Below, in pieces: positions 1-64,000 of a DNA stretch of 64,000 nucleotides. Source of the stretch: Nannochloris sp. 'desiccata' (taxonomy: Eukaryota; Chlorophyta; Trebouxiophyceae; Chlorellales; Chlorellaceae); NCBI GenBank assembly GCA_019044685.2, contig JAGTXX020000003.1, forward strand, positions 682,001 to 746,000. The letters are read 5' to 3'. The notes below the pieces were generated by a model. That model searched no databases. It had not been told where the DNA came from and was given only the letters and a program-made list of their open reading frames with translations. Position 1 is the first letter of the stretch, and each line of letters begins with the position of its first letter. The position numbers and the translations under genes were made by a program.

Positions 1-2
1 CT

Positions 3-344
3 GCCCGTCTTGCTGCTCTTGAAGCTGCTGAAAACGTAACTGCCGAGGAAGCTCACTATGCCCTCAACTTTCTCTGGCTTGATAAGAACATTGCCGTTTC
101 AGTTGACCAAGTTTTCGGCCGTGGCCACCGCAGCCCTGTGACTGAATACTTCTTCTGGCCCAGGAAAGATGCTTGGGAAGAGCTCAAGGCTTCTCTTGAG
201 GGTAAATCATGGATTGGTGAGCGTGAGAAGGTATTGTTGCTCAATCGCTGCACCGAGGTAATCAACTACTGGCAAGATGAGAACAAACACTCTGCAACTG
301 AAGCTAGCCAGAAATTCCCTGATTGCAAGTTCCAGGGATGCTAA
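3..344 (+). CDS. PSRP3: Plastid ribosomal protein PSRP-3 / Ycf65 (cS23), C-terminal part
   Basis: This is a small-subunit protein of plastid and cyanobacterial ribosomes. The reading frame is open from base 3 to a TAA at 342-344 and enters from outside the window, so the start and any transit peptide are missing. The visible part carries the family core, including the stretches FLWLDKNIAVSVDQV, TEYFFWPRKDAWEELK and EVINYWQDE, followed by a short Cys-containing tail ending in FQGC. In red algae the homologue (ycf65) is usually plastid-encoded, whereas in green plants it is nuclear. Finding it among intron-bearing genes therefore points to a green-lineage nuclear genome. The family call is firm; whether exons exist upstream cannot be seen. 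Confidence 0.93.
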   Translation, partial: ARLAALEAAENVTAEEAHYALNFLWLDKNIAVSVDQVFGRGHRSPVTEYFFWPRKDAWEELKASLEGKSWIGEREKVLLLNRCTEVINYWQDENKHSATEASQKFPDCKFQGC

Positions 345-884
345 ATTAGTTTTTTGTAGTATCTATTCTTTCCATCATGATTATTATATCACCAGCCATG
401 CTATGTAAATAGAAATTTTCCCTCGCTACACTAAAACAATGGAACCTTGTACGAAATTTGTGTAAAGGAAAGTTTTGCTGTTTGTTATCTATACGAGTTT
501 GTGACTAGGTTATTACAATTCCTTGCTAAAAGGTGCTTTGGAGATGGTGTAGATAGGAAACAGCGAAGATATCCAGTAAAGACAGGGGGAAAAGCTTATG
601 ATGTGTTTTCCACAAGGTTTGGCATTCTTTAAGTTCTGGCAGAGGACTCGCCCTTCTTCTCATAAAGTGTTTTAAATAGAATCTTCCAACTTGTCTATAC
701 TAATCTTCAAACTTCGTTTGTAGAAGCTAGCTTCCTGCAGAATAGAAAACGCGGAGAGGGAAAGAGGAGAAGGCAGTGAGCGTCTCTTCCTGAAAACAGC
801 CAGAGGTACTCAGTCGAGAAAGCTTATCGAACATATCTTCAATATAATAAAATCATATTCTGTGCACGAAATTTTTAATGTTGC
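345..884. other. Convergent intergenic stretch
   Basis: This holds the 3' sides of the PSRP-3 gene and of the minus-strand coiled-coil gene. A TGTAA sequence, the common green-algal polyadenylation signal, occurs near 404, about 60 bases after the PSRP-3 stop, and may serve as its signal. A 61-codon open frame at 447-632 has no recognisable protein character. Nothing else is seen. Confidence 0.4.
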
Positions 885-1502
885 CTACATTGCTTCAGTT
901 ATAAGTTTATTGCAGTCCTTCTTGAAAAGAGCTCGCTGCTCTCTTTGAGAATTCTCCACCTCGCAAACAGACTGGCGCAGCGCCTCCACCTGCGAGGTAA
1001 GTTCACCAATAGCCATCTCTTTGGTTGCCACATCCTGACGGAGGTTATTGCTTTCTGCATTGATGTCAAGGAGCTTCTTTTGGGAGGTATCAAGTGCGTC
1101 TTTGGCAGAAAGGTAGGCTTTGTGCATTTGCTGATATTCCTGCAAGAAGGGGGAAGCGAGCAAAGGCAAGTAGAGAAAGCTTGAGGTGATGAAGAAGCAA
1201 TTATAGACAGCGTAAAGACCAGAAGTACCTCTTTGGCTTCTTTATTAGCTTGCTTCAGCTTCAGGTGCTCGGTTTCTGAAGGGAAAAGGAATATAAGAGA
1301 AAGCGGGTCAGCAAAAGCGGGCGAGCCGAGCTTTGCCAGAAACAGTTTTCTAAAGATGGCTCTCGTGCTTACCAAGTCCCTTTACGGAATTGTGATATTG
1401 AGAGAGAAGGAAATCAAACTGCCCTGCAGGGTTAGCTTGGGGAGCGCTGGCTTGCTGCTGGCCAGCTCTTCTGTTGAAAAAATTAGCGAGGAAGCCTGAC
1501 AT
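885..1502 (-). CDS. Small coiled-coil protein, unrecognised
   Basis: The model has three exons: 1502-1373, 1275-1229 and 1139-885. Donors are GTAAGC and GTACTT, and the acceptors end TTCAG and TGCAG. It encodes 143 residues. The N-terminus (MSGFLANFFNRRAGQQQ) is basic and Gln-rich. From about residue 40 to the end the protein is charged and heptad-like, with almost no Pro or Gly, which indicates a long coiled coil. The codon split at the first junction gives KGLETEHLKL, continuous with the following helix, and this supports the splice. No catalytic motif or family was recognised; a vesicle-tethering, kinetochore or cytoskeletal adaptor is possible but not shown. The gene is divergent from the kinase at 1808. 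Confidence 0.68.
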
Positions 1503-1807
1503 GGTGCGTGACCAGGAAAAACGGTTTACGCGCAAACAGGGAACCCTACGGCAGTTTATATGCTGTATACAATCTTAGGAAAGCAGTTTATAATTTTAAA
1601 ATTATATTTTTCTGCGCAATTGAAGTGGGGAGCAAAGTTTTGTGCATCTTGACTTTCTTGTTGCCAACTTCCCCCCAAAGTCAACGCTTATTTTCTTCTC
1701 ATTAGATCAAAGAATCTGCAAAGTACAGCATATTTCTTTTTAAGAGCTAGATTAAATTCATAATTTGGCGCATACCTGTTCCTGCGCTTGCTGCTGCGTA
1801 GACATCA
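1503..1807. promoter_or_regulatory. Divergent promoter region
   Basis: This stretch separates the minus-strand coiled-coil gene from the plus-strand kinase gene, so it should hold both promoters. An AT-rich patch lies around 1590-1610. No TATA box or known site could be assigned with confidence. Confidence 0.35.
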
Positions 1808-3564
1808 ATGCCATCTCATTTTGCAGCTGCACATCGCCAACTTTTAAAAGCACAGCAATCTCTTCTGCAAGCTGCCGGCTCTATTATCAATAAGCTTATA
1901 TTTAAAATGAGTAAGTCAGAAGACGCCCGCTTTTCTGAAGAGGAACTTGAAGAAGAGCTTCCCTTTGTTCAGGAAATTTTAGAGCCGCTCGCTTCAGGAG
2001 GTTTTGGCACGGTGTTGCTTGGTCGGCATAAAGTAAATCAGATTCCTATTGTCGTCAAAATTTCTCATATGAAAGATGATGAAGAAGAAAATGCCGAGCT
2101 AGAGGATGTTTTTAGAACAGAACGAGATTTCTATGAAGCAAATGTCGGCCGCTCTGATATTTCCTGGCTGCCCAAGTATTATGGAAGCGGTGTCCTGATG
2201 CATCGTGGAGTAAAGTGCCCATGGTAGGTTCTAAATATATAATTGATTCTGAACCAGCGATCTTTTTAAAACAAAAGTCTCACTACTAAGTGTTTGTTGT
2301 TTTCTGAAACCCTTTCGTGCAGGATCGCTTTGGAGCATCTTCACAGCTGCTTGTGGTCTTTAAACACTAAAGGACAAGCTTCTAATCAGTTCCGCCACCT
2401 TGCCTTAGGCGCTCTCAAGGCACTTGAATGCCTGCATGCTGAAGGCTACGTACACAGGGACATTAAACTTGAGAATATAGCTCTTCGCAAAGATGCTGTT
2501 TCCGGTGAGCTTGAGGTGTGCTTGATCGACTTTGGGCTTCTTTTCTGGTATTATACCATAGAGAGCGAAGGCGAAAATGATAGTCTGCCGTATGTTGGTA
2601 AGTTATCTTCGTTTTCTGCGCATTGTTGTGTTCACAGAAGGGATAGAAAGAAAATAACGCAACTGAACTTTGTTTTTCTTCTCTTTCTGCAAGGTACCCT
2701 GGAGTATAGTAGCGACCGCCAGCTGCAGGAACGCATGATAGGACCTGCAGACGACTTGATATCTCTGGGGTATTGCATTTTGGAGCTTTACATGGGAGTA
2801 TCTTGGTGGTAAGTAGTCTTCTGGTGATATTTTATTTTAAGGGTTGGCTCCTGCTAGAAAAGTTAAAAAATATTCTTTTCCTCCTTCTTGCTGAAGCCAT
2901 TTCGACTGATTTGACAACGCTGCTATTTTCAACTCATCTTTTTTGTTACAGGAACGTAGATCGGAACTCCCGTAAAATTAAGGTACTCAAGAAATTTGCC
3001 GAAGAAAACCAGGCAAACATTCTTCCTAGCCGTCATCGTAAGAAGCGTGGCCGTGATGCAAATCATGCCCAGCACGGTCAGCAGGAGGCACAGCAGCTCC
3101 CTCTGCCGAGCGCCAACGATCGTCCCCGTAATCAAGCTCGCTGCGAAGAAGATAAATCAGCTGAAGAAGACGAACCGGTCTTTGCAGCTCGTCTCGTCTT
3201 AGCCCCAGCACCCGCACCCGGCGCTGCCTCTCCCTCTGCCGTTGCCGCCACCTCAGGAACATCCCAGGATGCTATTGTTCCTGCAGCAAGTAGGGGAGAG
3301 ACCACCCAAAATCCTATAATGACTCTTGGCGAGAAATGCCTTCGCACTATCAAGCGCCGGAAGAAGGTGTGGTCTCGTCTCGATAAGCAAGGCAAAATTC
3401 CTAGCTTTCTTAAAGAGTGGATGAAATATTGCAAATCATTGACTGCCTACGAATGCCCAGATTACGATAAGCTTCGTTCTTTGTTAGAAACTGCTCCTAA
3501 AATCGCCCATATTGCAGAGGCTTTGTACGCAAAACAGCCTATAGCATTGGAGAACGAAGAGTAA
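1808..3564 (+). CDS. CK1/VRK-like protein kinase with a large C-lobe insertion
   Basis: Four exons (1808-2223, 2323-2597, 2694-2808, 2952-3564) join in frame. Visible kinase elements are the glycine loop (GGFGTVLLG), the lysine strand (VVKIS), the catalytic loop (YVHRDIKLENIAL), the metal-binding DFG (LIDFGLL) and a CK1/VRK-type helix F (DDLISLGYCILEL). There is no canonical APE, as is usual in this group. Roughly 100 residues rich in Lys, Gln, Ala and Pro interrupt the C-lobe before a CK1-like end (SLTAYECPDYDKLRSLL). Two in-frame starts exist. ATG 1808 adds a 33-residue leader without acidic residues that could be a mitochondrial presequence; ATG 1907 has the sequence AAAATGA and gives 439 residues. 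The catalytic residues are intact, so activity is likely. The substrate is unknown. Confidence 0.85.
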
Positions 3565-3945
3565 AAGAAAAAACAAGGACTTTCTTTTTCCTTTTCTATT
3601 GTCATCTCGTTCCCACTTTCTTTTCCCCTTTATTTTAATTTCTATATTCTCCTTCTTTCGATTCTATACTAAATATTTGATTTTAACTTCCTCTTAGAGG
3701 TCCATGGCAGTCGTGGTGGCGCACTGCTTAATCCATCAAGCTCCTCCTTCACCGCTGCTGCCACCCTAGGCTCTAGTTTTTGTCCATAGCTCTGCAAAGT
3801 CACGATAATAAGAAAGAAATGAAAGTTAAATAATTTATGTACTGTACGAGATACAACATTTTCCTTCAGATTCTGTTGTATCAGTTCTATATAAACAGCA
3901 ACACTTGTAAGAAAACCCGCACCCCCCCCTTTTTTTCTTTCTTCT
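3565..3945. other. Convergent intergenic stretch
   Basis: This is 3' flanking sequence of the kinase gene and of the minus-strand gene ending at 3946. It is pyrimidine-rich, with a C-run followed by a T-run near 3921-3940. No gene-like frame was found. Confidence 0.35.
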
Positions 3946-5070
3946 CTATCTACTTTTTTTTAGCAGAAAACACTTCTCGTAGCGGAAAACAGCACCTCCC
4001 ATGTCTCCTTCTCTTTCGCTTACCTCAATATGGTGGATTATATTTTCTTCTTTATACCCTAAGATCCTCCCCACTAACATTTTATAATACGGGCTATCTG
4101 CAATCAACGCAGCTTGAACTCCGATCTCAGCCAACCTTGCACCCCAAGCCTTGTACGGCTGTTGCTTTGCAGCAACCACGAGCGACGCAGCACCGCCACC
4201 AGGCGCCGTTGACGGCAGCACCAGCACCTCCTTTTTATTTTCAACAACTCGCTGTAGTACGCGTAGTACAAATGGTCGCAAGAGTGGCAAAGGCACTCGT
4301 AAATCTGTTGTTTTTACTGACATTTCTAACTGTACGAGTAAGACCCCTCGAAGACCCTGGAGAAAGGAAAAGAGTTCCCCTGCCGACAGCAATGCCGTCT
4401 GCTCAGATGTTGGTATTGGGTCATTTGGAGCTGTGCCATCACACCAAAATGACGGATTTGAGGCAATTAACGTTTCAAACTCACTTAAAGAGGTCACTTT
4501 TTGAATATGAAGTGTACTTTCTACCTCTTTTTCTGCCCCTTCAGCACTTAAAAGACTCCCTGTTATTGCTGTTGCTGCTAAATTTAATAAAGACGAAGGC
4601 AGAGTTTCTGGATTTTCTTGATATTTCTGTCGTAACGATTTTAAAGCTGTTTGTAAAGTGGGGAATTGTTTGACCCAGGCATCTGATAGTCTTGGCCAGT
4701 ATCCTACATGTTCGATAGTACCAGTATTAGGTTGCATACGGAGCATTTCCCCTTCACAAAGAGCCTCGATAACAACAGAGGTTGAGCTGTCCCCGCCACC
4801 GCCACTGCCACCGTTCGAAGTGGTAGGGCGGCATTTCATTATTTCTAGGTAAAAGTCTTTGCCGCTAGGTAATGTAATGCGCAGAAGATCTCCAATGAAA
4901 AGATGGGAAGGTAGAGTGATGGGAAAAACTGATGTCGCTGTGCTGGTGCTCGAGGCGTTGTCTGCAAAAGTTGGAATTAAGAAATTGATTAGCGGTGGGG
5001 AAGTTGAACTTGATGACGTCTTGCTGTGGATAGTTAATCTAGAGCAATGCCTCGGAAAGAAACCTACCAT
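3946..5070 (-). CDS. Conserved-looking protein of unknown function with organelle-type leader
   Basis: A single exon encodes 374 residues. I chose ATG 5070 because the frame upstream has no ATG and the protein then begins MVGFFPRHCSRLTIHSKTSS, a basic, Ser/Thr-rich, acid-free leader typical of plastid or mitochondrial import. A beta-rich N-terminal half (LPSGKDFYLEIMKCRP) follows, then a Gly/Ser-rich break and a mixed alpha/beta C-terminal half that ends near GVQAALIADSPYYKMLVGR. The C-terminal half looks folded and could be a nucleotide- or protein-binding domain, but I recognised no family. A GTAGGT just inside the start could act as a donor, so a different first exon is possible. Confidence 0.62.
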   Translation of the reverse strand: MVGFFPRHCSRLTIHSKTSSSSTSPPLINFLIPTFADNASSTSTATSVFPITLPSHLFIGDLLRITLPSGKDFYLEIMKCRPTTSNGGSGGGGDSSTSVVIEALCEGEMLRMQPNTGTIEHVGYWPRLSDAWVKQFPTLQTALKSLRQKYQENPETLPSSLLNLAATAITGSLLSAEGAEKEVESTLHIQKVTSLSEFETLIASNPSFWCDGTAPNDPIPTSEQTALLSAGELFSFLQGLRGVLLVQLEMSVKTTDLRVPLPLLRPFVLRVLQRVVENKKEVLVLPSTAPGGGAASLVVAAKQQPYKAWGARLAEIGVQAALIADSPYYKMLVGRILGYKEENIIHHIEVSEREGDMGGAVFRYEKCFLLKKSR

Positions 5071-5441
5071 GAGTTGATTGACAATTGAGTATTTGATTCT
5101 GATTAGATGGTAGGCGTTGTATCGTATTTCGTCGTAGTAGTTGCGATGAGTGGCATGTCGGATGTCGAAGATGGTTAACAAATTTGCCGCAAAGAGGCAG
5201 GCTTTTCAACTGCAGACATACTATAGCTGACATTTTGTCATATCAATAAACAAGTTTTAAATCTTCAAAATGAACAAATAGGGGTAGCATTTAAAATATC
5301 AAAAAATCCTTTTCCCGTTCACAGCAATTTCGATTTAGCCAGGCCAAAATTCTAGCTAGCTATTGCTGCTATTACATAAAACAGAAAACAAATACCAATT
5401 CTATACGATGAAATACACCAAATATACACAGGAAAGTATCT
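5071..5441. promoter_or_regulatory. Upstream region of the 3946-5070 gene; 3' flank of the deacetylase gene
   Basis: This lies between two minus-strand genes. It should carry the promoter and leader of the unknown gene and the terminator of the deacetylase gene. The plus-strand text contains AAAATGAACAA near 5268, which also occurs near 10556 upstream of the M20 peptidase; the meaning is unknown. No gene was seen. Confidence 0.3.
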
Positions 5442-6548
5442 TCAAACCTTTCCCACCGCCGCCTCCTCCTTTGCCGCCCACTTCTTCGCCCTTTTTGTAT
5501 TCAATAAAAACGCATCCGCATACTCTGCCGCAGCCTTATGCAGCATTACATGCCGTTCAACAATCTTATTATGATCAGGCTCGTAACCACCACCGATTGC
5601 AGCACAAAGCACGCTCCCCGCTTCTGAACATAATTTCATAACTAGTCGATCTCTTTCTAAAATTCCTTCATTACTAAGCGCCATTTTCCCTAGGGAATCA
5701 TCTGCATGAACATCTGCGCCTGCATTATACATTACCAATTCAGGCTGAACTTTCTTTAACAAACTCGGCAGTACACGTTGTAAAGTAGAAATGTACTGCA
5801 GGTCGTCACATCCAGCAGGCAGAGGGATATCTACATCGCTTTTTTGAAGAATCGCAGGATATGACTGCGCTTCACAATGCATAGAAAAGGTAAATACTGA
5901 ACTATCGTTGTGGAAAATTGCAGCTGTGCCGTCACCTTGGTGAACATCTAGGTCTATAAATAAGGTTTGGCCAACTGAACAATCCCGTTGGACGCTTCTC
6001 GCGGCTACAGCCTGGTCATTAAAGATACACCAGCCACTTCCATGCCCTGGGTGTGCATGGTGAGTTCCACCATTGCACATGACGGCGATACCGAGGTCCA
6101 GAGCTAACCGCGAAGCGAGAATGGCGGAGCCGGTGCCTATGAGGGTTCTTGTGACGAGATCTTTCGACCAAGGTAAGCCAATACAGCGCATACCAGCATC
6201 TGAGATGGTACCATCTAGAAAGGATTGAACGTAATCAGCGTCATGGGCTAGGCAGAGGGTTTCAAAGTCAGGTGGGACAGGAGTGAATGTGCGGTCGGCG
6301 GTGGCAATGCCAAGCTCGCAGAGGCGTTGATAGAGTAATGCGTCTTTTGGCATGGGAAACCGGTGGTCTGAAGGTATTGGATTGATTTTAAAATCTTCAT
6401 GGTAAACTATAGCATGCTTTGCTATCGCATTTGTAACTGATTTCGTTGCAACTTTCCTGGATTGAAATGAGATGAGTGATCTAATTTGCGTAAAGAATCT
6501 TGTGCATTGGCCTTGTGGGTGGCCCCAAAGGCTTGTAGCAATGCCCAT
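5442..6548 (-). CDS. Histone deacetylase family protein, class IV-like
   Basis: A single exon encodes 368 residues. Arginase-fold deacetylase motifs appear in order: YHEDF near the domain start, GGTHHAH with the catalytic His pair, CIFNDQAVAA, the zinc/general acid segment FIDLDVHQGDGTAAIF, the second Asp segment (AGADVHADDSLG) and the closing glycine-rich GGGYEPDHNKI. The HAHPGHGSGWCIFND pattern resembles HDAC11-type and bacterial-type enzymes more than nuclear class I. ATG 6548 gives about 45 N-terminal residues rich in Ser, Arg and Thr with few acids (FFTQIRSLISFQSRKVATKS), which suggests import into plastid or mitochondrion rather than nuclear chromatin. All zinc-site residues I can place are present, so it should be active. 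The substrate is open. Confidence 0.9.
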   Translation of the reverse strand: MGIATSLWGHPQGQCTRFFTQIRSLISFQSRKVATKSVTNAIAKHAIVYHEDFKINPIPSDHRFPMPKDALLYQRLCELGIATADRTFTPVPPDFETLCLAHDADYVQSFLDGTISDAGMRCIGLPWSKDLVTRTLIGTGSAILASRLALDLGIAVMCNGGTHHAHPGHGSGWCIFNDQAVAARSVQRDCSVGQTLFIDLDVHQGDGTAAIFHNDSSVFTFSMHCEAQSYPAILQKSDVDIPLPAGCDDLQYISTLQRVLPSLLKKVQPELVMYNAGADVHADDSLGKMALSNEGILERDRLVMKLCSEAGSVLCAAIGGGYEPDHNKIVERHVMLHKAAAEYADAFLLNTKRAKKWAAKEEAAVGKV

Positions 6549-6949
6549 TATAATTAAATTAATAAATTTCTCTCTCAAAAAATGGTAACTCTGTAGGAGA
6601 GGCAGCTTTAATTTGAGTGAGGCAAGTACTCAAGCAGCGGCCGACGGTGGTACTAGTCGCCTACCCAATATTTTCTGTCAATATTTTCTGTATATCTACT
6701 TTGTATGATTCTTTATTATAGTGAATGCTGTTTAGTAGAAAGAGCGTACTAGAATGGCAAATTAGTAGAAGAATTGTTGAGAAATAAGGAGAGAAAGAAA
6801 TATTGGACAGCGAGTTTGAAATTTTTATTGAAGGAAGTGGGCTGAAAACAAGTTATTCTTTCGTTTGCGTAACGGGTCTTAGGGTATTTACGCATATAAG
6901 GAGATATCTAAAGTAGCCGAGGGGCAGAGTTTCTTCTTTATTATTGCTG
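6549..6949. promoter_or_regulatory. Tandem spacer upstream of the deacetylase
   Basis: This holds the promoter side of the deacetylase and the 3' flank of the next minus-strand gene. There is a short direct repeat of a TATTTTCTGT motif near 6667 and 6682. No gene was seen. Confidence 0.3.
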
Positions 6950-8299
6950 CTAAGATCTTTCCTTAGTAGTGCTATCTTGGCCGCCTTGAGAATTGGAATC
7001 GGTAGGGCAAGCTCTCTTAATACCACAAGCTGCAGCTGCTGCATTTGGCCGAGGTGCTGATCTACAACTTTTACTAAGATTTTTATCAACATCGCTGCTT
7101 TTATCTCTTTCCAATTCTGATGAAGCACTGGGCCCTGGTTTATCTTTTCCTTGTCGACTCCCGCCGCCAAGAGATATTAAAGCAGAGCCAGCAAGATCCT
7201 CACAAGAAGGTGTCCGACGGCGTGAATTTTGCCTTAATTTATTAGAAAAAGCAGCACCAGCAGCTGCATCTGCACCTCCGTCACCATTACGACCGCCTCT
7301 ACCGCCACTACTAGCACCACCGCCAAGGCCCCCACCGACAGATAGTTGCTGCAAGATTTCAACTGCGGATGAATCAATATCGGCTTTATCTAAAAGATGA
7401 TTACGCAATGTATTGATATATAAATCCCCAACAGAACCTGTTTGGGATGCTTGCGTCATGTGATATCGATACGCAGCAGCAACATCCTGCAGCAAGTCCA
7501 AACTACCAACGGTAGCACCACCGCCCGCAGAAGCAGTCATTCCTTGGTAAAGATTGCTAGGGTCCATTAATGACAAATGCGGGAGATTGTCGAGATTGTG
7601 ATTATTTATCACACTTTGTTGCTCAATCGGCGGCAATCGCGGCGAACGTGCTACTCTGCTGCCTCCCGGCATCGCCGCCATCTGTCCCTGTACTTTAAGC
7701 ATCGCAGCCTGCTGGGCCATTTTAGCTTCATTAAATCCCTTTGAAAGGACAGGATGTGAGCTCATAAATTGATCAAACAATCTATGCACCGTATCGAAAT
7801 CGTCTATACTTATATTATCCTTTCTAGTTCGTATCATTGATAATGAAGTTTGAATTTGTATAGCTGCAGATTGATAGGTGGCGTGCTGTAAGGCGGCTCT
7901 AGCTTGCTCTTTTAGCTCTTGTGCTAAGCAATAGGTAGCATACTGCTCCCTTGAAAAATCAGTATTGTTGTGTACTGGGGCACCAGCATTATCATCAGGG
8001 GCAAGAGGATTTGTAGGCCACACTGTCGGTGCTGGTGCTGGTGCTGGTGGGGGGCGCGGGGGGCCCGCTGCTGCCGGGCTGTCTCCTTGAAGTATTCTCT
8101 CAGTGCTTGGCAGAGGATCCTCCTGAGTAGGGGTGTCTGAATTGTTGGCATAAACGACTGCAAGCTTATTTTGATCAAATTTGGGTGAGGTGGAGCCACC
8201 ATGTAATTCTTCTTGTGGAGGGAGCTCCTTGAGGTCGTCGGGCATGTCATTGAGCTCAATACCAACAACAACATCGTCTGCTTTTAGAGCAGGAAACAT
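6950..8299 (-). CDS. Low-complexity protein of unknown function
   Basis: A single exon encodes 449 residues with a clear ATG at 8299. The N-terminal 90 residues are acidic and end in a Pro/Ala run. Residues about 115-200 form the only folded-looking part, a predicted helical region starting FSREQYATYCLAQELKEQAR with Gln/Ala-rich helices. The rest is Gly/Ser/Ala-rich and probably disordered, with a basic patch (KLRQNSRRRTPS) near residue 365 and a polar tail. The composition resembles nuclear regulatory scaffolds, but no domain was recognised. The length of the open frame and the clean start support a real gene. Confidence 0.65.
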   Translation of the reverse strand: MFPALKADDVVVGIELNDMPDDLKELPPQEELHGGSTSPKFDQNKLAVVYANNSDTPTQEDPLPSTERILQGDSPAAAGPPRPPPAPAPAPTVWPTNPLAPDDNAGAPVHNNTDFSREQYATYCLAQELKEQARAALQHATYQSAAIQIQTSLSMIRTRKDNISIDDFDTVHRLFDQFMSSHPVLSKGFNEAKMAQQAAMLKVQGQMAAMPGGSRVARSPRLPPIEQQSVINNHNLDNLPHLSLMDPSNLYQGMTASAGGGATVGSLDLLQDVAAAYRYHMTQASQTGSVGDLYINTLRNHLLDKADIDSSAVEILQQLSVGGGLGGGASSGGRGGRNGDGGADAAAGAAFSNKLRQNSRRRTPSCEDLAGSALISLGGGSRQGKDKPGPSASSELERDKSSDVDKNLSKSCRSAPRPNAAAAACGIKRACPTDSNSQGGQDSTTKERS

Positions 8300-8938
8300 C
8301 TTGGTCTGTAATGATATAATTTACTATTTAATTGGAAATGTCGAAGGATGAATATTCACTACGAGCCTGGCGAATTGGGTTCACAATGATAATTGGCCCA
8401 ATTAAATTGGTCACTTTCTGTGGGGTGTTAAGAGGTTTAAAGCAATATGGTGGTGTTACACTCAAACTATATAGTTTAGGTGCTAAATCCCTGAGCTTGT
8501 GGGTCATTACTGGGGGAACATTGGTTTTATTTGATCGATGCATTGATTGTAGTGCCCCGAGAACTATCCTACCGCCAGTGCACACCTTTAATTAATAGAT
8601 CAATAGCATTAATAAGAGTATAGCATCTCAAATATAGTAAAAAAGCTGAATCAAGCTCACGCCATGCCTCAGCAAAGTGCTTGGAGCCTTCCCTGCAGCT
8701 GTCCCTCAATCAATCTGAGAGTCTGCTAAATGTTATTTTGATGATCACCCTGCGAAATTATATCGAATATTACAGGTATAATTCTGCCTTTACTAGGACT
8801 CAATCCAACTCGATCTAATACGAACAAAATACATCAACTGCCAAATGTACAATCAAAAGAAAAAAAACATCTAATAAGGTCAAAAGGTGGATGCAGCAAA
8901 AGCCCACTCTATCCTCATGCCACCGCCGTGGCAACAAC
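8300..8938. other. 640-base gap between two minus-strand genes
   Basis: This should contain the promoter of the gene starting at 8299 and the 3' end of the M20 peptidase gene. Two overlapping open frames of about 86 codons on opposite strands (8332-8595 and 8585-8328) look like chance. The segment 8380-8410 contains a short imperfect palindrome around TTGGCCCAATT. Nothing else is recognised. Confidence 0.35.
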
Positions 8939-10504
8939 CTAGCTATCTCCTGCAGCCAACTTTATAAACCGCATATAGAACCTGACAGCATCTAAATACC
9001 CTTCGACCCCTATTCTCTCATCAACTCCATGTATCCTATCTATATCCCCTTTACTACTTTCTACCTTCATTGGATTAAATCTAAACACTTTGCCTGCTGA
9101 GATCTCTTCATACCACAGAGCGTCTGTGCCACCGACAATAAGCAGCGGAGCCACAATCAGCTTCTGTTTAGTCACTTTCGGGTCTGGAGTGAATGTTTCC
9201 ATGATAGCACGTACCATTAATTCGTAATTTGGTCCGGAAGAGGGGGTTACTGCCGACGCTGGGTACCCAGAAATAATTTTTTCAGCCCGAGCATGGCCAG
9301 AAATGCTTTCATTTTGTATTATTTGATCGATATATTCTTTTACTGAGGAAGTATCTCCTGGTAAAGTTCTAAAGTTGATTTCAATTGAGCCTTCTAGAGG
9401 TAAGACGTTGTGGGCACCGCCACCAGCGTTAATTGCCACCACTGCTGCTGTGGTTCGAACAAATGCGTTTAATACACGATTACCTAATCCACCTATAATT
9501 TGACCTAGTATAGGGTTGATAATTCTGTTATTAGCTAGCTCAAAAACCATTCTCAAAGGGGCATATCTCACTCCTGGTGCCAAGCCTTGAAGAAATTCCA
9601 CGGTTGGAGAAACGAGTCTAGTTGATGTTTGTTGCGCTTCAAATCGAGCGAGTATAGCAGCCATTCGTGCAGCTACGGATGTTGCATGACCTGTTGGAGG
9701 GATACTACTATGTCCTCCTTCCCCTTTCAAATTAATTTTCCACGATTCAAAGCCTTTTGTTGCCATGCCAATGCCGGCAACTTGTGTATTTGGGATCAAC
9801 TTTTTGGCGCCAAGACCGTCTATGTCAATCATGCCTCCTTCATCTAATACAATTTCAAATTCTTCAACATTATGGTGGGTTTTAAGCCTTTCTGCGATTA
9901 ATTTGGCGCCGTATTCCCCTCCCATCTCTTCGTCATGACCAAAAGCTAAAAAGATCGTCCTTTGGGGCGAAACATTGACAGTCAGCAGTTGTTTTATGGC
10001 TTCTAATACGCCGACAAGACTGATTTTTGTGTCAAGTGCTCCACGACCCCAAATGAACCCATCTGCAACGGTTCCTGAGAAAGGTGGATACGTCCAATTT
10101 TGTGATTTTGTGTGGGGAGCGGGAACCACGTCACAATGTGAAATAAAAAGCATTGGTTTTAAAGCTACATCACTTCCAGTCCATTTCATGAGGAGACTGT
10201 ACTCATTCACTTTTTCAACTTTTAAGGCTTTGTAGACTGTGGGGAATGCCTTCTCCAAGTGTTTATGTAAATTTTGAAAAGCAACAGGGTCGCCAACGTG
10301 ATTTGGGGAGTCTACTTTGCCGACTGTTGGGAAAGTTAATGCCTTGGCAAATGTATCGACCGCATTTTCAGGATTTTCGATAGTTTCTAGATGCAACGTA
10401 TAGGGTTCTTGGGTTTGTCTAACAACATTGGATGGTTCTCTGATCAAAACTCCAGAGATCAATGCTAGAATAAGCACTGAACCTGCAGTGATCCAAAATC
10501 CCAT
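8939..10504 (-). CDS. M20 family metallopeptidase (carboxypeptidase S / PM20D1-like)
   Basis: This is a predicted di-zinc exopeptidase or aminoacylase of 521 residues, single exon, start ATG 10504. An N-terminal hydrophobic segment (FWITAGSVLILALISGVLI, residues 3-21) acts as a signal anchor or signal peptide, placing the enzyme in the secretory pathway or vacuole. Zinc-ligand and catalytic regions follow: ISHCDVVPAP (His-x-Asp), IWGRGALDTK (bridging Asp), FGHDEEMGGEYG (catalytic Glu pair) and EIVLDEGG. The dimerisation (lid) domain covers about residues 255-390 and includes LKGEGGHSS. The closing segment LIVGGTDALW is typical of the C-terminal ligand region. Yeast CPS1 trims peptides in the vacuole, while animal PM20D1 makes and breaks N-acyl amino acids; which activity applies cannot be read from the sequence. 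Confidence 0.92.
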   Translation of the reverse strand: MGFWITAGSVLILALISGVLIREPSNVVRQTQEPYTLHLETIENPENAVDTFAKALTFPTVGKVDSPNHVGDPVAFQNLHKHLEKAFPTVYKALKVEKVNEYSLLMKWTGSDVALKPMLFISHCDVVPAPHTKSQNWTYPPFSGTVADGFIWGRGALDTKISLVGVLEAIKQLLTVNVSPQRTIFLAFGHDEEMGGEYGAKLIAERLKTHHNVEEFEIVLDEGGMIDIDGLGAKKLIPNTQVAGIGMATKGFESWKINLKGEGGHSSIPPTGHATSVAARMAAILARFEAQQTSTRLVSPTVEFLQGLAPGVRYAPLRMVFELANNRIINPILGQIIGGLGNRVLNAFVRTTAAVVAINAGGGAHNVLPLEGSIEINFRTLPGDTSSVKEYIDQIIQNESISGHARAEKIISGYPASAVTPSSGPNYELMVRAIMETFTPDPKVTKQKLIVAPLLIVGGTDALWYEEISAGKVFRFNPMKVESSKGDIDRIHGVDERIGVEGYLDAVRFYMRFIKLAAGDS

Positions 10505-10809
10505 TATAAGGGTGTAGTTGACTATTCTGTAAAGGATCCAGATTTCAAAATTTTAAAATGAACAAGGAGGGGGAGACTTAAGAGTAGTTAAGATGGCCGT
10601 GTCCCCGCCAGTTTGCAAAACTTTATATTATAGTTTCTGTAGAGGCCTTTTCAAATGTAATGAATTGCACTTCGTAAAGTGCAATAATTTGTTATTGAAT
10701 CGACGCCAAAAAGCATTGAAGTAATAAATTTTAGCAGATTAGATCACATGAGCGAGTGATAAAAAATTCAATATTTTTACCCCTAAATCCGTTGTTGTCC
10801 ACAGTAGAC
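10505..10809. promoter_or_regulatory. Divergent promoter region
   Basis: This separates the M20 peptidase (minus) from the BRO1 gene (plus). It includes TTTATATTATAG near 10620, a possible TATA-like element, and a second copy of AAAATGAACAA near 10556. No other site was recognised. Confidence 0.3.
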
Positions 10810-12036
10810 ATGTATCTTCATTTTAGCGACTTATATACCAAGGCCAACAGCCCCCCGATATCTCTAGATTCACTCGCACCGGCAAATAGTGACGCCACCG
10901 GCTTGGCCGGCATTCGAGAACTCTCTGCTCGCAGGAGTCAATCAGTAGGGAGAGAATGCTGTAAATTTAAGCCATCAGATAACACCATAGAGAAACATGT
11001 GCGGATATTTGAAAAGTACCTATCATTACTACAGCAATTCATCCATGCAGCGAATACTAAAGGATGGCGTCTTGAAATAACACCGCCTTCCTCTGGTTTC
11101 TGTTGGTCTTCTCCTTTATCATCTCTTCCCTCTTCCTCTCAGGCCTCTTTACCACATGTATTATTGGAATTTACAATGGCACTGTGTTTTTACGCAGCAG
11201 CTTTGCAAGAAAACGCCTGGAGACTCTTACAAAATGGTATTACAACTGGTGATGGTAACCGTGGTGGTGGCGTGGCGACTAGCGAGGATGTGAGAAAGAG
11301 CGAAGAAGACAGCGCCAGCCTGACTGCTGCAGCTATTTTACTCCGTAAATCTGCCGGAGCCTATGCACACATTAGAAACACACTCCTCCCTGAAATAGAG
11401 ACCACAGGAGCGCTTCCTTTAATTAAGAATATCCCATTTTTACCACTCGAACTTGATGCAACATCGGTGGAAGCGCTGGAAATAATGGCTATAGCTCAAG
11501 CTCAAGGCGTCGCTGCAGAGCGTGCTGAACGGAAAAATGCATCCCACACAGCAATTGCTGCAGTAAATCGTGGTGCTGTTGACCTGTACGAAGCTGCAGC
11601 GGCAAAATTGAAGTTGATCAGCCAACCAGCCACGCCACCACCTTCAGAAAGATTTAGAATGTGGCTGGCTCTATCAGCTGAATTACACGCAATTAAAGCT
11701 TTACGAGCTCAAGCAGGGATATGCAGACAAGATGGGGAGCTTGGCCAAGCAGTAGCGTGCCTGAAAGATGCTATTATAAGGATACAAAGATGTTTAACGG
11801 TGGTCTCGACGGCCAAGGAAGAGTCTGCCGGTTGGAGAATGCCTTTTATTTTCGAGCTTAGAAACGTAGAATCTATACACGCAGTGTATGATAAAGAACG
11901 AGTGGTAGTGTACGTGCAAGGTATTGCTTCAGTAGTGCCGCCGCCGCCGCCAGGGAAGGTGGTGATTGCCCCAGCGTCGGTGGAGTGGCTGGAAAGTTCA
12001 TCCGCGGCGGGAATTACTGATCATTATTTTATCTGA
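10810..12036 (+). CDS. BRO1-domain protein (plant endosomal-targeting BRO1-like type)
   Basis: A single exon encodes 408 residues. Start ATG 10810 is used because the upstream frame opens only with GTG, and because MYLHFSDLYTKANSP fits the family start. The protein is almost wholly helical with the tetratricopeptide-like pattern of a BRO1 domain. Landmarks are LPHVLLEFTMALCFYAAAL and ILLRKSAGAYAHIRNTLLP in the middle, EALEIMAIAQAQ and SAELHAIKALRAQAGICRQ later, and a C-terminal region with VYDKERVVVYVQ. BRO1 domains bind ESCRT-III in endosomal sorting (Bro1, ALIX). The short version without V-domain or Pro-rich tail is the plant BRO1-like group. An inserted Gly/Ser loop near residue 150 is likely surface-exposed. 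Confidence 0.8.
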   Translation: MYLHFSDLYTKANSPPISLDSLAPANSDATGLAGIRELSARRSQSVGRECCKFKPSDNTIEKHVRIFEKYLSLLQQFIHAANTKGWRLEITPPSSGFCWSSPLSSLPSSSQASLPHVLLEFTMALCFYAAALQENAWRLLQNGITTGDGNRGGGVATSEDVRKSEEDSASLTAAAILLRKSAGAYAHIRNTLLPEIETTGALPLIKNIPFLPLELDATSVEALEIMAIAQAQGVAAERAERKNASHTAIAAVNRGAVDLYEAAAAKLKLISQPATPPPSERFRMWLALSAELHAIKALRAQAGICRQDGELGQAVACLKDAIIRIQRCLTVVSTAKEESAGWRMPFIFELRNVESIHAVYDKERVVVYVQGIASVVPPPPPGKVVIAPASVEWLESSSAAGITDHYFI

Positions 12037-12190
12037 TTTTTTCCAACAAAATTCAAACCAATAAAGCAGCGCAAATTTTAACTGTATTTTAATATTATGA
12101 TCTATGCCCTTGTATGACTGAAAACGTTGTTTAACACATTATGTAATACATAAAAGAGGATACTTAACTTATTAGAATCATTATTTTTGT

Positions 12191-14942
12191 TTATTTGCCC
12201 ATTGACATCGGTGCAAAGGATCCAAAATATCCTCCTGTCGGCGACACCCCCCATGGAGACCCTCCATTATCAGTCGATAACGACCCTACTTGTCCTGGAA
12301 TCGGCATACCGAGTGTCGGAGAACTACCAGCACCGCCATGAATCAAGGACGCCTTCAACGCACCAGGAACCCGATGGGTACTAAACCTCCGGCCTCTTCC
12401 TTTACTCAAACCCCGACCGACAGCACCCCGTCCACCGCTGCTAAGTGAAGAATCAGGCATAGAACCGAATCTAGTACGTCTCAAATCATCAGTGTCTCCG
12501 TCAGAATCAGAATCGATAGCTTCAACATCACTGCCACCGCCATCTGACGACGATGAAGAAGAAGAATCACTTGAGGAATCACTAGAGTCGGAGCCGCTGT
12601 CGTCATCTGAGGAAGTCAAATCATCATCAGAAGACCGTCCAAGGAGTTCATCTTCCCACATTTCATCGTCTTCGCCGCCTGCAGTACCATTGCCATCTGC
12701 ACCGTGTGCACCAGCAAGTCCATTGCCGATGAGGTGGTGAGCGCCGTTGGCGGCAAGGGAAGATGGGCCGCCTCCATGAAGACCAGCACGAGGAGCACCG
12801 GTAGGATGTCCTTTTCTCCATTTCACGTAGGATTTGGATAAATCTAAATGCACAGCAGAGCGGCGTAGTAAGTAAGGATCATAAGGGAAGAACACTTCCA
12901 GAGGTCGAGCTGAGCGGTGGTTGACCACCGCTGCGGCAGCAGCAGCAGTATGTCTCAGTTCCCACTCACTGACGATCTGGTATAGGTCTGGGTAGCCTAG
13001 TGTACCAGCTTGACGTCCAAATTCAAGAACAACAGAGCGAGCACACGAGCTCAAGGGGTCTAGAGAGTGGGTCAGGAGACGGGGCATAACTTCGGCAAAA
13101 AGATGCTCTATACCTTCAGCACAGGCTTTGAGTACTTCACTCTTAGTATTAGCTTGATTTGAGGGTACACCACTAGTATTTAGATGATTACCACCGCCAT
13201 TTGTAATACTATTGCTATTGCCACCCCTATTGCCACCCGCACTGCCGCTAAGGGCTTGAAGAAAGCCCTGTGTTCCTGCAGATCGTGCTTTTTGCTTAAG
13301 CAACGGTTCCATGTGGTAGCACAACGCATACAGCAGCGCTTGGCATGCTGCAAAGAACGCAGCATGCCTATCACGTGCATCCACAGCAGCTAGAGACGTC
13401 AGTGCCGCTGAAGACGGAATAGGAGGTAATCCGCCTCGTCTATCTTCTTCTCTTGTATACCTAACACACCAATCTGCCAATCTTTGTAACGCTTCAACTA
13501 CAAGAGGCTCCGGGATAAAGCCTGCTCGAGCTAAAAAGGAGCCGGCATAGGCCGCTGCCGCACTGCGAGTAATCGGTGGTTGTAGTCTATCGGTAATTCT
13601 AGCGAGTAAAAGACCTACTAAAGAGGCACAACACTGCTCTGGAGCGTATCGCGCCAGGTAGAAAACTAAAAACTGGACAAATTTAGACCGGTGTGTGTGT
13701 AAAATGGTCCTTTCAAAGGCGCCGAGGGTGGTATCCCATGTAGCAGGAAGCTGCCCAGAAACTACCCTCCGTTCTAAATGTTCCATCGTCATCTCCATCA
13801 TAGAATCCAACTTGTCAGCAGTCTCATCCACGGCGATGACAACATCCTCTGGCGCTGCTGCTGCTGCTGCGCCAACGCCCGCAGCGCCGCCACTCTGTGC
13901 AGTACTTGCTATACGCGTATGCCCGCCTTCCCATCCTCCACCAACCATTGCGCTGCCTCCATCTTCCTCTCCGCCTGTGATGATTTCTAATTCGCTCGTG
14001 CCTTCTATATCGAATATGTCTGGTTCTTCCTCTCCAGGCACCGTCCCTCCTTCTTCTTCTTTCGCTTCCTCTGTCACCACATCAACGATATCCTCCCACC
14101 GAATCTCCACATCAACTGCAATCAGATGATCTACGATGCTCGCCAAGATACCTTCCCTTACTGCTGCCCCCGAACGGGCCTCGGCCAGACTGAATAAGCC
14201 TCTTAAATATAGGCAATGGGTGGTACGATCTCTCCATTTATGTGGGAAATTAGATGCCAGTATAGGTAACAATCTTTGTGATGATGTCGGGACGAGTTCT
14301 ACTACTTTTATCAAGGTTGAAAGCACATCGTCTTGTACAGCAGCGTTCTCAGGTATAGGAGCCCATTTTTGACCGGGAAATTGATCTGGCGCTGCTGGTC
14401 CGGGGGGAGGGAGCAATGCATAGACTAGTGTGTGTAAGCACGATTGTACGAGAGCGCCGTTGGCTACAACTGCGTGTGCTATGAAATCTAGGCACCCTAC
14501 TCGAGCGGCAGCAGGGCTGTTCCACAAAGGGATGTCTAAAAGCTCTGTTAAGAGGACTTCATGCTTGCGTTCTTGTAGAGACGCGACACATCGAGTGATG
14601 GCACGGAGGAGGGTTGCTAGTTGTTGAGGAGCTGTCGGATCTGGAGTCGTGACAGAAGGAGAGATGGCAAGTTTGAGACGGCGGAGCTCGGTGACTAATT
14701 GATCATAGAGTTTAGGGCTGCCTCCTGTAGCTTTGGAAATTACTGCATCGAGGACGAACTGGCGAAGGAGTTCGTCTGTATCTTCTTCACCTGCAAAGGA
14801 AGTTCATAATGGAAGAAGTGTTAGCAAATAAGCAACATATACAAAATTGGACATGCCCTCAGTTCAAAAGAATTATGTCTGCATGCAACTCTATGGAGAT
14901 TACATTGCACTTTATTATTTAGGTAAACGTACCATTACCCAT
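12191..14942 (-). CDS. RRN3: RNA polymerase I initiation factor RRN3 (TIF-IA)
   Basis: RRN3 bridges RNA polymerase I to promoter-bound factors and is needed for rRNA transcription. The model has a 10-base first exon (14942-14933, coding MGN plus one base), a 142-base intron with donor GTACGT, and exon 2 at 14790-12191, giving 869 residues. HEAT-like helical segments match the family: LIKVVELVPTSSQRLLPILA, NFPHKWRDRTTHCLYLRGLF and the hallmark HRSKFVQFLVFYLARYAPEQ. A Glu-rich acidic insertion and Gly/Ala stretch split the middle (about residues 250-325). After the core (about residue 675) comes a long disordered tail with a Ser/Asp run and Gly-rich segments, which makes it longer than human RRN3 (651). 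The tiny first exon is the least certain part; exon 2 has no upstream ATG in frame. Confidence 0.85.
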
Positions 14943-15350
14943 CTGTAATTAGTATTTAGGATTAAAATTTGGTTATTATGAACTTTGAAAACAATTCAAT
15001 TGAACATGAGGGACTTGCTGCGCAGACACATTATGGCTCTGCTGCGCTTTACAGTATTACTTATACATATGCTGAAAGGAGAATGGACACATTTAAAGTT
15101 GGCGGCGGTGCAAAGGTACCCGTGCAGCTTGAAATTGAGCGCCATGGATTTTGAGCTCTTCTTAAACAGGAGGAACAGCGTTGCGGACCTCACACTAAAA
15201 ACGCTTAAATAAGTAAATGCAGTCACTGAACAAACACTGCACGATACTGACAGCCACTGATTGCTCAGACACTTTGCGAACGAAGGAATTGCCAAGTGCT
15301 TTCATTTTTAAATTTACTTCTAGAGGCACCTAGAGCCTCCCACGCCTACC
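14943..15350. promoter_or_regulatory. Divergent promoter region
   Basis: This lies between RRN3 (minus) and the bromodomain gene (plus). Overlapping open frames of 60-99 codons exist on both strands at 14969-15295 but lack protein character or splice support. No specific site was recognised. Confidence 0.3.
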
Positions 15351-16907
15351 ATGGATTTGGAAATGAATGACAAAGATGTCAACACTAGTTTGGAAACCAT
15401 GTCAGAAGCCTTTTTCGAACAACAAGGGGGGACTATTAGAAAATTCTCAGAATCTATTGGCTTATTGCCTGCAGAAGAGGGAGCCCCTGCAGAGGGCGCA
15501 GCTCCAGCAGAGTTAAGGGTATCTGAAGTACCTGTGTCTGTTCCTTCAGCAGAGCCTGATAAGCGGAAAAGACGCCGCGAGCAATGGGAACAAGATCAAG
15601 AAATCAAACTTCGGTGGGAGCTCCACCGCAGACTCGCAGATATTAGCACTGACGTAGACCTGCTCAGTCGCGAGGTTACCAAAGTCCGGTCTGAACTTCA
15701 CGTTCCTCTTCCACCCTTAGCAGCATTACCTGATTTCGAACGACAAACCCTTGAATCAGCACATAATCGTCGTCTCTCAGACATCATCTACGTCCACGCA
15801 AAAAAAGCACTCAACACAGTTACAGGCCACAAATGGTCATGGCCATTCAACGCACCTGTAGATATCAACATCTACAAAGACTACTTAGAAAAAGTACAGA
15901 CTCCTATGGACTTTGGAAGTATCAAAAGAAAACTTGATGCTAAGGAATACACACATCCTGACGCCTTGCTGACGGATGTGAGACTTGTTTTCAATAATGC
16001 CAAGGCGTATAATAAGCCAGGGTCTGATGTCCACGTCATGGCAATAACTTTAGCAGAGAAATTTGAAGAGAAATATACCGCTGTAGTAGCTGGTAGAGTC
16101 ACTGAAGAGAATACTGTAGCTGAAGCAGAGGCCATGGCAGCGAGAAGACGCTATGCTGGAGCTGCCGCTGCTGCGGGCGGTGCTCAGCGAGAAGCAGCAG
16201 AAGCTCGCGCTGCATTTTTGGTGAAATATCTTGATCAAGTGTCTACCTGTATTGCTGATGCAAAAAGCGCTGCGGCAGCGCAGTGCAAACCGGTTACTCG
16301 ACAAGAAAAAGAAAGTTTGGCATCGGCCCTGGGGAGATTGCCCCAACACCAATTTGAAGCAGCGGTAGCGATAGTGATGCATCATCACCCGGGGTTGCAA
16401 CCTTTTGAGGAGGTAGCATTTGATTTAGATATGCTGGATGCGCTTACATTGCGTCAATTAATGAGTTATATTGCCGCAACAGAGGTCGCTGCCGGCAGCG
16501 GTGGTGGTGGTGGAGGTGGTGGTGCTAAAGCTGCAGATCAACCCCCTTCTTCCTCTACTGGTACGGGTGGTAATAAAAAAACTGGAGATCTTCATGTGGA
16601 TTGGCCTGCTGTGCCCTTAGGATCAGGCATGCGGCACTTTGCTGGAAAAAGGAAGAAAAGGATAGCCAATGGTGGTGGCAATGCTAGTATGGGAGGTGCA
16701 GCCCCAAAAATCGACCGTGCTACTACTCCAGCCTCCGAGCCAGGTACGACAGAAACAACTCCTGGATTGGATCAAGAAAACACTGCGAATGGAAAGGGAC
16801 TTGCAAAGGCTGCCGAGAAGCCTGTACAACAGCAAGCATCAGCACCAGCAAAGGGTAACAGCAAGGGCAATGAAACAAAAGCTCCTGCTGATGCAGCACA
16901 GAAGTAA
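15351..16907 (+). CDS. Bromodomain-NET protein (plant GTE / BET type)
   Basis: This is a chromatin reader expected to bind acetylated histone tails in the nucleus. A single exon encodes 518 residues. After a basic patch (DKRKRRREQWEQDQEIK, near residue 70) there is one bromodomain at about residues 145-250. It contains HKWSWPFNAPVD (WPF shelf), YLEKVQTPMDFGSIKRKL and FNNAKAYNKPGSDVH, whose Asn is the acetyl-lysine anchor. A NET/extra-terminal domain follows at about 320-385 (LASALGRLPQHQFEAAVAIV, then DLDMLDALTLRQLMSYI). One bromodomain plus NET is the plant GTE arrangement, unlike the two bromodomains of animal BET proteins. The last 120 residues are Gly-rich and then Ala/Lys/Thr-rich and look disordered. 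All key residues are present. Confidence 0.93.
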   Translation: MDLEMNDKDVNTSLETMSEAFFEQQGGTIRKFSESIGLLPAEEGAPAEGAAPAELRVSEVPVSVPSAEPDKRKRRREQWEQDQEIKLRWELHRRLADISTDVDLLSREVTKVRSELHVPLPPLAALPDFERQTLESAHNRRLSDIIYVHAKKALNTVTGHKWSWPFNAPVDINIYKDYLEKVQTPMDFGSIKRKLDAKEYTHPDALLTDVRLVFNNAKAYNKPGSDVHVMAITLAEKFEEKYTAVVAGRVTEENTVAEAEAMAARRRYAGAAAAAGGAQREAAEARAAFLVKYLDQVSTCIADAKSAAAAQCKPVTRQEKESLASALGRLPQHQFEAAVAIVMHHHPGLQPFEEVAFDLDMLDALTLRQLMSYIAATEVAAGSGGGGGGGGAKAADQPPSSSTGTGGNKKTGDLHVDWPAVPLGSGMRHFAGKRKKRIANGGGNASMGGAAPKIDRATTPASEPGTTETTPGLDQENTANGKGLAKAAEKPVQQQASAPAKGNSKGNETKAPADAAQK

Positions 16908-16992
16908 CCATTTATATGAATGTTTAGATTTCTTGTAATATTATTAACATTGAAAGACTGTGTTAGCGCCTCAAGGGGTTGTTCGCAGCGAA

Positions 16993-17026
<34 letters not shown>

Positions 17027-17193
17027 GCGCGCTGGCGGAATGCTCATGAGGTTTGAAAATATTGAGATTCATAAACCACATTGGACGCAATTTTATATTA
17101 AAGTTTTCCAATATAGCCAATAAGTAAACCTGCAGGATATCAAATACTCTATTAATCTAATATAATATGGAGTTACGCTGAACAATTTCAAAA
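16908..17193. other. Spacer with poly-G tract between tandem plus-strand genes
   Basis: This is the 3' flank of the bromodomain gene and the promoter side of the PAN-like membrane protein. It is AT-rich except for a 30-base G homopolymer listed separately. No open frame of note. Confidence 0.4.
16995..17024 (+). repeat. 30-base poly-G homopolymer
   Basis: Thirty consecutive G bases lie about 90 bases after the bromodomain gene stop, in otherwise AT-rich sequence. Depending on the polyadenylation site they could sit in the 3' UTR. Such a run can form a G-quadruplex. Its exact length is unreliable because homopolymers are prone to sequencing and assembly error. Confidence 0.9.
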
Positions 17194-17998
17194 ATGCGAT
17201 CGGAGAAGCACAACCTAATCTATGCTATTTTCGCATTCTTCGTCGTCTCTTTCGGCACATTTCAATTAGTACAGCTCATGATGTATTACAAAAACGGCAT
17301 TCCAACGCTACTAAGTACAGGTCCTAGCAACAAAATAAAAATCTCAACTGCACCGCTTGACGCCGCACTCCAACTTGTCTTTACAACTCGAGTCTGTGGT
17401 TCACCGGCTGTTGATGGCTATGTCCACGTCAAGAGGCAATGCCTCCGTGAGTCTCCTACAGCACAGTGGTGGTACAACGCTAAACCAGACCCCTACAAAG
17501 ACCTGGTAACCCACATAGAACAAAGAGCAGATTATGACGGTTTAGCTGTGGGGTTAGTAAAGCTGTTCCTAGATTCTTTTAAGACTGGTTTTTAATTACC
17601 CTAGACTCACACAACATTTCTAGCTTGTTCAATTATGCAGGTGGGGTATAGACAATAAAAAGGCTACTGTAGAAGAATGTGCAGAAGCCTGTCGAGCCCA
17701 TAAAATGAACCCAAACGACCAAGTAGGATTTGGTGCTTTGCCATGTAATGCGTTTGCCTATTGCGATGCAGATATCTGTTTTGAACCTGATGCACACAAG
17801 CATTCTAGAGGGGACTGCTGGCTGAAATTTTCAGAAGCGGTAGCGTCGCCGGAAGTTAACATGAGAGGATTGATTAGTGTAGCACAGAGGAGACGGCATG
17901 CAGATGCGCCGAGGGAGGTGCAGTGGCATGCTGGGGTGTTACTTCCGAGAGGGGTTGTGATGACAAATGGAACCTGGTCGCCACGGTATGACTGGTAG
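17194..17998 (+). CDS. Type II membrane protein with Cys-rich PAN/Apple-like domain (green-lineage family)
   Basis: Two exons, 17194-17552 and 17641-17998, with donor GTTAGT and acceptor TGCAG, encode 238 residues. The junction restores DGLAVGWGIDNKKATVEEC in frame, which is why the less usual donor was chosen. A single membrane segment covers residues 9-30 (IYAIFAFFVVSFGTFQLVQL). After a short stem comes a Cys-rich domain with the spaced pattern EECAEACRAHK, then LPCNAFAYC, then CFEPDAHKHSRGDCWLKF, resembling a PAN/Apple fold. The end (GVLLPRGVVMTNGTWSPRY) also looks conserved. The topology puts the Cys-rich part in the ER/Golgi lumen or outside the cell. PAN-like domains bind proteins or sugars; the ligand here is unknown. 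Confidence 0.82.
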
Positions 17999-18256
17999 AC
18001 TGAGAATTGTTGGTGAGGATAGTTTTTTATTTTATTTTTAATTTCTGCTTAATTTAGTTCTGTTTTGCTGTACCTATTCTGTTTACGTAATTTCTGCTTT
18101 ATTTTACCTAGGTTTCATGTTAATTAAAGACACAGCTCAGGTAGAAGTGATTGAAAACAACGAGAAGAGTGCCCGTAGGGGGACTCAAGAAGCCAACCGA
18201 CCTTTTCTTTTCTCTCTTCTTCTAAAAGTGTTGTGAAATTGACCTCTGGCTTTAAT

Positions 18257-19081
<825 letters not shown>

Positions 19082-19330
19082 GATTCTAAGTGTCTATCCT
19101 TAGTTATTCTAGAGCTATTAATTGTCAAAAGAAGCCTGCCTTTTCAAAATTCAAATTCAAACAAGTTTGGAATTGATCTGATGTGGCAGCTCTTGTCCTA
19201 ATAAAGTTCCCTGCTGAAAAATAAAAGAAATAATGATATGTTCTAGACTGAACATGCTAGACATCGGCTTTATACCCCATTTTTTCTCCTTTGCCCAGCA
19301 TGGGCCACGCGCCGTCTCAGCGTCCCTTAC

Positions 19331-20744
19331 TTATGACTTGCCTCGCCTAGCTATCTTTACCTCACTCCTTACAGCATTAAGCTCGGCCTTTGTCCCCCTG
19401 TGACTCCTCTTTTCATATTGAAGCCGCTCCTCGGCCTCAGCCAGCTGCTCGGCAATCTCCTCAAATCCCCGTCCGATAGCCGCCAACGCTGCTCGCTGCC
19501 GTCCTGATTCCATCGAGACTGCAGCTTCTTTGCCTTCTGCAGCTTGCAGTCTATCATGCAATATATCGAAGACGTGGCATGCTTTCTGAACAGCTTCAGC
19601 GCTCTCTTCTCTGTCAGCTAATGCCGCTGCTGTTTCTGCTTTCGCTTTCTTACACTCACGGTGTAATGCTGCCACCTGGCCCTGAAGTTCTGCTATTCCT
19701 GCAGAATTGGCGGCTATGGTATTTTGGGCTTGTTGAAGACGCTCGCACAACGCCTGCCGTTGCGACGCTAACAAAATGATTCCCGCTTGGGCTTTTCTTT
19801 CAGCGGTGTCGTTCCTAGCGAAAGCCAGCTCAGCGCGTGCTTCCTTCAAACGCAATCTTAACAGTTCATTTTCAGATTGCATTGCCGCTACAGTTTTGCT
19901 TTTGTTTGCTTCAATCTCGGACAATTTAGTCTGCAGCCGACCCTGGTTTGCCGCGGAAGAGGCCAACGCCGCAGTCTGCACTGAAACATGCACCCGAGCT
20001 TGAGCCACTTGGGTCTGCAACTTTTCAATTATTGATGTCTTAGAAGCACAGGAAATAGTCGCTGAAAAAGTAAGGAAAATGGAAGAAGAAGAGGTATTAG
20101 GCTCGAAATCAATGAGCGGAAGCAGCCCTGGCAAAAACAGAGAGAAACCTATACATCATTCCCCCCGTCATCTTACCTGATTCAAGCTCCCCTCTCAACT
20201 CCAATAATTGTTCTTTAAGCTGTAATGCGTTGTATCTAGACTTTCTGAGCTCTCTTTCCAATTTTATACGTAGGGTAGCAGCCACCTCATTTTCCTCTTG
20301 GCTGCTTGCCAAAGCTGATAATAACGCGCTGTTCTTCTCAACGGATGATTTAAGGTGCGTTGAGGCTGTAGAGAGTTCTCCCCTCAGCATGCGACGCTTG
20401 CATCTCTCCTCGTTGATCTTTTGAGACAAAGTCTGGACATGAGTGGCACTCTGTTGAGCCTCCCGATGCGCCTTCTCGCGAAGTGTGGCTGCGCGGCTCC
20501 TTTCATCTGCCAAGATATCTTCGATACGAGCAAGGGCTGCATGTAGGTGCTCTAATTCTCCGTTGCTTCGCTGGATGGTCGCCAAAAGGGAGGAGGAGGC
20601 AACGGCTGGCAGAGGCATTGAACCAGCACGGGTTGATTTCAGGCAATTTGACCTTTTAGAATTACTCTGTGCCTCCAGAATGTTTTCTGTAGGAGTTAGA
20701 TGGAGGCTGGAGGACTGTTTATCTTCAATATGGGTTTCAGACAT
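19331..20744 (-). CDS. Long coiled-coil protein, unrecognised
   Basis: Two exons, 20744-20177 and 20061-19331, with donor GTAAGA and acceptor TTCAG, encode 432 residues. About 45 polar N-terminal residues precede an almost continuous coiled coil to the end, rich in Ala, Glu, Leu, Arg and Gln and lacking Pro after residue 50. The exon join (GELESATISCASKTS) keeps the frame but places a short Ser/Thr-rich break in the coil. No head domain, ATPase or membrane segment is present. Candidates include cytoskeletal, basal-body or Golgi tethering proteins, but nothing family-specific was recognised. Cys and Ala content is ordinary. Confidence 0.72.
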
Positions 20745-21016
20745 GTGGGCACATGTCGTGTTGGAGTCAGGTATTAGAGTCTTCTGGCTCAGTTTGGCGG
20801 CTTCTGATACCCCGAGACGCTACTTAATTTATTTATGGTTTCAAATGTTAGAATATATGCCATTAATTTGACCTAGGACCTGTTTAAATTGGTCAACAAT
20901 TTCAAAAGTTTTCTTTCAAAGTTCCATTTTACCCATCCAGAAGCCCTTAATTCCCGTCCTCAAAATGCACTCCTCATTCTATACATTAGTCACTCGGATA
21001 TAAACATTGTATCGCC

Positions 21017-22411
21017 ATGCAGAGCACGGCGTTACAGGCTTGCAAGGTGCAAGCCACTCTTTCTGGTGGATTAAGTGCCAATGTTGCTCCTGCTGCTGCT
21101 CGTGCGAGTGTCCAGGCTCTTCGTCCTCAGGCACCTTCATTCGTGAAATCCCAAATTGTTCAGACTGTTAGGGGTTCTGCTATCTCAGCAGTCACCGAGG
21201 CTCCTGCTCCATCCCCTGCATCCCCTCCTAGTGAAAGGTAAACTGTTGTTTTTTGCTGCCAAGGAACTCTGTTTACTTCTCAGTTCGAAGTTGCTGAAGA
21301 GTATATACACACGATGCATGTCACATTTTCTACTATCTTTGTACCTTATCTGTCCTAATTAGATATGGTAGCTGAATCTAATTTCATGTTATTCTCTCTA
21401 TTTTGCAGGCAATCCCCTCCTCCTTCCCCTCGCCGTAGCATCAACAACTTAGGCTTCCAACTCAAGTTCATTGTACCCAATTCCATCACTGGAGCAATAA
21501 TGGGCAAGGGTGGAGAAAATGTTACTCGCATTCACGACGCCACCGGTGCCTTCATTCAAGCCTCTCGAGCAGGCTCTGCTGTCCTGTCCCCCCGCGACCG
21601 CATGATCACCGTGGCTGGAGACAATGCGAAATCCGTCAAAGATGCAGTACGTTTGCTTCTCTTAACCTTGAAAGAACTCGATGTCTCAGATAGGCTCGAA
21701 CGTTCAGGCTACCCAATCGGCCGCCTTTTCCTTAAACAAGTGATTCCTGCCTCCTGCGCTGGCAAAATTCTAGGCCCTGGTGGTGATCAAATCCAATCTA
21801 TCAACATGTCAACTGGCGCTTCCGTCGTTATCGAAGCCAAAATTAGCAACGCAGCATTCATCCCATTTCGCTACGTCAACTACATGTCACCAAATATTGA
21901 AAAATTAACAGATGCGGTGGATATGGTAACAAATTTACTGAATGAAGATGAAAGATACGTTCCTGGTATCCGGGAAATCACGTCTGTAGCTTTTAAAGTA
22001 GTACAAATTCCAGAGAAGAGAGCTGGCTCGCTTCTTGGCCCTGGTGGCACCTACATTCAAACATTGCAAGATGTACTTCGCGTAAAATTAGGTATTTGCG
22101 AAGGTCATAAACCTGGTAGTAGATTTGTTGCTGTATGGGGATCGCCAGCGAACGTAAACGTTGCTTTAGATGTTATTGCTGTTGCGACTGGGGGGATCCC
22201 TCGAGGCGCTTTGGAGATGATGAAAGAAGATTCGAAAGTTTCAGATTACCACCACGATGAGATCAGCAGTGATAACGGAAGCGGAAGCGAAAGTGGGGAT
22301 GGAGTAGACGACGGTCCTCGAAGACAGCAGCAAGAAAATAATAATTCTAGTAATAAAGGTAGTACGAGCAGCGGTAACAACATCAATGGTGCGCCACCAA
22401 GAATACAATAA
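21017..22411 (+). CDS. Three-KH-domain RNA-binding protein with plastid-type transit peptide
   Basis: Two exons, 21017-21237 and 21409-22411, with donor GTAAAC and acceptor TGCAG, give 407 residues. Residues 1-60 are Ala/Ser/Val/Gln-rich, with Arg and Lys but almost no acids (MQSTALQACKVQATLSGGLS), as in plastid transit peptides. Three KH domains follow, each with the GxxG RNA-binding loop. KH1 is FIVPNSITGAIMGKGGENVT, KH2 is VIPASCAGKILGPGGDQIQS and KH3 is VQIPEKRAGSLLGPGGTYIQ. The C-terminus is acidic and Ser/Asn-rich and probably disordered. The arrangement resembles PCBP/Nova proteins, which bind C-rich or specific single-stranded RNA in nucleus and cytosol. Exon 1 encodes essentially just the leader, so gain of targeting by exon addition is plausible. 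Confidence 0.88.
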
Positions 22412-22645
22412 AATTTGTTTTTTAAGAAAGAAAGTTTGAATAAATAAAATTAATGAAGTGAAATTGAAGTGGTGTTGTCTATTTTCTTGTCTATTTCTCC
22501 CCTATTTCATTTGTACAATTTCTCTGGGTTTGAATCTCACCAACAGTCCACAGAAGAAAAGAAAATTAAAGAGTAAAGATGATATATACAAATAGCTGAA
22601 TGAAAAAAAGAAAACCGCCCCGCCCTCTTTGCTTTATCAAGTACT

Positions 22646-25447
22646 CTAAACTTCCAAGCCTGCGAGTTTGGCCTCTAGCCCAGCCACATCTGCCTTCAGC
22701 GCATCTAAAAATCCAGGTCCATCCTCAGCGAGACGCTTTTCTAATGGCGCACGTACTTTCTTTTGTTTTTCAATCTCTTTCTTTGCTTTATCCAACGCTT
22801 TGCCCTCAAGCACAGCGCCCTCAGCATCGTGCGTTGGCTCGCCAGTTTCCTCACTAAATTTCAAGTATTTCTCTTTTAATGCCTCTTGTGGGGAAGGTAA
22901 CGCGGCTAATTTCTCAAATTTTTCCAAATCACGACGAGTAGCATCCAACTTGGAGCGGATTTTTTTGGCCGCTGCAGCGGCAACTGCAGTCAGTTTCTCA
23001 TCTCGCTCTGCTCGCAGCACAGCAGGGTCTTCTGTCTTCCATACAGACCCTCCATCAGCTTGATCTTCAAGTCGGATACCTAAATTAATCATAGCATTAT
23101 CTCTCACATCATCGCAAATAGTCAAGAACTCTCCCTGAGCGGCTCCAGCACGAGCGGCAGCACGGATTCCATCCCTGAATGAGCAGAAAGCATCCAGCAC
23201 AGCAGCTGTTTTTTCATCAGAACCAGCCCCATTTGCACCATCTTCTGCAACCATACCAATAGCATCCCCTGCACTGGGTGCCAACCCAAACACAGAAAGA
23301 ATCTTCGTGATAAAACTCGCTGATTGTTTCAATAAAAACGCTTGAGGCTGAGGACCCGCTGCATCTTGTCGTGTTAATAAATACAGATTGACGGCTTTAA
23401 TCAACTCAGAAAGTGCATCCATTGCTCCACGAGTATCAATAGAATCCATAAGACGAGCACGAACAGTCTTTTCTGCTACAGTAAGAGCAGTAAATAAGGT
23501 CTGTTCCTCTTGATACCATTTCTGAGGCCCGGGCGCTGACAGACCTCCACTACCTCCAGATTTTCTAATTGCCACGTTGACATTGCCAAAGAAATTACGC
23601 AATTGTGATTCTCTAGCCTTCATCTCTTCGCGAATCTGCTCTCCGTAGGACATGCGCCTGTCCCAGGGGGTCAAGACCATCATTAAGCGAAGTTGGCGAG
23701 GAGAAAACGTCTCTAACGCTTCTCTGTATTATTATTAAGAAAGAAAGAAAGAAATATTAGGAAGAGGAAAGATAGGAGCATACTTGGTGAAAATTTTGTT
23801 GAAGTCTAGGTACATAACGGCCCCATTTTAAGGTACATAGCAGATAAAAATGGATGAAAATATGATAGATGTAGAGTGAGGGTCAGTACTGCAACAAAGC
23901 AAGGTCCTTGAACGCTGAGCAGCTCTAGCTGTTTGCCCCCATCTTATACGTTTAATATAGCACATGAATAACCTTTACTCGCCACATTGCAAAGATGCCA
24001 ACGGCCCTTCTGGCTTCTCGCGGCTGAGGGTGTGCAATCAAGGAGGAAAAAAAAACAAAAAAGCCCCCCTTCCCCGATCTCACTTCCCCAATTTAAAGCA
24101 CCAACTAATAAGATCTATAATCCCTAAAACTAACCTTATGGTAACAAAATTCTTCAAAGATTTACTCATCTTTAACCCTTCAATCCCCAAATGCCCACTG
24201 TGTAAAAAGTAGTTCACCCATTGTTGGCACCCTTCACAATGATAATGAGCCTCTGCCTGAGCCAGCTCATTATCATGGTGAGGAAACCGAAGATCTTCTC
24301 CACCAGTATGGATATCAACTTGTTGTCCAATCACAGCACTGGCCATGGCAGAGCACTCAATATGCCATCCAGGGCGACCGGAACCCCACGGAGACGGCCA
24401 GGTCGGTTCACCAGGCTTTGCCGCTTTCCATAAAGCAAAGTCAGAAGGGTGTCTTTTCTCACCACCAGGTTCCCCTTCTGCAGCAAGAGCAGATCCTACA
24501 GCCCAGGGATTTAATTTTCCATAGGTATGGCCTTGGGAACGGAAAGATTGGGTATCGAAATAGACCGAGCCTTCAGGGGAGACGTACGCCATGCCATTTG
24601 CAACGATTTTTTCTACATAATTGACGATTTCTGGGATATATTCAGTCACACGGGTGAGTACGGTTGGTGGTCTGACGCCTAAAGTAGCCATGTCTTCAAG
24701 AAAAGCTTCTTCATAGCGGGCAGCATGACCTCGGAAAATTGAAGGATCTGTGACGGTGTGTTTGAGCTCTGCGTCCAGCTGAATAGCAAGTGCATCACTG
24801 GCAAGGGAAAGAATAGCTTCAGTAGTAGGGGAAGTACTACCCAGAGAGTCGAGTTGTTTAACAGAAGCAGTGGCTTTAGAAAGTAATAGGTCCTCCGAGG
24901 CAGCAGCGTCGGCTAACCCTTCTCTCCGTTTTGCAGCTTCGCTGGCATTAGGACCTCCAGCTGTAACATCCGCTTCTGCTTGAGCAAAATCTGCAGCAGC
25001 TGCTATGCATTTTTCACGCTGTTTCGCTTCTGCGGTAGCCAATGCAGTGCGAGCGTCACTCATCACACGAGCAGGGTCTTTTCCGTGCTGCTCTAAATAG
25101 CCTTTCAAGAGATAATTCCTTCGAGCACGTAATATAATCTTATCTTCTACATCTGTGATGTTCATTACATACAGGATAGAGTAGCCAAAATAATCTTCAA
25201 GAACCCGACGGACGACATCAAATGCCAAATAGTTGCGAGCGTGGCCCATGTGGGTAGAGTCGTAGACAGTGGGCCCACAGGTGTACCATGAAATGGATTT
25301 AGAGTCTGGGCCATCAATGGGAATGAAGGGGACCTTGCGGTCGACGAGACTGTTGTAGAGGTGAAGCTGGCTGCTGGCAGCTGGAGGAGCGGCCGCATCG
25401 TTCGAGTGAATGCAGACGTGGGGTTGAGTCCATACCCTTTCTGTCAT
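22646..25447 (-). CDS. CARS: Cysteinyl-tRNA synthetase, eukaryotic type
   Basis: This enzyme charges tRNA-Cys with cysteine using ATP. Two exons, 25447-24135 and 23723-22646, with donor GTTAGT and acceptor TACAG, give 796 residues. The join reads KNFVTIREALETFSPRQLRL, matching the family across the splice. Class I motifs are present: the HIGH equivalent STHMGHARNYLAFD, the KMSKS loop GLKMSKSLKNF, and zinc/cysteine-pocket segments TCGPTVYDSTH, HIECSAMA and HTGGEDLRFPHHDNE. A roughly 150-residue charged insertion sits in the catalytic domain. The long C-terminal part (LTPWDRRMSYGEQI, then Lys/Glu-rich helices) is typical of cytosolic eukaryotic CysRS. No transit peptide is evident, so the protein is probably cytosolic. 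The 411-base intron also contains short open frames of no significance. Confidence 0.95.
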
Positions 25448-26043
25448 TTTTGGGTATATAATATATGATGTAGAGTATTAGTTGGGGCTGGATCAGGGTT
25501 GAATTGGTTCTCTTAACAAAGTGGGTGAACAATTGATGAGATTAATGAAAAGTAAAGATAAACAATCTTCTCGTGGCTGCAAATTCTTTATTTGCCCCAC
25601 TTTTGAAGATTTATAAATTGATATTATAAAATGCTATTTAGTTCTTATGATCCCGTCTTGATCGCTGCCAAACTATTGAAATTATCTGTTTGAAACATTT
25701 TTTTGAAATCATCAGCAGCTGCCGTGCGATTTTTTAGTTGATCAAAGGCCTGAGCAGGCGTAACGTAAGCCACTTCTTTTCATAACACGAACGCAACAGG
25801 TTCTGCCGAAACCACTTCAATCCCAAATAATTGTCAATTCACTCAATACACAGCCGCATCAACTTTATTGGCAGTTTGTGTACCGCTTTGAACCCATCCA
25901 AATTGCGATTCTTGTCATCGCTTGCATTCCTTGTATTCTAGGCCATTGAACGGAGCCGTTTATATTGTAAACGGCGATTTCGCGACTCGACCTACAGTAC
26001 TGATTTCCTGGTTCCCCAATAGACCCTTTCAATTTGCAATAAT
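25448..26043. promoter_or_regulatory. Divergent promoter region
   Basis: This separates CysRS (minus) from the secreted PAN protein (plus). A 65-codon open frame at 25865-26062 on the minus strand has no protein character and overlaps the plus-strand start. No site was assigned. Confidence 0.3.
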
Positions 26044-26962
26044 ATGTACACCTTTTGGCCATTGGTATTCTTTATTTTAGTCGCCTGTCCCCTGGTCTCT
26101 GCTTCCTGGGAGGACTGTAGAACCACGAAGATGATTGTGAGGAACACCATGATGTAGGCCATTCTCATTAATTCAATTCAGTTTTTGTCTTGCTATTTTG
26201 TCTTGCCCACAACTTGCTCCTCAAAAAACCCCGCTGTCGGACAGAAAATTAAATTCTCACCCTTTATATCATACACAATGTCCTTTCTCCCAACGAACCA
26301 CTCTTATCTCTTTATTTTCCAATGTATACAGCCACGACAACCTCGAGGTGATCAGTTACCAACGCCTCGGTGTCGGCCAAACTGTCGCCGACTGCTTGAC
26401 CATGTGTCGCAGGGACCAGGACTGCTATGCTTTCAATTATCAAAAGCTCAGCAAATGGTGCTATCTCGGTACCACTGAAGAATCTGACTTGGTCACTACA
26501 AAAAACAACAAATGGGCTGCCGGATACCGTCGATGCGTTGAACATACCAGCGATGATGGCTGGTCTAATGAAGGGTTTTTCGGTGGTGCTACTGGCACTG
26601 CGCCCACCCCCGTCATTGCCTTGAATTTTATCGATTCTACCATAGCTGTCAACACTTTACAGTTTTCTTTTACCCCTCCTGCCACTGCTGGTACTAGAGA
26701 TGACGGTTCCCCTTCTGCTATTGAAAAATACAGGGTCAGATGCATGGCCACATCAGGATCTTATCCAGATATTTCAAAAACTTTAACTGCCGCCGAAGCC
26801 GCCGTGTGCTTGGCGGCACCTGCTACGCCAGCGACCAGTACAACAGGCTGTCCGATTGGTGGGTTGGCGAATACTACATATTTATGCTCTGTAGTAACTA
26901 TTAATACCGAATCACTTGAGAGTGAACCTGCTTCCTTTGGTCCGGTTACTGTTGTAGCTTAA
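26044..26962 (+). CDS. Secreted PAN/Apple-domain protein with FN3-like C-terminal domain
   Basis: Two exons, 26044-26153 and 26332-26962, with donor GTAGGC and acceptor TACAG, give 246 residues. The first exon encodes a signal peptide (MYTFWPLVFFILVACPLVSA) and the first PAN Cys (WEDCRTTKMIV). The junction continues NTMIHDNLEVISYQRLG in frame. The PAN domain (about residues 22-100) has the expected Cys pattern: VADCLTMCRRDQDCYAFNYQ, then KWCYLG and YRRC. A linker and a beta-rich domain follow (about 120-246), with the fibronectin-III-like pattern FSFTPPATAGTRDDGSPSAI and TYLCSVVTINTESLESEPAS. There is no membrane segment, so it is probably a secreted or wall protein binding sugars or proteins. 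The first exon was chosen for its leader and phase; the donor is not ideal. Confidence 0.78.
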
Positions 26963-27730
26963 AACCAGACTTTCTTTATCATATTTTTCTTTACTTTTGC
27001 CGCAAGCAGTCTTTGTTTTTTCCCTCGGCTATACCTATTTATTTTCTGTTCTCTTAACCACCATTTCCACTGCATTATTACCTTACAAAACTATTCCCTG
27101 TTTGACTGAATTAAACCAGGACAGCAATCCATCAACTGCTTTTACTTTTCATACATAGTAATTTTTCCAACTCTACCGCGCCTACCATTTGTTTCTACCT
27201 CTAAACTATTTATACCGCCTATAGAACCCATTGAATTAGAAGTTTTTTAAATGTGTGAGATAGTTATATTCTTTCCACCGGTCATCCTGATCAGTAAAGG
27301 CTCCTCTGATACACATTAGGCTCAAGAACAAATGCACACAGGAAAATTATTTGCGGCGCACAGCCTCCAAATTTTGAGGATATCTATATGGCCCGCCCTC
27401 AGGTGATCTTTGTTCATGCAAGGCAACGATCTTATATATAAACTATCACGAAGGCGTTCAGCCGACCAAAATGAATAGGGGAGAACGGGTTTGCAGGTGC
27501 CGAATGCCGATGTTTCAGTCTTCGCTGGTGAGATGTTAGGCAGTCGCTGTGCCCGACCTCGTCCTCCTGTTGTTGTTGCTCTTTTATTTTTAGCTCTTGC
27601 TGTGGTCTAAATACTCGTAATTTGATTTCTCTATATCGCAAACCTTATTCCATGAATCAACGAGCCTGACTGTGCCAACATACTTACATAGCAATTTGCA
27701 AACTTGATCACATAATCTAATTCTTTAATT
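26963..27730. other. 770-base spacer between tandem plus-strand genes
   Basis: This holds the 3' flank of the PAN gene and the promoter of the TLC-domain gene. The sequence is AT-rich with no convincing frame; a 69-codon minus-strand frame at 27432-27641 is Gln- and basic-rich and looks like chance. No repeat was recognised. Confidence 0.35.
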
Positions 27731-28871
27731 ATGGTTTTTAATTTCTTGCCATGGCTGCTAGACGGTGCAACCCGTCCAGAGTATATACACAAACAGTCCC
27801 AAGCAGATAGCTCCGACGTAATCATCCATAATTTAGACATTACGCTAATGTAAGCTCACCAGGTAGTAGAGCCTCCGTTGGCCACCACGCCACCTCCCTC
27901 GTTATTTATAGTACAGCCCTCTCTACCTTCCATTTTTAACCTTTCTCACCTCGTTATAATACTTCAGATGCCTGGCCTATATTGTGGCAGCCCGTCTACT
28001 ATTCAACTTCCTGTTCAGTGATTTTGCCGACACCCTTGCCCGTCGCCATGGCCAGACAGATGCTCACCGCGATGGCAAAAAATTACTAGAAGAAGCTTGG
28101 GTGCTACTAGGCAACATCGGCATGCTCAGTATAGCTGGATTTATCATGGCGAAACGCAATGAAGGGTGCTGGTTTGGAAATATAAAGCCTTGCCTTGCCG
28201 GGTGGCCAAATCACTCCCCGGATGGTGCTGTGACGATTTATTACTCTTTAGAACTAGCTTGGTATGCTCATTTACTATTAAAACCTGTGTTTAAATACGG
28301 GCTTCCTGATGGCAGGGATATGATGATACACCATTGCGCCTCTATAGCTCTTTTAATCGCCTCTTGCGGTTTAAATTTGACAAGAATGGGCGTCGTGGTG
28401 TTGACCTTGTTTGGAATTTCAAATCCTGCGTTGCATGCTGCGAAAATAGCGAATCAGCTGCATTTAGGAAAATTGCGTTTACCTGCGTTTGGTTTCTTTG
28501 CATTGACTTTCTGCGTGACGAGAGTATTGATGGTCCCGCCTGTTGTCTTGATTCCCGCTCTTGTTCACTCTCGTCACTGGATCGGGTACGCTGTAGAGGA
28601 CTTCCACACAGCGTATACTGTATTAAATCTACTTTTGTGGGCTTTGTATGCAATGCAGCTGGTGTGGATGTGGGCTGTGTTACGAGTGTTGAGACAAGCG
28701 GCAGGAAAAGGCATGGATGAGGCGTCAAAATTGTCGGCACAGGTTGATCCTGCAAAAAGATACGCAGCAGCCCCAGCAGCAGCACCACCGGCAGTTGAAA
28801 AGGGAGTGGCAGGTTCTAGTACTACAACTGTGAGAACATCGAGGATGAATGCGTCGGCCGTATGCTGCTAG
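27731..28871 (+). CDS. TLC-domain protein, ceramide synthase (LAG1/LASS) type
   Basis: This is a predicted ER multi-pass membrane enzyme that N-acylates a sphingoid base with fatty acyl-CoA. Two exons, 27731-27849 and 27968-28871, with donor GTAAGC and acceptor TTCAG, give 340 residues. The splice rebuilds the first membrane helix (NLDITLICLAYIVAARLLF). Several membrane helices follow. The TLC signature RDMMIHHCASIALLIASC contains the adjacent His pair essential in LAG1 enzymes. Later helices are GVVVLTLFGISNPALHAA, FFALTFCVTRVLMVPP and VLNLLLWALYAMQLVW. The tail is basic and Ala/Pro-rich, suiting a cytosolic end. No Hox-like domain is present, as in plant and fungal enzymes. A TRAM/CLN8-type TLC protein of other function is the main alternative. 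Confidence 0.84.
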
Positions 28872-29356
28872 CGAGCCAATTATATGCCGGTTATATGAAA
28901 TGCAAGAGCTGCCTGCTTGAGCGACTCCCTGCTGTGTTGAATAATGTTGAAAATGGTTGGCTTATCAATTTTGATTTTGTGGTGAATTCTTGTATTTTAT
29001 GTTTGCATTATAATTGTGCATACTCGAATATTTGTCGCTCTCTTGCATCCCTCATTTCTCAGGTATATAATACTTGATTTCCAGTTCTGGAAATTCGATT
29101 CTTTTCCCCACCTTCCGAAGGTGGAAGTTCCAGCGTGTTATTACCGCTTTTTAGAAAGGAACTAGTATTCTCTGTGATTGGATTGATTTACAAGTTCCAT
29201 AGTACGAAGAACACGAAATTAGTAATACTATTGTACTCTACCTAGTACAGAATACCTAGCAGAATTCAAGTACTTGCAATTTATTTAAATCAAACGATCG
29301 TGAAAAAATTCTAAAACTTTTCAGAAGATACATGAACGCTACATCGAGCAATCTGT
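28872..29356. other. Convergent intergenic stretch
   Basis: This lies between the 3' ends of the TLC gene and the plastid-type gene at 29357. It is AT-rich and contains the imperfect inverted repeat CCACCTTCCGAAGGTGG at 29108-29124, which could form a small hairpin. No gene was seen. Confidence 0.4.
29108..29124. repeat. Short palindrome, possible hairpin
   Basis: The sequence CCACCTTCCGAAGGTGG reads as an almost perfect palindrome of two 8-base arms around one central base. It lies about 240 bases after the TLC gene stop, in a convergent spacer. A role in 3' end formation is only a guess. Confidence 0.4.
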
Positions 29357-30217
29357 CTAATCATCACCGCCACCAGCAGAGTCATCAACGCTTCCCAAAG
29401 GGTCATATCCACCATCTTCCCCACCTTCCGCTACAGTAACATTATCCAACGAGAAACTACTCAGAACAGTCTCTCTCATTAACAAGGCATTCTCCTCGCT
29501 CACTTGTTTCAAGTCTTCGATCATCTCCTTTGCTATTTGAGTTCTAATTTCCATGATCCTTTGAGCGACATCACGTGGATTGACTAGAATAGACCCTGTG
29601 CAGTCAAATAAAGTGTTCACTTTTACTGACTGTCCCCAGCTGGTCTGCTCTATTGGGGCTGCAAGAAGCTCACGCAGGAAAGTTTCTCCAGACACGTCAT
29701 CCCACGTTCCTATTTTAGGAATTTCGTGGGTTTTCAAGTAATTGTCAAGCCATCCAAAGAGTGTGGGATTGAGTTCCATGCAATAGGTAAGTAACGTACG
29801 TGCAGCACTGCAAAAAAAAGAGGGGAACAAAAAAATTAAGATGGAGCGGCGGAGGGAAATAAAATTCAGCAGCAAATGTTGTTCGAAAACTTGACAAATT
29901 TTGGGCATAGATCGATGGCTCTTGTACTTCAGCAAATAAACTACGTACCGATCAGTTAATAACCCCATGAGTCTGTCTCTATTGCCATCACGGAGAGGGG
30001 TATCGTCAGGTGATCTCAGCCATGCTGCTCTTCCACGACGTCTATTTTTGTTAGAGTAGGAGGATCCTTTATTTGAACGACGGGCATTCTCACCATCATA
30101 TGATCGACCTCCACTCTCCCTCCTGACGCATACAACGACTGATTTTGCTGACCTCCGGGTGGGAGGAATTGGAGTAAAAGGAGAGAAAATCGCTCTATGT
30201 CCTACAGAAGCTTTCAT
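29357..30217 (-). CDS. Plastid-targeted protein of unknown function
   Basis: Two exons, 30217-29949 and 29807-29357, with donor GTACGT and acceptor TGCAG, give 239 residues. ATG 30217 is the first ATG in frame and begins a classic transit peptide: MKASVGHRAIFSPFTPIPPT, then RRSAKSVVVCVRRE, with a likely cleavage near VVVC. A basic Arg/Asn/Ser-rich linker leads to a helical domain (residues about 88-210). Segments such as LTYCMELNPTLFGWLDNYLK, TWDDVSGETFLRELLAAP and NPRDVAQRIMEIRTQIAKEM recall plastid and cyanobacterial proteins of DUF760-like type. That assignment is from memory of the pattern and is weak. The end is acidic and Gly-rich. Likely stromal; function unknown. Confidence 0.75.
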   Translation of the reverse strand: MKASVGHRAIFSPFTPIPPTRRSAKSVVVCVRRESGGRSYDGENARRSNKGSSYSNKNRRRGRAAWLRSPDDTPLRDGNRDRLMGLLTDRYVVYLLKYKSHRSMPKICQVFEQHLLLNFISLRRSILIFLFPSFFCSAARTLLTYCMELNPTLFGWLDNYLKTHEIPKIGTWDDVSGETFLRELLAAPIEQTSWGQSVKVNTLFDCTGSILVNPRDVAQRIMEIRTQIAKEMIEDLKQVSEENALLMRETVLSSFSLDNVTVAEGGEDGGYDPLGSVDDSAGGGDD

Positions 30218-30404
30218 ATTGATGTTATTTAAAGAAGACAATATCGATATAGAAACTTACACAAATCTGCTTGCTAATTTTTTATTCTAGCTTTCAAAAT
30301 TGCCTACCCTATACTCTCCCCGTTCTCTGACGGTCATCCTGCTTTTCAAATCTCCTTTCTATAAACTTGTTTTAATCAACATCGTATACATCGAGAATGA
30401 TCTA

Positions 30405-31147
30405 TTACACATCATCAATATTAATATAATCAGAAAATCGCGATGAAGTTTTCTTGCGGCGAGGCTCCCTATTACTTGCATTCTGCTGCTGTCGCTGCCC
30501 TGATCCTTCCCCGCCAGCTCCAACCCCTTTCCTTTTCTTTCCAGCAGCTGATTTAGGCACGTCCTCTTCTGCTGCATCTTTCTCAGATTTAGCTTCTAAC
30601 ATTGATGCTGGCCGTCGTTGGTAATATTCACTTCCTGTAGCAGGTAATAAAATCTGATCAGCTGGGGCAGCAGCTCCACCACCGCCGGCCCCCTGTAAAG
30701 CAGATACTTGGAGACCTACAGCCATATGAATGAGAGGGTGAAACGTTTGTGCGAGGATATATGATGATGTGTTAGGTCCTGGACCCATTGCCATAGTAAT
30801 TGCTGCCATTAAGTTGCTAATATCATGCCTACAGAAGGAAAGGTATAGATAATGAGAGAGGGGAAAGAAATGGCAGTGGTTGCGAGGATTGAAGTGATCT
30901 AGATGAACTTCGTATGGGCTAATGGACAAGATCTTGTTGGATCCCTAGCTTTTATAATCTTTTGAACTAGCTCAAAGGAATAAAAGACATACATTAAGAG
31001 CAGTGACTGCGGTGGCAGGCTCGCTTCAATATTTTCTTGAGAGAGCGGGGCTATGTTGGGCAGTTCAGTAGGAAAGTGGGCAGGCAGGCCAAGTTGCCAT
31101 GTTTCATGCTGGTGAACAGATTCAGGTGCGTATCCAAGCGTATCCAT
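30405..31147 (-). CDS. Unrecognised protein with basic C-terminal tail
   Basis: Two exons, 31147-30993 and 30828-30405, with donor GTATGT and acceptor TGTAG, give 192 residues. The N-terminal half looks folded and partly helical (ETWQLGLPAHFPTELP, then SLLLMHDISNLMAAITMAM across the junction, then LAQTFHPLIHMAVGLQ). The second half is disordered, with a Gly/Ala run and clusters of Lys/Arg (GKKRKGVGAG, REPRRKKTSSR) that look like nuclear localisation signals. It is probably a small nuclear protein. No family was recognised. The start is well separated from the plus-strand genes by a divergent promoter. Confidence 0.62.
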
Positions 31148-31527
31148 AAGGGGCTAGTGGGTTAATTTTGGATACAAATGTTTATTAATAAAATCAAATT
31201 TTGATCAACTTGCAATTAGGAGCTTTGGCTCAATCTAATCGCATTTTGGGAATGTTGATCTACTTCGCTGGTTCAGACAAATAATAAAAATGCCATTTGA
31301 GTTGCAGTTGGCAGCTATGAAAAGGGTTTCGGAAGCCAAACTTGAAGAAACGGCGAAAAAAAATCGATTTTCGTCACGATTTAAGGATGAGGCTCTGTAA
31401 GAACCCACCATTGTTTAACGCGTAGACTTATGTTTAGGAGCAGCATATAGTTCAAAGCACTCTAGAGTCAGAAGTGCGCTTGTTTATTGCATGGTCGCGT
31501 AGTTTCACACGGAGCAACCTTTCCGGA
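31148..31527. promoter_or_regulatory. Divergent promoter region with a possible extra 5' exon
   Basis: This lies between the minus-strand gene starting at 31147 and the PP2C gene. It contains a 36-codon frame from ATG 31290 to TAA 31398 (starting MPFELQLAAMKRVSEAKLEE). Its stop overlaps a good donor (GTAAGA at 31397), so it could be a first exon, an upstream ORF or a tiny gene. The frame before the PP2C ATG is also open back to an acceptor-like TTTAG at 31437. None of these joins could be settled. Confidence 0.35.
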
Positions 31528-33066
31528 ATGCAGTCCAGCCTGCTGCAGACTCTCTTTTCTTCGCAAGGCAAAGTATTCCTTGCTAAAGGGTATGTAAATA
31601 TACAAACTATTTCTTCCGCAAGATTTGCATTTCTCTTAGGCTATTAACCCGAGCCTTTGCTACAAATTATTTGCAGGAGGAGAAGTCATGCTCCGATAGC
31701 CGCGCTTGGGTCGGTATCAACCTCGCAAGCACTCAAAAATCAAATCCGCAAACAACAGCTTGCTAAACTAAGTAAGAGCCTGCAACAGCCATTGGCAAAC
31801 CAAGACCTGCTCTTTCCTGACGAGGGAGATAATTATCTTGCACAATGGGCAGAAGACTCGTATTCAAAGCCACTAGGCTACGATTCTTCAGCGTCCTTCC
31901 CAATCCCCAGTACCGGAGCTGATGTCGCTGCAGTGTCAGTAGGGGGCAGGAACAATGGACAATGGAAATTAGCAAACCAAGATGCTTTCTTACTTCACCC
32001 GTTTTCTAACAAACATCACACTGAAACAGCAACAACAAGCCACCATCACGCAGCCTCTTCATTCTTAGTAGGCGTATTTGACGGACACGGTAAACTAGGC
32101 CACGAAGTCGCAGATAGAGCCCGCTCCTCTTTCGCTCGTAGGGCTTCTTCAACACCCCCTCCTCTAGCCCACGCTGACATCAACGAACAAGAGCAATGGC
32201 TAGCACAATGCTTTGCAGAGGCAGCAGACAACATAGACCATGCTGATGCAAACTATTCCCGAAGCGGTGCCGCTGCGGTAGTATGCTCTGTCCAACCGGG
32301 AAGAGTCACTGCAGCCTGGGCAGGTGATTCAAGAGCAGTCCTTGGCCTTCACGGGGGCTTTACCGCCACAGAAGACAGCTCAAGCGAGCAAGAAAATATT
32401 GATGCTATTGACAGTAATAGTAAGGAACATTACTATAGTACCTTACGACCTATCCGTGCAGTCATCCCCCTTACAAAAGATCACAAACCAGACCCATTCT
32501 CCTGCCCAAAAGAGGCACAACGCATCTTAGCAAGTGGTGGCCGGGTTGACCGGTTGGCAACTGACGGAGCTGGCAACCCAGTTGGCCCCTTTCGGGTCTT
32601 TTTACCGGATGCATGGACCCCTGGTTTAGCATTAAGTCGTGCCTTTGGCGATCATATCGCGAGGGATATAGGCATTGTACCCACCCCTGATATAAATACC
32701 TTGTCGATCCCAACGATGTCCAATTTAGCAACCCCCGTTTGCCTAGAAACCGCAGGGGCTGGTGGTGATGTATCTCGTAATATTGATAGTTCTAGTGCCC
32801 CTGGTTCTGATAAAATTCGGCATCACAACCACGTGATGTCTCAAGTCATGTCTCAACACCACCGCCATGTGCTTATTGTAGCAAGCGATGGGTTGTGGGA
32901 GTGGATTAGTAGCGAAGAAGCGGTGGCCTTTGCGTGGCAATTTACGTCTGCGAGGAAAGCGGCAGAGGCTTTGACTGAAAGAGCGCAGAGATTGTGGGCT
33001 GTAAAATATAAAGGAACGACTTGTGATGATATTACTGTAGCTGTCGCGTTCTTACCTGCCGCGTAG
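31528..33066 (+). CDS. PP2C-type protein phosphatase with organelle-type presequence
   Basis: This is a metal-dependent Ser/Thr phosphatase. Exon 1 at 31528-31589 and exon 2 at 31677-33066, with donor GTATGT and acceptor TGCAG, give 483 residues. The spliced start, MQSSLLQTLFSSQGKVFLAK followed by GRRSHAPIAALGS, is basic, Ser-rich and acid-free, which suggests mitochondrial or plastid import. PP2C motifs in order are NQDAFLLHPF, VGVFDGHGKLGHEVADRARS (metal Asp and Gly), AAWAGDSRAVLG, LSRAFGDHIARDIGIV, LIVASDGLWEWISSEEAV and CDDITVAVAFL, so the metal-binding aspartates are all present. Ser/His-rich insertions interrupt the domain at about residues 115-130 and 385-420. An extra upstream exon is possible. 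Confidence 0.9.
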
Positions 33067-33635
33067 AGACAGCCTTTGTTTTTTGAGGAGAGAGGGGGAA
33101 GGAAATCGCATTTTTGTGTTTCATCCATCCCCTTTGACGATATATATATCATAAGATAAGAATAAAAACCCTAAAATTAGCTGGGAATGTCTTTAATCGA
33201 TACTAGTACAGTACTACTACCTTTATAACTGATCTTTAATTTTTTGTTCACTTCTTCTGATAATTAATTCAAATGTTCTTTGATTTCCTCTGTGGCAGCT
33301 GCTGCATTGTTTTTGGCAGCTCCTCGTCAAAAGAAAAGCAAACCCCTCTTGCTCTTCTTGTTTAAAATGTTCCCTCTGTGCTTTTTCCGTCTGCGATAAT
33401 TGGAAAAAAACAAAATCTCCCCAACCCTCAATCATGTGTGTCTGTTTAGTATCTTAGCAACCTTTGTATATACCTGTAACTTCTCGAAGGAGACGCTGTC
33501 TTGCAAGCGGGAAACCAAACAAACAGTATTATGCAATTTTCAACACCAAGGAAATTATATCTCCAGTATATCTCCAGCAAATAATGCAAATAAGAACTAG
33601 GATATCAACTAGTATACTATTACTATATCTATTCT
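33067..33635. other. Convergent intergenic stretch
   Basis: This is 570 bases between the stops of the PP2C and GPKOW-like genes. It is AT-rich. Open frames of about 65-70 codons on both strands are not supported as genes. No repeat or RNA gene was seen. Confidence 0.35.
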
Positions 33636-35358
33636 CTAATCATCCCATCCATCTGTAGGTCCACAATATTCACTAATATCATCCAAACTAAGTTTATGCA
33701 CACTCATATCACTCATTAATTGAACTGCAGAGAGACCAGTGGAGGTATTCCGTTGCAGCAACCGCCCACGCTGACCTCTATATTTACCACTTACTACTTG
33801 TACAGGGGTGCCCTCTGTACCAGGCACGACTGTTTCTAGCTGAAATTGCCTCACATCTAGCACAGATTCTTTATTTCCGTCTATAAAAACATCGCATACT
33901 GTGGGTGCCTTGACGTCGACGATGATTCCTTTTTTTAAATAAAATTTACCGCCGTGTAACTTCTTGTCTATTATTTTGATTCGGATATTCGGTACCAGCC
34001 AGGGTTCTTCTTCTTCTTCTTTTTCATCTTCTTCTTCTTTGTAGGGCTTTACGTTTCTACTTTCTTCTTCCTTCCTTCTCTTACTAACCCTTCCACTGCC
34101 GTCGCTCTCCATCTCTCGATTTCGATCTCTGTTACCACCAACACTTCCAGGTCTTTTCCCTTCCCTATCTCTATGATCATCTCGCCCTCTGTCTCTGCTA
34201 TCTCTTCTACTACTACCGCTCCTCCCATTTACTTCATCTAAATCACTGCACCGCACCACGACGACCTCGTAACTAGGCAATAGTCTTACTTTAGTCCGCT
34301 CTGACCTCCCAGTTTGTTTCGGCTCTAGACTCTGCACCTCACACTGTAAACCATGATGTCTTCCTTGCACAATCTCCATCACTTTCCCAGGATGCACGCC
34401 TGTTTTCTGCTGTTTTCTTCCCTGTTGGTCTCTTAAAGCGGAAGCGGAAGAAGGAGGTGCTCCAGAATCTTTTGAGGATTTCAAGACCCCGGTAGTAGGG
34501 TCTGCATAGACATGATCCTGTGGCGCACGTGATTCACCTGGTTTTATATATTTCTTATGTGTTTCTGGAGCAGGGGCAGGGGCTGCACCGAGACCCAAAC
34601 GATGAGGGCGCCGGATAAGGTCTTTTGTTGTAACTTCTTTTTTATTTCCTCGACCGATGGCTCTGCCTTCTTGCCAACCCATGCCGCGTAGAAGAGCCTC
34701 CCCGAAAGATTCAACCGGCATTTCTTCGTACGCGTCGAGAGAGGCTTCAGGAGGGAGTTGTTCTAGGTCTAGTTTGAGGACTTCAGCTTCCGAAGGAGGT
34801 GCAAGTGGCCTGGCAGCGGCAGCAGAGTCCGTTTTTTCTATTTCCTTTTTAATTTCAGTAGGGTTCCGTCTGATTAATCCATACGTAACGTCTTGCTGAG
34901 CTACCGCTGTATCGTGTGCTGCGGTTTGGAAGTGTTCTATGCCTTGGCCTATCTCCTGAGTTCCTGCTGCGTCAGGAACAAAGCTGGGGACGTAGCCTGA
35001 CCGAGCGGACCTGCAAAACTTGATCATTGATTGATCAAATCAACCAGAAAATTTAGCTATAACGAGATTGGAAAATTATCAAAACGATACTCTATATACC
35101 TGGTATAATATCGAGAGAGCTATGTAATTATACCCCAGTTCCTTACCTGTACGTATTCTCTTGTTTAGGGATGATCTTAGGACCTTCAGGAGCAGCTTGC
35201 TGTTCTGCACTCTGCAAGCCTCCATCCGCGCCTACGCCCGTCAGAACATCTTTCTTTGGACCGTCATCACGATCATGCAAATTAAGCTTACGCATTGGCT
35301 TCTTGGCTGCGCCGGAGAAACCAAATGTAAGCCCATTTCCATTGCCTCCTTCAGACAT
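33636..35358 (-). CDS. G-patch and KOW-motif splicing protein (GPKOW / MOS2 / Spp2 type)
   Basis: GPKOW/MOS2/Spp2 proteins activate the DEAH helicase DHX16/Prp2 in the spliceosome. Two exons, 35358-35147 and 35010-33636, with donor GTAAGG and acceptor TGCAG, give 528 residues. The N-terminus (GLTFGFSGAAKKPMRKL) matches the short conserved start. The G-patch lies near residues 175-200 (PVESFGEALLRGMGWQEGRA, then IGRG). A first KOW-like stretch follows (HPGKVMEIVQGRHHGLQC), then an Arg/Asp/Ser-rich disordered region. A second KOW-like region follows (LVPNIRIKIIDKKLHGGKFY and GTPVQVVSGKYRGQRGRLLQ). The order fits MOS2/GPKOW. Nuclear. A TGACGTCA palindrome lies 33 bases upstream of the start. Confidence 0.9.
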
Positions 35359-35390
35359 TGTAGCTAATATGTATTTGCAAACACTCAGAT

Positions 35391-35398
35391 TGACGTCA
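35391..35398. promoter_or_regulatory. TGACGTCA palindrome (CRE/bZIP-type site)
   Basis: This exact 8-base palindrome is the classic binding site of CREB/ATF and plant C-box bZIP factors. It lies 33 bases upstream of the GPKOW-like start codon. A second exact copy is found at 36367. Binding is inferred from the motif only. Confidence 0.5.
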
Positions 35399-35565
35399 TG
35401 ATTTAATTGAAATTTTTGGTATCAAATTTAGCGTTGCAGCAAATGTATTAGATGAGTTTTATTTGAATTATTTCTGGCCGAGGCGCCAGAATTACAACAG
35501 AAGGCGGTGGCGACTGCAGATTTCCTGAATACTTGCCTTACACGAGCGATCACAAAAATGCAAAG

Positions 35566-36267
35566 CTAGAAACAACAATCACAATCAAATGGACATTTAT
35601 CTGTGTCTCCTCCTTTCTTCCCAAATCCAAGCTCGTCTTCTTTATATATGTTGTACCCTTCTTCAGTCTTTCTGCATGACGGCGGTAGAAAAAGGTTAGA
35701 AAATAGTAGCTTTAGGGACTAAAATTCAGTCAGACACCACGCAAGTAATCGAAAGCATTATATTAAATATACTGAAATCAGGTAAACAAGGCTTACTTTC
35801 TAGCTTGGCCAATTTCTGTTCCGAAAATATCATCCTTGCTTCCTGTGATTTTCCGCCGTTTTCCCACAGCAGGTGCATTTTGTTCAGCAGCTGCCTCTTT
35901 CTGTATTTAATTAAAAAAAGAAACGGGAGGCTAATTGAGTTCGGTATCTCATGATTGATACCCAAAATAATAGAAAGTTGGGGGACTAGCCAATAACGTT
36001 CTTTACCTTGGTTTTATCGGCAGAGGCAGAGGTGGCTCCTTTGAGCTGACCGAACAACCCATCTATTTCGAAAGAGCTTTTATTAGATTTTTCTTCTTTA
36101 GGCGGCACTGATGCGCCCTTCTTTAGTGCTGCCGAGTCTTTTTTATTAATCTCCGCTTTTCGTTTTAAGTTGACGGCGGTGGCAGCATGTTTCGAGGCTG
36201 GTTCAGCAGGCTTTGCTTCCTTTGGTTTTGTGATACCACCCTTAATATCTCCGGTTTTCTTCACCAT
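35566..36267 (-). CDS. DUF1764 family protein
   Basis: A small, lysine-rich eukaryotic protein of unknown function. Three exons, 36267-36007, 35900-35797 and 35671-35566, give 156 residues, with donors GTAAAG and GTAAGC and acceptors TACAG and TGCAG. The N-terminal 85 residues are Lys/Ala-rich and disordered. The family domain is split over exons 2 and 3: KDDIFGTEIGQ, then RKKTEEGYNIYKEDELGFG, GGDTDKCPFDCDCCF and stop. The Cys-rich ending at the very C-terminus is the family hallmark, and it is only recovered if both introns are removed, which strongly supports the model. A nucleolar or ribosome-related role has been suspected for the family but is not shown here. A TGACGTCA site lies 99 bases upstream of the start. 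Confidence 0.92.
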
Positions 36268-36757
36268 GGTACAATGGTCTAGAACAGTACTCTAAGCGAA
36301 TTCAAGTCTAAATAATTTCGAACCGATGGACCCAAGTAATAAATATGGAATGGCTGGTCTTTCGGCTGACGTCAATCGTTAATTGACAAAATTAAACAAT
36401 TTTCTAATATGCTAGCATCGCAATTCGAGCAGACAAAGACCGACCCCCTCACTGCCCAAGCTTGCAACAATTGTTCATTCCTGCTTCTTATTAAATATTT
36501 CGCTAGCTTTGAGCATTCCATTTATTCTTTCCATATTCACTTTTAACCAAAGTGCATCGGCGCAGTGAGCTGACCTACATCGTTCCCTTGTGCCTTTGTC
36601 CTAACAATAATTCAAATAATTCCGTCTTTGAAAATATAAAGTTTATTGCCCACTTTCTTTTTTAATCTGCTTTGAATGAATACATAGAAGCTTTGTATAC
36701 CTTTAAACTACGAACAATAGCCCGGATCTATCAATTAATCTGAAAATTTTAGCTGCA
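36268..36757. promoter_or_regulatory. Divergent promoter region
   Basis: This lies between the DUF1764 gene (minus) and the PC-esterase gene (plus). It contains the TGACGTCA palindrome at 36367-36374. No other element was recognised. Confidence 0.4.
36367..36374. promoter_or_regulatory. TGACGTCA palindrome (CRE/bZIP-type site)
   Basis: This second exact copy of the 8-base bZIP-type palindrome lies 99 bases upstream of the DUF1764 start and within 1 kb of the copy at 35391. It may act on either or both divergent genes. Confidence 0.5.
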
Positions 36758-38092
36758 ATGGCATTCCCCCTGTCGGCAGCACCACTCCTCCAACTCCTCC
36801 TCGCTCTGACCTTGTCCACATGCGCCCAGGCCTTTGAAAATTGCGCCCAATACGAATCAAAATCTTGCCTTTTCAGCAAACAAGTCACTGTCGCCAACGC
36901 CAAATGCAAACCAAGAACCTGTGATTTCTCTACCGCTGAAGAGTTCGGTTTCAAATGTGCCTTTCCAGAAACTGGAATTTTTTCCCCTAGCGGCGCCGCC
37001 TGTGCTGACCCTTTCCTCTCTACCATCAGATCCAGTGCATCACCATGTGGGGCAGAACGATGCTGTGCTGCAAGCTCTCCAGGCGCATTTCTTCCCGATG
37101 GTACTTTTGCCAATGGAGCGCAGCGTTTCTCTTATCAACCACTTTTACCGGAAACGTGTCGCTATACTCCGATGACCCGTGGCCAAATCATGGCTACTTT
37201 GGAAGGTATCAATGCCCCATTAGTGGTAATCGGGGATTCTATGATGAGGCAATTGTTTTTGAGACTTGTGATGATGATGAGAGGCCAAGAACGTTTGCTG
37301 GATTATCGATTACACACACATGCTCAATATCTCCTATGTGACGATAGAGATGCCTTTAGAATCTCTGCCAATTCTAAATCTGGAGAATCTGGATCGTACA
37401 ATATTACCTACTTACGTGAAAAAATCCCTGCTTTCTTTGGATTAAAGGAAGGACCGGGACGTGCAGTGGCAAAAAAATCTTTAAGTTTGTGCTCTAAAAA
37501 GCCAATTGAAATGCATTACGTAATGGCACCTTCATTTGGCACCCAAACCCCTGCTATACCAAAGTATCAACAGGTCTTCAAAAGCCCTAATGTGAAGCCT
37601 ATGTACGTGATAAATGTAGGGTATTGGGAAGGAATTGATTTTGTTCCTGCTTTCTACCTACAGTCGCTCTCTTTGCTCCGAAATAAAGCAACCAAAGTCT
37701 TCTTAGTTGGTATAGCTACAGGGTATAAGACCGCAGATAAACGGAGAGACGCGTACCGTAGAAGGAACGAACAATTGAAAACATGGGCGCAAGAACAAGG
37801 TGCTCCTTTCTTCTACGTTGACTACGATTCTTTGACCACGACAACATCAGAACCGAAACCAGCTGGCCCATTTGGAACTGATTCGCATTTTATGTGCGGT
37901 ATAGTTTGGCATAGAAGGTCAAAACCGACTGTGCGGATAGGCAAAGCGTCTCAATACACAGAATTAGAGGCTCAAATCCCAGTTGGCAAGATGGAAAGAA
38001 TACAAATGACGCGTGATGGCAAGTGCTCTGATGAAACCAATCGAAATTTGTGGCAAATGATATTCAATGTGATGATACCTCCAGGTACATAG
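36758..38092 (+). CDS. Secreted PC-esterase / PMR5-TBL-like SGNH protein
   Basis: A single exon encodes 444 residues. The N-terminus is a clear signal peptide (MAFPLSAAPLLQLLLALTLS, then TCAQA). Residues 26-105 form a Cys-rich region (CAQYESKSCLF, CKPRTCDF, PCGAERCCAA), comparable in position to the TBL/PMR5 N-terminal domain. The SGNH nucleophile block is VVIGDSMMRQLFLRLVMMM (GDS), and the closing Asp-x-x-His block is FGTDSHFMCGIVWHRR. TBL and CAS1-type members transfer or remove O-acetyl groups on wall polysaccharides and glycans, and animal relatives (PC-esterase, NXPE, FAM113) share the fold. It is predicted to work in the Golgi lumen or outside the cell. The exact substrate is not inferable. 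Family call good, subfamily uncertain. Confidence 0.83.
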   Translation: MAFPLSAAPLLQLLLALTLSTCAQAFENCAQYESKSCLFSKQVTVANAKCKPRTCDFSTAEEFGFKCAFPETGIFSPSGAACADPFLSTIRSSASPCGAERCCAASSPGAFLPDGTFANGAQRFSYQPLLPETCRYTPMTRGQIMATLEGINAPLVVIGDSMMRQLFLRLVMMMRGQERLLDYRLHTHAQYLLCDDRDAFRISANSKSGESGSYNITYLREKIPAFFGLKEGPGRAVAKKSLSLCSKKPIEMHYVMAPSFGTQTPAIPKYQQVFKSPNVKPMYVINVGYWEGIDFVPAFYLQSLSLLRNKATKVFLVGIATGYKTADKRRDAYRRRNEQLKTWAQEQGAPFFYVDYDSLTTTTSEPKPAGPFGTDSHFMCGIVWHRRSKPTVRIGKASQYTELEAQIPVGKMERIQMTRDGKCSDETNRNLWQMIFNVMIPPGT

Positions 38093-38336
38093 AAGAAACT
38101 TAACAGCGGATAGAACATAGAAAGGATAGATATAATTGTTTATTAATCAGTGTATGCACAAAAAGAAGGGGAAAACTGAGCGTACTTTGTTCATTGTAAA
38201 TACGAAAAAAAAAAGTATTCAGTAAATTTAGAGAAAATTGGCATCAAATAACAACTCCTTCACGCGTGCCTTGCCCCGCCACGGCAAGGTAGCCTGAACC
38301 TCTTTCCTAAAACTTACTATCTAATCTCACTTTATT

Positions 38337-41300
38337 TTACTTCCTATGATGCTCTTTAAATGCCTCATCAACCAATTGTCTCAACTCTCCAGCAGCCTGC
38401 GTCACACAGTCACTTCCTTGGCCTGTAGCAAATACCGCAGAGACCACTGCAATTCCCGCGGCCCCAACACTGACAACATCCTTCACCGCCGTCTTCCCCA
38501 CCCCTCCTATCGCCACCACAGGAATACTCACTGCCCGACACACCTCTTCAAACCCTTCTAGCCCGATAACTGAAGAATCTTTGGTTGAGGTAGAGAAAAT
38601 TGCACCAGCACCAAGATAATCAGCTCCCGCCGCTTCCGCCGCCAAGGCCTCTTCTTCAGTCTTAACTGAAACTCCAAGGATGCAGTCTGGGCCGAGTACT
38701 TTTCGAACTGCTTCTGCAGGGATATCATCTTGCCCTACATGCACTCCATCAGCTCCAATAGCAAGAGCAACATCGACTCTGTCATTAATTATTAAAGCTA
38801 CACCAGCAGCACGACACTGGGCCAACGCCGCTGCAGCTCTGGCAGTAAATTCTTTCCCTCCGCAGTTCTTTTCTCGAAGTTGAATTACGGTGGCCCCGCC
38901 TTTGATGGCGGCAGAGACAGCTTCAGGGACAGACAGACCGGAAGAATCGATCATTAACGGATCTGTGACTGCGTAGAGACGCAGATCAACTACATTAGGC
39001 ACACGGCGGGGAGGGGCTGAGGTTTGCTGCTGCTGTGATGCTACCTCTATAGTACCACTATCAATATTCCTAGTACTACTACTACTATCTTCAGTACCAC
39101 TAGGTACCGCATTTATAATTTGTTGTTCTTTCTGTTGTTTCTCAAGGTCTGTACGCCAGTCTGCGGTACGGTACGAGTGATTCATTGGTCTCTGTGGACC
39201 CGATCCCAGTGGCAACCCAACGGATCTCTCCAGTGCTCTCCATACATATTTCTTAGATGCACGGACAGCGGAAGGAATATCCGAGCCTTTTGCCATTTCT
39301 GCGGCAATGTAGGCGGCGAGTGTGCACCCGGTGCCGTGGGAATTATGGGTCTGAATATAAGGTGCTCTCATTTCATAAAAGTTTGTGCCGTCGTACAATA
39401 CATCGACCACTACCTCGGCTGCAGCACCCGCAAACCCAGTTGAAGCTTGCAATTGTGGTGCGCCAGCACCATTTCCACCACCTTCACCACCTCCAGCGCT
39501 ATGTCCGCTAAGACCTTCGCCATCAGCAATTGCATCTAATGGCAAATGTCCTCCTTTGACTAAGACCCACTGAGGACCCAAAGCATGCAAATCTTGCGCC
39601 GCCAGTTTCATACCTGCCACGTCAGCAATGGTCCTTCCGCCCAGAAGTACCGATGCCTCATGGACGTTGGGCGTCACAAGCATTGCCAAAGGGAATAGTC
39701 TTCCAGTGAGCGCTTGAGCTACGCCTGCCTCCGCTAAAACATCTCCGCTTGTAGCGACGAGGACTGGATCCACAATTAAAGCAGGGAATGTTCCCCGGGA
39801 AGATAATTCGTCAGCTACTGCTTCAACGACTTCTATAGAGGGCAGCATTCCTGTTTTAATACTGTCCGCTCCAATATCCTCTAAAACAGCTCTTATTTGA
39901 GATCTAATAAAGTCCGCAGGTGCACTGTGAATTTGAGACACGCCCTGTGTATTTTGAGCTGTCAATGCAGTGACAGCTGTGGCAGCAAACACACCTGCTG
40001 CTGCACATGCTTTAATATCAGCCTGAATCCCAGCACCACCTCCAGAATCTGATCCAGCGATGGACAACACACGTGGTGGATGGATATGGGCTTTAAGACC
40101 AGAAGCCAAGGCAGCGAGTTCTTGAGAAGTCTGTTTTCTGAGAAGTTGGCGTTTAAAGCTTGGACCAAATAGGAAAGCACGAATGTCATCCCATGTCATT
40201 GCTTCGTACAGAATAGGCACTTCATCGTACATACCACTGCTTGCAAAGACATCTTCTTGCTTTACTCCACCGTTATCTAAGCTTTCCTTGGTTGCATTCC
40301 GATCTATTGGGTAAGCGGCCAAATGCCGTATCGCCACACCCGCTGCAGAAGCAACTTGCCTTACCAACTGATTACTCCCCATCACAATACCTACATCTGC
40401 TGATATTAAAGCAGATAAGTCCGTCATAGAGTCTCCAATGTAAACTGAGACACCACCTTCTGCAGCGTGGCCTTCTGCTGCTATTCCCAATAACAGGTCA
40501 TCGAATACCCGGCCTTTATCCGCCGCACATTCACATCTTCGCTTCATTCCGCCTGTACTCACATCCCCAAAGTACTCCAACTCATTGCAATACACAACTA
40601 CAGCTCCAAGTGGAGGAGGTGCACCTTCAACCCCAGCTCTTGTGCCCCCAGCGCCGCCTGCAAGCACCACGGGAAGCCCCTGTTGTGATAACGCAGCTGC
40701 CACCATCTCCCCGCTCCAGTTGACCGAAACAACAACTGTAGGCACTCCAGAGTCCACAGCATGTTTTAATAAAGATAAACATCCAGGTCGTAAAGGCACA
40801 CTGGCACCAACCTCGGTTAATGCGCCTTTTTTGACTCCTGAAAGGATTTTCGACTCTATTACTACAGAGTTCATTTCTCGGTCAAATTCCGATATTCTAT
40901 CTAAAAAGTCACCTAACCAGGCCATATCGAACTCCTCAAGCTCGTCTTCTAATGGGGGTTCCGGTAAAATCTCATCGAGTAAATTTCCGCGTCTAGCAAG
41001 ATAGTTTTGGACCAGCCAGTGGAGTTTCTCTTCACCTTGAGCAAAAGCGGTGGCAGGGTCGGCTCCTTTTTTGGAGGCAGCTGTGATGGCTGCACGAGCA
41101 ATCATGCTGGTAGTGTCTTCTGATGTGCAGGTATCATCGAAATCTACGACCAGGAGGTTGATGGGGCGGTCAGGTGGGGTGTAGGGCTGGGAAGAAAAGA
41201 ACTCTACTTCAAGATTCATGGCGGAGCGGTAAATTTGGTGGAGTTTTTCTGCAGAAATAGGAAAATAAGGAGGAAACAAAGGTTCAGTGATATTGTTCTT

Positions 41301-43275
41301 AAGAGAATGTATGAAAATATTGCCATATTGACGTGTCCCTCCAAAGCTGAGAGAAAAATTGGAAGCAATGTGATCACCAGCAGGCGGGGAGCAAAAGTAA
41401 AAAAAAGGGTTCTAAATAAACCTTGAGGCTTTCTCCAAAGGAAAGATTTAACGCCAGAGGAGCGAGATTTAGGATAATGTGGAGCAGATGAAGAGAGATA
41501 TGCGAGCGACGTCCTCCCAGCTGGGTGTGCAAACCCTGCTGCTGCTGAAAAGAGGCAGCAGCGGTGAGGGATTGCAATCCGCTCCATCCAACGTGCAAAT
41601 TGAAAAAACATTCAGGCAAGATGGCCTGATTGACACCGTTAATGACCCATTTTTGCGAAAGAAAACAAATGGGAACAACATGACCGCAATTGTGACAAAA
41701 TAGGGCACCACTTGGAAATAATATTCGAAAGGAAGAAAAAACATTTTTTTAGGCAACAAAAAACGAGGTAGAATGCGTGCTAAAAACACAAATTATATGG
41801 TAAACTAAGAGGCGCTAATACTTCTTCCGAATAACAACAAACTTAATCTGCCAAAAACGTGCATGCACGCTTAATTGCACCATTAATCGCCATTGAATCT
41901 CAAGCTATATTTTGAAAAACCAACCAAAACAATGAAGCTTCTAACGCACAACATGCTTCAATGCCACATTAAAGGCGTCACCAATGGATACCCATTCAAA
42001 ATAGAGGCTGAAGAAGTTGAAACCAGAGAAGTTGATTATGATCCTGATTTTCTCCGCCACATTTACCCCAGAATACAATGGCCAGCGCTTCGAGAAGCTG
42101 CTGAAGCTCTCGGGGCAGGTTACCTGCCAGAAGCAGTGACTGAAGACATGCTTGAGAACGATGATGAGTTCCTCCAAGCGTTTCACCATGCTTTACTAGA
42201 AGTACATCTCCAGGAAGGCGCTCTGGTGTGTCCAGAAACTGGTAGAAAGTTCCTAGTAAACCAAGGGATTCCCAACCTCTTGCTCCAAGAAGATGAAGTT
42301 TAAAGAGCAACCTTAGAGATAGATACGCACCATAGGAAAACTAAAGGATATAGAAACTAGTCGAAGCAGCACCGAGAAAGACAGAAGAAGCCAGAGAGAG
42401 GGCTAAAAAACTAAAACTTGCATAAAGAAGTTACTGATTACCTTCTGCACCCCCTTTTTTCTTTCCTGCTGTTCTCAAATACTACTACACCATATAAGAC
42501 AACTTTTAACAAGCTTTTTAAAACCCTTTTCTTACCTGCCGAGTCGTGCAGTGCCAGTTCATTCAATAGTAATTCTGCTATTGCAGGCAACCTGATATAC
42601 GCCTGGCATTTATAGGTCTGTATCCACTCTGCATAGGCATATTCTTCAGATTCAGGTATAGAACGTGCTAATATACATCCTAGGTAGGCGTAGAGACGTA
42701 AACACGGGACTAAAGCAGCGAGTACCTCCGCGACGGTGGAATGTTGATCATCACAAATACTAAAAAGAAAGTTAATGTATTTAGATGTTGCTGGATGAGG
42801 GGATTGGTTTGTTTGAGAAGAAAGACCAACACCCCATTTGGCAGCGTAGCTATCGTGCATTTCTAGTTCTTCGAGGACGCCTTCTCGGAGTTGTTCCAAC
42901 TGAGAAGTGGCTGCAGCGGCTTTCGAAGGGGCGACGCCAGCTTTGTCTACTTTCGCAGCCGCAGCTTCATATCCACGGACAAAACTACGGAGGAAATATG
43001 CATCCTCTGCGATGTACTTCTGAAATGCGGGCTTGGGCAGAACGCCTTGTGCTAGAGCTTCCACGAAAGGATGGAAAAGGGCCGCAGAAGCAAGATCTTG
43101 GTTCGCAGCCCACAACTCCTGCATTTATACAGAAGGCAAGGTTAGACGACGCATGTAAAGTGGAAATCATGTATCATAAGCTAAGATATAAGCTAAGAGG
43201 GCGCCCGCACAGCTATGAAATGAGATATCTTACCGATGATATTCCGAAATTTCGGATTGGCACTCCGTCGGACAT
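38337..43275 (-). CDS. Four-domain thiamine enzyme: TenA - HAD phosphatase - ThiD - ThiE
   Basis: Three exons, 43275-43234, 43118-42536 and 41248-38337, with donors GTAAGA and GTAAGA and acceptors TGCAG and TGCAG, give 1,178 residues. TenA-like aminopyrimidine salvage domain, about residues 15-230: ELWAANQDLASAALFHPFVE, LVPCLRLYAYLG. The second splice joins NELALHDSA to EKLHQIYRSAMNLEVEFF, which restores the last TenA helix. HAD phosphatase as in plant TH2, about 235-560: LLVVDFDDTCTSEDT. ThiD HMP-P kinase, about 598-890: VLSIAGSDSGGGAGIQADIK and NSHGTGCTLAAYIAAEMAKG. ThiE TMP synthase, about 963-1170: YAVTDPLMIDSSGL, ATVIQLREKN and DGVHVGQDDIPAEAV. The protein could take salvaged HMP through HMP-PP and TMP to thiamine. 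No transit peptide is obvious. The central intron (42535-41249) contains TRM112 on the opposite strand. Domain calls are firm; the single-transcript claim is inferred. Confidence 0.88.
41932..42303 (+). CDS. TRM112: TRM112, methyltransferase activator subunit, nested in an intron
   Basis: TRM112 is a small zinc-binding partner that activates several tRNA, rRNA and eRF1 methyltransferases (Trm9/ALKBH8, Trm11, Bud23, Mtq2). A single exon encodes 123 residues from ATG 41932. The start MKLLTHNMLQCHIKGVTNGY carries the family signature MLxC. The helical middle and the end QEGALVCPETGRKFLVNQGI with NLLL match well. Only the N-terminal Cys and the VCPETG Cys are present, so the zinc site is reduced as in many plant and algal members. 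The gene lies entirely within the 1,287-base intron of the thiamine enzyme, on the other strand. It must be transcribed antisense to that pre-mRNA. Confidence 0.95.
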   Translation: MKLLTHNMLQCHIKGVTNGYPFKIEAEEVETREVDYDPDFLRHIYPRIQWPALREAAEALGAGYLPEAVTEDMLENDDEFLQAFHHALLEVHLQEGALVCPETGRKFLVNQGIPNLLLQEDEV

Positions 43276-43641
43276 TGCTTGTTGCTTGAATGGAGATCCA
43301 CTTAAAGCCTCATCAGTCTCAAGTATAATGTATTCCTCTTCCATTATGTATGTTTAAATAAACTGCCAAGGCAGCCAATGGGGCGAGAAGTGGCGGGGTA
43401 GGCGGAAGAACTGGTTAAGACTGGGGACACCGCGCCCTTTAAGTTGGCGAATTTAGATCCACATAGATCTGCTGAATTCTCCACCTCTTCAATCTCTACA
43501 TAAACTTATAAGAATACTAACGTAACCCTATCTGAGGGTGCAGCTTGCGGTTGCCTGTGACTAATTTAAAATATAATTCGAATTCCTTCCGTTGTAGCAA
43601 TCCCATTCCAACCACAAACACGCAGCTTGGAAGCATCTATA
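43276..43641. promoter_or_regulatory. Divergent promoter region of the thiamine enzyme
   Basis: This lies between the thiamine enzyme (minus) and the alpha/beta hydrolase (plus). Thiamine genes in algae are often controlled by a TPP riboswitch. I looked for the conserved CTGAGA and ACCTGA blocks: a CTGAGG appears at 43531, but no matching partner or fold was found, so no riboswitch is called. Confidence 0.35.
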
Positions 43642-44952
43642 ATGATTAAATGCGCATTTTTGCACTCTGTTAGTTCCCTAGCTACCTCAGCAACAGCAGC
43701 AGTAACGTCTGGATCTCGATCTTCAATTTCCCGCTCTCGCTCTGGTTCCGGCTGCTTCCGCTCTGCTGCCCCTCCTCAGTCTTCCCTCAACAGACGAGAC
43801 CTTTTAGGAGCTGCAAGCGCTCTCACAGCAGCAACAACTGTTAACCCTGTCCTCTCAGCAGGCGCAGCAGCTGGACCGTCCTCTTCTTCATCGGCTCCCA
43901 TTGTCACCGCCGCCTCCACCTCGTCGGCTGCCCCTTCAACTTCAATTACTTCCCCTCCTCCCACAGAAGCAGATCCTCACGGCAGATACTCTGAACGTCT
44001 GAAACTCCTCCCCAAAGGATGGAACACATGGAAATGGCGGAATCACAACATCAATTGGCTTACAGCTGGAGAAAAAGGCCCTGTTGTCGTTTTCATTCAT
44101 GGGTTTGGGGCTTCTGTGTATCATTGGCGCTATCTAGTCCCTGAATTATCAAAGACCTGCCGAGTCTATGCTTTAGATGTGCTTGGCTTTGGATGGTCTG
44201 ATAAAGCTATTGTAGATTACGACGGGTATGAGATTTGGTCTGATCAGATTGCAGACTTTATTAAAGAAATAGTGCAGCCTGGGTGCTCAAATGATGGCAA
44301 TGGTGGTGCAGAGAAGGCTATTTTAGTTGGAAATTCTCTCGGAGGGTACAATAGCTTATCCACCGCCGCAGCCCATCCTGAATTAGTGAAAGGGGTTGTC
44401 CTACTCAACGCAGCAGGGAGATTTGAAGATCCTGCAGAGGTGGGAGAGGGAGATGAAGACGCTGCTCCAGCTGCCGATGCCGCCGCAGCCGCTTCTCAAG
44501 TGTCCTTATTACAGAGGGTTACTACCCAAGTAAGCACTGCAATGAAACGTGCTGTTGTCTCTGCATCGTTCATTTTCACGAAACAACCTGCCAGGGTGAA
44601 ACAGGTCCTGGGTCAAGTGTATGTGGATAAGACGAATATCGATGATGATTTGGTGGATTCAATTCTGATCCCGGCACAAGATCCTGCTGCCAGTGAAGTG
44701 TTTTATCGTGTAATTACAGCACGAGGTACCCCTGTGAATAGGTTATTGGATAGATTAGAAAACAAGATGCCTTTGTTGTTGTTATGGGGAAGCGAAGATC
44801 CCTGGTGTGTACCGGCACGAGCGACTCAGATAGAAAATCACTATCCAAAGGCGGAGAGGATTAATATCTTGAGTGGGCATTGTCCGCATGATGATACGCC
44901 AGGCCTTGTTGCTGGACCGTTGGAGAAGTGGGTGCAAGGGCTGGAGACCTGA
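43642..44952 (+). CDS. Alpha/beta hydrolase with plastid and Tat-like lumen targeting signals
   Basis: A single exon encodes 436 residues from the first ATG in frame. Residues 1-50 are Ser/Ala/Arg-rich without acids, like a plastid transit peptide. Then NRRDLLGAASALTAATTVNP and LSAGAAA give a twin arginine, a hydrophobic core and an AxA-type cleavage site, as in Tat-dependent thylakoid-lumen signals. A Ser/Thr/Pro linker precedes the hydrolase fold (about 140-436). The oxyanion segment is FIHGFGASVYHWRYLVPEL, the nucleophile elbow is LVGNSLGGYNSL (Ser), the acid region is LLLWGSEDPWC and the His is in ILSGHCPHDDTP. The pattern is close to pheophytinase-like and related plastid hydrolases. A 25-residue Glu/Asp/Ala insertion occurs in the cap. 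The substrate is unknown; a chlorophyll or lipid ester is plausible. Confidence 0.86.
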   Translation: MIKCAFLHSVSSLATSATAAVTSGSRSSISRSRSGSGCFRSAAPPQSSLNRRDLLGAASALTAATTVNPVLSAGAAAGPSSSSSAPIVTAASTSSAAPSTSITSPPPTEADPHGRYSERLKLLPKGWNTWKWRNHNINWLTAGEKGPVVVFIHGFGASVYHWRYLVPELSKTCRVYALDVLGFGWSDKAIVDYDGYEIWSDQIADFIKEIVQPGCSNDGNGGAEKAILVGNSLGGYNSLSTAAAHPELVKGVVLLNAAGRFEDPAEVGEGDEDAAPAADAAAAASQVSLLQRVTTQVSTAMKRAVVSASFIFTKQPARVKQVLGQVYVDKTNIDDDLVDSILIPAQDPAASEVFYRVITARGTPVNRLLDRLENKMPLLLLWGSEDPWCVPARATQIENHYPKAERINILSGHCPHDDTPGLVAGPLEKWVQGLET

Positions 44953-45315
44953 AACATATAGTTCTTGACCTGAATTGTATCACCTACCGCTGAAATTTTC
45001 AAATTTTCTAGTTTTCTCTTCTTTTCGCTTGTTTGATTGATGCTTGCAATTTTATTCAAAATTCAGGTAACGTGTGACATCCTTTCCTTATCTGTAAAAG
45101 ATTTTAGACTAAAAGATCCCTGCGCACGGAGATAAAGAGAAGTCTTGCTTGCTCTCATGAGACGAGGAAGTCAGAATTTTCTTTTCGCCCTGACTGAAGA
45201 CTTCAGTGAAGTTCAGTTCAAATTGGTTAAACTTAGAAAAAGAGCATGAATACCAATAAACGTACATCCTCAATAAATCAACAAATACAGCTAGCTTTGT
45301 TCAAGCAATACGACA
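44953..45315. other. Spacer between tandem plus-strand genes
   Basis: This holds the 3' flank of the hydrolase and the promoter of the membrane protein gene. A short direct repeat of GAAGACTTCAGTGAAGTTCAG type occurs near 45196-45216. No gene was seen. Confidence 0.3.
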
Positions 45316-46413
45316 ATGCGTAAATCTTTTATTAGCAGTGTCCTTATAATTTTGGCATTGATCTTTCAAGATGCCGGAGCAAACGGTGCGAGCCTCAATG
45401 CCGCGAACCTCCTCTTTGGGTGCGCTTTTCCAACTTGCTATATATATTTATCTTATCGTGAATCTATCCACCACAAGGTTATTAAATGCCATTCTAAGCC
45501 CTTTTACTTTGCTGAAAAAATTTGTAGGTCCGTTTTCCCAAGCAGCGCTGCAGCCCCTGTAAGCTGTATCCACATCACCGCTCAAGCTGAGCTACTCTTT
45601 CAGGTTACTAATATTTCTGAAGCATCGCTTCCTGCTCAATGGAGCGCCTCTACGTATGCCTGCCCCACTGCTGCTGCTCCCGAAAACTCTTCTCGAAAAC
45701 GGGTGCCCTACACCTTGATTTTTGATGGCCTGCACGCTAGCAATTCCTCTGTGCAACAACTTGCAATCAAAATACAAGCTACTCAAAAAGCTGCAGGATC
45801 GTCAAATATGGAGCTTCGCTGGTCTCGCACGATTAGTTTGGATTTTTTTTCAGGCAGCGCTGCTGAAATCCTCGATTTGGACCTGCAGCTTGCAAAGCTT
45901 TACAGCACTAGGCAGCAATCCAATCAGCCTCCTAGCAAGCCTTCAGAAGACCCTAGATTTGATGTAGTACCTTCTAAAATCAGGGGAAATGGCGATTGCG
46001 TTCGTTTACGAGTAGACGAAGACCCTCTTTCCGACTCAAAGTCCAGTGCTGTTGCTGCTCAAGGCCTCGTATTTCTGCTTTGCCTGGTCGCAGGAATAGC
46101 AACAGGCCGAGCTTTCTCTGCAAAGCTCTCCTCCCACAACGCATCTTGCCACAACAAAAACAAGAAGCAGACGTGTGAAGTCGCTTGCTCTCCGTTTATT
46201 GTAGAGAAAGGCACAGGTGCTCGTGGCAAAGTGAAGCACAAGTGGGTGCGAGACGACGATGGAAGGCTGCAGAGAGAAGATAAAATAAAGCAAGCTACTC
46301 AAGCTTCCATTGGTGGTGGTGCTCATGGTAGTGTTAATGCCAGTGCTGGACTAAGGAGCAGTTTCTTTGTAGAAGAGGACGAGGAGGGCTGTGGCATAGA
46401 TATTGAAGAGTAG
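45316..46413 (+). CDS. Predicted type I membrane protein, unrecognised
   Basis: Modelled as one exon of 365 residues. It has a signal peptide (MRKSFISSVLIILALIFQDA), a lumenal or extracellular part of about 225 residues with several Cys, two NxS/T glycosylation sites (NIS and NSS) and a beta-rich look, then one membrane segment (VAAQGLVFLLCLVAGIATG, about residue 250). The cytosolic tail is basic at first (NKNKKQTCE) and acidic at the end (VEEDEEGCGIDIEE). The order resembles single-pass ER proteins with a small lumenal domain, as in PIGX/PBN1-type GPI-mannosyltransferase subunits, but I could not match a family motif. The stretch around residues 45-75 reads less like protein, and an acceptor-like TTTGTAG occurs at 45522-45528, so a small intron there is possible. 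Confidence 0.6.
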   Translation: MRKSFISSVLIILALIFQDAGANGASLNAANLLFGCAFPTCYIYLSYRESIHHKVIKCHSKPFYFAEKICRSVFPSSAAAPVSCIHITAQAELLFQVTNISEASLPAQWSASTYACPTAAAPENSSRKRVPYTLIFDGLHASNSSVQQLAIKIQATQKAAGSSNMELRWSRTISLDFFSGSAAEILDLDLQLAKLYSTRQQSNQPPSKPSEDPRFDVVPSKIRGNGDCVRLRVDEDPLSDSKSSAVAAQGLVFLLCLVAGIATGRAFSAKLSSHNASCHNKNKKQTCEVACSPFIVEKGTGARGKVKHKWVRDDDGRLQREDKIKQATQASIGGGAHGSVNASAGLRSSFFVEEDEEGCGIDIEE

Positions 46414-46677
46414 GTTATTTAGATTTTACAAAATTCTATTTTAGACGCTACAGAAAGGGAGATTTGTTTAGAAAGGGGAAGAAAAGGACCTAAAAAACGG
46501 GTACTTTTCATAGAAAGCACAAATTAGTGTATACTATACCAGTATTTAGAGTTATTGTATTCGTGTACTTATATACAGCATTATTGTAAAACAGAAATGG
46601 AAAAGAGAGAGAAAAAGTTCCGGGTGAGGAGCATTTATTTTGGCCAACTCCCTTCAACAAAAAGGAAAAAATTAGTA

Positions 46678-46703
46678 GGCGTGTTCACACCGAGGCGGTT
46701 CCA
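46678..46703 (+). repeat. Left terminal inverted repeat
   Basis: This 26-base left end of the MITE-like element is a perfect inverted match to 47340-47365. Confidence 0.85.
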
Positions 46704-47339
46704 GCTATTTTTAATTAATTTTGGAACCACCCTGGAACCCCACCTATTTTTAACGACTCTTCAACCTGCAAGTTTGAGGCATCATATTTTGGCCGCTTCT
46801 TCCCTGTAAACCTTATCAATTCAATTTCAAAATATAAATTAGAGCTCTAGAAGGCCGCCAAGAATGCAAGCTGCGCCGATCGCACTGATCTTTTCGAAAA
46901 TTGATAATTTCGAAGAGATCATTGGTTGCACGAAATCCTGGTTGAACACGGGGTTGTTGTTCAACCCAGATGTTTATTGTTGAATGATGATGAAAATCTG
47001 ATGCAGAACGCTGTCAAGTTCATCTTCTTGAAGCATTGGTGGGAAATGCTCCTCATTCCCATCATTGCGATGATCAGGGTCGTTAGGCATGGTTCCTGAT
47101 CCGCACTGGGCGATGGTAGCATGTTTACATAAATAGTGAAGTTGATTTAAAGGCAAAATCAGCGAATATGGGGCTTAATTGACCCTCGAACCAAGGCCGA
47201 AGAAAGTGGCAGTTGGAAAAATAAACTGGGTTCCAAAACGGAAAAAGTGGGTTCCAACTGGAACTCTGCTAAATAGGAGAGTTGCAAAAAATAGCTTTGC
47301 TACCCTGCTGGAACCCCGCGCTGACAGTTATAAAATTTT

Positions 47340-47365
47340 TGGAACCGCCTCGGTGTGAACACGCC
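47340..47365 (-). repeat. Right terminal inverted repeat
   Basis: This 26-base right end of the MITE-like element is the exact reverse complement of 46678-46703. Confidence 0.85.
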
Positions 47366-47462
47366 TAGTGATATTCATATTATTCCTAGATTGATTGAGA
47401 CAGCTGCATGAGAAACAGATGCAGTACCAAACTAATAAAGATCTGGTAGTCCAAACATCTGT

Positions 47463-48925
47463 CTAAAGATCTTTCCCAGAGCCACATCCCCACGACAAAC
47501 AAAACCATCCAAAGAACGAAAAATTGCATTCGCATGATTTATGCAATGGGCATTCAGTCAGACCAAAGATGCCACAAATTTCTGGTACTTCAGGGTTCGT
47601 TGTAGATTCTTTGACAGGATACGACGCAGCTTGTAAGATGCCACAGGCACCGTTGGGATCGTTGGATTCTTTACTGAGACGGAAGTAGCCTTGTTCACCC
47701 CAGCTACCTCCCCAACTGTTCTTCACAATCCAGTGCCCGCCTGCACCGGCCTCCTCACTTTCTTCCTCCTCTTCGACGTAGCCCACAGCAAGGACGCCAT
47801 GATTCAACTGTTGGCAGCATGATTTATCATTGACCACTCCAGTAGAGTAGAATTGCAAGGCAGAACTCGCGCAGATAGCCACACTCACAGGTTGATTCGC
47901 CAACGCCTTCTTTAATGCTCCGGCATCCTTAGGAGGCACGTCTTCAAAACCTTCGATAGTTACTGCCGGACGATCGTGTTCTCTGCGTGTTTGGCAAGGC
48001 AATCCCCACGCCCAGTAGCCGTAATCTTCCTCAGTGTCGATACCACCGTTCTTAACGACATATTCAAAGGCAAAGTCCATCAACCCACCGCCACAGCCCA
48101 TGTCTTTAGAAGTGTCGCAGCTGACGAGCTGTTGTTCAGATAGGGAGACGAGTTCTCCAGTACGGATAGCATTTATGCCTTCGATAGACCCGGTAGTAGA
48201 GAATGCCCAGCCTGTGTTAAAAAAGAGAACAAGTAAAAAATAAGTTTGAATTGATCTCAGCCATTAAGGCGGCGATTATATTTATTTATTTATTTGAAAG
48301 AGTAAATATAGTACTTACAGCTTCCACACATTCCCTGGTTCTTGACAGGCGTAACAACACCCTTCTCACGCCAATCTATTTCAGAAGGAAGGTCCATTTC
48401 ATCCAAATCACCATAACGGAATGGGGTGGCAGCATGTTCTTCATTCTTGCTAACACGATCACGAAGAGCTCCACCAAGGGAGATATTCAAGCCGAGACGA
48501 GTAGAAGCGAACTCTTCAAAAGTCAAATCAGCAAATTCGTTGATTGCCATGGCGAAAGTCGAGGCAGGGTTGGAGTTGTGCTGAGCAATAACGGCAACAT
48601 TATTTTGAAAGACGCCCAGACGTTTGGCCTTCTCGAGAGTATCATCTACGTAGTCTTTGTTGTAGCGGGCAAGCCATTGTTCAAATGCTTCTAAAGGAGA
48701 AGCCTGCAAGGATAGAGGAATTCGGGGGGAATAAGTAAAATAGTATGAGAATATAATTATGAGATCAGCAAAGGGGACCAAAATGTTGACGTAACCCACC
48801 AACGCAAAGTCAGTAGATAACATTGCCGTCTCAGTATGAAGGCTCGTTTGAGCCTCCATTGGTCTGGCAGCACCCAAGATGCTCAACAACCCGCACACGG
48901 CGAGGAAGAGCAAAATTCTGCTCAT
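47463..48925 (-). CDS. Papain-family cysteine protease (cathepsin L-like) with half-granulin tail
   Basis: Three exons, 48925-48800, 48703-48319 and 48211-47463, give 419 residues, with donors GTGGGT and GTAAGT and acceptors TGCAG and CACAG. Signal peptide: [19 protein letters not shown]. The I29 propeptide inhibitor region (about 45-105) has [14 protein letters not shown] and [13 protein letters not shown]. The mature enzyme begins near [20 protein letters not shown]. The catalytic Cys lies in CGSCWAFS, whose Cys codon is split by intron 2. The His is in [10 protein letters not shown] and the Asn in [18 protein letters not shown]. After the protease a short Cys-rich tail ([20 protein letters not shown], then [10 protein letters not shown]) looks like a truncated granulin domain, shorter than that of plant RD21-type proteases. 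Expected in vacuole/lysosome or secreted. All catalytic residues are intact. Confidence 0.94.
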
Positions 48926-49240
48926 AATTATTTGTAATCTTTTAACAACCTTGGCAATATCGGAGGGCGCTGCACACCCTTTAAATCGTCGATACGTGTT
49001 TCAATAAAAAAATAATGACCGAAGTAGTTGAGGTGCATGGGCCAAAGAGGTATTATTTGAAGAAAACATTTCTTAGGCTGCAAAACTTTCACCGCATAAC
49101 TGCTTATGTCGGCACAACAATGCAGCCTTGCATCTTCAGTACACATTCTGAACTTTAAAAAAACTCAATGCCAAGGTCCAACGTAGCGTGGCTTGTAGTT
49201 TATACATAGATCACTTCTTCAGAATTGTTTGTGCTTTTTG
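48926..49240. promoter_or_regulatory. Divergent promoter region
   Basis: This lies between the cathepsin (minus) and TBC (plus) genes. No specific element was assigned. Confidence 0.3.
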
Positions 49241-51275
49241 ATGCCGCTCAAACAAGGTCATGGCACGGTCAAACCAGAGATCAGTGTTGTTCTAGGTATC
49301 GGTGTAGGCGTAGCTGCTGTTGCTGGACTTGCTGCTGCTGGTGCAGTCGGTGTTGCAGGAATGCTTGCAGTTGGCGTTGCCTCCGGCCTTCGCAATGCCA
49401 AGCCTGCGTTACGCCCAGAAGACGTGAAATGGGACTCTGAAGGGCGTATTGAAAATTGGACACAAGCTTTAAAAATCATGCAACAAGGGGTAAGATTTCA
49501 TTTAGCTAATATATTAAAGATATTTTATTTTTATTTTACCGACTGCCAACATCAATAACCCTCTGCTTTCATTCTCCCCTCCTCCAACCCTTTTAAATCT
49601 TTACCCTAATTTAATTTTACAGGGCGTAGCGCCTCATTTTCGTGCTGAGATGTGGCCTTTCCTCCTCGGTGTCTACTCGCCCAACGCCACCACCTCTGAG
49701 CGCATAGCCGAACTCACCCGCCTAAAAAATCTCTACACAAAGCTCGTCTTCATCTGCAAAGAGTTAGATAAATGCATCAACGACGCAAAAAAGACACAGG
49801 ATGCGTCAATAGCAAGGGCGAGAGCCAGAGCAGGGGGAGCGTCAGCGGTCCCACCATCTCCGGAGAAGGTCCCGCTGCCAGGAAATTTAGCTGCCTTTGC
49901 AGAAGCACATAGAATTATAGTAATGGACGCTGTGAGAACTGATTTACGTGTGCAACCATCAGATGCAGCACCTGCAAAGAGTAGTATCAGTAGAACATAT
50001 ACGAGGAACAGTGGCGGTGGTGGTGGAGGTGGCCTTGGTACCAATCCTAGAGCTGCAGGCAATAGTACAACTAGTACTAATAGTACTACAGATACTCCCG
50101 TAGTGCCTAGAATAACTGTACTACCAGTCTCCGTAGGTGAAGGCTTGCCTGAACTCATGCTTGTAGACCCACCCCAGCCAGATCCTGTTGAGGCAGTCGC
50201 TTCAGGGCAACTTCCTGTCTGGCGGAGTGACCTGGCTGCAAGTACCATTGACAATGCCACCCACATAACCCCCTCTGCCCGTCGTATAATGATGCGATTA
50301 GTCAATATACTTTCTGCATACTCTGCGCACGACCCTGAAACGGGTTATTGTCAAGGAATGAGCGATTTAGCAGCTGCATTCGTCCAATTAATCGAAAACG
50401 ACGCCTTGGCGTTTGGCTGTTTTGAGCGATTGATGAGGGATGCTCGTAGAAATTTTAGACACGACGAGACTGGGATTCGAATGCAGTTGAATAAAGTGGC
50501 CAGTATATTGTCAGATACGGATCCTACTTTACATAACACGTTGGAAAAGTTAGGGTCCGCCGATTGTATGTTTGCTTATAGAATGGTGTTGGTGATGTTG
50601 CGACGGGAATTGCCATTGGGGGAGGCATTGACCTTGTGGGAAGTAAAATGGGCGTTAGAAGCTGGTATAGCAGCTGAATTAGAAGCTAATGCTATGAATA
50701 GTAGTGGATCAGGAGGAGTTGGTGGTAATAGTAGTGGTTCAGGCTCTTTGTCGAATGCAGCTGCAGCAGCGGTTGCTGCCGTTACGATTAGTGCTGGTGC
50801 TGGTGGTGCTGGTACAGATTCCGCTTCTCCGTTAGCTGCTACTGTGGCGAGTATTGACGCAGCCACCAAAGCAGCAGTCGCTGAAAGCAAGATCAATAAT
50901 AACAGCAGGTCTAAAGTTAGCGGCGGCGGGGGCGGTGTTCCGGGAAAGGGGCCGGTGAAAACATTATTCGGAGGAGGATCAAGTTCTGGCAGTGGAAGAC
51001 AATTAAACACATCTACAAGCGGAGGAGGAAATAGCAGTAATAATTTTACCCAACAACAACAGCAACAAGCTGCAACATCCCCTGATTTTATTCTTCACTT
51101 TGTAGCAGCAGCAGTTCGTGCACAGCGTAATAAAATTATATATGACTGTAGCGAAGGAGATGACGTATTACGGTTGTTTAATTCAGTGAAAATTGATTTC
51201 TGGACGGCGTTGGCTCAAGCGAGGAAACAACAGAAAGCATATTCACAAGGAATGGCTGTTTTACAGAGACTTTAA
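49241..51275 (+). CDS. TBC-domain Rab GTPase-activating protein with N-terminal hydrophobic segment
   Basis: This is a predicted Rab-GAP that stimulates GTP hydrolysis by Rab proteins in membrane traffic. Two exons, 49241-49489 and 49623-51275, with donor GTAAGA and acceptor TACAG, give 633 residues. The N-terminus has an Ala/Gly/Val-rich stretch (VGVAAVAGLAAAGAVGVAGM, residues 23-42) long enough to span or enter a membrane. The TBC domain starts IENWTQALKIMQQGGVAPHF, crossing the splice, and AEMWPFLLGVYSP. The arginine finger is in VMDAVRTDLRVQ and the glutamine finger in GYCQGMSDLAAAF. A Gly/Ser/Asn insertion splits the domain near residue 115-145. A 125-residue Ser/Ala/Gly insertion precedes the last helices (LHFVAAAVRAQRNKIIYDCS). 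Both finger residues are present, so it should be active. The architecture is similar to Gyp7/TBC1D15-like proteins. Confidence 0.9.
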
Positions 51276-51663
51276 GAGGGGAAAATATCCGACACCTTTG
51301 AAGATCGTATGGTGTATTACCTATACTGGTGATTTTACATCGTTTTGTATTACTTTAAAAGAGTATTTTACCATGTATTGTATGATACATTTCCAAATTG
51401 GGTAGTAGATCAAGCATGAAATAAAGGAGAGAGCAACAAGGAGAGAAAAATAAAGAAAGTTATTGAAAGGTCGGTCTTTAGGTCGGTGTGTTATCAAGAG
51501 TCACTGGTGCTGACGAAAACGTGAGTAACAGCGAATCGATGCATTTGTTGGTAAAATAAGTCATTAAGTTGTTGATAATCTAAGCGTTGAATAGAGAATG
51601 AAAAAAAGAGCTCTAAACGGCAACGGAGGAAGAAAAGCAGCTAACGCTAGTTTTTCTAGGTAT
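51276..51663. other. Convergent intergenic stretch
   Basis: This lies between the stops of the TBC and FAM20/HipA-like genes. A short repeat of GGTCG[GT] around 51471-51486 is seen. No gene. Confidence 0.3.
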
Positions 51664-53319
51664 CTAAGCTTCAATCACCGTTGCTGCATATCCTTGTTCA
51701 GCAACCAATCCGTCTAAATATTTCAAAATACAGTCTCTACGACGCACCATAAAGCGCAACTCCTCTTCTGTCAGCACCCCACGGAACTCTCCAGCAAGAG
51801 CCGAGTAATCTAAAAATCTCAATCGCAAGTACGTTCCTGCAGCAACACAACGCACTGGACCAGTGCGGAATGCATTTTCATGGGTCATTGTCACCTCAGC
51901 ATCAGCTCTAAAAGAAGCGGCGTGATCGATTAAGACAGGTCTCAGTTCACCGAGCCATCTATCACCCGTATAACTGCCCTTACACCAATGCCTTCCTAGT
52001 AAGAAATGACCATGATGACGGTCAGAATTGTGTAACAACGTATCTAAAATACGAGTATTACTGAGTAAAAGGTCCTTGGGTTCAGCTGGAGAACCCCACT
52101 GAGTCTCAGGGAAACAGCGCAGCTGATGAGCGTCTTCAACAAAATATAAAAAGGCCCCTTCTGCATAGGAAACCTGCTTATCGTTCTCATTATCCACTCT
52201 AAAAGTGACTCCACCAGTGCGGTATGCTACAGGAGGAACGTAATCAAGTCCTAGAAGAAGATTAAGACGGTACGCTGCCCACTCCATCGGAGCTCGATGC
52301 CACCCATCAGCGTCACCTTCAATTCTAGGTTTAAAAAGAGCGCGAAGACGTTTACCAGTAACCTCATCTTGTAAATTCACAATAAAACTTTCATGTCCGA
52401 ATTGGCTCACAACAGGATTCGACTTGGCCTCCACAATTTCTCCACTTTGTAAGATTGCACACAATTCATCATGGCGCTCTTTTTCGCTTAGAGGCCTTGC
52501 ATGGGCGTTGATTGTACGCGTACGAGAGCAAAGGTGATCAGCAGCGGAAGAGAGTAATGCTTGAGCAGCTAATCCACCGAGTTCCTCTTGGGTCAGAAGA
52601 CCGCGTGCAGTGGCGTCATCAGTGGCGCGGGCGGTGGTCTCCATTGTGATTGTAATTGCTCTGCCTAGAGGGTCCTCGCGGACTGTAGAACGGGTGCAGC
52701 AGAGCGCACCGGGATGTTGCATAACACAGCTTACAGTGGCAGCGTCGTCTACACCTTGAGTGCCCACAACAACAGGGACAGGGGAAGCTGGGCTAGGGCG
52801 ACGTAAGGTGGCAGCGATGCCATTGGTGGTAGTCTGTTGCTGGTTGGCTTGAGCAAGTGCAGCAGGTAAGGCAGCTAGTAATGCTTTATCTGATTTAGAA
52901 GTGACTTTGATATTTTGTAATAGGTCCGAGAGACCTCCAACAAGACGCTCCATCTCATCTTGTAATTTATCGTTCGAGTCTTGGAGTTCAGAAATGAGCG
53001 TTCGAACCTCTTCGGCTTCCGCTTCCGTTTCCGTGCCTCCGTCTGTGTCACTCTCGCTACTTGAAGATCCAGCATTTGGATAGGGTGGCTCATCTACTGA
53101 GAAGGGAGCTTGATTAACGTCGACAGAATCATTTAAAAATTTAATGTAACCAGCAAGTTGCTGCCCAGCCGAATCTTGTTGGCTGCGTACCCTTCTATGG
53201 TCGGCAAGCTTTGCTATAGATATGCACGGCCTTCGAGGGCCTGCAGTATGTAAGCGGTGGGAAGGTCGCCTGCAATGGCTAAGCAGGGCGACCTTTTTAA
53301 GGCCTAGAACCTTATTCAT
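51664..53319 (-). CDS. FAM20/four-jointed/HipA-like atypical kinase with organelle-type leader
   Basis: A single exon encodes 551 residues from ATG 53319. The N-terminus is basic and acid-free (MNKVLGLKKVALLSHCRRPS, then HRLHTAGPRRPC), resembling a mitochondrial or plastid presequence rather than a signal peptide. Residues 75-150 include a Ser/Asp/Glu run and a short coiled coil. The kinase-like domain occupies about residues 300-550. Visible elements are LRALFKPRIEGD (candidate ATP Lys), RAPMEWAAYRLNLLLGLDYV (helix C-type region), the catalytic loop DTLLHNSDRHHGHFLLGRHW with N-x-D-R-H, and PVLIDHAASFRAD (metal Asp). The order matches FAM20/four-jointed and HipA-type folds. Known FAM20 and four-jointed kinases act in the Golgi lumen, so a leader of this type is unexpected. 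Family call fair, substrate unknown. Confidence 0.72.
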   Translation of the reverse strand: MNKVLGLKKVALLSHCRRPSHRLHTAGPRRPCISIAKLADHRRVRSQQDSAGQQLAGYIKFLNDSVDVNQAPFSVDEPPYPNAGSSSSESDTDGGTETEAEAEEVRTLISELQDSNDKLQDEMERLVGGLSDLLQNIKVTSKSDKALLAALPAALAQANQQQTTTNGIAATLRRPSPASPVPVVVGTQGVDDAATVSCVMQHPGALCCTRSTVREDPLGRAITITMETTARATDDATARGLLTQEELGGLAAQALLSSAADHLCSRTRTINAHARPLSEKERHDELCAILQSGEIVEAKSNPVVSQFGHESFIVNLQDEVTGKRLRALFKPRIEGDADGWHRAPMEWAAYRLNLLLGLDYVPPVAYRTGGVTFRVDNENDKQVSYAEGAFLYFVEDAHQLRCFPETQWGSPAEPKDLLLSNTRILDTLLHNSDRHHGHFLLGRHWCKGSYTGDRWLGELRPVLIDHAASFRADAEVTMTHENAFRTGPVRCVAAGTYLRLRFLDYSALAGEFRGVLTEEELRFMVRRRDCILKYLDGLVAEQGYAATVIEA

Positions 53320-53575
53320 CTTTGGACTATCGCGGCACTTTTCACTAAGTTTTTTAAATTACGAAAGATTTGCAATTGAATCTGCCAGATCGCAGATTTG
53401 TCTGCATGGTGCCACGGCGGCGATTTGCCAAGGCGCAGGCATTGGATTTTCAGCCTATGACACAAGCAGTGCAGTTGGACAGCCTACATTTATAAGAATA
53501 TTAGCAAGAGGGAAATTGTTTTAACTAAGATTTTCAGCAGAAGTGAGGAGCGATGCTGCGGTCGCTCAGCGGTCT
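53320..53575. promoter_or_regulatory. Upstream region of the FAM20/HipA-like gene
   Basis: This probably contains the promoter of the minus-strand kinase-like gene. A short plus-strand frame starting ATG 53415 and others here have no protein character. No site was assigned. Confidence 0.25.
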
Positions 53576-53812
53576 ATGGCGCCAGGAAAATTGATTTTGA
53601 CTCTACCGCTCGCTGGAGAAGGAGATTTCCTTGTTGATTTGAATAATAATAGAGCAAAAGAAGGCATTAATGCATATAATAACGGAAATATGAAACATGC
53701 TGCGAAGATTGCTCAATTGGGTACCAAATTGAAGTTTGCTGCGACTTCTCCTTTGCTCCTTCGCTGTACACATGTGCTGCTGTCGTGGATGATGCTGTTG
53801 ACGGGGATGTAA
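53576..53812 (+). CDS. Candidate small gene, structure unresolved
   Basis: From ATG 53576 the plus strand encodes 78 residues beginning MAPGKLILTLPLAGEGDFLV with polar, protein-like composition for about 55 residues. The remainder becomes hydrophobic and less convincing. In the +1 shifted frame the same stretch ends with the more natural SLYTCAAVVDDAVDGDVTRL and a TGA at 53821. An acceptor-like TTCAG lies upstream at 53533-53537. This could be a last exon with a frameshift, a gene with an unseen intron, or chance. No family was recognised. Confidence 0.3.
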   Translation: MAPGKLILTLPLAGEGDFLVDLNNNRAKEGINAYNNGNMKHAAKIAQLGTKLKFAATSPLLLRCTHVLLSWMMLLTGM

Positions 53813-53971
53813 CTCGTTTATGATTTACAGGAATACAGGTCAAAAAGTTCATTTGAGGTCAATAGAAATTGGGTACAAGCCAATGAATCAAATTTCTATA
53901 TAGAGAGAGACTCGGTACGATCCAAAAAAACGAGACACCATGGCAGAGGGTTCCAGAAATTATTCTAGCTC

Positions 53972-54875
53972 TTATACCAGCAGCACAGCATTGATGCATC
54001 CATCATTTTCTGGGTTATTGGTAACCTGAGCGTACTTCCCCCAAACTACTTTACCACCAGGAGTGACTAACCCCAACTCAGATACATTAACTTCAATAAT
54101 CGACTGGAAAAGAAGAAAAGCATAAAAAAAACGGCAAGAGTCAGTTTCCATTTGCTGGAAAAGAATATTGGATAAATCGTTCTTGCCTATTAACAAAGAA
54201 CCTTTTTCTCTATGTGTAACTTACCCCTTTAGTGATCACTCCTAATGATGTATATGCCTGCCCATTAGGGTTCTTCTTAACGCCTAAAATTTCTAATTGC
54301 AACGTCACCTTCAACTCGGGGTGAGTGACATGAGCCTTCTTCATACGAAGACCTGTAGGCCTAATAAAACGCTCATACTTTGGAGGCTTACGGGTAAAGC
54401 CTGGAGGGACAAATGTGACCTTGGTAACCATGCGTTTCCATTCTTTTTTCTTCCTTTTACCTGTCTTGAGCACCTTGAACATTTCGTCTTCGGCGATTGG
54501 GCGGACCTTTGGAAGAGGGACTTCCCACTTGCCTGCCTTTTCTTTCCGCTTCTGTTTGATGGTGTTACTAAGGACCTTGGCACGCTCTACTTGGTCACGT
54601 TCTAAAAGGTAGGCAGGAACAGCGTTGCCCTTGTTTGCATCTTCAGCTTTATGTTTTCTGTCTTTTTGCTCATGCATGGCAATTGTCTTCTTCATCGTTG
54701 CCTTTTCTGCAGCGCGCTGTTTGGCAAACATTTTACCCTTGATACCCAACGCTGATTGAGCAATTGCTGAACGTTTCTTCACCGAACGAGCTTCACGTTT
54801 GCGAGTGCGTTCCTCATGGTCTAGCCGCCGTCCATAGCGCTTCCTGTGAAGCTCCATATGCTCATTTTGAGGCAT
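53972..54875 (-). CDS. NSA2: Ribosome biogenesis protein NSA2 (TINP1)
   Basis: NSA2 is an essential nucleolar factor of pre-60S ribosome assembly and 27S pre-rRNA processing, related to ribosomal protein eS8. Two exons, 54875-54225 and 54103-53972, with donor GTAAGT and acceptor TCCAG, give 260 residues, the same length as the human protein. The sequence opens [20 protein letters not shown] and continues with Lys/Arg-rich helices ([20 protein letters not shown]). The C-terminal eS8-like fold includes [16 protein letters not shown] in exon 1, [20 protein letters not shown] at the start of exon 2, and [12 protein letters not shown] at the end. Conservation is very high throughout, so the model is nearly certain. 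Confidence 0.97.
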
Positions 54876-55248
54876 CTTAAATTATTCAATGTATAAAGCG
54901 GGCGGGATTCGCCTGAATGGTGCAGCAAAAGCTTGAGCGGACTTAGATTCAAAAAAATTAGAGATTAACTTGGGGAACAAACTAAAATACGAGGCCGCAG
55001 TGGGGGTTTGCCGCTGTCTATTCGATTTTATCTGTTTTTCTACGTAAATGGATCTACGCCTGGGCACTCAAAATTTCAATGAATTAGCAGGGGCGGCGCT
55101 TAATTTTTTCAAAAATCCTCAAAATCCTTTCTATTTTTACTCGAGTGCTCTTTTGCTGTGATAAATCCTGCAACGGCTCTCCTCTTTGAAGGTTGTTTAT
55201 TCAAACACAATCTTGATACTACCCACTTAATAAATTCATTAGAAAATC
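54876..55248. promoter_or_regulatory. Divergent promoter region
   Basis: This lies between NSA2 (minus) and the DUF493 gene (plus). No specific element was assigned. Confidence 0.3.
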
Positions 55249-55991
55249 ATGGCTTATTTTTCTACTCGCGCAACATCCTTTGTCAAAAATTGGTCCATTC
55301 AAGCCAGCGTTGCTCCTAGACTGCAACGCGTTGGCACCCCTAGCCCCTTTCTTTTTCGATGCAATGCCACAAATAGCAACGATGACTACGAACAGTCGGA
55401 ACCAAGCTCATCTGCCCCAGAGTTTCGTGGATTTGGCCAACCTCCATCTACCGACGAAAAGCCCAAGAGCACGGCTGATGCTCTACGCAAAACTCTAGGC
55501 GGTGTCAGCAATAACCAGGGCAGAGTAGCTAATACTACGAATATTGTACTTGGTACTGATGATTCTGAAGAGAAATGGAGAGAACTAGACAGCCAAGTCA
55601 ATGAATATCCAGGTAAGATACTGTAATTTTTGTTTACCGCTCCCCTCTTCATTTTAGGGTATTCAACACGTCAAGATTTTGTCAAAATTAATTTGAGCTC
55701 AATTTGACCAATCTACAACTCCCCCTCTATTCATTTCTTATCTATTATTCAACAGGTCAGCGTACTTTTAAGGCTATCGGATCTGGTGGTGATGATTTTG
55801 TTGTCGCAATGACAGCTTGCGTGGAAGCCGTGGTTGGCACCGTCCACACTGAATGTGTTTCTACTAGGCCGAGTGCTACAGGGAAATGGATCTCTGTGAC
55901 TGTAGGCCCTGTGTGGGTAGAGACACCTGAGCAGGTGTTGTCAATTTATGAAGCTATGAAAGCAGACGGCAGGCTAAAGTTTTACATTTAA
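55249..55991 (+). CDS. Plastid-targeted DUF493 (YbeD-like) protein
   Basis: Two exons, 55249-55612 and 55756-55991, with donor GTAAGA and acceptor AACAG, give 199 residues. The N-terminus MAYFSTRATSFVKNWSIQAS continues basic and Ser-rich without acids until about residue 45 (FLFRCNATNSND), a probable transit peptide. A disordered acidic/Pro/Ser linker follows. The DUF493 domain is split at its first strand: NEYPG then QRTFKAIGSGGDDFVVAMTA. It continues with a second part (SATGKWISVTVGPVWVETPE) and ends QVLSIYEAMKADGRLKFYI. Plant and algal DUF493 proteins are usually plastid-located. The bacterial relative YbeD has a ferredoxin-like fold and a possible regulatory role. No biochemical function is known that I can assign. 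Confidence 0.88.
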
Positions 55992-56390
55992 GGACGATAA
56001 AAAATCGAAAAAAACCCGAAATTTCATTTTCATTTTTCGTTGGACAATTTTCAACCGGAGTTGGGGGCTACTGCTTGATTTTTTAGCTAATTTTTCCCCC
56101 AGTGCTATTATTTTTAATTGAACTGCCAATAAAAGAGAAAAAGATTGCAAAAGTACATGGCATGAACCAACAAAGCATGCAGTAGAGACAATGCAATGGG
56201 AAAAACTGTAGAAAAAAAAATTATGATATGTACCGATATGTTTCTAAAGAAAGGTAAATGAAAAGAAGAAAGGAAGAAAGTACTATTTCAAAGGGCAATT
56301 TACATGTTGCCAAACAGATCTAAAATCAGATCGTTTGTTTATTCCATTATTTATTCCCGACATCTCTTAATAATAGCTACAGGCGCGCCT
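55992..56390. other. Convergent intergenic stretch
   Basis: This lies between the stops of the DUF493 and ankyrin-RING genes. It is A/T-rich with several A-runs. No gene was seen. Confidence 0.3.
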
Positions 56391-58306
56391 CTAGTGAATA
56401 AAGATCTTCTTAATTTCACCATCTTGCCGACACACTGGGCACTTTTTATCTCCCCTTCTTAAATAATCACCTGCACAGTCAGCACAGAGATCAACACACA
56501 CACCTGCCGTGTGTATAAACCCATAGGTTGCACGTGCATCTAAACAAACACAGCAAATGCCGCTATCGCCAAGAGAATTTATGCCAGCGGCAGCAGCAGC
56601 AGCGGTCGTGTTTGCCGCTGGTGTTGGTGTTGCATGAGGTGGCTGAGCCGGTGGTCTACCAGCAGCTGATGCAGATGGTGCTGCAATTGAGTTTGGGCTG
56701 CTTATATACGATGAAGAGGAACTCGGGTTTGGAGGCGGAGCTTGACTACCTACATCTCCTGCTGCTGCTGCTCCTGGCCGTGCTGGTGCCTGAGGTCCAC
56801 CAAGCGGGGAGGCACTGCCAAAGTTTATAGAAGGGTAGAACAGCACGCCTACATCTTGACTAGGTTGTGAAATAGGTCTGCTTACTGATGGAGAAGGTCT
56901 GCTCAAACCATTTCCTACACCACCACCGCTCCCGCCAGCTGTCATTGGTACATTTAAACTAGAAGAAAGTTCTCGAGCCAGGCGTTCGTCTTCTTCTGAT
57001 TGAAGTCTTCTTGCTAATTCAGCATCGGATAGCCGGCTGCTGCCTTGACTTAGCGGGGAAAATTCCGGTTGCGGCCCGGATGCTGATGCTTGTGGTGGTG
57101 ATGGTAAAAGAGCAGGTGCATGCGCAGCAGTTGCCGATGTAGTCGCACTCGTAGTCAGACTAGCTACTGCTGGCTGGGGCGGTGGGACCTGCTGTCCTCC
57201 TGGTACACCTCCTCCAGGAAGCATTCCTCTATTATTCACTATCTCTCCCCACTGTCTAAGCTCGCTACACCCTCTCAATGAGCCTTCATCAGGCCTGAAA
57301 TGAAGTGAGTATCCTTCACGAGCATTGCCGCTTGCGACGCACCCCGACGGCGCCGAATGGCTTCTATGTAATTTCAACTGCATTTGAGATGGTGATCTCC
57401 CTCCCGTACGCTGCCTCGCTCTAGGGTTGTCATTCACTTCAATTGCGCGGGCTCCGTCGAGCCATACGCGGCAATCTGGGGTAGTGTCGTTCGTAGATTT
57501 GTAGCAAAGTAAGGACACGTGAGTTCGTCGTCTATTGGGAGGTGCAAAGGGAGAAGGAATACGGTGACAAATAACAACCCAACGTCTCTTCCATTCTGAA
57601 GATAACCCCAATGTGAGCGCAACAGGGACTTTGAGTTCCAACCAACCCTTCCAAGGTGCGTAGCATTCAAGACGGCGGAGAAGATCAACTTGGCGAGTTT
57701 GACACGCAAAATCCATTGGTCTACGGTGAGAAGAGAAAAAAAACATGTTAATCAAAACGAACAGGACAAGGAGGAGAAAGAAGAAGAGGAAGAAGAAGAA
57801 AAAAGTTTGTTCTAGGTGGCGGTAGAAAGGGAAAGAAAAGGCTCACGTGTAGGATTTAATATTTTCAACGAATGGGTCTGCGTGGCAGCGTAGTAGAAGG
57901 GCAATGACGTGCTCATGTCGGCGATTGATTGCCTCGTGAAGAGCACTGCCTCCGTCACTTTTTTGATTTTGGATACCGACAGAAGCCCCTCTTTGTAGAA
58001 GGAGTTCGGCGACCTGAAAATGACCTTTTATGCAGGCAGTTATCAGTGGAGTATTACCATCAGGGTCTTGGACATCTAGCAACGATTTTGGGTTGCGGCG
58101 AAAGTCGGATGCGCTGCTTTGGAGGTGATCAAGGAGAGTCTGCATAAAAAGTATTGGAATGGCATCCAAGGTCAGGTTTCTTCTGCGAAGGTTGCTTGCT
58201 GCTTTAGTAATTGTTGCCGTGGCAAATATCTTACTCTAAGTTGGTGATATTCTCCTCTTTTTGCATGAGAAACTATTTTTTCCTGTGTTGAGAGACTGTT
58301 ACCCAT
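56391..58306 (-). CDS. Ankyrin-repeat RING E3 ubiquitin ligase, XBAT35-like, with N-myristoylation motif
   Basis: Three exons, 58306-58235, 58139-57847 and 57720-56391, give 564 residues, with donors GTAAGA and GTGAGC and acceptors TGCAG and CGTAG. Exon 1 supplies MGNSLSTQEKIVSHAKRGEY, whose Gly2 and Ser6 fit an N-myristoylation signal, and the first ankyrin helix. Ankyrin repeats lie at about 25-155 (DGNTPLITACIKGHFQVAEL, then GGSALHEAINRRHEHVIALL). A PH-like or plant-specific region follows (YAPWKGWLELKVPVALTLG, then WKRRWVVICHRIP). A disordered Pro/Ser/Ala stretch has a UIM-like helix (ARRLQSEEDERLARELSSSL). The C-terminal RING has GICCVCLDARATYGFIHTAG, CADCAGDYLRRGDKKCPVCR and an IKKIFIH end. 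The order matches Arabidopsis XBAT34/35. A substrate-selecting E3 at membranes is likely, and the window also encodes an E2 of suitable class. Confidence 0.92.
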
Positions 58307-58613
58307 GGCTTTATAACTTGCCAGGCCCAAGGCTACGGGCCTGGATGGACGCGGGTAGCACGCAGATAGATTAGCAGATTTAACGTATAAAACGCATTGC
58401 TGGATCTATCGCCTTTATCTGGCGACACGCTTCGCTCGAAATCGGGCGCTTTTACTGTTTTGCCCAAGTTTTATTGAACAGCAATATCTATCTCTCATAG
58501 ATTTTGGAACTAAATTTATTTTTGAATCGAATCTGCAGTAGTAAATGTTATTTTTGGGGCTCGCTCCAATGAGACTTAATCCCTCTAAACAAACTTAATA
58601 TGGATCTAATGGA
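58307..58613. promoter_or_regulatory. Divergent promoter region
   Basis: This lies between the ankyrin-RING gene (minus) and the lipase gene (plus). No specific element was assigned. Confidence 0.3.
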
Positions 58614-61600
58614 ATGACAAGTGATCGGGTTGAACCCAAAGCGCTGCCCAATCTGGCACTGCTGAAGGCCTTGCAATTGACAAAAGATACTGAGCTGCAG
58701 GTAAACTGATGCAGTATTCCTTGAATGGATCAGATTAGCGGTTATTATTTTGCAAAATTTACTTTTTTTCCGCCACCGCCATTTGTCTCTCTCATCTTTT
58801 TGTCCTTCCCACCACACACCATCCAGGATTTATTATGCTCTTTAATTCTGTCAGAATGCGTATATAAAGCTGTTGATTCGAGTCGTGATGCTGCATTACA
58901 CGCCATTTCTACTTTCAGATCTCAATTTCCAAAAAGGACTGTTGATATTTCCGCTGTCCAATTTTGCCGAAAACGAGTAAGCCACAAATATCTCCTCGCT
59001 ACTGGAGGATCTTTATCTTCTCCTGCATTGTATGTAGCCTTCATGGGGACTAAAGAGCTACGTGATGTTGCTGTGGACGTGGCTCTTGGACCTAAAGCGC
59101 TATTTGATTTTGATGAAGGCAATGGCGACGGTGAAGAGGACGGCGAGGCGGTGGTGATGGCACCTGTAGCAGAGGAATCTGTGGTGGCGCATGGAGGGTT
59201 CTTAAGCAGAGCGCAAGGCATTCCAGCAGCTAGTTTGTTACTTCATGCATTAAAGCAGAATATGCGGCTTGTTCTTTGCGGGTAAGGAAGACGCACTTTG
59301 AACACACGCTTATACTTTTTCTCTTTGAGGGTTCGATTTTGATACTATTGATACATATATCTCATTATCTGTCTACTGTCTCACCCACCAACTTCTGTTC
59401 CTATTTCCCAGGCATAGCTTGGGTGGGGCAGTAGCTACGCTTGTCATGCTACGCCTTCTGTCCTCTTTGCAGTACGTTCCAGGTCCAGATCAACTCCGCT
59501 GTGTTACCTTTGGAATGCCCGCACTAGGCAGCCCCGCTCTGGGGGTTCATATTGACTCTCAAGGATGGGGGAAATATTTCAGTTCCTATGCTTTGCCTGA
59601 AGATCCGATTCCACGCATGCACCTTTCTGGAAGGCTACTAGGAGATAATAGCGACAAGGTTAAAAGTGATGACAGAGAAATCGACGAGAAGCTGGTGGAG
59701 ACTTTGTACAAAGAAGATACTTCCTCTTCTTCTTCTTCTGATGGTGGTGGTGGTAGTGGTGGTGGTAGTGGTGGTGGCAATAGTAACACTTCAGATCTAG
59801 GAAATGCTGCTCAGGCAGAAGATAACCCTAAAGCTACAAACACTGGTGCCGTCAACATTGATATAAAAAATAAATCAAGGTGGTCTGCGCTACGTGAGGT
59901 CGCTCGCAAAGCACGCGTAGCAGGCGCAGCGTTACCTCGATTTACACTCCCTCCTTTTCTATCATATGCGCATTTCGGTACTCCATTATATCTCTCGTCT
60001 ACAGGAGTCACCTATTCGGTAAAAGAAAATATATCTGATAGCACTGCCGCTGGACCTTCCACTACTGCTGCTGCTGGTTTTATCCTGCCTCGCGGACTTC
60101 TTGCTACCCACCGGATGCCGGCGTATCGGTCACGAGTACTACAGATCTGTCAGAGATACTGCGAGGCTGCAGATACTCTGCCGAATAAACTCGAAGAGAT
60201 TAGCAGCGGTGAAGTGAAAGAAACATTCGATCTTGCTCCTCAGCTTAAAGTAACGACAGCAGAAACTTCTCTGCCTATTTTATGGACACCATCGAGTACT
60301 ACACAACCATTTTCCCGTAGCTATTCTTTATCAAACCTAGCTGTGAATCCACTCCGGCTGAGACGGCCGACGCCTTCTGCTGCTGCAAAAGTTTTTATTA
60401 ACAATAACAGCGGCGGTGTCAGACGTAATAAGAGACTCCCTTTAGAAAAATCTACGTTTAATATGCGAGTTATAGCTCAGGGAGAAGGCTTGGATACTTG
60501 CACTGGAGCAAGCTTGCGCTTCCCTGCAGCTGGAGGTGGTGGAGCTCCAGTGACTGTTTTTGGACTTGCACTGGATGTGAGCAGATCTAAACAATGCATT
60601 ATGGATAGCCTCAATAAAATCCTCTCTAGAAGTGGTGGGAATAGCGGAAGCGTCTCTGGAGACACCAGTTTAGGCGGTAATGGTGGTCGCCACGGTGGTG
60701 GTGGTGGTGGTGTAGGCCGCTCCTTGATACATGCCCTTGGTGACAAATTGCTTCCCCTTTCAAACCGCGTTACTACTAATACTACGAGCAATCAGGAAAA
60801 GCATGTGCTGCCAAAGATTGAATTTGTGTTTGAAGTCCCAGCTGAGGCCCTTCTACAGCTCCAACTTCTCGACGCCACTACAAACGCCGCAGCTGCCGCC
60901 TCTGTTTATACCAGAATGCCTATGATAGAGTTAAATCTCTACTCCGATTTTGCCAAGACTCCAGTGTCTGTGCAATGTATCCCTCAAACAGCATGGATAT
61001 TGTCTCTAGATACGCATCTCGGTGATCTTGTTTTCCGAGAATTAACACAGGCAGCACGGGAAGACGCTGACGAGGCCTCTGCTCGGCTGCTCCAAGGAAG
61101 AAGTAAACCACAAAAGCAGCAGCAACAGCAGCAGCAGCATCCATCTCAGCAACCTAATAACGATGGCAATAAAGAGGGAGACGAGGAAGAAGAGGAAGAA
61201 CTTTCTAGAAAAGCAGAAGAAGGGCCTCTTCCATCGTCATGGCGGGAAAATTTTCTGCAGCGGTTGAGGCCAAACACCAACTTGCCAGCTATTTCCTCTT
61301 CTCCTTCTCCTCTACGATCTGTGATGTACCGAGGGTTGCTGATCACAGACATTTCCAACTGTCTGCGTGACTCTAGTACTGATGATATTCAACATAAGCT
61401 ACAACTAGCAACTGAGCTACTACAGTGGACGGCTCAGCGGGATGATGATAAATTAAGCAACAGCACCACGTGCAGTAGTCAATCTCAGACAGATGTATGG
61501 GAAGATCTAAGCATACCTGTCCATGAATACGAGTTAGATTCACTACTTCAAAACGATACGGATCTTAGTTTAGGTACTCGGCTAAAACAACAGCTCCGCC

Positions 61601-62232
61601 GAGCGATCTCTGCCGTGCCACCGCCACCAATTTTGAGAAAAATGGGTACATCTGCAGGGACTCGGCAGAGGCACGTGCTGTGGGAGCACCTTTTGAGTGA
61701 TCTACTCCCTTTTGGAGGTCCAGACGTCGTTGTTATCTTGACCTCTGGTGATATCCTCAAACATCCAATGGATAAAAGTGGAGGCTCGGCGACCCTCCCG
61801 AGTCCTAGTGCTATTAATGCGAGTAATATAACTGCTAATACAACTACGAATGGGTCAATGCTCTCTAATGAATTCAATCTTTCTTTGCTAGATGCTGTGC
61901 ATGCTGTGGCAGTTGCATCGGGTCAATGCCATGCAACTGCGTTATTGGCAATAGCTGCTCCGGAAGCGAAAGATCCAGCGTATAGACGTCGATTATCGTT
62001 TAGTAGTGGCTTATATGGTAGACCTGGTGCGGTCGTACCAATCGATTGGGAGATAGAACCAGAGAAAGAACAGAAAAATCAGCCACCATCAGTGTTGAAT
62101 ATCAGCATGCTGCAAGCTGCGTTACTGGCTCACTCCTCTGCTGCTCAAATTTCTAGTTTACAGCGACAAGCTAGAGACGTAAATAGCAGTGGAGAAAGAG
62201 CAGTGAAGAGTGTACTTCGAGCTCGACTTTGA
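58614..62232 (+). CDS. Class 3 lipase, DAG-lipase-like
   Basis: Three exons, 58614-58700, 58827-59281 and 59412-62232, with donors GTAAAC and GTAAGG and acceptors TCCAG and CCCAG, give 1,120 residues. The start MTSDRVEPKALPNLALLKAL runs through the first splice into ELQDLLCSLILSECVYKAVD, in agreement with DAGL-type lipases. The lipase core is at about 60-260: LYVAFMGTKELRDV, then ALKQNMRLVLCGHSLGGAVA with the nucleophile Ser at the second splice, RCVTFGMPALGS and EDPIPRMH (candidate acid). The His cannot be placed with confidence. The remaining 800 residues contain long Gly, Ser, Gln and Glu runs separated by patches that look folded (VFGLALDVSRSKQCIMDS, LPKIEFVFEVPAEALLQLQL). Unlike animal DAGL there are no N-terminal membrane helices. 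Probable acylglycerol or phospholipid hydrolase. Confidence 0.85.
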
Positions 62233-62578
62233 ATTTAGAAAATAGATAGATCCATATTGACGAGGATGGAGCATTCCATTTTTGATTAAATTTTTTCTAC
62301 CCCAGTATTATTTTTTAAGATACGCTTCTCGATTACAGAGTCATGTGTATATATTCTTTGTTCATTAGGCATGTTTATACAATATGTCAAAAGCAGAAAC
62401 TTAAAAGGAAAAGAACTATTGGACTACTGAATAGTAACAAAACTTTGGCTGGTGACACCAAGTATATAATTCAATAAAAAACTTTTATTTTACCACATAA
62501 TAATGAAGCTAATTATGTATATACACATCATCCATTCATGCTCTATACATAGTGCGTGTCATTTCTTTCTTTCTTCTA
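62233..62578. other. Convergent intergenic stretch
   Basis: This lies between the stops of the lipase and FHA-PP2C genes. It is AT-rich. No gene was seen. Confidence 0.3.
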
Positions 62579-64000
62579 CTAAGGTGCTACAAAACTTGCT
62601 AATTGTCCATCGTCCAAGGTCATCAACGGTGATCGCAACTGCCACTCTGATGCCGACCACAACCTTACCACCAATGCTGTCACATCATCTCGTGTCCCTG
62701 CCTTCTTAGCAGCAGCAACAATAGCACCAGCGACTTCGACAACACTCCCATCGTGCTCTTTATCAGCCATTTTTGCAGCGTGAGCGACTTTTTCAGGGTC
62801 AAGTACGTCCCACAACCCGTCTGACGCTATCAGCAGTAATGCACCTTGCTCCTGAGAAATCGAAACAACATCGCTGACAGCAGGCTCAGCAGATAAACCA
62901 AGATCTTCATCTTTTAGGAATTTGTCACCTAATGCACGTGCTAAATTCAATCCGTACAGTCTCTTTGAATCGGAATGTAGTGGAATGCCGTTGCGGGTAA
63001 GGCGTTCTCTCTCTGCAGGGTTTGTTAATCGATGATCCTCGGTCAATACATTCCAACCACCAGTCTCCAGGTCAATTAACAATGCAGCAGAGTCACCGAC
63101 GTTGGCGCATTGTAATTGAACTGCACCGTTGGCGCCACGCCAGGCCAAGACAGCTGTGGCGGTGCACCCTTCTTCCGAATTAATTCGGTCATCTGTAGCT
63201 AAAAATGCCTCGTGCAGTAGCTCTCTTGCACCTTGACGGTTGAAAGTACTCCCACTGCTAGATTCGAGTAATGCTGCAGCGCCTTCAGGTGTTTGTAATC
63301 GATCCGAGACCTCATCTGGCAAAACAACGCTGGCTGCGTCTGCGGCATTCCGACCACAATGTCCATCAAAGACACAAAACAACGCTGCTGAAGCATCAGA
63401 ACCAAGTGCTAGATCACTTCCATGGAGAGGGCATTCTGCCAATGCAACGTCTTCACATTGTTGGTTGCGTCTCGCATGATCTCGACCGGTTGCCGAAGCG
63501 ATACAGCACTCTAAACGAAGGTCATCCGACGCGGCAGCCACCACCGCTTGTTTGGAAGGACTGTTAATTTTCGGCGTTAACAACGACGTAAACGATGGAA
63601 TTCGATGTTTCGGCATAGTTAAACTTCTGGGTAAACTTCCTGGCCCCAGAGATAAACTTAAATTACGATCAGATGAGTTTTCTGGTAACATTTCTCTTGG
63701 AAATACCGAAACTTTCAATTTTGTTATCGTCCCCAACAGTATGATATCATCTGTACAAAGCCTATATTGCTCTCCTTTTTCTCTACTAGCCCCAGAAATA
63801 GTCTCTCCATTTAACTGGGTTCCATTTAATGAACCCAAATCAACTATTTGCCAGCATCTTTGTATACTACTCCAGGATATCTCCACGTGGCGCCCGGACA
63901 CTTCCCCATCAGGGATTACCAAATCATTAACAGGTAATCTGCCTACAGACATTTCTGTGGTATCTTCACCCGTCACATAGCTTGTTTTCATACGTGGTCC
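62579..64000 (-). CDS. FHA-domain PP2C phosphatase (KAPP-like), 5' end outside the window
   Basis: The frame is open to the right edge. An ATG at 63991 lies inside the expected first FHA strand (GPRMKTSYV), so the start is probably beyond the window. The FHA phosphothreonine-binding domain has MSVGRLPVNDLVIPD, GEVSGRHVEISW (Ser/Arg phosphate contact) and LGSLNGTQLNGE. After a basic linker comes PP2C with ALFCVFDGHCGRNAADAASV, ANVGDSAALLIDL, LARALGDKFLKDEDLGLSAE, LLIASDGLWDVLDPEKVAH and TRDDVTALVVRLW; the metal aspartates are present. FHA followed by PP2C is the arrangement of plant KAPP, which docks on phosphorylated receptor kinases. Whether an N-terminal membrane anchor exists, as in KAPP, cannot be seen. 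Confidence 0.92.
   Translation of the reverse strand, partial: GPRMKTSYVTGEDTTEMSVGRLPVNDLVIPDGEVSGRHVEISWSSIQRCWQIVDLGSLNGTQLNGETISGASREKGEQYRLCTDDIILLGTITKLKVSVFPREMLPENSSDRNLSLSLGPGSLPRSLTMPKHRIPSFTSLLTPKINSPSKQAVVAAASDDLRLECCIASATGRDHARRNQQCEDVALAECPLHGSDLALGSDASAALFCVFDGHCGRNAADAASVVLPDEVSDRLQTPEGAAALLESSSGSTFNRQGARELLHEAFLATDDRINSEEGCTATAVLAWRGANGAVQLQCANVGDSAALLIDLETGGWNVLTEDHRLTNPAERERLTRNGIPLHSDSKRLYGLNLARALGDKFLKDEDLGLSAEPAVSDVVSISQEQGALLLIASDGLWDVLDPEKVAHAAKMADKEHDGSVVEVAGAIVAAAKKAGTRDDVTALVVRLWSASEWQLRSPLMTLDDGQLASFVAP

Follow-up and report, generated by a model that had tools for sequence, protein, structure and literature searches.

A green-algal gene that very probably encodes a TenA-HAD-ThiD-ThiE thiamine enzyme, with TRM112 nested antisense in its second intron

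The window, i.e., the whole stretch of 64,000 nucleotides that was analysed from Nannochloris sp. 'desiccata', contains on its minus strand a thiamine gene with a genomic span of 4,939 bases. It comprises three exons, and its second intron houses a further gene on the other strand. The respective features are as follows.

43234..43275, minus strand: exon 1, with the start codon and the first 14 codons; the start agrees with P0001
43119..43233, minus strand: intron 1, 115 bases, GTAAG...CAG
42536..43118, minus strand: exon 2, TenA (thiaminase II) domain without its last helix; PF03070 at 92 bits
41249..42535, minus strand: intron 2, 1,287 bases, GTAAG...CAG, 3' end pyrimidine-rich
41932..42303, plus strand: TRM112 (methyltransferase activator subunit), complete gene with a single open frame of 123 codons, antisense within intron 2
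38337..41248, minus strand: exon 3, with the last TenA helix, HAD, ThiD, ThiE and the stop
41193..41248, minus strand: portion of the last TenA helix that exon 3 encodes (helix 208-227 in the model), Glu222 lying at 41210-41208
40275..41162, minus strand: HAD phosphatase domain, residues about 238-533, DFDDT ... GDSMTD
39162..40079, minus strand: ThiD (HMP/HMP-P kinase), residues about 599-904
38349..38993, minus strand: ThiE (thiamin phosphate synthase), residues about 961-1175

Joining the exons of the window sequence yields 3,537 bases in frame, i.e., 1,178 codons plus stop. The resulting protein is identical letter for letter to the public cluster entry P0001, which is 1,178 aa long and has 17 members and a single contig of 3,850 bases. 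Since this contig is shorter than the genomic span, it carries no introns; given its size and the source tag, P0001 almost certainly derives from a spliced transcript. The splice check and the identical P0001 thus bear out the three-exon joining with GT-AG introns proposed by a reading of the sequence alone (sequence-only reading). Another in-frame ATG lies upstream, at 43344; a start there would lengthen the protein by an acidic stretch of 23 residues, but P0001 begins at 43275. A search for poly(A) signals found AATAAA twice downstream of the fusion's stop. With regard to regulation by a TPP riboswitch, no Rfam family reached its threshold within the window.

Pfam reports TENA_THI-4 in exon 2 as well as HAD, Phos_pyr_kin and TMP-TENI on exon 3. 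Exon 2 encodes the TenA residues Asp53, Tyr128, Cys153, Tyr157 and Tyr183. Intron 2 interrupts TenA where the last helix begins, such that a split gene would lose the conserved Glu222, presumably the catalytic residue named Glu205. As had been claimed from the sequence, the second splice restores this helix, whose missing part opens the exon that encodes HAD, and the helical bundle of the TenA fold is complete, including the last helix with its catalytic Glu. In an alignment to 1yaf, Cys153 falls into the column of Bacillus subtilis TenA Cys135 and Tyr128 into that of Bacillus Tyr112; both are kept in 25/25 four-domain proteins aligned (see below). A Cys in the Cys135 column is what defines TenA_C in an excerpt of PMC5635689. 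The domain is therefore of type TenA_C, and the label TenA_E that it had been given before is wrong.

Two separate genes, i.e., a TenA gene ending within the intron, TRM112 next on the other strand and an independent HAD-ThiD-ThiE gene, could also account for this arrangement. TRM112 does sit between the TenA and HAD parts, the database entries for Chlorella vulgaris and Parachlorella begin at HAD, those of Micractinium list TenA apart, and reading on from exon 2 into the intron meets a stop only after about 32 codons. However, both junctions are spanned by P0001, and a TenA on its own would lack the last helix and Glu222. Furthermore, the first ATG in the exon 3 open frame is that of Met219, a residue within the last TenA helix, and in the Chlorella-type entry P0016 (81% to that of C. 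vulgaris) what resembles the end of the TenA exon leads directly into the last helix and HAD. We thus consider two genes very improbable. Such a split at the 1.3-kb intron, which the sequence-only reading had named as the outcome that would speak against it, was not found; that reading had overlooked the other gene inside the intron. At the intron 2 site, the relatives P0122, P0123, P0124 and P0126 show a matching exon end followed by a Gly-Lys read-through.

Very probably, the locus is one intron-containing nuclear gene for a four-domain enzyme that corresponds to a fusion of plant TH2 (TenA-HAD) with TH1 (ThiD-ThiE). Its relatives point to a trebouxiophyte. The claim of one gene and one polypeptide in this order is backed by P0001 (probably transcript-derived) and by 29 further four-domain relatives among the 120 matches listed, the search for the same order elsewhere having been suggested beforehand.

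Relatives were counted among these 120 matches listed, where the four-domain class requires at least half of TenA. The order TenA-HAD-ThiD-ThiE is found in 30 of them (window protein included), with Chlamydomonas, Volvox, Coccomyxa, Myrmecia, Ostreobium and Haematococcus among the carriers; the 24 aligned four-domain relatives show 36-50% identity to the window protein. TenA-HAD-ThiD accounts for 6 of the 120 matches listed and TenA-ThiD-ThiE for 2, while 47 are HAD-ThiD-ThiE without TenA. Among the latter, 35 keep a motif like the last TenA helix and 12 do not, as judged by eye with a loose pattern without control, and some algae may truly lack TenA. The earlier statement that "this alga has merged" the steps is too narrow, as the fusion occurs widely among core green algae. 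In the open-licence literature that was searched, we found no description of the four-domain order.

The four domains differ in how strongly they are recognised. ThiD (TIGR00097, 274.8 bits vs. cut-off 204.95) and ThiE (TIGR00693, 195.7 bits vs. cut-off 145.1) score higher in Pfam than TenA and HAD; the salvage_TenA model gives 83 bits, under its cut-off of 130, and PF12710 matches the HAD domain weakly (30.1 bits vs. cut-off 27). For HAD, no PDB sequence match was obtained under E 0.1. The VIA-align model search lists rows for ThiD, ThiE, TenA and pyridoxal kinase and is uninformative about the fold of HAD. These scores would suit a fusion in which one or more domains (TenA or HAD) are inactive relics. 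Yet the window protein retains the catalytic residues at the columns tested, as do 24-25 of the 25 four-domain rows at most sites, which makes relics improbable. Weaker columns are Ser383 (21/25, plus 4 Thr), Ser1069 (23/25, plus 2 Thr), Phe56 (21/25, plus 4 Tyr) and His102 (22/25). The HAD motifs DxDxT and GDxxxD are present (D244, D246, T248, D481, D485), and the domain is a putative TMP phosphatase by analogy with plant TH2 (PMC7868968, in part). The genome also encodes a PF06888 phosphatase, which might be an alternative candidate for this step; its locus shows no frame of at least 400 closed codons within the piece examined.

TRM112 is identified by PF03966 (33.4 bits, cut-off 22; a protein of about 120 residues), and P0152 is 89% identical to it. 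In a profile search it is the only PF03966 match found in the genome; none of three poly(A) signal patterns was found after it. TRM112 and the thiamine gene share a contig in Chlorella, Micractinium and Parachlorella, as judged by source contigs of equal size. As a control for chance, contig sizes 1-20 bases apart give 0 fusion-TRM112 pairs and 0 TenA-TRM112 pairs, and 2 near-misses for TenA-fusion pairs. The TenA-fusion pair P0143/P0010, both on 6,310 bases, may be a coincidence. In four comparable relatives (Myrmecia, Raphidocelis, Elliptochloris, Pleodorina), TRM112 lies on a contig of different size from the fusion. The tree has 42 rows, 27 of them without a label for the position of TRM112; among the labelled rows, one origin suffices. 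Most likely, TRM112 entered the intron a single time, in the lineage on the Chlorella side and later than the fusion, and the public annotations of Chlorella, Micractinium and Parachlorella appear to cut the thiamine gene at intron 2.

The nested gene also bears on whether the locus makes several products, i.e., the fusion, a HAD-ThiD-ThiE form from a start in or after intron 2, and a truncated TenA stopped in the intron, with TRM112 swaying the ratio. In Micractinium conductrix, the HAD-ThiD-ThiE and TenA records carry the name of a single enzyme, as its isoforms C and D, and come from equal-sized contigs, and an antisense gene would bring its own promoter into the intron. However, no transcript of a short form came to light for this alga, and those short forms that are listed could be gene models or gene calls from genomic contigs. 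We regard several products as unlikely and retain the single four-domain enzyme.

The fusion appears to be the sole ThiD, ThiE and TenA of this alga. Three other PF08543 matches occur in the genome. Two exceed the family cut-off and were rejected as additional ThiD genes: the one on C2 is ribokinase-like and the one at C3:1444292 pyridoxal-kinase-like by best NCBIfam score, each below the cut-off of the respective model. The third (C7) is below the family cut-off. A PF02581 match on C11 was rejected as an extra ThiE, being fused to Dynamin_N.

In plants, TH2/PALE1 has TenA followed by HAD, and TH1 has ThiD followed by ThiE (plant rows P0086, P0089), both in the order of the algal protein. In contrast, TH2 stands alone as a protein of the cytosol and/or mitochondria, while the algal chain continues into ThiD-ThiE and has no apparent targeting peptide. 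Excerpts of the respective sources describe rice PALE1 as targeting peptide, TenA and HAD (PMC7868968), and TH1 as separate and plastid-acting, with a putative transit peptide in rice (PMC8331165, PMC11169455). Bacterial ThiE-ThiD-TenA and Cafeteria ThiD-ThiE-TenA proteins carry three of these domains on a single chain, but in a different order and with no HAD matched; NCBIfam PRK09517 matches the algal protein under its cut-off. Yeast THI20 (ThiD-TenA) and fungal THI6 (ThiE-ThiM) are multifunctional thiamine enzymes that share domains with it, and 3rm5 and 3nl6 match it in the model search; their pairings and orders differ from the algal fusion, and they are not known to have a HAD domain. 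P0092 is permuted by domain search (HAD-ThiD-ThiE-TenA), its HAD not being seen by Pfam. The proteins of [Myrmecia] bisecta (WJX72_003863), Volvox and Chlamydomonas incerta have all four domains in the order of the window protein.

Judging from the families, TenA_C would free HMP from the breakdown product aminomethyl-pyrimidine, ThiD would phosphorylate HMP and HMP-P to HMP-PP, ThiE would join HMP-PP and thiazole phosphate to thiamin monophosphate, and HAD would take the phosphate off to give thiamin. On inspection by eye, no plastid transit peptide is apparent at the N-terminus of the window protein, and thus thiamin assembly may lie outside the plastid, where the fusion protein would act. 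The TenA match begins at most 24 residues from the N-terminus in 22/25 four-domain rows; the other 3/25 (P0026, P0029, P0062) have longer N-termini. A plastid-targeted form begun in intron 2 without further splicing was rejected, as no ATG precedes Met219 in the open frame that extends upstream from exon 3. Intermediates could be channelled and all steps placed in one compartment. We tentatively propose, at a low level of confidence, that core green algae moved thiamin assembly out of the plastid (cytosolic TH2 plus TH1 minus its transit peptide), with one chain for salvage, kinase, coupling and dephosphorylation, and that on the Chlorella side the intron-trapped, essential antisense TRM112 enables cells to alternate between the complete salvage enzyme and the HAD-ThiD-ThiE form.

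These results also correct annotations: a green-algal entry labelled "TH1" or "thiamine phosphate synthase" can comprise all four domains, and gene models of the Chlorella type seem to be split at the intron that houses TRM112. The nested TRM112 offers an example, which can be positioned on a tree, of a gene that became established within an intron after its host gene had been fused. Plants distribute thiamin synthesis among plastid, cytosol and mitochondrion, between which intermediates have to move; with four steps on one chain, channelling and compartment become directly testable in easy laboratory algae.

The exons of the minus-strand thiamine gene join by splicing at the positions already given by the sequence-only reading:

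43275-43234, minus strand: exon 1
43118-42536, minus strand: exon 2, holding TENA_THI-4
41248-38337, minus strand: exon 3, its frame holding HAD, Phos_pyr_kin and TMP-TENI

The product has 1,178 codons plus stop, and both introns (115 and 1,287 bases) start with GTAAG and end with CAG. In Pfam, TENA_THI-4 of exon 2 scores 92 bits; of the exon 3 domains, Phos_pyr_kin scores 269 bits, TMP-TENI 202 bits, and HAD 30.1 bits against a cut-off of 27. Within NCBIfam, the ThiD and ThiE parts exceed their cut-offs, while the TenA part reaches 83 bits compared to the 130 of the salvage_TenA model. An alpha/beta hydrolase frame (43570-44952, plus strand; PF00561, 91.5 bits) is divergent from the thiamine gene.

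The top match of the protein search is the database entry P0001, a protein of 1,178 aa at 100% identity, and a script comparison found the spliced window translation to be identical to it. This entry has 17 members and a single contig (longest length 3,850 bases; source tag 'lgn'). The gene spans 4,939 genomic bases and is interrupted by two introns; a 3,850-base contig with the complete coding sequence for 1,178 residues therefore cannot come from genomic DNA of the locus, and we infer that it derives from RNA. The fusion gene is real and conserved, and it is very probably transcribed.

Next, we studied the domain order among the database matches. The search gave 485 matches over threshold, of which the best 120 were labelled by searching them with the four domains of the window protein.

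Domain order among the 120 listed matches (number of entries)
HAD-ThiD-ThiE: 47
TenA-HAD-ThiD-ThiE: 32
ThiE-ThiD: 12
ThiE-ThiD-TenA: 9
ThiD-ThiE: 8
TenA-HAD-ThiD: 6
TenA-ThiD-ThiE: 2
ThiD-ThiE-TenA: 2
HAD-ThiD-ThiE-TenA: 1
doubled ThiD-ThiE: 1

The domain search proposed in the sequence-only reading thus recovers the same order elsewhere: 30/120 listed matches, P0001 included, hold it with at least half of TenA, while in 2/32 TenA is reduced to its last helix. Among the holders with a name are [Myrmecia] bisecta, Coccomyxa subellipsoidea, Apatococcus, Elliptochloris, Raphidocelis, Scenedesmus, Chlamydomonas incerta, Chlamydomonas schloesseri, Gonium, Volvox, Pleodorina, Edaphochlamys, Ostreobium and Haematococcus. 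The single permuted entry (P0092; 1,416 aa, ncbi record) is so ordered by the window's own domains; under Pfam its ThiD, ThiE and TenA are matched and HAD is not.

Many HAD-ThiD-ThiE entries are probably gene models cut at an intron, because 35/47 keep a motif ahead of HAD that resembles the end of the last TenA helix (absent in 12/47; the pattern is loose, set by eye and without control). Others may genuinely be without TenA. In Ostreobium, for instance, one copy includes TenA and the other, with a different N-terminus, does not; these sister copies are P0030 and P0045. TenA-less entries from Ostreobium (one of this pair) and Trebouxia (P0035, P0036, P0042) keep the last-helix motif, and by eye their N-termini resemble transit peptides, such that the enzyme may be split between two compartments there.

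Active sites were compared in an alignment of 39 rows, which combines 14 other sequences with 25 of the 30 proteins that have all four domains. Among the 25 four-domain rows, the TenA residues Asp53, Tyr128, Cys153, Tyr157 and Tyr183 are found in all, Glu222 in 24, His102 in 22 and Phe56 in 21 (Tyr in 4). For HAD, ThiD and ThiE, each catalytic column tested is conserved in 24 or 25 rows, except for Ser383 (21, Thr in 4) and Ser1069 (23, Thr in 2). Because Cys153 shares its column with Cys135 of Bacillus TenA, the window's TenA is a TenA_C and not a TenA_E.

Genome searches located ThiC on contig C4 and Thi4 on C2 and found no second TenA. Other ThiD-family matches over the cut-off resemble ribokinase and pyridoxal kinase, and the one further ThiE-family match forms a fusion with Dynamin_N. 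The fusion gene of the window is thus, by these searches, required for de novo thiamine synthesis and the genome's only TenA. The second ThiE-like stretch (L008:1165-2688, on C11), in the same frame as the Dynamin_N GTPase domain, resembles the plant plastid protein FZL and is probably not a thiamine enzyme. Plants have a PF06888-type phosphatase acting on TMP; the one PF06888 phosphatase of this genome might, by analogy, also do so. No transit peptide is visible in the fusion from the start used or from an upstream ATG. For plants, passages of PMC8331165 and PMC11169455 place TH1 activity in the plastid and that of TH2 in either the cytosol or mitochondria.

A TPP riboswitch aptamer match outside the window covers C5:582161-582277 (plus strand; L013:1501-1617); it is full-length and contains the CUGAGA core. 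With 38.7 bits (E 2.4e-5) it is under the Rfam cut-off of 54.3. Of 761 genome candidates, 49 were scored, and no other RF00059 match at E 0.001 was found among these. The aptamer match is located directly ahead of a possible 5'-UTR intron and upstream of a bZIP-type ORF (L013:1981-2637; PF07716, 24.4 bits).

The second intron of the thiamine gene harbors another gene:

41932-42303, plus strand: TRM112 (PF03966)

A six-frame search of the 21.55-Mb genome, in which the best candidates were scored, found no other PF03966 match. For the database proteins P0122, P0123, P0124 and P0126, TenA similarity extends through the last residue of exon 2; Gly-Lys comes next, as also obtained when reading the window's exon 2 into the intron. 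P0125 has Gly-Glu, and P0127 and P0128 end with Lys-Gly-Lys, their BLAST similarity already stopping at residue 194. A contig of exactly the same size as that of a TRM112 entry is observed for 7 thiamine-gene and 4 TenA entries. Thiamine gene and TRM112 have adjoining locus tags in Chlorella vulgaris (D9Q98_009110/009111), Parachlorella (N2152v2_002887/002888) and Micractinium tetrahymenae (ABPG75_007060/007061), and likewise in a eukprot set (g146/g147 on scaffold16). In relatives, TRM112 would lie within the same intron, as read from database entries and tags.

A ThiD-ThiE tree (42 rows, 506 columns, quick method; Haematococcus left out) places all 9 rows with co-located TRM112 within one 16-row clade (SH-aLRT 95), and the 6 rows with TRM112 on another contig all outside of it. 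Two of these six are three-domain entries (UWO 241, Symbiochloris), and Raphidocelis was so coded without locus tags shown. One change suffices between both labels. The nested label against all other rows needs 6 changes (7/500 shuffles as low), since 27/42 rows are of unknown state, among them Sanguina, Scenedesmus and Trebouxia (their TRM112 is listed from a different assembly or species, or they may have a second copy).

Among publications, PMC3476827 has a row 'thiD+thiE/Thi6/TenI' for Chlamydomonas and Chlorella NC64A genes, PMC4260697 describes complete classical pathways in C. reinhardtii and V. carteri with neither 'fusion' nor 'fused' in its main text, a passage of PMC4921024 marks a TenA-HAD fusion as 'unpublished', and the algae of PMC11169455 are Micromonas and Cyanidioschyzon. 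No mention of the four-domain order was found in the passages covered; Mimura 2016, Hasnain 2016 or Zallot 2014 may have one. The thiamine gene is a new form among known thiamine fusions, with the nested TRM112 as an extra, and we infer its enzymatic function, channelling and cellular location.
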